Positions 1 through 21,077 of a stretch of 21,077 bases of DNA are shown here, in pieces. Every line of letters begins with the position of its first letter. Positions within the stretch are counted from its first letter, which is position 1. The notes below the pieces were generated by a model. That model was given only the letters and a program-made list of their open reading frames with translations, made no database searches and was not told the origin of the DNA. Position numbers and translations under genes: made by a program. Source of the stretch: a virus; the IMG/VR virus record IMGVR_UViG_3300042534_000399, positions 1 through 21,077 of that record. One strand, given 5' to 3'.

Positions 1-269
1 ACTATTTTTATAGCACTGCGAACACTTCGTTACAATGTAAACTTGGGGGGAGGTGTTTTATTAAAGAGGTACCCCCCTTCAAATATAAGTACCCCCTACT
101 TAGTACCTTTTTAAAAAGACCCCCCCCTATCTATAGGTCTAATAATATACCCCCACCCCTTTTATAACATACCCCCACCACTTTTAAAAAATACTTGGTG
201 TATGTAAATGGGTGCCTCCTATTAAACATCCCCCCTACTTGTGTTCGTACCAAAAAAAAATAAAAAATT
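1..269. other. C-run-rich non-coding region (possible origin or control region)
   Basis: No credible reading frame is visible on either strand. The stretch carries one G6 run (45-50) and a series of C-runs on the + strand: 72-77, 92-96, 120-127, 150-154, 156-159, 172-176 and 230-235. Two 22-nt imperfect tandem units at 147-168 and 169-190 share the core ATACCCCCACC. The G6 run and the first C6 run could form a long stem. The minus strand therefore has clustered G-runs that might form quadruplex-like structure. Such a patch before a block of co-directional genes may be an origin, a promoter/control region or the edge of a divergent spacer. The sequence shows only the composition; the role is inference. 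Confidence 0.5.
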
Positions 270-479
270 ATGTACAGCTACGAAGATTTTAAAGCAATGC
301 TTAGTGTTCCAACTATTAACTTTTACAAAGGTAAAGGTAGAGAGTTTGCAACAATTGGTGAATACCAAATATTTGCAGCAGAAAAACTAGATTGGAATAA
401 ACCACTATTTGTTATCCAAGGAGAGCATGATGCTTGGTGGGTATGCAATTCCAAAGCTAAACTGGTTAGAACAGTTTAG
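270..479 (+). CDS. Small hypothetical protein, 69 aa
   Basis: I do not recognise this 69-residue protein. It starts at an ATG preceded by a long A-run, the usual start context here, and is followed by two hairpins. The sequence is mixed alpha/beta, with a YSYEDF start and an aromatic-rich end (HDAWWVC). It has no signal peptide or membrane segment. It is the first gene after the C-run region and sits in a separate transcription unit closed by the terminator ending at 563. The position suggests a small early gene, but the function is unknown. Confidence 0.6.
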   Translation: MYSYEDFKAMLSVPTINFYKGKGREFATIGEYQIFAAEKLDWNKPLFVIQGEHDAWWVCNSKAKLVRTV

Positions 480-481
480 TG

Positions 482-503
482 GAAAGGGGGTAAAACCCCT
501 TTC
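482..503 (+). terminator. Hairpin directly after the 270-479 gene
   Basis: GAAAGGGG (482-489) pairs with CCCCTTTC (496-503) across a six-base loop. The downstream tract is CTCTTTAC, so it is a weak intrinsic terminator at best, or a transcript 3'-end stabiliser. Confidence 0.45.
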
Positions 504-519
504 TCTTTACTCATTCCTA

Positions 520-563
520 CACTGTCAATGTTGCTTTCAAACAGTAACATTGACTGTGTTTTT
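520..563 (+). terminator. Intrinsic terminator
   Basis: CACTGTCAATGTT (520-532) pairs with AACATTGACTGTG (546-558) with one T-T mismatch, and a run of five T follows (559-563). This is a good rho-independent terminator and should close the unit holding the 270-479 gene. Confidence 0.7.
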
Positions 564-756
564 ATGTGTAAGTGGTTGATTATCAACCCTCTTCATTTTT
601 CCCAAAGATAAGCTATATCTCTTTGGTGATTACTCAATAAGTATATAGCAAAAACTGAGTTAATGTTCCTTTACTCTCAGTCTAATCAAAAGTATAAATA
701 CAAGCAGGGCATGGTAGCTCAACCTGATTTTAGGTTAACCTCAAAAACTTTTTATT
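564..756 (+). other. Structured non-coding leader before the 757-1065 gene
   Basis: No gene is seen. Several hairpins are possible: GGTTGA/TCAACC near 573-587; CCAAAGA/TCTTTGG near 602-626; ACTCA (632-636) with TGAGT (656-660); and ACTGAG (654-659) with CTCAGT (676-681). The last two share bases, so they exclude each other, which is the geometry of an attenuator or riboswitch-like switch. A final small hairpin AACCT/AGGTT (721-735) lies just before the start of the next gene. It may be a regulated leader or a small RNA. Confidence 0.35.
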
Positions 757-1065
757 TTGGAAGCTTCAGAAACAACTGTATTTTTAGTATTAGACATTAA
801 CTTGAAAGTAATGGCTGATACTTCTGTTTATGGAACTTATGACACTTTAGAAGCTGCAATGCAAGCCTCTTTAAAAGATGTATTATCTAAACAAGGTAAA
901 AACATTAAATGTCACGGTTCTCAGTTAGAAGGAATTGAATACACTAATGATCGTATTTCTAACAATAATTCGTTAGGAAGTAATTATGGTGTTTCATACA
1001 ACTCTCATTATGGTGATTATCCATGTTGTAGAATGGTTATTCCTCAAAAAGTTAAAGGAGCTTAG
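757..1065 (+). CDS. Hypothetical protein, 102 aa, TTG start
   Basis: Unrecognised protein of 102 residues. The likely start is TTG at 757; the first in-frame ATG (811) would cut off a beta-strand-like segment (TTVFLVLDINLKV) that reads as part of the fold. A strand-helix order follows (YDTLEAAMQASLKDVLSK), then a polar Asn/Ser/Tyr-rich stretch (about residues 64-88) and a short tail with a CC pair. The gene stands alone between a structured leader and a terminator whose hairpin spans its stop codon. Function unknown; the start choice is moderately secure. Confidence 0.55.
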   Translation: MEASETTVFLVLDINLKVMADTSVYGTYDTLEAAMQASLKDVLSKQGKNIKCHGSQLEGIEYTNDRISNNNSLGSNYGVSYNSHYGDYPCCRMVIPQKVKGA

Positions 1066-1074
1066 GCTCCTTTT
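1054..1074 (+). terminator. Intrinsic terminator overlapping the stop codon
   Basis: AAAGGAGC (1054-1061) pairs perfectly with GCTCCTTT (1066-1073) around a TTAG tetraloop that contains the stop codon of the preceding gene. A short T-rich tract follows. Confidence 0.65.
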
Positions 1075-1329
1075 CTGTCTTTTGAGTTCAGGGGAGATAA
1101 CTTCAAACCTGAGCTTAATCATTTTCTCTCTGTACTAACTCACTTCCCAAGGGTGAGCAGTTGTACTATGTATCTCTTACATGAAAGGTAAGAAGCACCA
1201 AATTGGGTTTAATACAACTGAGTGCAAAGGGAGTTTTTAGCTAGGATTTTATCTGGTAGACTTCATTTATCAGAGGCTTTATGGTGAGGCTGAAACCATT
1301 TTTTTATTAACTTTTTAAATCCAAAATCT
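1075..1329 (+). other. Structured non-coding spacer, possible small RNA
   Basis: No gene is seen. The stretch can fold into TCAGG/CCTGA (1088-1112), CTCAC/GTGAG (1139-1157) and a branched element. In that element an outer stem CAGTTGTA/TACAACTG (1158-1165 with 1213-1220) encloses a TCTTAC/GTAAGA hairpin (1175-1193). It ends with ATGGT/ACCAT (1281-1299) followed by seven T. A structured transcript closed by a terminator, just before a start codon, fits a small RNA or a leader that controls the 1330 gene. Confidence 0.35.
1281..1305 (+). terminator. Short-stem terminator or attenuator
   Basis: ATGGT (1281-1285) pairs with ACCAT (1295-1299) and seven T follow (1299-1305). The five-pair stem is short, but the T-tract is good. 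It lies 25 nt before the next start codon, so it could act as an attenuator. Confidence 0.4.
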
Positions 1330-1518
1330 ATGTTTAAAATTACTTTTAACATCTTACTACGTGTTCTTGTAGTAATTACTACTTTCTTTGCCATGGGTGT
1401 ATTAGTAGTAGGCCTCATTCTAACATTTAACAAAAAATTGTTAGATATTGCTGATACTTGTTTTGAGCTATTTGAAGCTCAATTTAAGTTAAACAATAAA
1501 AGAAACATTAGGTCTTAA
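1330..1518 (+). CDS. Small single-span membrane protein, 62 aa
   Basis: This 62-residue protein has one strong hydrophobic segment (about residues 8-33, rich in V, L, I and F) and a charged helical tail ending in KLNNKRNIRS. No cleavable signal motif follows the hydrophobic part, so it is probably an inner-membrane anchor with a cytoplasmic tail. Its stop overlaps the start of the next gene (TAATG), which encodes a secreted protein, so the two are translationally coupled and both act at the envelope. A role in superinfection exclusion or host takeover is possible but is not shown by the sequence. Confidence 0.6.
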   Translation: MFKITFNILLRVLVVITTFFAMGVLVVGLILTFNKKLLDIADTCFELFEAQFKLNNKRNIRS

Positions 1519-1910
1519 TGAAAAGGTATTTGATTCTACTGGTGTTGCTAGCAATGGCAACATCAGTATTCTCTCAAGCTAGGCTTGGTAGAAGTATTTT
1601 TGAAATTAAGTCTGAGTATACTGAATATTCAGTTACAGAGCAAAGACTGGAAAATAATGATATGTTATTAATTGACTTATCACGAGCATATGTTAAACAT
1701 GTGTTTGATGATCAAGGTGATTGTATATTATCACTTATTATTCCTAAAGATTCACCTGCTGTTCAGTTTTATGTTGAGAAATATAATAAAGAACTAGTAA
1801 TTATATCTCCTACAGAATGGAGATTTTATGCTGGTGGTGCTATTGCTCAAGTTAAACTTATCACAACTGATGATAGGTCTATAATGTTTTTATGGTCTTT
1901 TATGGAGTAG
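1518..1910 (+). CDS. Secreted (periplasmic) protein with Sec signal peptide, 130 aa
   Basis: The N-terminus is a classical Sec signal peptide: MKRY, a hydrophobic core LILLVLLAMA, and a likely cleavage at VFSQ-A near residue 21. No lipobox cysteine is present. The mature part, about 110 residues, is beta-rich (LLIDLSRAYVKHVFDD, CILSLIIP, EWRFYAGGAIAQVKLITT) and resembles small periplasmic domains of Bacteroidota of unknown function. It is coupled to the membrane protein before it. A phage gene that exports a protein to the periplasm is typical of exclusion or envelope-modifying functions. The signal peptide is clear; the function is unknown. Confidence 0.65.
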   Translation: MKRYLILLVLLAMATSVFSQARLGRSIFEIKSEYTEYSVTEQRLENNDMLLIDLSRAYVKHVFDDQGDCILSLIIPKDSPAVQFYVEKYNKELVIISPTEWRFYAGGAIAQVKLITTDDRSIMFLWSFME

Positions 1911-1937
1911 TGCTTAGCCTAATAATAAAGTAAGCAC
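1910..1937 (+). terminator. Hairpin between genes
   Basis: GTGCTTA (1910-1916) pairs with TAAGCAC (1931-1937) around an A-rich loop. There is no T-tract, so it may be a processing or stability element rather than a true terminator. Confidence 0.35.
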
Positions 1938-1955
1938 AAATTAAAACTAGAACAA

Positions 1956-2285
1956 ATGAAACTAGTTTTTTCTTCTCGTAGAGTAGTCACTTTAGATGAA
2001 CTAATTAAAGAAAGTGACCTACTCAAAACAAATCCTGATGTAAACTTTTACATAGCTCCTGATGGTGCTGAAGTAACAGCTTACAAGTATTCTAATGGTC
2101 TTTGGAAAAAAGAGATTGTTAAGAATAGCAGAAGGATAGTAAGGTTTTCTGCAAAAATCGGTGGTAAAATTGTAATGACCGAACATGCAGAAATCATACT
2201 TAATTCTAGCATTTTTGAATCTGTAGCTGTAGAAGTTGCAGAGATGTTTTCTCAGTATTCTAACTCTAAACTTTGGGTAAAATGA
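1956..2285 (+). CDS. Hypothetical protein, 109 aa
   Basis: Unrecognised soluble protein. It opens with a basic beta segment (MKLVFSSRRVVTLDEL), followed by alternating strands (VNFYIAPDGAEVTAYKY, RIVRFSAKIGGKIVMTEHAEIIL) and a C-terminal helix (ESVAVEVAEMFSQYS). It has no membrane segment or cysteine motif. The ATG at 1956 has an A-rich upstream context. The stop overlaps the next start by ATGA, so the two genes are co-translated. Confidence 0.55.
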   Translation: MKLVFSSRRVVTLDELIKESDLLKTNPDVNFYIAPDGAEVTAYKYSNGLWKKEIVKNSRRIVRFSAKIGGKIVMTEHAEIILNSSIFESVAVEVAEMFSQYSNSKLWVK

Positions 2286-2566
2286 GGTACAATGTGAATT
2301 ATTTTATTCAGAAGTTTGAAGGAATTAGAGATGAAGCTTGCATCACTGGAACTATGTGTTCTGGTGGTGCTGGTACTCCTCTTAAATTTGATTGTTTAGG
2401 GCATTGTCGTGATAATTTTGGTAAGTTTAACCTTACAGAACGATATGCTCTATTATCATTAGGTAATGTTGTACAAGCTTGGGATGGTAACCTTAATGGG
2501 TTTTCTCAATCTACACCAAGAATAAGACTACTTACTTACCTTAGAAGCCTTAACAGCAAACATTAA
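2282..2566 (+). CDS. Hypothetical protein with four clustered cysteines, 94 aa
   Basis: The likely start is the ATG at 2282 in an ATGA overlap with the preceding gene; an in-frame TTG nine bases upstream is less likely. The N-terminal half carries four cysteines as C-x5-C and C-x3-C (ACITGTMC, then FDCLGHC), with a histidine next to the last cysteine. This spacing could bind a metal but is not a family I can name. The C-terminal half is helical (LTERYALLSLGNVVQAW, RIRLLTYLRSL). No fold is assigned. Confidence 0.55.
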   Translation: MRYNVNYFIQKFEGIRDEACITGTMCSGGAGTPLKFDCLGHCRDNFGKFNLTERYALLSLGNVVQAWDGNLNGFSQSTPRIRLLTYLRSLNSKH

Positions 2567-2660
2567 TTAACCACACATGCAGAAAGACAAGAGTAAAACT
2601 AAATGACGTGTTTACTGACTGATTAATTCACTTTTTAACTAACAATTAAACTAAACAAAA

Positions 2661-3170
2661 ATGACAACTGTTGTAAATCTTTCTAAAAATTCTACCAATG
2701 CTGAAATCTCTCAAGTATTGGGTAACCAACTTGCTTCTGGTAAAACTCATGTTTTTGCCATGGTGCCTTCTGTAAATAATCCTTCTAGGGTTACTTTATT
2801 TATGTGTCAGCAAGTTACCACTCAGACTAATGCTTCTGATGCTCAGAAGTTTTTCTTAGGCTGGGGACAAGGTACTCGTTTACTACGTGCTATTTTCTCT
2901 GCTGAGAAAGCTCTTGTAGCTCAAAATGGCATTGCTGCTGGTTCTGAACTTCCTTTTGACATTCTTGTTGAAGAGAAAACTGAACCACAATATGCTGGTC
3001 AGAATCCAAAAATTAATCCTTCTACTGGTGAGGTAATCACTAGCGAAGGTATGCCAATTTTTGAGCATTCTTCTCTTGTACCTGTAGGTTATGGTGGTAA
3101 AGTTGTATCTTTGCCTCGTGAAACTGCTGGTGTTTCTGCTGATTTTCCTGGTGCTAACTTGCTAGGATAA
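2661..3170 (+). CDS. Abundant-type conserved unknown protein, 169 aa
   Basis: Not confidently recognised. It is soluble, about 169 residues, with an N-terminal beta/alpha part (AEISQVLGNQLASGKTHVFAM, RVTLFMCQQVTTQ), a glycine/aromatic stretch (FFLGWGQGTRLLRAIF) and a Pro/Gly-rich C-terminal part (ILVEEKTEPQY, VPVGYGGKVVSLPRE). An OB-like nucleic-acid-binding fold is possible but unproven. Codon use differs from most neighbours: three of its four arginines use CGT, whereas most genes here use AGA/AGG, and GCT and TCT dominate. That bias, a leader of about 90 nt and the long hairpin after it suggest strong expression as its own unit. Confidence 0.65.
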   Translation: MTTVVNLSKNSTNAEISQVLGNQLASGKTHVFAMVPSVNNPSRVTLFMCQQVTTQTNASDAQKFFLGWGQGTRLLRAIFSAEKALVAQNGIAAGSELPFDILVEEKTEPQYAGQNPKINPSTGEVITSEGMPIFEHSSLVPVGYGGKVVSLPRETAGVSADFPGANLLG

Positions 3171-3187
3171 TTTAGTTTGGATTTATT

Positions 3188-3224
3188 TAATAATGTGCCT
3201 ATCTTTATGGTAGGCACATTATTA
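3188..3224 (+). terminator. Long perfect hairpin after the 2661-3170 gene
   Basis: A 14-pair perfect stem (3188-3201 with 3211-3224; core AATAATGTGCC) has a nine-base loop. No T-tract follows (ATAATAT), so it may be a stabilising 3'-end hairpin or processing site as well as a terminator. It lies just before the tRNA-like element. Confidence 0.6.
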
Positions 3225-3230
3225 TAATAT

Positions 3231-3354
3231 AGTCAGGTATTGCGTAATGTCAAAGTGGTCTATGACATCCTGAAAAACACCACGATCCATAACCATTTGG
3301 ATGCGAGAAGTTATAAAGGTTGCAATGTCACAAGTTCGAATCTTGTCCTGACTA
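3231..3354 (+). ncRNA. Aberrant tRNA-like element
   Basis: An acceptor-like stem AGTCAGG (3231-3237) pairs perfectly with CCTGACT (3347-3353), followed by A3354. Just inside lies a textbook T-arm: ACAAG (3330-3334), loop TTCGAAT, CTTGT (3342-3346). The hairpin ATGTCA/TGACAT (3247-3252 with 3263-3268) has a D-loop-like AAGTGGTCTA. The total of about 124 nt is far too long for a tRNA, extra bases lie before the D-like arm, and the best central hairpin (ATCCA/TGGAT, 3285-3302) has an eight-base loop with no clear anticodon. TCAGG can also pair with CCTGA at 3269-3273 instead of the acceptor partner. It may be a degenerate tRNA, an insertion-bearing tRNA or a tRNA mimic. Confidence 0.5.
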
Positions 3355-3572
3355 CAACTTGTCATTAAAGGCACAAAAACAAAGAGTTTTACCCCTTTTA
3401 TTACAAGTTATACGAACTTGGGAAAATTACCGCCAACTTTATCAATTAATTTTAATCTTTAAACCACATTATAGTATGATTTATTGGTTTTTATGCTTTT
3501 AAACGTAAGATAATAACGACTAAATCACATTAAAATGCTGTTTTACGCAAATAACCTTTAACCCCAAACAAA
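3355..3572 (+). other. Non-coding stretch after the tRNA-like element
   Basis: No gene is supported. A small hairpin CAAGTT/AACTTG (3404-3420) is the only structure seen. Base use (CGC, ACG, ACC words) differs from the surrounding sequence and matches the gene that follows. Confidence 0.3.
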
Positions 3573-3809
3573 ATGAATACAGACAGAATTAAAGAGATAC
3601 AAGAAGAAACGGCTTACCCCAAAAGTGTAAGTGTGCAACAAGCCTTGCTAAAAGTTTGGAATGAATGTGAACAGGAGCAATTACGCATAGCTGCTGTTAT
3701 AAAATCGTTGCCCGATTCAGACGAAATTAGAATGAAGGCACGAGAGCTTGATGAAAAAGACTTTGACCAATGGTGGTGGGAAACCGTTTATAAGGGCAAT
3801 GTTTTATAA
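3573..3809 (+). CDS. Hypothetical protein, 78 aa, foreign codon use
   Basis: Unrecognised, fully soluble and helical 78-residue protein with an acidic, tryptophan-rich end (DFDQWWWETVYKGNVL). It contains CGC, CGA, ACG and CCC codons that its neighbours largely avoid, so it looks like a recent arrival. It stands alone between the tRNA-like element and a spacer with direct repeats. The ATG follows CCCCAAACAAA, a typical A-rich start context. Function unknown. Confidence 0.5.
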   Translation: MNTDRIKEIQEETAYPKSVSVQQALLKVWNECEQEQLRIAAVIKSLPDSDEIRMKARELDEKDFDQWWWETVYKGNVL

Positions 3810-3838
3810 CTAATGTATAGGCGAAATTATTAACCCCC

Positions 3839-3893
3839 GATAGGGTACAAATGTATTTAAAAGCATACATTTAACTACTGATAGGGTATAAAT
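3839..3893 (+). repeat. Pair of 14-nt direct repeats around a hairpin
   Basis: GATAGGGTACAAAT (3839-3852) and GATAGGGTATAAAT (3880-3893) match at 13 of 14 positions, 41 nt apart. Between and partly within them AAATGTAT/ATACATTT (3849-3856 with 3865-3872) forms an eight-pair hairpin. This could be a protein-binding (operator) pair upstream of the endolysin gene. Confidence 0.45.
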
Positions 3894-3928
3894 TTCAACT
3901 AACATTTAACTCTTTAATACTAAATATC

Positions 3929-4288
3929 ATGAAAGCTTTTGTGTTAGCAAAATTAATCTCCGCCATGATCTTTGTAGAGAGTGGCGGAAATCCCCTTAGT
4001 TTTAATGCTAGGGAGCAAGCCGCAGGTGTATTGCAAATTAGACCTATTATGGTCGCAGAGTTCAATAGAATAGGTATTGAGTTTACTTTAGAAGATAGGT
4101 ACTCTCAATACAAATCTGTTGAAGCATTTAAGAAATGGATTACTATTAAGAACTATACTAATCCAGAGATTATTGCTAGAAAGTGGAATGGTGGCCCTAA
4201 TGGTCATCTTAAGCAATCTACATTAAACTACTGGCAAAAGGTATCTAATCTGTTTTATCCTAAATACCACAAATGCGAGCTTAAATAA
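3929..4288 (+). CDS. Lysozyme-like transglycosylase (endolysin)
   Basis: A 119-residue protein of the lysozyme/SLT transglycosylase superfamily, predicted to cleave peptidoglycan glycan strands. The catalytic glutamate is expected in FVESGGNP (Glu17), followed by the family signature GVLQIRP (about residues 33-39) and the C-terminal block ARKWNGGPNG with a nearby YW pair. There is no signal peptide or membrane anchor, so release would need a holin or membrane damage; none is recognised beside it. It is smaller than cellular SLT enzymes but normal for a single-domain phage enzyme. It lies in its own unit, with a repeat-bearing leader before it and a tRNA after it. It could also be virion-associated rather than a lysis enzyme. 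Confidence 0.8.
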   Translation: MKAFVLAKLISAMIFVESGGNPLSFNAREQAAGVLQIRPIMVAEFNRIGIEFTLEDRYSQYKSVEAFKKWITIKNYTNPEIIARKWNGGPNGHLKQSTLNYWQKVSNLFYPKYHKCELK

Positions 4289-4295
4289 TTTATAA

Positions 4296-4369
4296 GGTTC
4301 CATAGCTCAGTTGGATAGAGCAATAGATTTCTAATCTATAGGTCTTAGGTTCGAATCCTAATGGGACTA
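4296..4369 (+). tRNA. tRNA-Arg (anticodon UCU)
   Basis: A canonical 74-nt cloverleaf without encoded CCA: acceptor GGTTCCA/TGGGACT (a G-U pair at the end), D-arm GCTC...GAGC with AGTTGGATA, anticodon arm ATAGA-TTTCTAA-TCTAT, variable loop AGGTC, and T-arm TTAGG-TTCGAAT-CCTAA. Anticodon TCT reads AGA and, by wobble, AGG. These are the dominant arginine codons of this phage, so the tRNA should support its translation. Confidence 0.95.
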
Positions 4370-4380
4370 CTAATAAAGGT

Positions 4381-4411
4381 TCTTGATGTCGCCTAAAGCT
4401 CAAGATTTTTT
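4381..4411 (+). terminator. Intrinsic terminator after tRNA-Arg
   Basis: TCTTGA (4381-4386) pairs with TCAAGA (4400-4405), followed directly by six T (4406-4411). It should end the lysozyme/tRNA transcript. Confidence 0.65.
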
Positions 4412-4417
4412 GGTACA

Positions 4418-4455
4418 ATAAATAGGGGGAGAAATCCCCCTATTTATCTTTTATT
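4418..4455 (+). terminator. Strong hairpin terminator
   Basis: A 12-pair perfect stem, ATAAATAGGGGG (4418-4429) with CCCCCTATTTAT (4436-4447), has a six-base loop and a T-rich tail (CTTTTATT). It lies 7 nt after the previous terminator, so the two form a double stop before the next gene run. Confidence 0.7.
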
Positions 4456-4471
4456 CTTTAACTTTATAAAT

Positions 4472-4738
4472 ATGCAAGAATTAGTATTTAATGACAAAAA
4501 AGTTATCTTAGAAATAGCTAAATCTATGGGTTTTTTCTTAGTTGAAGACTTATGGGATACACAAGGTTATTTAACCTTTCAACTAATTGGTGAACTACAT
4601 GAAAAAGAACTAGTGTTAATATGGAATAAAGATGAACATATTACTCAGAACTTTTCTGTAGCTGCTAAAATCCTGTTTAAAGCAGGACAGAAAGCTAAAT
4701 TTTATCAAATCAGTACTTTACCTTATTTAACTATATAA
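4472..4738 (+). CDS. Hypothetical protein, 88 aa
   Basis: Unrecognised soluble protein that starts a run of tightly packed small genes. It is mixed alpha/beta, with strands in the middle (YLTFQLIGELHEKELVLIWN) and a helix later (SVAAKILFKAGQKAKFY). It shows no signal peptide, membrane span or metal motif. The ATG lies 25 nt after the strong hairpin at 4418-4447, so its transcript must start within that short gap or read through the terminator. The next gene begins 3 nt after its stop. Confidence 0.55.
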   Translation: MQELVFNDKKVILEIAKSMGFFLVEDLWDTQGYLTFQLIGELHEKELVLIWNKDEHITQNFSVAAKILFKAGQKAKFYQISTLPYLTI

Positions 4739-4741
4739 TAT

Positions 4742-5011
4742 ATGGCACAATACGCTATTATTAATGTAGAAACTATTCATAAAAGAATAGATGAGTTGGA
4801 AAACTTTTATATGACAGCAAAAAAAGTAGGAATGCTTACGGATGTTATTGATAAAGAAATTGAAACTCTTAAACAAATCCTATCTCAATCAACTCTTTTA
4901 TTACCAGAAGTATCTAAAGCATATGATGCTGGTATGTTACATAAAGAATTATCACAAATGTTTGATAATCCAAAAGGAAGATATTTAAATAACTTAAAAC
5001 TTGAAATATGA
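4742..5011 (+). CDS. Hypothetical helical protein, 89 aa
   Basis: A small, almost all-helical protein with heptad-like stretches (VETIHKRIDELENFYMTAKKV, DVIDKEIETLKQILS), consistent with a coiled coil. No motif allows a function to be named. Its stop overlaps the next start (ATGA), so it is translated in concert with the 5008 gene. Confidence 0.55.
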   Translation: MAQYAIINVETIHKRIDELENFYMTAKKVGMLTDVIDKEIETLKQILSQSTLLLPEVSKAYDAGMLHKELSQMFDNPKGRYLNNLKLEI

Positions 5012-5397
5012 AACAAGAAGAAATATTAGACTACAATAAACTTTGTGCTGAGTTTTTAGGCTATGGTACAATTGGTATAGGAAAAAACATGGTAATAATG
5101 TTCCCTGATGTAAAAATAGAAGGGGGTGGGTATATATCAAACAACAGAAGTATTCAAGATTTACATTACCATTCAGATTGGAATTGGATTCATGAAGTAG
5201 TAGAAGCTATTGAGAAATTAAACATGCAGGTATCTATTATAGATGAAGAATGTGCTATAATTGATACAAAAAAAGCAGAAGCAGAAGAAAATTTATTTAT
5301 GATAAAACCTATTGCATTTGGAGAAGGTAAAACTAAAAAAGAAGCAGTAGTACAAGCAATTAATCAATTTTTAATCTGGTATAATGAAAACAACTGA
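5008..5397 (+). CDS. Conserved hypothetical phage protein, 129 aa
   Basis: Resembles, from memory, a family common in Bacteroidota phages and prophages with the pattern LHYHSDWNWIHEVVEAIEKL in the middle and a KKEAVVQAINQFLIWYNEN end; no function is known to me. The first 50 residues are mixed strands and loops (GYGTIGIGKNMVIMFPDVKI). The protein is soluble and lacks a signal peptide. It overlaps both neighbours: ATGA at the front and 14 nt at the end. Confidence 0.6.
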   Translation: MKQEEILDYNKLCAEFLGYGTIGIGKNMVIMFPDVKIEGGGYISNNRSIQDLHYHSDWNWIHEVVEAIEKLNMQVSIIDEECAIIDTKKAEAEENLFMIKPIAFGEGKTKKEAVVQAINQFLIWYNENN

Positions 5398-5635
5398 AGA
5401 ATTTGACAGAAAATATAAAGACTTTTTAGAAGAAGGTCATTATGGATTAGCTGTTAATGATGAAGAATTTATATCTTGGTTAGATGCTAAGTTTCAAGAG
5501 TTTATCAAACAACCAGGGTTTACCTATTCTCAGATTAAATCTAAGTTTGGTACAGGTAGATTCTATTGTGAGGGGTTATCTAATGAACAAATAAATGAAG
5601 TAGAAAATAAAATAACAGAGTTATGCAAAAACTAA
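5384..5635 (+). CDS. Conserved hypothetical phage protein, 83 aa
   Basis: Acidic helical protein with the pattern EFDRKYKDFLEEGHYGLAVND, then FTYSQIKSKFGTGRFY. From memory this is a recurrent small protein of Bacteroidota phages without known function. A 14-nt overlap with the gene before and a 13-nt overlap with the gene after place it in one translation-coupled string. Confidence 0.6.
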   Translation: MKTTEEFDRKYKDFLEEGHYGLAVNDEEFISWLDAKFQEFIKQPGFTYSQIKSKFGTGRFYCEGLSNEQINEVENKITELCKN

Positions 5636-5769
5636 TTAAACTATCAGACACTCATTACGTAATTGTAGATGATTCTGAAATAAAAAATCCTTGTTGGGTA
5701 ATTGATAAACACAAACAAATATACTATCAAGAAACAGATAAGATATTTGAACAATTTAAAAAGAAATAA
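5623..5769 (+). CDS. Small conserved hypothetical protein, 48 aa
   Basis: A 48-residue frame starting at the ATG inside the end of the preceding gene: MQKLIKLSDTHYVIVDDSEI, then a Trp-containing core and the end IFEQFKKK. The start KLIKLSDTHYVIVDDSEI resembles a short protein family frequent in Bacteroidota phages (recalled, not searched). The 13-nt overlap, good codon pattern and the start of the lipoprotein gene 1 nt after its stop make it credible despite its size. Its C-terminal EQFKKK is repeated at the end of the next protein. Confidence 0.65.
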   Translation: MQKLIKLSDTHYVIVDDSEIKNPCWVIDKHKQIYYQETDKIFEQFKKK

Positions 5770-5770
5770 G

Positions 5771-6040
5771 ATGAAAAAGGTGCTATTAATTTGCTTATTT
5801 GGACTATTTAGTTGTAATAATAATGGTTACAAAGTTATTGACACGACAATAATAAAAGGTAAAGTTTCTGCAATAGAAGAAGGGCATAGAGGTAGAGCAT
5901 CAACATTGCCTAAATTGTATGTGCAAGACAATAAACATACTTTTAAAGTTGATATACCTTTTGCTAATGAAAATGATTATAGAGTGGGAGATAGCATCAC
6001 TTTGGTCATTCAGCAAGTTGAACAATTCAAAAAGAAATAA
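5771..6040 (+). CDS. Phage lipoprotein, 89 aa
   Basis: The start is set at the ATG at 5771 because it directly begins a lipoprotein signal: MKKVLLICLFGLFSC, with the lipid-modified cysteine at residue 15, then NNN. A longer in-frame start at 5702 would bury this signal and overlap the preceding gene. The mature domain of about 75 residues is beta-rich and may be OB-like (IIKGKVSAIEEG, PKLYVQDNKHTFKVDI, YRVGDSITLVIQQVEQF). It should sit in the inner leaflet of the outer membrane or in the inner membrane. Phage lipoproteins often block superinfection; that role here is inference. Confidence 0.65.
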   Translation: MKKVLLICLFGLFSCNNNGYKVIDTTIIKGKVSAIEEGHRGRASTLPKLYVQDNKHTFKVDIPFANENDYRVGDSITLVIQQVEQFKKK

Positions 6041-6041
6041 G

Positions 6042-6233
6042 ATGACAGTAAAAGAATTTTCAGATAAAACAAGTGAATTAATTAAAACGCATCCAAATCA
6101 AGCAGATTTATTATGTATTGCTACAACAGATGCTTTTGATGAAGAAGATAATTCACCCATGTTAGATAAACTAATGAACTGGTGTTTAGAAATGTGTGCA
6201 AACAATGTTATTATAGATAGTATAACTTTTTAA
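6042..6233 (+). CDS. Small acidic hypothetical protein, 63 aa
   Basis: Starts at the ATG at 6042, right after the repeated junction sequence AAAGAAATAAG; a longer frame from 5919 would lie inside the lipoprotein gene. The sequence is acidic and helical (TVKEFSDKTSELIKTHPNQ, DEEDNSPMLDKLMNWCLEMC) with no membrane part. Function unknown. It belongs to the same coupled array of small genes. Confidence 0.55.
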   Translation: MTVKEFSDKTSELIKTHPNQADLLCIATTDAFDEEDNSPMLDKLMNWCLEMCANNVIIDSITF

Positions 6234-6244
6234 AAAGAAATAAG

Positions 6245-6445
6245 ATGAAAAAACAAACAGCAATAGAATGGTTGATAGATGAATTAGACTATGAAACTAT
6301 TTCAAAATTTAATTTTAAATTAGAAAAAGCCAAAGAAATGGAAAAGGAGCAGCAAATAGAATTGATTAAATTCACTAAAGAAATGTGTACCCCTGATGCA
6401 CCTATTGATTACATAATTAAAGAGTTTAATAAATATGGAAAATAA
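6245..6445 (+). CDS. Small helical protein, first of two paralogues, 66 aa
   Basis: Shares the pattern KQTA(I/V)EWLI(D/E)xL ... EKAKEMEKEQ with the next gene, so the two are tandem paralogues. This pattern recurs, from memory, in many Bacteroidota phages and mobile elements, without known function. The protein is fully helical, Lys/Glu-rich and probably a coiled-coil partner. It starts after the third copy of the AAAGAAATAAG junction and overlaps its paralogue by 11 nt. Confidence 0.65.
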   Translation: MKKQTAIEWLIDELDYETISKFNFKLEKAKEMEKEQQIELIKFTKEMCTPDAPIDYIIKEFNKYGK

Positions 6446-6662
6446 ACAGACAGCAGTAGAATGGTTAATAGAACAACTAATACCTAAAGACCAACATGAA
6501 GGTATAATAGATATTATTGAAGAAGCCAAAGAAATAGAAAAAGAGCAGAGTTTAAACTTTGCCAAACATTGTTTAGATAAAGCTAAAGATTTGGATGTTA
6601 GAACCGCTTTTTTTAATGTAGAGCAATACTACAACGAAACCTTTAACACCAAAGAGAAATGA
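6435..6662 (+). CDS. Small helical protein, second paralogue, 75 aa
   Basis: Tandem paralogue of the preceding protein: KQTAVEWLIEQL at residues 4-15 and EEAKEIEKEQS near residue 30. It then diverges into its own tail with an aromatic end (AFFNVEQYYNETF). The duplication is confined to the N-terminal half. It ends in an ATGA overlap with the 6659 gene. Function unknown. Confidence 0.65.
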   Translation: MENKQTAVEWLIEQLIPKDQHEGIIDIIEEAKEIEKEQSLNFAKHCLDKAKDLDVRTAFFNVEQYYNETFNTKEK

Positions 6663-7318
6663 GTAAATTAAGAGAAAATAGTATATTCTATAAACCACCT
6701 ACACGAGAAGAACGCTTACAAGATTTGAAGTATTTCTTTTTATTTTGGAAAGGTAGAAAAAAAGGTATGATTCATACTCGTGCTATTACCCTAGATGATT
6801 TTAGGTATATCTTCTTTCCTAAAGGATTTCATGAAATATATGGCTACTTAGGTTCTGTGCCTTATGAAGGTAATGGAGATGTTTTTAAGGCACTCTATCC
6901 TTTGATCTTAGCCATGGACTACAAAGCCAAGCCTAAGTGGTGTCCTAGATGGTTTTTAAGGTTCTTACATGTATTTGGTAGCGACAAATCTATTGTTAGA
7001 GTTAGAAATCGCAGATTGCATGATCTACTTAGGAAGCTTACAAAAGGTATTACAATCTATGATTACAAAACTAAGTGGAATAATTATGATTTAAGAGTAT
7101 CAATGTCTGCAACACAAGACATTTGTGATCTGGAAGATGCTATTACTATTCATTTTTATAATCGAGGTTATAGACAAGAACTACTCAATGATATTAGAGC
7201 TATAGAACCTGATTTTAAATATGAGTGGTGGTCTATTCAAAAACTGCAAGACTACAATGATACGCTTAAACCAAAAAAAGATGAAGAAGAAAATAAAACT
7301 AATGGGGATAGCTGGTAA
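6659..7318 (+). CDS. Conserved hypothetical protein, 219 aa
   Basis: A basic, aromatic-rich soluble protein whose function I do not know. Notable blocks are YFFLFWKGRKKG (about residues 25-36), KPKWCPRWFLRFLHVFG (about residues 91-107), a basic stretch RVRNRRLHDLLRKLTKG and a helical end with EWWSIQKLQDYND. The positive charge and Trp/Arg clusters would fit nucleic-acid or membrane-surface contact, but no catalytic motif is seen. It overlaps the kinase gene by 38 nt at its end and may be expressed with it. Confidence 0.6.
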   Translation: MSKLRENSIFYKPPTREERLQDLKYFFLFWKGRKKGMIHTRAITLDDFRYIFFPKGFHEIYGYLGSVPYEGNGDVFKALYPLILAMDYKAKPKWCPRWFLRFLHVFGSDKSIVRVRNRRLHDLLRKLTKGITIYDYKTKWNNYDLRVSMSATQDICDLEDAITIHFYNRGYRQELLNDIRAIEPDFKYEWWSIQKLQDYNDTLKPKKDEEENKTNGDSW

Positions 7319-7922
7319 AGCTGGCTCAGGTAAAGATACTGTTGCTACAATTATTCAGTTTTTAACTTTAGATGATGAAGTATTTAGCAAAACTAATAAA
7401 GACTGTTTAGCTGATTTAGACCATAAAGGGTATTGTGCTACTAACTCTAAATGGGAAATAAGAAAATTTGCAACAGCTTTAAAAAAGGTTGTTAGTATTT
7501 TATTAGGATGTAAAGTAAAAGACCTTGAAGATAGAGAATATAAAGAAACCCCATTAGGTAAAGAATGGGTTAGCATTGATGTAGAATTAACTCCTAGAGA
7601 TATTCTACAACAAGTGGGAACTGACATTGGAAGAAATATAAACCAGAATGTATGGGTTAATGCTTTATTTAACCAAATAACTAAAAAATCTAGGTGGATT
7701 ATATCTGATGTTAGATTCCATAATGAAGTTCTAGCTATTAAAGATAGAGGTGGTTTATTGATAAAAGTTATAAGACCTAGTAATAATAACACAGGCTTAC
7801 ATATATCAGAAACAGCACTAGATAACTTTGATGGTTTTGACGAAGTAATTATCAATGATGGTAGTTTATATGACCTAATTGATAAAGTTAGATTAATAAT
7901 TAAAAAACATAAAATAAAATGA
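7281..7922 (+). CDS. Deoxynucleoside monophosphate kinase
   Basis: P-loop kinase of the T4 gp1-like dNMP kinase family, which phosphorylates dNMPs (often including modified ones) to dNDPs for phage DNA synthesis. The P-loop is GKAGSGKDT (residues 12-20). Diagnostic later blocks are TPRDILQQVGTDIGR, NVWVNALF and the strand-loop SDVRFHNEV, all typical of the family. The start is set at the ATG at 7281 so that the strand IKLMGIAG precedes the P-loop; 7302 is a shorter option and an upstream in-frame start at 7221 adds only out-of-family residues. At 213 residues it has normal size. Its stop overlaps the next start by ATGA. Confidence 0.85.
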   Translation: MKKKIKLMGIAGKAGSGKDTVATIIQFLTLDDEVFSKTNKDCLADLDHKGYCATNSKWEIRKFATALKKVVSILLGCKVKDLEDREYKETPLGKEWVSIDVELTPRDILQQVGTDIGRNINQNVWVNALFNQITKKSRWIISDVRFHNEVLAIKDRGGLLIKVIRPSNNNTGLHISETALDNFDGFDEVIINDGSLYDLIDKVRLIIKKHKIK

Positions 7923-8281
7923 GTAACCAAAACAAAATTAAAAGAAAACTTACCCAGCTTGATGCAATTCATCACAATGTTAATATGTTGCAATATAAAA
8001 GCTTTAAACAACTAACTAAAGAGCTTAAAGTTGACTCTAGGTTAATTACCTATTTACATAAAAACAGTATTCTCCAAAAGAATAATAATGTTGTTGTATG
8101 GAATAATAGTATTAAACCTAATCCTGCTTTAGCTTCTACTTATCAAAATTACATTGATGTAATAAATGCTAAGCAAAAAGGTAGAAAGTCAGCTTCTTTA
8201 AAGCTAAGTAAAGAAGCTATAGGGCCTGTAGCTAAAAGACAATTTAGTTTATTTTGGGGTTTAATTAATTTTAAATACTAA
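7919..8281 (+). CDS. Possible DNA-binding protein, 120 aa
   Basis: A basic protein with a helix-turn-helix-like segment at about residues 28-50 (SFKQLTKELKVDSRLITYLHKNSIL). The middle is a lysine-rich linker (AKQKGRKSASLKLSKEA). The short C-terminal motif FSLFWGLINF resembles a tail I recall in small regulators of Bacteroidota phages, possibly a docking peptide. It is coupled to dNMP kinase by ATGA overlap and followed by a terminator, so it ends this transcription unit. A regulator role is inferred from the helix-turn-helix alone. Confidence 0.55.
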   Translation: MSNQNKIKRKLTQLDAIHHNVNMLQYKSFKQLTKELKVDSRLITYLHKNSILQKNNNVVVWNNSIKPNPALASTYQNYIDVINAKQKGRKSASLKLSKEAIGPVAKRQFSLFWGLINFKY

Positions 8282-8287
8282 TATTCA

Positions 8288-8295
8288 TATATTTG
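8288..8295 (+). promoter_or_regulatory. TAnnTTTG box (possible -7 element)
   Basis: TATATTTG matches the Bacteroidota -7 consensus TAnnTTTG, but no TTTG -33 element lies 19-21 nt upstream, and a terminator hairpin follows at once. It is weak as a promoter; it is recorded because the same box precedes two other hairpins. Confidence 0.2.
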
Positions 8296-8296
8296 T

Positions 8297-8329
8297 AGAG
8301 CAAGGGTTAACAGCCCTTGCTCTTTTTTT
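8297..8329 (+). terminator. Intrinsic terminator
   Basis: AGAGCAAGGG (8297-8306) pairs perfectly with CCCTTGCTCT (8314-8323) and is followed by seven T. It clearly ends the 4472-8281 gene run. Confidence 0.85.
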
Positions 8330-8340
8330 AATATTGATTT

Positions 8341-8577
8341 ATGCCTAAATTAAAACTTAAATTCAAATTACCTAAAGAAGAGCAAGAGGCTAATTTTGCT
8401 CTTAAAGGTGGTGATTACTTTGTTGTTATTCATAATTTAGACCAACGGCTAAGGGATATTGTAAAATATCAAAACAATCCTTTTGCTGGAGGCCAAGCAA
8501 CTGAAGAACAAATTCAACTTGCTGAGCAGTTAAGGCAGTATCTTCGTGAACAAAACATTGATGAGTTATGGCGATGA
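8341..8577 (+). CDS. Conserved small phage protein, 78 aa
   Basis: Begins with a charged strand (KLKLKFKLPKEEQEANFALKG), then YFVVIHNLDQRLRDIVKY and a helical end (EEQIQLAEQLRQYLREQNID). The order KFKLPKEEQE...LDQRLR...KY resembles short proteins of many phages of Gram-negative bacteria, of unknown function (recalled, not searched). It is the first gene after the terminator and opens the replication block. Confidence 0.55.
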   Translation: MPKLKLKFKLPKEEQEANFALKGGDYFVVIHNLDQRLRDIVKYQNNPFAGGQATEEQIQLAEQLRQYLREQNIDELWR

Positions 8578-8626
8578 TTCAGTTGTCCCTTACATAAGGA
8601 CATCAATGTACCTATCAAATTAAGCT

Positions 8627-8989
8627 ATGAAACAAATTAATCCATGGGTACTTCCAGGTCTAGATTTGTCTAAAACTGCTAAGATTAAAGCTTTTGTAAA
8701 TACAATATGTAAGCATTATAGAGTTAAAGAAGAACATCTTAATCTAAAAACTAGAAAACAAGATGTTGTAAATGCTAGAAAAGCTATATCTTATTACTTG
8801 ATTAATCAGTTTGGCTATACAGAAGAAAAAGCAGCTAATTATTTTAATCAAACAATAAGCCGTAGTAATGTTCATCATTACAAGATTACCTATGGTAATT
8901 TATTACATGTCAAAGACTTTGATAGTATAACCTTAGACGATAAAGTACAAATACATTTTAAAAAATATGATATACTTAGTAGCCAATAA
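8627..8989 (+). CDS. DnaA domain IV-like DNA-binding protein, 120 aa
   Basis: The centre (about residues 22-90) reads as the C-terminal DNA-binding domain of DnaA: FVNTICKHYRVKEEHLN, then TRKQDVVNARKAISYYL, then GYTEEKAANYFNQ and SRSNVHHY, which matches the DnaA K-x-R...v-x-A-R signature and the following helix-turn-helix. The AAA+ domain of DnaA is absent; the rest is a short N-terminal tail and a C-terminal extension of about 30 residues. It overlaps the polymerase gene by 23 nt. I infer an origin-binding or initiator role, or a DnaA-box competitor; a plain regulator is also possible. Confidence 0.65.
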   Translation: MKQINPWVLPGLDLSKTAKIKAFVNTICKHYRVKEEHLNLKTRKQDVVNARKAISYYLINQFGYTEEKAANYFNQTISRSNVHHYKITYGNLLHVKDFDSITLDDKVQIHFKKYDILSSQ

Positions 8990-10832
8990 TGCCCTGATAG
9001 CTAGTGAGATATCTACACCTTGTTCAATTAATGATGTAAAAGAATGGTGTAAAACTCATAAAATCAGAGGCATAGACACAGAAACTATAGGTGATTGTTG
9101 GACTGGATACATTTTTACTCTGCAAATTGGTGATGCTAATACACAATTTGTAATAGACTGTACCTATGCCAATATATTAGACCTAAAAGAAGAACTTGAA
9201 GACCCTACAGCTATTAACATTCTACAAAATGCTAAATACGATGATAAGTTTTTCTTTGCTAAAGGCATTAGATTACATAACATCTATGATACTTTTTTAG
9301 CAGAATGTATTTTAACTACTGGTTATGAAAATAGACAGCTAAGGCTTGACTATATAGTAACTAAATATTGTGGTAATAAATACCAACTAGATAAGTCAGT
9401 AAGAGGCAAAATTAATTGGGCTGGACTTACTGATGATGTCATTAAGTATGCTGCTTATGATGTTATTGCTTTAGAAGAAGTAATGAATAAGCAAATTGTA
9501 GAACTTACCAGATTAGATTTAATGTCTGTAGCAGACTTAGAATTTAAGTGTTCTAGAGTATTTGCAGAGATGGAATATGTAGGAATGAAATTAGATAGAG
9601 AGAAATGGATGATTCAAGCTCTTGACAGAGAAAAGAATGCCAATCAATATGAAGAAACTCTTAATAAGTTCATACTAGATAATCCAGAAAAGTATAATAA
9701 ATTTATTAATAGACAGCTTAGTTTGTTTGAAGAAGGATTTAAGACTAATGTTACATGGTCTTCTCCTAAACAAGTATTAGATGTATTATCAGCTTCAGGA
9801 ATTAAAATAGATTCAGTCAATGAAAAAATAATAGAAAAATACAAGGTTAAAGTGCCTATAGTAGGACTTTATCTTGACTATAAAGGAAACCAAACTGCAA
9901 TTAGTAAGTTTGGTAGAGAATACCTAAAATGGGTAAACCCTTTAACAAATGCTGTTCATACCTCATATTGGCAAATATTAGCCACAGGTAGAGTATCATC
10001 AGGTATGAAAGATGAAGCACCTAATATGCAGCAATTACCAGCTTTAAATGAAGTTAGGAATTGCTTTATAGCTAGAGATGGTTATTCTTATATAGATTGT
10101 GATTATTCTGCTATGGAATTGGTTATTGCTGGCTGTGTTAGTGGTGAAGAGTCTTGGGTAGAAGCCTTTAATAATGGATTAGACTTACACTCTGTAGTAG
10201 CAGAAGCTGTTTATAAAGATAAATGGAGAAATGCTGCTGAAGAAAGCTGTGAGTATGTAAAAACTAAGCAAAAGTGTGACTGCAAAGAACATAAAAGTAT
10301 GAGGACTAAGATTAAAACTCTTAACTATCTTGCTTTATATGGTGGTGGCCCACAAAAGCTTAGTGATTCTATTAACATTCCATTAGCTGAAGCTAAAGAA
10401 ATTATTAGCACTTACTTTAAAGGATTACCAAAGCTTACTGGCTTTCTTAATATGCTTAAGGATTATGGTAAAAGAAATCTAATGATTAGGACTAAACCTC
10501 CATATAGAAGAATTAGATTCTTTGAAAATCCACAAGATGATTTTGCAGTCTATTCTCAAATAGAAAGACAAAGCGGTAATACATATATACAGGGTACTGG
10601 TGCTAACATAACTAAGCTATCTATGGTTAAAATGCATGAAGAAAGACTTAAGCACAACATTGATGTTAAGTTTGTTTTACAATTGCATGATGCTATAATA
10701 TGTGAAGTTAAAGATGAACAAGCTGATGAATGGTTTAATATCCAAAAACAATGTATGATAGATGCTTTTAAAGAAGTTATAGGCTATCCTATTGATGTTG
10801 ATGGGTATATAGCTAAACATTGGAAAAAATAA
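8967..10832 (+). CDS. polA: Family A DNA polymerase with 3'-5' exonuclease
   Basis: Replicative DNA polymerase of the phage. The exonuclease domain has GIDTET (Asp37, Glu39), NAKYDDKF (Asp92) and YAAYDVIAL (Asp165). The polymerase domain has GRVSSG, motif A DYSAMEL (Asp379), motif B around Arg446-Lys450-Tyr-Gly and motif C LHDAIICE (Asp575), so all catalytic residues are present. The third position of the usual HDE is Ala. Between motifs A and B lies a small insert with Cys428, Cys437, Cys439 and His442 that could bind zinc. At 621 residues it is normal for a phage PolA without the 5' nuclease. The start MIYLVANNAL matches related phage enzymes. Confidence 0.95.
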   Translation: MIYLVANNALIASEISTPCSINDVKEWCKTHKIRGIDTETIGDCWTGYIFTLQIGDANTQFVIDCTYANILDLKEELEDPTAINILQNAKYDDKFFFAKGIRLHNIYDTFLAECILTTGYENRQLRLDYIVTKYCGNKYQLDKSVRGKINWAGLTDDVIKYAAYDVIALEEVMNKQIVELTRLDLMSVADLEFKCSRVFAEMEYVGMKLDREKWMIQALDREKNANQYEETLNKFILDNPEKYNKFINRQLSLFEEGFKTNVTWSSPKQVLDVLSASGIKIDSVNEKIIEKYKVKVPIVGLYLDYKGNQTAISKFGREYLKWVNPLTNAVHTSYWQILATGRVSSGMKDEAPNMQQLPALNEVRNCFIARDGYSYIDCDYSAMELVIAGCVSGEESWVEAFNNGLDLHSVVAEAVYKDKWRNAAEESCEYVKTKQKCDCKEHKSMRTKIKTLNYLALYGGGPQKLSDSINIPLAEAKEIISTYFKGLPKLTGFLNMLKDYGKRNLMIRTKPPYRRIRFFENPQDDFAVYSQIERQSGNTYIQGTGANITKLSMVKMHEERLKHNIDVKFVLQLHDAIICEVKDEQADEWFNIQKQCMIDAFKEVIGYPIDVDGYIAKHWKK

Positions 10833-10840
10833 ACTAAATC

Positions 10841-11041
10841 ATGGCAGATATTTCAATGTGTGAAAATGAGAGTTGCCCACTTAAATTGTCATGTTATAGG
10901 TATTTGGCTCAGCCAGATGATCTAATGCAATCATATGCAAAATTTGAGTGGGAAAAAGATGAAAATGGGGTAATAAGTTGCCCTGGATTTTGGAAATTTA
11001 ATATAGAAAAACATGACGCAAGAACAAAAAGAACTAATTAG
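10841..11041 (+). CDS. Cysteine-motif small protein, 66 aa
   Basis: Carries the pattern CENESCPLKLSCYRY at residues 7-21 and a fourth cysteine in ISCPGFW, which could hold zinc or an iron-sulfur cluster. Small proteins with this CPLKxxCYRY pattern are familiar from Bacteroidota phages, but their function is unknown to me. It lies 8 nt after the polymerase gene and overlaps the next gene by 29 nt, so it may be a replisome accessory factor. The cysteine spacing is seen directly; the role is inference. Confidence 0.6.
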   Translation: MADISMCENESCPLKLSCYRYLAQPDDLMQSYAKFEWEKDENGVISCPGFWKFNIEKHDARTKRTN

Positions 11042-11390
11042 AAATACACTTACTAGACTAAAGAATGATGGTTATGTAGGTGTATCTTTGGCCTTTGATG
11101 GTAGTGGAGATGATGGCAGTTTTAATTATTCTTCTGTATTTAGAACTGAAGATGGTTTTGATATAGATGATGATTATTCTGATGGCTATCATAATGACGC
11201 AGATGAATTATTTTTTCTTGGTTATGAAGCAGTAGCATCTACAGATTATGATTGGTATAATAATGATGGTGGATATGGTTGTGTAAATATTTGCTTGTTA
11301 ACAGGTAATATTAAAGTTCATATGAATATTCGTGTGACTGATACAAATTATTATGAATTTGATTATCAAGCTAAACAATTTACAAAATGA
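11013..11390 (+). CDS. DUF6878-like protein, 125 aa
   Basis: The sequence has the features I associate with the DUF6878-type family: a helical start, V-x-L-x-FDGSGDDGSF (about residues 24-37), an acidic middle, then DWYNNDGGYGCVNICLLTG and a beta end. The family is widespread in phages and mobile elements and has no settled function. The family name is from memory and needs a profile search. It ends in an ATGA-type overlap with the next gene, another domain of unknown function. Confidence 0.55.
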   Translation: MTQEQKELIRNTLTRLKNDGYVGVSLAFDGSGDDGSFNYSSVFRTEDGFDIDDDYSDGYHNDADELFFLGYEAVASTDYDWYNNDGGYGCVNICLLTGNIKVHMNIRVTDTNYYEFDYQAKQFTK

Positions 11391-11755
11391 GTCCATTAAA
11401 ACACTCAGAACTATCAGTTAAAAAATTCGGAGGAGAATACACAGATTACTTACCTATCCATGAATTTCTAGATATGACTAAAACACACTATGTTGGTTAT
11501 CAACATAGAGCTATACTACATAATACTTTTGGTATTTATGTATGTGAAAAAGTGTTTGGTGCATTTATAGTAAATTCAGAAGGAAAGAAAATAGAAACTA
11601 GATACATTGTTATTAACCATATTAAGGAAGATTTAGGCTTTGTGCCTACTATAGAACAATGGGTATCTTGTTTACCTTTTAAACCTTGGATGGGAGGTCA
11701 AACTGTAAACCAAACTACAAATACAAAACTCAATCTTGAAGAACTTTTAAAATGA
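11387..11755 (+). CDS. DUF6915-like protein, 122 aa
   Basis: Matches, from memory, a phage and bacterial family with the pattern KHSELSVKKFGG, YLPIHEFLDMTK, QHRAILHNTFGIYVCEKVFG, ETRYIVINHIKEDLGFVPT (DUF6915-type). Conserved histidines (KHS, PIHEF, QHRAILHN, NHIKED) would suit a metal site, but no activity is known. It overlaps the helicase gene by ATGA. The C-terminal 25 residues are Thr/Asn-rich and probably flexible. Confidence 0.6.
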   Translation: MSPLKHSELSVKKFGGEYTDYLPIHEFLDMTKTHYVGYQHRAILHNTFGIYVCEKVFGAFIVNSEGKKIETRYIVINHIKEDLGFVPTIEQWVSCLPFKPWMGGQTVNQTTNTKLNLEELLK

Positions 11756-12867
11756 CAAAAGATGAAATACAACATTTAGCAAAACAGACTTTTTTAACTC
11801 ATAAAAGAGGCATATTACATATTTCAATGGGTGTTGGTAAAACTAAAATCGGAATAGATTTAATAGAAAACCACCATCAGAAAATACTTGTAGTAGCACC
11901 ATTTACATCAGTTTTAGATTCTTGGAAAGAAGAATTTATTAAATGGGGTAAATCAGATAGTAATGTTGTATATACCACTACAGCTTCCTTGGGGAAACAC
12001 ACTAAGAATACATTTGATTTAGTAATATTAGATGAGATTCATCTATATTCTACTAATCAATTATCTAAAGTACCTGCAGGGCCATTATTAGGCCTTACAG
12101 GTACTCTTAGTGATAATTCTAAAGCTGTAATCAAAGAACAACTAAACCTTGATGTTATATATTCATATGATATTGAGAGAGCTATTAGAGATGGTATTAT
12201 TGCTGATTATAGAGTTAAAGTTGTAGAGGTTTCCCTTGATGATACACACAAGTATATTGAAGGAGGAACTAAACTAAAGCCCTTTTTAACTACAGAAAAG
12301 GCACAATATGATTATCTAACAAAGCAGTTTAATCAAATTAAATTTGCAGAATGGAATGCCATAGGAGCTGATAAAAGAAAATATGCATTGATTAAAATGC
12401 AGTTTGCTTCTAAAAGAGCCAAGCTTATCTATTCTTGTAAAACTAAATTAGATACTGCTTCTAGAATAATCAACAATTATCCTGAAGACAGAATGCTTGT
12501 CTTTACTACATTAACAGACAGTGCTAATCAGCTATGTGATTACCAATATCATTCTAAAGCTGATAAGAAAAACCTAGAGAAATTCTCAGAAGGAGAAATT
12601 GATAAACTAGCAGTAGTTAATATGGCAAATGTAGGCTTAAATATAAAGCCATTAAATAAAGCCGTAGTACATCAATTTCAAAGCTCTGAAGAAACTGCTC
12701 AACAAAGAATGGGTAGGCTACTTAGACTAGAATATAATAATCCTAGTAAGATTGCTGAGATATGGGTTATATGTGCTGTTAATACAGTAGATGAAGATTG
12801 GGTAAGAAGTGCTTTAAAAAATGTTCCTAGGAGCAAAATAGAGTTTATTCACTATAAAAATTTATAA
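11752..12867 (+). CDS. SF2 DNA/RNA helicase
   Basis: A compact 371-residue superfamily 2 helicase. Visible motifs are Walker A SMGVGKT (25-31), motif Ia VVAPFTSV, Walker B DEIH (94-97), motif III LTGTL (115-119), motif V near NMANVGLNIKP (290-300) and motif VI QQRMGRLLR (317-325), so both RecA-like lobes are complete. It resembles the DEAD/SNF2-type helicases near the replication genes of crAss-like phages and probably acts in replication or recombination fork remodelling. Its stop lies directly against the next start. The substrate is inferred. Confidence 0.9.
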   Translation: MTKDEIQHLAKQTFLTHKRGILHISMGVGKTKIGIDLIENHHQKILVVAPFTSVLDSWKEEFIKWGKSDSNVVYTTTASLGKHTKNTFDLVILDEIHLYSTNQLSKVPAGPLLGLTGTLSDNSKAVIKEQLNLDVIYSYDIERAIRDGIIADYRVKVVEVSLDDTHKYIEGGTKLKPFLTTEKAQYDYLTKQFNQIKFAEWNAIGADKRKYALIKMQFASKRAKLIYSCKTKLDTASRIINNYPEDRMLVFTTLTDSANQLCDYQYHSKADKKNLEKFSEGEIDKLAVVNMANVGLNIKPLNKAVVHQFQSSEETAQQRMGRLLRLEYNNPSKIAEIWVICAVNTVDEDWVRSALKNVPRSKIEFIHYKNL

Positions 12868-13116
12868 ATGGAACTAACTAAACAACTCAGTATAAATATA
12901 CTGACAGACCAAGAAGTACTTTTTTTCTCTAAGATAGTAGAGGTAGATATGACACAAGAAGAAAAACAACACCCACAATACTATGTTGACAAAATAAATG
13001 CCTTAGCAAAGCCTAAAACTACCTGTCCAGACCAAGTAATGTGTGTTATACCTGCTTTTATACTACTGATGGAAGAAGAGGATGCAAGATTAAAGTATAA
13101 AAACATGGGTTTATGA
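12868..13116 (+). CDS. Hypothetical protein, 82 aa
   Basis: Unrecognised acidic protein. It begins with LTKQLSINILTDQEVLFFSKIVEV, then a helical, proline-containing middle with two cysteines (TTCPDQVMCV) and a charged end. It has no membrane span strong enough to call. It starts immediately after the helicase stop and ends in an ATGA overlap with a short membrane-protein gene, so it is part of the replication operon. Confidence 0.55.
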   Translation: MELTKQLSINILTDQEVLFFSKIVEVDMTQEEKQHPQYYVDKINALAKPKTTCPDQVMCVIPAFILLMEEEDARLKYKNMGL

Positions 13117-13289
13117 TTTTGATGATTATAATTATTTTACTTATTGTAGGTTACATAGCTATTGCAATGCATAGTGTATCCCTAATTGATGATGGGCAAT
13201 GCCTAAAACTTGTATGGGTTACAGAAAAGATTGATAGCGATGGTATGCCTTTCACTAGAGTAAATTCTCTCGTATTATGGAAATACTAG
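13113..13289 (+). CDS. Small single-span membrane protein, 58 aa
   Basis: A 58-residue frame beginning in an ATGA overlap: MILMIIIILLIVGYIAIAM forms one strong transmembrane helix, followed by about 38 polar residues (CLKLVWVTEKIDSDG, VNSLVLWKY). The ATGA junction at the front, the 13-nt overlap with the next start and the lack of any other gene in this gap support it. The tail would lie on one membrane face. A small membrane protein inside a replication operon is unusual. Function unknown. Confidence 0.6.
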   Translation: MILMIIIILLIVGYIAIAMHSVSLIDDGQCLKLVWVTEKIDSDGMPFTRVNSLVLWKY

Positions 13290-13723
13290 AAGTAATTGAC
13301 TTGCTAAATAAAATGCAAGATGAAGGCTTTATAAAAGTCTTAAACTGGGAAACCAGAGAACTAATCCTCTTACCTAAAACAGAAAGTAAGATTATACATC
13401 CTATTGAAGAATGGATTGATGTGTACAGAAATCTGTTTAAAGGTAAGAAACCTGGTGCTATGGGTGATAAAAATGCCTGTATTGTTAAGATGAAAGAGCT
13501 GTTTTTGAGAAGACCTGATTTATCTATGGATAAAGTAATAAGAGCAACTGAAAAGTATATTCAGGTAGAATCTAATCAAAGATGGAAGTATCTAATGCAA
13601 GCAGACTATTTTATTTCCAAAAACCAAGGTAACACCAGAGATGGTAGAGTATCTAAGCTAGAAGCTTATTGTGATGAGCTAGATACTAATGAACCTCAAA
13701 ACTCGTTTATACATGATATTTGA
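13277..13723 (+). CDS. Putative replisome accessory protein, 148 aa
   Basis: Helical protein directly before, and overlapping, the DnaB-like helicase. Blocks: WIDVYRNLFKGKKPGAMGDK (about residues 46-65), MKELFLRRPDLSMDKVIRATEKYI and WKYLMQADYFISK, then an acidic tail. From memory, similar small proteins precede helicases in related phages. Position and all-alpha character would suit a helicase loader or primosome organiser, but no diagnostic motif is seen and this is inference. Confidence 0.5.
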   Translation: MEILEVIDLLNKMQDEGFIKVLNWETRELILLPKTESKIIHPIEEWIDVYRNLFKGKKPGAMGDKNACIVKMKELFLRRPDLSMDKVIRATEKYIQVESNQRWKYLMQADYFISKNQGNTRDGRVSKLEAYCDELDTNEPQNSFIHDI

Positions 13724-14819
13724 TAGAGCATTAAGTAGAATTAGGGACAATATGCATAATGAGCATAACTGTATCCCTTGGGGTTTACCTAGATTTGAAA
13801 ATGTAGTTCCAGGTATTATGCAACAAAAGTATTACCTAATAACTGCTAACTCAGGTATAGGTAAAACTCAGTTTACTGATGCTTTTTTTATGTATAGACC
13901 TATAGATTTTGTGCTTAATACTGAAACAGATATTAAGCTAAAAATCTTTTACTACTCACTAGAAGTAGACAAAGAATCTAAGATTATACAAGGTATTGCT
14001 AGGAAGATATATTATGACTATAATATCGTTATTCCATTTAATAAAATCCTATCTATGAATAAGCATAGGATATCAGAAGAGGAATATAGTATTATATCTT
14101 CCACTAAGGATTATTTTGAGAAATTAGAAGACTTTGTATATATCTATGATAGTACAATGAATCCTTATGGTATTTTTAAACAGATGGTTGATTATGCTAA
14201 ATCTCATGGTACTATACACAAGAAGATGATAACTAAGAAGATTAGAGATGAGGTGTCTGGAGAAATAAGAGAAGAACAACAAGAAATCTTTGACTATTAC
14301 ACTCCTAATAACCCAAAGGAATATGTTATCATTATTGTAGATCATGCTGCTTTGCTTAATACTGAGCAAGGTTTAAGCATTAAAGGTACTATAGAAAAGC
14401 ATAGTAATAACATGGTGCAGTTAAGGAATAACTTTGGATTTATTCCTGTATTAATTCAGCAACAAGCTGCTGCTATGGAAGAATTAGACACCTATAAAGG
14501 ACAGACTCTAGAATCTAAGTTGATTCCTAGTTTGTATGGTTTGGGTGAAACTAAATTAACTGGCAGAGATGCTGATATAGCACTAGGTATTTTTAGCCCT
14601 GCAAGGTATGAATTAGATGTATTTAGGAACTATAAAATTTCTTTATTACAGGATAATTTCCGATCTTTACATGTGTTAAAATACCGTAGTGGTAGTCCTA
14701 ATGGAGTTGTAGGCTTGCAGTTTAATGGAGCTACAAACTTCTTTGAGGAGCTACCTAAACCAGGGGATCCTATCTTAGAAGAAATTTATAAAAAATACAA
14801 TGGAAAAGTTAAAGCGTAA
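13689..14819 (+). CDS. DnaB-like replicative helicase
   Basis: SF4 (RecA-fold) helicase with only a short N-terminal region before the motor domain. It shows CIPWGLPRFENVVPGI (about residues 28-43), Walker A ANSGIGKTQ (53-61), the catalytic glutamate in YYSLEVDKE (Glu92), Walker B VIIIVDHA (Asp218) and VLIQQQAAA. The CIPWGLPRF start is what I recall from crAss-like phage helicases. A charged insert (about residues 178-205, KKMITKKIRDEVSGEIREE) lies before Walker B. It would unwind DNA ahead of PolA, with the primase encoded at 16626. The start is uncertain: the ATG at 13713 (MIFDRAL) is equally possible and gives a smaller overlap with the preceding gene. Confidence 0.85.
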   Translation: MNLKTRLYMIFDRALSRIRDNMHNEHNCIPWGLPRFENVVPGIMQQKYYLITANSGIGKTQFTDAFFMYRPIDFVLNTETDIKLKIFYYSLEVDKESKIIQGIARKIYYDYNIVIPFNKILSMNKHRISEEEYSIISSTKDYFEKLEDFVYIYDSTMNPYGIFKQMVDYAKSHGTIHKKMITKKIRDEVSGEIREEQQEIFDYYTPNNPKEYVIIIVDHAALLNTEQGLSIKGTIEKHSNNMVQLRNNFGFIPVLIQQQAAAMEELDTYKGQTLESKLIPSLYGLGETKLTGRDADIALGIFSPARYELDVFRNYKISLLQDNFRSLHVLKYRSGSPNGVVGLQFNGATNFFEELPKPGDPILEEIYKKYNGKVKA

Positions 14820-14961
14820 TACCCTAGAACAAGATATTGTTGAGTTTATAGAAAGAGGTGGGCCTACTACAACACATAAAAGTGTTATAGAAAGGTTTAA
14901 TGTATCTATTCAATATGTTAAGTCCCTTATCTGGAGATTAAAAAGAAATTATCGTAACTAA
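14800..14961 (+). CDS. Small helix-turn-helix protein, 53 aa
   Basis: A 53-residue basic protein beginning inside the end of the helicase gene (20-nt overlap). The sequence reads as one helix-turn-helix: LEQDIVEFIERGGPTTTHKS, then VIERFNVSIQYVKSLIWRLK, with a basic end. A GGP turn and a second helix ending in WRLKRN resemble small DNA-binding adaptors or sigma-region-4-like folds, but it is too short to assign. Good coupling with its neighbours supports it. It may regulate the operon or assist the helicase. Confidence 0.6.
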   Translation: MEKLKRNTLEQDIVEFIERGGPTTTHKSVIERFNVSIQYVKSLIWRLKRNYRN

Positions 14962-14974
14962 ATTCAACAAATAT

Positions 14975-15652
14975 ATGAGTACACTCGTAGGTATTGTAGG
15001 CCATAGTGGAACTGGTAAATCCACTTCTATTGAAGGCCTTGACCCAAAAGAAACAGTAATTGTCAATGTTTCTAACAAACCTTTACCATTTAAAGGATGG
15101 AAAAATAAGTACATCCAAGGTAAGCTATCTGAAGGAGCTAATTATGTATCCACAGACACTTCAGCTACTATTGTCACAGCTATGAAATTCATTAGTGATA
15201 ATAGACCTGAAATTAAGCATATTATCTTGGATGATATTCAATATTTGATGTCCTTTGAGTTTATGGCTAAAGCTAAAGAAAGAGGCTTTGACAAATTTAC
15301 AGACATTGCGAAAAACACCTTTGATGTATTAAATACAGGTCGTCAGCTTAGGGATGACCTAATAGTATTTGCACTATATCATGAGGAAAGTACCAATGAA
15401 AACTTCAATCAGAAAAGGAAGATTAAGACAATCGGTAAACTTCTAGATGATAAAATTACTCTAGAAGGTTTATTTACTATTGTCCTATTTACTGAAGTAA
15501 GGATTGAAGAAGACCAAAGACCACATTATTATTTTGTAACTCAAACTGATGGTGTGACTACTGCTAAAAGTCCAAGAGGAATGTTTGATGAGCTTTCTAT
15601 TCCTAATGATTTATCCCTTGTGTCCACAAAAATTAATGAATATTATAACTAA
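14975..15652 (+). CDS. Sak4-like RecA-fold ATPase
   Basis: P-loop ATPase of 225 residues: Walker A GHSGTGKST (9-17), Walker B HIILDDIQYL (Asp86, Asp87) and later strands DLIVFALYHEES and FTIVLFTEV. Single-domain P-loop proteins of this size beside an SSB and DnaB match the Sak4/AAA_24 group of phage recombinases, which anneal or pair single strands together with SSB. A role in recombination-dependent replication or repair is the best reading. Thirteen nt separate it from the small helix-turn-helix gene. Confidence 0.75.
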   Translation: MSTLVGIVGHSGTGKSTSIEGLDPKETVIVNVSNKPLPFKGWKNKYIQGKLSEGANYVSTDTSATIVTAMKFISDNRPEIKHIILDDIQYLMSFEFMAKAKERGFDKFTDIAKNTFDVLNTGRQLRDDLIVFALYHEESTNENFNQKRKIKTIGKLLDDKITLEGLFTIVLFTEVRIEEDQRPHYYFVTQTDGVTTAKSPRGMFDELSIPNDLSLVSTKINEYYN

Positions 15653-15657
15653 TAAAT

Positions 15658-15969
15658 ATGAAACAAATTCCTATTAGTACTAGAGATTTGAAAATCTGGT
15701 ATGTGCTGGACTGTATGTCAGCTGATGAAATTGCGGTGAAAATCAACGATATTCACCGCATAAATTGCAGTGGTGATGATGTTGTAACTTTACTCAGAGA
15801 TAGAAAAGTTCAAGCCAGAAACATCAAAAGAAGTGAACCTACTTTTGAGTTTGTAGATCCTGAAATGATTGTTGAAGACAACTGTGTTTACAGTGAGCCT
15901 GAAGAACAACTAGATTTAGGAACTCTTCAACATGCTGGTATTCCTCAGCATTCTTTTGCAAATATCTAA
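15658..15969 (+). CDS. Hypothetical protein, 103 aa
   Basis: Unrecognised. The first 60 residues form helices with a possible helix-turn-helix (TRDLKIWYVLDCMSADEIAVK, then DDVVTLLRDRKVQARNIKR). The rest is an acidic, disordered tail (VDPEMIVEDNCVYSEPEEQ) that could mimic DNA or bind a basic partner. It lies between the ATPase and the SSB candidate, 5 nt after the former, so a recombination or replication accessory role is plausible. Confidence 0.5.
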   Translation: MKQIPISTRDLKIWYVLDCMSADEIAVKINDIHRINCSGDDVVTLLRDRKVQARNIKRSEPTFEFVDPEMIVEDNCVYSEPEEQLDLGTLQHAGIPQHSFANI

Positions 15970-15997
15970 GTATTAACCCTAAAAACAAATAAATAGT

Positions 15998-16570
15998 ATG
16001 ATTAATCTAAATGACAATTCCTTTGATGGAGGTAACAATGTTCAAATCTTTAATGGTGGACAAGCTGGTGTAGTAAGAAATGTTAAACTTGATAGAATTG
16101 AGCCTAAGACAGAAGCTGGTAATGCTCCTGACTATAAGCTATTCTTTAAAGATTCTAATGGTGCTGAGCTTAACTTGGCCTTTTGGTATCTAGATTCTAC
16201 AAGAGATACATTTGCTAAGGACTTGGAGAAACAAGGTAAAGCTCTTAAGCATTTGGTACATTGCTTCTTAGGTGAAACCTATCAGTTTCCTGCTTTTACT
16301 TCACCTAAAGAATTGCTTGATGGCTGCTTACAGTTAATCCAGCCTAAGATTTCTTCAGTAATGGTTAGAGTGTATTGCACCTATGGTACTACTTTGTATC
16401 CTAAGAAGTATCTACAAGTAAGAAGCTATGTTCCTTTTATTGAAGCAGAAAGTGTACTGTTGTCTGATACTCGTCTGAAAGCCAATAATATTGACCAGAT
16501 GACTAGAATAGAAGAAGATGCCCCAGCTATGAATGCTGGAAGTTTTGCTGCTTCTAGTGATATTATCTAA
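15998..16570 (+). CDS. Probable single-stranded DNA-binding protein
   Basis: A 190-residue beta-rich protein: GVVRNVKLDRIEPKT, DYKLFFKDSNGAELNLAFWYL, SSVMVRVYCTYGTTLYPKKYL, then a disordered acidic tail (IEEDAPAMNAGS, ending SSDII). Strands with aromatic and basic residues plus a flexible acidic C-terminus are what phage SSBs look like, and a similar protein sits beside the Sak4-like ATPase and primase in related phages (recalled). No single motif proves it. A hairpin after the stop probably shapes its mRNA end. An alternative is another OB-fold replication factor. Confidence 0.55.
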   Translation: MINLNDNSFDGGNNVQIFNGGQAGVVRNVKLDRIEPKTEAGNAPDYKLFFKDSNGAELNLAFWYLDSTRDTFAKDLEKQGKALKHLVHCFLGETYQFPAFTSPKELLDGCLQLIQPKISSVMVRVYCTYGTTLYPKKYLQVRSYVPFIEAESVLLSDTRLKANNIDQMTRIEEDAPAMNAGSFAASSDII

Positions 16571-16581
16571 AAATTAGATTG

Positions 16582-16589
16582 TAACTTTG
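16582..16589 (+). promoter_or_regulatory. TAnnTTTG box before the primase hairpin
   Basis: TAACTTTG fits the Bacteroidota -7 consensus and lies 44 nt before the primase start. No -33 TTTG lies at the usual spacing (the nearest is at 16544-16547), so promoter activity is uncertain. Confidence 0.3.
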
Positions 16590-16590
16590 T

Positions 16591-16620
16591 AATAATGGGG
16601 GACTAACAATCCCCCTTATT
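16591..16620 (+). terminator. G5/C5 hairpin between SSB and primase
   Basis: AATAATGGGGGA (16591-16602) pairs with TCCCCCTTATT (16610-16620) with one unpaired T. No long T-tract follows, so it may attenuate rather than fully stop transcription into the primase gene. Confidence 0.55.
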
Positions 16621-16625
16621 ATATT

Positions 16626-17651
16626 ATGATTAATCTTAATTCTTTAGACTATAACACATTATCATCTGAACTCATATTAAATAGAGTTTCAGAGTATCAA
16701 ATCTTTGCATATTACATACCAAAATTGCAACTCAATACTGCTATATGCAGTCCTCTTAGAGAGGATGGTATTGCTTCTTTTAGTGTGTTTTATGCATCCA
16801 CCTTGGATAAACTTCTTTTCAGGGATTTTGCTACAAAAGAAAAAGGAGATTGTTTTGTATTTGTTTCTAGATTATTTGGATTAGATTACTATGGTGCTTT
16901 GCGAAAAGTAGCTAATGACTTTGGACTTATTGACAGTGATATAGTGGGCAGAAAAAAGAAAATTAAAATCCCCAAAGACATTGACTACAAAGACAAATCT
17001 AGAGTACATATAGGCATAAAAATGCAAGAGTTCACTCCAAGAGATATACATTTCTGGGAGCAGTTTGGGATAAATAAATCTACATTAAATAGGTATAATG
17101 TTTTTAGTTGTAAATTCATTTTCTTAAATGATTTAATAATACCTGTAGATAACTCAAAGAACCCTGCATATGCTTATCTAGAAAGCAAAGATGAAATCTA
17201 TACATATAAGATATATCAACCCTATAACAAACAATTAAGATTTATATCAAATGTTGATAAATCTGTTTGGCAAGGTTGGACACAACTGCCAAAGAGAGGT
17301 GAAAAGCTCATAATCACTAAATCTTTAAAAGATGTTATGGCAATTACAGAATTAACTAATATTCCTTCTGTATCTCTTCAAGCTGAAACAACTGATCCTA
17401 AGCCTCATATTGTTAATGAGCTGAAGAAAAGGTTTGATAAAGTGTATTTACTATATGATAATGACTTCAATAAAGAAGTTAACTGGGGTAGAAAGTATGG
17501 CATTGAGCTAGCTTCTAAGTTTCAGTTAAATCAAATAGAAATACCCGATGAATATAAATCAAAAGACTTTTCTGACCTAGTCAAAAACCATGGAAAAGAA
17601 GTATCTAAATCTTTAATTAAATCCCTAATTTTTAATCCTTTAATTTTTTAA
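16626..17651 (+). CDS. DnaG-like (TOPRIM) primase
   Basis: A primase of 341 residues. The N-terminal part has the zinc-finger-domain layout (ICSPLREDGIASFSVF, LLFRDFATKEKGDCFVFV, FGLDYYGALRKV) but keeps only Cys41 and Cys76, so it probably does not bind zinc in the classical way. The TOPRIM part has LIITKSLKDVMAI (228-240), where the usual acidic residue after the strand is a lysine, and the acidic pair LLYDND (275-280) is kept. From memory the KSLKDVM form is typical of crAss-like and other Bacteroidota phage primases. It would make RNA primers for PolA and work with the DnaB-like helicase. The Ubl gene starts 2 nt after its stop. Confidence 0.8.
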   Translation: MINLNSLDYNTLSSELILNRVSEYQIFAYYIPKLQLNTAICSPLREDGIASFSVFYASTLDKLLFRDFATKEKGDCFVFVSRLFGLDYYGALRKVANDFGLIDSDIVGRKKKIKIPKDIDYKDKSRVHIGIKMQEFTPRDIHFWEQFGINKSTLNRYNVFSCKFIFLNDLIIPVDNSKNPAYAYLESKDEIYTYKIYQPYNKQLRFISNVDKSVWQGWTQLPKRGEKLIITKSLKDVMAITELTNIPSVSLQAETTDPKPHIVNELKKRFDKVYLLYDNDFNKEVNWGRKYGIELASKFQLNQIEIPDEYKSKDFSDLVKNHGKEVSKSLIKSLIFNPLIF

Positions 17652-17653
17652 TT

Positions 17654-18052
17654 ATGCGTACAATTCGTGTTATTTCTTCTCAATCAGATCGTGCTAAAAG
17701 TGTAGAATCTGCTGCAACCACTTGGGGTCAACTTCAAAGTGATTTATCTTCTCATATTTCTGACATTGGAAATATGAAAGCTATTGTTCGTGAAACCAGA
17801 GTATCTTTGGAATCTCCAGAAGCTCAACTTCCTGAAAGTAACTTTACTGTTATCCTGAGCATGAAGAAAATTGCTTCTGGCAGCAATGAAAATGGTACTC
17901 GTTACACTGATTCTCAAATCAGAGAGTTGCGTACTAAACTTCAAAACCTTTTTGAAGATGTATTAGCTGGTAATGTTGCTAGTAACACTACTCTTTCTGA
18001 AGATGAGGAAGATGATCTTGATCAACTGCGTGCTGAAGGAGTCATTTCCTAA
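17654..18052 (+). CDS. Ubiquitin-like (beta-grasp) protein with C-terminal extension
   Basis: Residues 1-76 follow the order of a ThiS/MoaD/ubiquitin-like beta-grasp: strands near RTIRVISS, helix TWGQLQSDLSSHI, then MKAIVRETRVSLESPEAQLP and a last strand FTVILSMKKIASG. The final part parallels the A-x-L-x-x-x-D-x-V-x-x-x-P-x-x-x-G end of ThiS/MoaD, which places Gly76 where the conjugating glycine would be. An acidic helical extension (77-132) follows, so processing may be needed. Seven of nine arginines are CGT, unlike nearby genes, and a strong terminator follows; both suggest high expression. The next genes encode E2-, JAB- and E1-like proteins. The Ubl identity is inferred from fold order and context. 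Confidence 0.7.
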   Translation: MRTIRVISSQSDRAKSVESAATTWGQLQSDLSSHISDIGNMKAIVRETRVSLESPEAQLPESNFTVILSMKKIASGSNENGTRYTDSQIRELRTKLQNLFEDVLAGNVASNTTLSEDEEDDLDQLRAEGVIS

Positions 18053-18056
18053 GTAG

Positions 18057-18064
18057 TAGCTTTG
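18057..18064 (+). promoter_or_regulatory. TAnnTTTG box after the Ubl gene
   Basis: TAGCTTTG fits the Bacteroidota -7 consensus and lies 70 nt before the E2-like gene, but the terminator at 18080 would follow its start point and no -33 element is seen. Confidence 0.25.
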
Positions 18065-18079
18065 CTATGATGTAAGAAT

Positions 18080-18119
18080 AGGGTGGGGTATTTATTACCT
18101 CACCCTTTCTTATTTTTTT
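18080..18119 (+). terminator. Strong intrinsic terminator after the Ubl gene
   Basis: AGGGTGGGGTA (18080-18090) pairs with TACCTCACCCT (18096-18106) with one G-U pair, followed by TTCTTATTTTTTT. It should uncouple Ubl mRNA levels from the downstream E2/JAB/E1 genes, which would be read by leak-through. Confidence 0.8.
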
Positions 18120-18133
18120 CTAAAAACCAAAAT

Positions 18134-19498
18134 ATGACAGAATTAGAAAAATTATTATCAACTGCTAGTGATGTAACTTCATTTACAGAATTAGTAGTTA
18201 AACATTATCCAAATGTAGTGATTAGGCCCACTACCCAACTTATTGATACAAATTATATATCTTCTAGTATTTGCATGTATAATTATTTTTATTATGTAAA
18301 TACTTGTGATATATATATGCTATTTAATGATTATAATGTAATTGTAAATCCTAGAAATAATAACATAATAGCTATTCATAATGATAATGATGGCTGCTAT
18401 GGTCTAGATAATACAGATGCTTATGTTATATTATCACATGAACCAGTTGATTTTAGCAACTTACAATCTTTATGGAGTGAGTTTCAAAAAACTATACATG
18501 CTGTTAAATTTAAAGAGTTTGGTCTAACAAAGCTAAAACCTATATTGGATGAAGTTCATGGTGAAAATTATGATTTACAAGTTTGCTCAGATGGAAATTT
18601 AGATCTACTTATTAGGTATCCACATATAACTATTACTAATACTCAGAAAAAAAGTAGAGAAATAGAAGAGTTGTATTGTGTACTATCTTTTGACTCCTAT
18701 GGTCTATTGAAAAACTTTTCAGGTTTTAGAGCTAAGATGTCATTTAATGATGTAAAAAATGGTTACAGGCATTCTCACTTAAACTCTAGAAACTTACAGT
18801 TTTTGTTTGATGTATCAGCATTTTGTACAGGTAGTACTGATTTAACTGCACTCAAATCTGAATTTATGGAAGGTTTTGATGCAGATAGATTTGACTTATT
18901 TTTATATCAAATAAACAATTTTGTAGAATGGGAATCTCTTGAAGGTACTCCTTATGTTAACTTATCTACAGTTAGTAATAAAAACTTTACAGTACTAAGT
19001 AGGGAACCATTAGATTTAGCACAAACTATAACAAATGACTTTAATAAGTTCTGTGCTGCTTATAAAGAAAATCCTGATCTATTTAAACCTTTATTAAACT
19101 ACAATAATTTAAGTAGTAATATAGAAGTCAGTATTCAAAATGTAACTGATTTAGCTAGAGCACTAGCACCTTATTCTACCTACTATGGTACTCTTGACTC
19201 TAATGGTGAGGTACAAACGGTTAATAATGAAATATATGATTATCAGGAAGCTCAAGAAAATTTAAATCATGCTTTATCAAATATCACATACAAAACATTT
19301 AGAAACAACCCCATAAATTATGACGCAACAATCATGGAACAACAAGCAGAAATCACAACAGAATTCTGCAGTAAAGAACTCTTATCCTTCTCAAGGGCAA
19401 AATTACAAGAGTTACTCTCAACCTATCACACCAGTGTACAAACCGAAGATGTTTATCTCTCCAGAGATAATTTCGAAAATTTGGTACTTATGTCATAA
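18134..19498 (+). CDS. Candidate E2-like ubiquitin-conjugating protein
   Basis: A protein of 454 residues from the ATG at 18134; the in-frame start at 18083 lies inside the terminator and is rejected. The first 100 residues are an unknown domain. Residues of about 110-270 follow an E2 order: helix (LQSLWSEFQKTIHAVKF), strands (NYDLQVCSDGNLDLLIRY, EELYCVLSFDSYG, FSGFRAKMSF), the segment GYRHSHLNS (His213, His215) and FCTGSTDL (Cys231), then helices with an aromatic patch. A histidine segment followed by a cysteine in FC-x-G is how I remember prokaryotic E2-like (PRTRC_B/Bil-type) proteins. Predicted to carry Ubl as a Cys231 thioester. The C-terminal part is helical and overlaps the JAB gene. 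Sequence evidence is moderate; context raises confidence. Confidence 0.55.
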   Translation: MTELEKLLSTASDVTSFTELVVKHYPNVVIRPTTQLIDTNYISSSICMYNYFYYVNTCDIYMLFNDYNVIVNPRNNNIIAIHNDNDGCYGLDNTDAYVILSHEPVDFSNLQSLWSEFQKTIHAVKFKEFGLTKLKPILDEVHGENYDLQVCSDGNLDLLIRYPHITITNTQKKSREIEELYCVLSFDSYGLLKNFSGFRAKMSFNDVKNGYRHSHLNSRNLQFLFDVSAFCTGSTDLTALKSEFMEGFDADRFDLFLYQINNFVEWESLEGTPYVNLSTVSNKNFTVLSREPLDLAQTITNDFNKFCAAYKENPDLFKPLLNYNNLSSNIEVSIQNVTDLARALAPYSTYYGTLDSNGEVQTVNNEIYDYQEAQENLNHALSNITYKTFRNNPINYDATIMEQQAEITTEFCSKELLSFSRAKLQELLSTYHTSVQTEDVYLSRDNFENLVLMS

Positions 19499-20576
19499 AA
19501 TTAATACAGTAGAATGGTCTGGTCTTGTATTTTGTAAAACTGAAGGTCATCCTATTAATCCTGAAACCTTTAGCATTAGAGCTATAGACATTTTGCCTAT
19601 GCATAAAGGTGAGCCTACCTATACTGAGTTTGAAATAGATGAAAGAGTAATTGATGCTTATGATAAAAATCCAGAGCTAGAAGATTGTAAAATGGGCATT
19701 ATTCACTCTCATGTTAATATGGGAGTATTTTTTAGTGGAACAGATACTTCTACTTTAAATGAGTATGCTAAGCTTTCTAACTTTTGCATTTCTTTAATTG
19801 TTAATAACAAAGGTGAAATGGTAGCCAAAGCTGCTTACCCTATTAACAATAAATCAAAAAGATATGCTAAAGAGTATAAAGATTCTGAAGGCAACTGGAT
19901 ACCTCTAAATAATAATCAAGAAGAAGAGGTATCTTCTTTTAATGTAATAGCACTAGACCTAGACATTATCATAGAAATTGATACTTTCTTTCAAGGTATG
20001 ACTGAAAAAGCTATTAAAGAAAGTCATACAGCTTACAATAATTCTGGTACTTATAATTATGGTAGTTATAATAATTATGGATATGATTATGATATAGATA
20101 ACTATAATAAGAAACCTACTCATAGTTTAGCTCCAATGCCTAAATTATTTGATGATAAGCCATTTGTAGCTAATAACAAAGTCACATTTACTAAAAAAGA
20201 AATGAATTCATTTTTATGTAAATTGATGTTCTTAGATCCATTATATGCTAGTACTAGTAGTTTTGAGCAAGCCTTAACTAAAATTGATGATAAGTTTAAT
20301 GGAATGGATCAAGATGCTTATGCTATTCATATGGAAGATAAGATTGAAGAATGTTATAGAGAAGTGTTCTTTATTAAAAGAGGACAATTATTAAATAACA
20401 ATACTGTAGCTGATTTTCTTACTGATGTAATGGAGTATTGTTTAGAAGTTGCTTATGATGTTAAAAGTAGTACTGCTGAATTTATTTATACAGTTATAGC
20501 TGATTACTTTACAGATGTAATTGAAGATGATGATACTACTTCTTGGAATAATTCTTTTAACAAATCAAATAACTAA
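19320..20576 (+). CDS. JAB/MPN-domain metallo-isopeptidase (deubiquitinase-like)
   Basis: Residues of about 44-170 form a JAB/MPN domain with a complete JAMM zinc motif: Glu65 (TVEWSG), then His129-x-His131, seven residues, Ser139-x-x-Asp142 (HSHVNMGVFFSGTD). Such enzymes cleave peptide or isopeptide bonds after a ubiquitin-like C-terminus, so it may mature the Ubl precursor or remove it from targets. A Tyr/Asn/Gly-rich linker (about residues 240-262) leads to a helical C-terminal domain of unknown role. From 19320 the protein is 418 residues with an Asn/Gln/Ser-rich head that overlaps the E2-like gene by 179 nt; the ATG at 19449 (MFISPEI) is a shorter alternative that keeps the whole JAB domain. 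Its stop overlaps the E1-like start (TAATG). Confidence 0.88.
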   Translation: MTQQSWNNKQKSQQNSAVKNSYPSQGQNYKSYSQPITPVYKPKMFISPEIISKIWYLCHKINTVEWSGLVFCKTEGHPINPETFSIRAIDILPMHKGEPTYTEFEIDERVIDAYDKNPELEDCKMGIIHSHVNMGVFFSGTDTSTLNEYAKLSNFCISLIVNNKGEMVAKAAYPINNKSKRYAKEYKDSEGNWIPLNNNQEEEVSSFNVIALDLDIIIEIDTFFQGMTEKAIKESHTAYNNSGTYNYGSYNNYGYDYDIDNYNKKPTHSLAPMPKLFDDKPFVANNKVTFTKKEMNSFLCKLMFLDPLYASTSSFEQALTKIDDKFNGMDQDAYAIHMEDKIEECYREVFFIKRGQLLNNNTVADFLTDVMEYCLEVAYDVKSSTAEFIYTVIADYFTDVIEDDDTTSWNNSFNKSNN

Positions 20577-21077
20577 TGACAGACAGATTTAAAGAAGCTG
20601 TGTGGTTACCTAAAGCCCAGTCCCACAACATTACTGTTGGTGGGGCTGGGGGTATAGGCTCTGTAGTAACCTTTCTTCTATCTAGGATAGAGCCAGCATC
20701 AATTAGTATTTATGACAATGATACTGTAGATGATATAAATTTATCAAATCAACTATTTGGTCTTCCACATATAGGTAAAAGTAAAATAACTGCTGTTGCA
20801 GATGTTGTATATTCCTTTAGTGGCTATGATAGATTAAGTCCTAATAATGCATTAGTAACACCTGAAACTACAACTAGTGAAGTAATGTTTAGCTGTTTTG
20901 ATAACATGGCAGCTAGGCAGGTTATGTTTGACCTATTTACTAGAGATATGGATATGTATTCTTCTGAAGGAATTGAGCCTATCTTAATTGATGGTAGACT
21001 GACTGCTGAGCAGTTCTACATTTATGTAGTTACTAGAGATAAAGTAGATAGGTATAAAGAAACTTTATTTCCTGATT
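20576..21077 (+). CDS. ThiF/E1-like adenylating enzyme (partial, cut by window end)
   Basis: The first 167 residues are visible. They show the E1/ThiF nucleotide-binding fold: glycine loop GGAGGIGS (22-29), acidic strand end SIYDNDTVDD (44-53), INLSNQLFG (54-62; replaces the usual NLNRQ), the lysine of GKSKITAV (67-74) and CFDNMAARQVM (107-117) with the conserved Asp109. This family adenylates the C-terminal glycine of a ubiquitin-like protein with ATP. The catalytic cysteine and any second domain lie beyond the window. The start is fixed by the TAATG junction with the JAB gene. With the Ubl, E2-like and JAB genes it completes a conjugation and removal cycle. Confidence 0.88.
   Translation, partial: MTDRFKEAVWLPKAQSHNITVGGAGGIGSVVTFLLSRIEPASISIYDNDTVDDINLSNQLFGLPHIGKSKITAVADVVYSFSGYDRLSPNNALVTPETTTSEVMFSCFDNMAARQVMFDLFTRDMDMYSSEGIEPILIDGRLTAEQFYIYVVTRDKVDRYKETLFPD

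What the first reader, a model, noticed from the sequence alone, without database searches (positions are those of the whole stretch)
3231..3354. Aberrant tRNA-like RNA with a perfect acceptor stem and T-arm but no clear anticodon
Seven acceptor pairs and a textbook T-arm are intact, so the ends look selected, yet the middle is about 50 nt too long and TCAGG can switch to another partner (3269-3273). It may be a tRNA mimic, decoy for host nucleases, a tRNA with an unusual insertion, or a decaying tRNA used as an integration site.
Basis: partly seen in the sequence, partly recalled or inferred. Interest (0 to 1): 0.5.

Follow-up and report, generated by a model that had tools for sequence, protein, structure and literature searches.

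The report
Phage tRNA-like RNAs without anticodons
Many uncultured phages carry genes for RNAs that have the folded ends of a transfer RNA but no code-reading loop, with interchangeable middles; the element in this window is one of them, and part of its middle also turns up inside phage tmRNAs.

Summary
The element is real: 3231-3354 is the only perfect 7-bp acceptor plus 5-bp T-arm in the window; 0 hits in 1000 shuffled windows. It is not a decoding tRNA, nor a decaying one. It belongs to a conserved phage RNA family ("group A") that ARAGORN and Rfam did not call where tested. In 31 distinct members, compensatory changes support acceptor, T-arm, an extra helix P2 and a D-like hairpin. Nineteen are ~80-nt forms with a 2-bp stub instead of an anticodon arm; twelve, the window included, carry a 35-nt module on it. 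The module also sits in two other tRNA-like scaffolds and two phage tmRNAs. A syntenic phage (L009) has, in the same intergenic region, a tRNA-like with the same acceptor and 26-nt 3' end but another middle. At least 120 viral stretches hold AGTCAGG tRNA-likes with differing middles; 2 of 114 middle clusters could form an anticodon arm, against 227 of 279 named tRNAs. Best reading: a natural tRNA scaffold carrying exchangeable RNA domains. Transcription and function are untested. T4 rnaC is similar in design.

The parts
3231..3354 (+). Whole tRNA-like RNA (group A, long form), acceptor to discriminator base
   Evidence: (86.8 bits to model R1, which was trained on it among others)
3231..3237 (+). 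Acceptor stem, 5' strand AGTCAGG
   Evidence: covariation
3239..3243 (+). P2, 5' strand ATTGC (pairs with 3322-3326)
   Evidence: next-to-outer pair A-U in 22, U-A in 8 of 31; outermost pair forms in only 8 of 31
3247..3268 (+). D-like hairpin ATGTC...GACAT with GG at 3257-3258 in its loop
   Evidence: (I5)
3269..3319 (+). Vestigial anticodon-position arm: CC 3269-3270 with GG 3318-3319, carrying the module
   Evidence: CC/GG in 31 of 31
3277..3311 (+). 35-nt portable module; stem ATCCA 3285-3289 / TGGAT 3298-3302, loop TAACCATT 3290-3297
3322..3326 (+). P2, 3' strand GCAAT
3330..3346 (+). T-arm ACAAG-TTCGAAT-CTTGT
   Evidence: covariation
3347..3354 (+). Acceptor stem 3' strand CCTGACT and discriminator A (followed by C)
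3188..3224 (.). Perfect 14-bp palindrome upstream (terminator-like), almost the same in L009
4296..4370 (+). Ordinary tRNA-Arg (TCT) downstream, also beside the element in L009

Best explanation
Window 3231-3354 encodes the long form of a conserved, structured, non-decoding phage RNA. Shown by sequence comparison: it keeps what tRNA-maturing enzymes recognise (7-bp acceptor, T-arm, a GG-containing D-like hairpin, discriminator followed by C) and lacks an anticodon arm; what lies between the ends is exchangeable, either a family-specific fold (here P2 plus D-like hairpin) or, in the wider AGTCAGG class, a hypervariable middle; and a 35-nt internal-loop hairpin is added to or missing from the vestigial arm and recurs in other tRNA-like scaffolds and in phage tmRNAs. 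Inferred: the RNA is cut by host RNase P and the 3' tRNA enzymes, given CCA and so stabilised, and holds out an exchangeable RNA domain at its far end, that is, a natural tRNA scaffold. Because the same module sits in tmRNA, its likeliest partner is something that handles tRNA and tmRNA: the ribosome, a translation factor, or a defence that targets them. Confidence about 0.9 that it is a non-decoding, modular RNA family, about 0.35 for the scaffold function; the figure below is for the whole statement.
For: (1) Covariation: 31 distinct group-A sequences, 96.0% of cells paired, 10 of 34 pairs and 39 cells changed on both sides, 0 of 500 shuffles as high on these measures. A second set, A3 (27 distinct, 4 of them also in the first; fitted to the model), has 72 such cells against 22.3 shuffled, with both-side changes in 6 of 7 acceptor pairs. 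A scan with the acceptor left free gives 50 distinct elements, 49 with at least 6 of 7 acceptor pairs and a T-arm, among them TATTGGG/CCCAATA, TGTTAGG/CCTAACA and AGTCAAG/CTTGACT. (2) Modularity: presence/absence of the module between close relatives; the module in groups A, B and C and in the tmRNAs of L260 and L275; another middle in the syntenic phage L009. (3) No anticodon: 2 of 114 middle clusters of AGTCAGG elements can form a 5-bp/7-nt/T33 arm (1.67 when shuffled), against 227 of 279 named tRNAs of the same loci. (4) tRNA-type ends: of 102 distinct elements chosen by D-arm and T-loop alone, 92 have at least 6 of 7 acceptor pairs, in 34 different sequences; of the 46 that are not AGTCAGG, 42 do (5.3 with partners shuffled); the base after the discriminator is C in 338 of 348 odd elements and 320 of 321 named tRNAs. 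(5) Phage-specific: 2 contigs in a scan of 84,980 species; 1 of 296 Bacteroidota genomes, through one of those two contigs.
Against: No expression data: transcription, processing, CCA addition and any partner are untested. Middles of the AGTCAGG class are only mildly structured (mean z -0.81 taken alone, n 113; mean z -0.18 for the whole element with the middle shuffled, n 114), so many may be filler. No protein cluster recurs in more than 46 of 308 loci, and of 10 clusters looked up 3 have Pfam matches, all general phage functions. Only 35 of 404 odd elements lie within 100 nt of a named tRNA on the same strand, 143 within 1 kb (loci are fragments). P2's outermost pair forms in 8 of 31. Module covariation is thin: 3 pairs, 3 cells. 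Some odd elements of the wider class do pass Rfam's tRNA cut-off (L264 3526-3607 54.4 bits, L264 4623-4734 39.7, L073 1113-1218 35.4; L009 42.2).
Confidence: 0.5

Rival explanations
1. Decoy or sponge: the RNA imitates tRNA so that host tRNA-targeting nucleases or other tRNA-binding defence proteins act on it and not on functional tRNAs; the middle varies because the enzymes to be baited vary.
For: tRNA-like ends without decoding function; many different middles in one phage. Phage tRNAs are known to counter tRNA-targeting defences (PMC10264068 and PMC11555353, abstract starts in the listing).
Against: The known anticodon nucleases cut in the anticodon loop (established knowledge), which is missing here; the same module inside tmRNA does not need a decoy reading.
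Confidence: 0.2
2. Chargeable but non-decoding tRNA: the RNA is aminoacylated, in the Leu-type members probably with leucine, and engages EF-Tu, the ribosome or a transferase without reading codons.
For: 98 of 129 distinct elements chosen by acceptor and T-loop start AGTCAGGTGGCG, a Leu-type D-arm; discriminator A in 290 of 348 odd elements; E. [quoted passage not shown]
Against: Group A, the window's own family, lacks the Leu-type D-arm; 58 of 348 odd elements have another discriminator; charging is untested.
Confidence: 0.15
3. Ribosome-associated RNA related in action to tmRNA: the module positions the RNA on the ribosome in both.
For: Module at the place of the last tmRNA pseudoknot in L260 (alignment) and in the corresponding region of the L275 tmRNA.
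Against: No tag frame and no G3-U70 in the window RNA; the forms without the module are at least as common in the aligned set (19 of 31); the module may be only a stable structural plug.
Confidence: 0.15
4. Scaffold with filler: only the tRNA-like ends matter (for example to titrate or recruit a processing enzyme) and the middles drift freely.
For: 90 of 114 middle clusters are singletons; weak folding excess of middles.
Against: Group A's middle is conserved and covaries; the module is conserved in several scaffolds; some middles recur across contigs, in one cluster seven times.
Confidence: 0.12
5. Antisense or guide RNA on a tRNA body, the middle pairing with a target transcript.
For: Constant ends with a variable middle, in form like a guide.
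Against: No excess of exact matches to the rest of the own locus: mean longest match 9.91 against 9.87 shuffled, n 295; group A and the module are conserved as structure. Host and other-phage targets were not tested.
Confidence: 0.06
6. Decaying tRNA gene or attachment site.
For: tRNA-derived ends.
Against: Compensatory changes; near-absence from bacterial genomes; several elements per phage.
Confidence: 0.02

Closest known systems
T4 rnaC (species 1 RNA) of T-even phages
   Same: Stable phage RNA in the tRNA cluster, longer than a tRNA, with a perfect T-arm in T4, an acceptor-like stem with a compensatory A-U to G-C change, and part of the middle replaced in VPA32 and NM4.3 between the same ends. 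Function unknown (PMC9697503 and PMC3014915, passages).
   Different: The acceptor-like stem keeps a tandem U.U; ZX14 has lost the T-loop consensus; not seen as a family of several per phage. Direct homology to group A was not tested.
tmRNA (RF00023)
   Same: tRNA-like end without an anticodon; two phage tmRNAs carry the same module.
   Different: The window RNA has no tmRNA match at the gathering score, no tmRNA match among the listed E <= 10 matches, and U3-A70 in place of G3-U70.
tRNA (RF00005), tRNA-Leu in particular
   Same: Acceptor, T-arm and GG in a D-like loop; the wider class has a Leu-type D-arm.
   Different: No anticodon arm; 12.4 bits on the T-arm only for the window element.
Phage M3 RNA (phi80) and C4 RNA
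   Same: Phage RNAs other than tRNA that RNase P cuts (PMC11143913, passages).
   Different: Not compared by sequence here.
Synthetic tRNA scaffold for producing RNA in E. coli
   Same: An RNA carried in a tRNA body for stability (PMC3753655, listing only; the design itself is recalled).
   Different: Man-made; here the arrangement would be natural.

Membership tests
tRNA | 7-bp acceptor stem and 5-bp T-arm with TTCRANT loop | tested here: met
   covariation
tRNA | D-arm with GG in its loop, directly after the acceptor | tested here: inconclusive
   a D-like hairpin with GG exists, but inside an extra helix P2
tRNA | 5-bp anticodon stem with 7-nt loop | tested here: not met
   2-bp CC/GG stub, in the window with a module ending in an 8-nt loop; 2 of 114 clusters in the wider class
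tRNA | recognised by tRNA search programs | tested here: not met
   ARAGORN none; Rfam 12.4 bits against 29; no group-A element reported at the gathering score in L287, L314, L301, L285, L313, L296, L306 nor in L129, L264, L269
tRNA | aminoacylation and decoding | not testable with these tools
   needs experiment
tmRNA | Rfam tmRNA match and G3-U70 | tested here: not met
   positions 3-70 are U-A
intron-bearing tRNA | exons form a tRNA once an anticodon-loop intron is removed | tested here: not met
   ARAGORN intron options give no call with these ends; short-form relatives lack an anticodon arm
T4 rnaC family | sequence homology to rnaC | not tested
   rnaC was searched only in the phage collection; it was not compared with group A
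phage attachment site in a host tRNA gene | same sequence in host genomes | tested here: not met
   only contigs that look like misbinned phage
group A RNA (defined here) | match to model R1 far above the tRNA background | tested here: met
   86.8 bits; L033, not in the training set, 87.5; the rest of 100 sources at most 46.3

The most novel reading that the evidence does not exclude
Phages have evolved a general RNA platform: a phage-specific tRNA body, mostly AGTCAGG/CCTGACT and often with a Leu-type D-arm, matured by host tRNA enzymes, onto which many different RNA domains are plugged, some shared with phage tmRNA, each a separate RNA effector acting on translation or on tRNA-targeting defence. 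T4 rnaC would be an independently evolved case of the same platform.
Probability: 0.3. Interest if true: 0.9.

Novelty: new variant of a known kind. Interest (0 to 1): 0.7.

Why it matters
It points to a large, uncatalogued class of phage RNA genes in and near tRNA clusters. Programs miss them or give them tRNA names that are probably spurious: 43 AGTCAGG elements received 26 different names from ARAGORN. The class gives a comparison for T4 rnaC, a stable RNA whose function is still given as unknown, and so makes that old question testable in a laboratory phage. A module shared by anticodon-less tRNA-likes and tmRNAs suggests a common partner that one RNA bait could reveal.

Tried and rejected
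Rejected: intron-bearing tRNA (short forms); copy of a host tRNA-Leu; antisense within the own locus; a linked partner protein (10 of the 30 listed protein clusters looked up, 3 with Pfam matches); the TCAGG/CCTGA switch as a conserved feature (7 of 31 rows); the module in Bacteroidota chromosomes (weak hits in 2 of 41 genomes, 25.7 and 24.1 bits; no Rfam match at L324 or L325; the L324 place looks like coding DNA, not translated; judged chance). The Rfam matches (best: plasmodium_snoR31, 27.1 bits against 60) were judged chance.

Mistakes of mine: the pattern asked for five in place of four bases between T-loop and acceptor, so its 0 of 296 is void, and the note that cites it is superseded (1 of 296). 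For L256-L271, which alone brought in, 26 of 31 companion elements (19 of 23 unique) are AGTCAGG. A first attempt to submit was malformed and not filed.

Limits: searches stopped at 120 stretches, so those counts are lower bounds, and loci found by AGTCAGG are biased towards it. The search patterns fixed part of the 5' strand in A1 and the D-like hairpin in A3, so those columns could not vary freely. Rows dropped: of 34 distinct group-A candidates two had no 3' end (L300, L312) and L298 has another body; 31 went into A1. Of 306 unique AGTCAGG elements the anticodon test used the 149 with a GACGC anchor. R1 also matches ordinary tRNAs weakly (73 of 99 genomes, best 36.3 bits), so only scores of about 73 and more were read as group A. 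Literature: (listings) showed no report of this class; PMC10264068 was searched for five terms without any occurrence; most subscription papers are not held and the original papers on T4 species 1 RNA were not seen.

Full report
THE OBSERVATION. The element at 3231-3354 is as described: 7 of 7 acceptor pairs and a 5-bp T-arm with TTCGAAT. No other place in the window passes the strict test, and 1000 shuffled windows give no hit. ARAGORN and Rfam do not call it. It starts 6 nt after a perfect 14-bp palindrome at 3188-3224, and an ordinary tRNA-Arg follows at 4296-4370. The window is a 21,077-base IMG/VR virus record with a phage-type DNA polymerase, helicases, a primase and a Sak4-like protein.

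THE WIDER CLASS. An exact 23-mer from the 3' end occurs in 29 viral stretches; 27 of the 29 have AGTCAGG upstream, 68-128 nt from there to the end of the acceptor (not L004 and L028). All loci fetched by then hold 203 such elements, 190 unique, with very different middles (output partly cut). A pattern fixed only in D-arm and T-loop also reached the limit: of 102 distinct elements, 92 have at least 6 of 7 acceptor pairs (85 have all 7), in 34 different acceptor sequences; among the 46 that are not AGTCAGG it is 42, against 5.3 with partners shuffled. A general scan of the loci fetched by then gave 769 tRNA-like structures: 365 named by ARAGORN and 404 odd ones, 348 unique, mostly 90-130 nt, up to 10 in one locus. 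In loci that only the window core had brought in, 26 of 31 companion elements, 19 of 23 unique, are again AGTCAGG, so the dominance of this acceptor is not only a search bias. Of 40 elements that ARAGORN names tRNA-Leu, 29 have other acceptors.

NO ANTICODON. Of 306 unique AGTCAGG elements, 149 had the anchor needed to place the middle; they form 114 clusters, 90 of them singletons. Two of 114 representatives can form a 5-bp, 7-nt, T33 arm where the anticodon should be; shuffled middles give 1.67; of the named tRNAs in the same loci 227 of 279 do. The base after the discriminator is C in 338 of 348 odd elements and in 320 of 321 named tRNAs, which suggests the same 3' processing. Some odd elements do pass Rfam's tRNA cut-off, as expected if acceptor, D- and T-arm are sound.

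THE WINDOW'S OWN FAMILY. The 25-nt core occurs in 19 viral stretches, and a 5' pattern in 45. These and the window gave 34 distinct candidates, of which 31 were aligned. Nineteen are short forms of 80-86 nt with CC-(loop)-GG where an anticodon arm should be. Twelve, the window included, are long forms of 120-125 nt with an internal-loop hairpin in that loop. L306 and L314 (short) and L263/L129 (long) differ in little else. For the structure acceptor, P2, D-like hairpin, CC/GG arm, module and T-arm, 96.0% of cells pair, 10 of 34 pairs change on both sides, and none of 500 shuffles reaches these values; slid by 1-3 columns, 32-42% pair. RNAalifold finds a 24-pair frame that agrees on acceptor, P2, D-like hairpin, CC/GG and T-arm. 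Model R1 gives the window 86.8 bits and L033, which was not in the alignment, 87.5; all else in 100 sources has at most 46.3. A scan with the acceptor left free gave 67 stretches; all loci then held 50 distinct elements, 49 with acceptor and T-arm, in 16 acceptor combinations. In 43 sources R1 finds 37 matches, 27 distinct, 4 of them also in A1, which covary again.

THE MODULE MOVES. All 19 stretches were read: 9 are group A, 9 are a second scaffold, group B (L126, L227, L258, L259, L262, L266, L267, L268, L271; L268 is cut by the contig end), and one, L260, is a phage tmRNA. L073 has a group-B form without the module. A third scaffold, group C (L354-L357), has P2 as GAGC/GCTC in three of four and outer module pairs AGT/ACT. 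A second tmRNA, L275, was found with it. The tmRNAs score 90.7 and 52.4 bits (gathering 47); in L260 the alignment lacks model positions of the last pseudoknot, where the module lies (not shown for L275). The outer helix there is built of other letters, GAATGAAAC/GTTTGATTC in L260 (one G.G mismatch) and GAAC/GTTC in L275. In 200 loci searched with the module model R2, everything above 18 bits is a known carrier or a copy of one. In 41 Bacteroidota genomes there were two weak hits, judged chance.

SWAP IN PLACE. L009 is a syntenic relative: 78% identity over window 2036-3228 and 80% over 4300-4741, with an almost identical upstream palindrome and a tRNA-Arg (TCT) next to the element. In the same intergenic region, 122 nt after the palindrome in place of 6, it carries a 71-nt AGTCAGG element that shares the acceptor and exactly 26 nt of the 3' end (window 3330-3355) and has an unrelated middle. 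Rfam scores it as tRNA (42.2 bits); ARAGORN does not call it, and I can draw only a 4-bp stem with a 4-nt loop in its middle.

WHERE IT IS FOUND. In a scan of 84,980 species the Leu-type AGTCAGG pattern is on 2 contigs, both short MAG contigs with two elements each. Of 10 proteins tested from them, 3 have phage-family matches, one a sigma factor; I take both contigs to be phage, which is an inference. Of 296 Bacteroidota genomes one matches, through one of those contigs. Three similarity searches of 50,697 phage records found no match over 80% or more of a query, so I know of no cultured carrier. A Bacteroidota host is an inference from a short match to Cellulophaga phage phi13:2, the Chitinophagaceae bin of one contig and AT-rich start regions without Shine-Dalgarno sequences (my reading).

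T4 rnaC. T4 rnaC ends in a perfect T-arm. Four relatives show a compensatory change in an acceptor-like stem, and two of them, VPA32 and NM4.3, have part of the middle replaced between the same ends. The stem keeps a tandem U.U, and ZX14 has lost the T-loop consensus. This is likeness of design, not shown homology. PMC9697503 (passages) reports RNAC as a late RNA checked by Northern blot, function unknown; PMC3014915 (passages) also gives the role as unknown.

HOW IT MOST LIKELY WORKS. Shown: the tRNA-like ends are kept by compensatory change, there is no anticodon arm, middles are exchanged, and a module is shared with tmRNAs. Inferred: maturation by RNase P and the 3' tRNA enzymes, stability, and display of the middle to a partner in translation or in tRNA-targeting defence. 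RNase P does cut other phage RNAs (PMC11143913, passages), and E. coli LeuRS does not need the anticodon (PMC9976931, passages), so charging of Leu-type members is possible. Against a functional middle: most middles are only mildly more structured than shuffled ones and no partner gene is linked. I hold the family and its modularity at about 0.9 and the scaffold function at about 0.35.

Noticed in passing
window 3188-3224: Perfect 14-bp palindrome TAATAATGTGCCTA/TAGGCACATTATTA, almost the same in L009 (outermost pair differs), without a long T run after it.
   Followed up: partly
window 3356-3362: The trailer AACTTGT can pair with ACAAGTT of the T-arm (3330-3336), a possible alternative fold of the precursor.
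   Followed up: no
L009, just downstream of its element at 4483-4554 (-); similar letters upstream of the L012/L026 elements: Structured-looking stretch with pairs ACCTG/CAGGT, TACCCTT/AAGGGTA and ACCAC/GTGGT just before an AGTCAGG copy.
   Followed up: no
L009, downstream of its element: Mini-hairpin AGTCAGGTGGCGATATACTACCTGACT followed by six T: perhaps a remnant, or a terminator built from the acceptor.
   Followed up: no
L260:1628-2056 (-) and L275:13428-13880 (-): Phage tmRNA genes that carry the module.
   Followed up: partly
L356:1101-1162 (+): Rfam freshwater-1 RNA in the locus that also holds a group-C element and tRNAs.
   Followed up: no
L127:3169-3319 (-): 151-nt tRNA-like with acceptor TGTAAGG squeezed between tRNA-Gly and tRNA-Ser with spacers of 5-10 nt.
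   Followed up: no
window 19320-20576: Weak Prok-JAB match, 21.7 bits, below Pfam's cut-off of 25.
   Followed up: no
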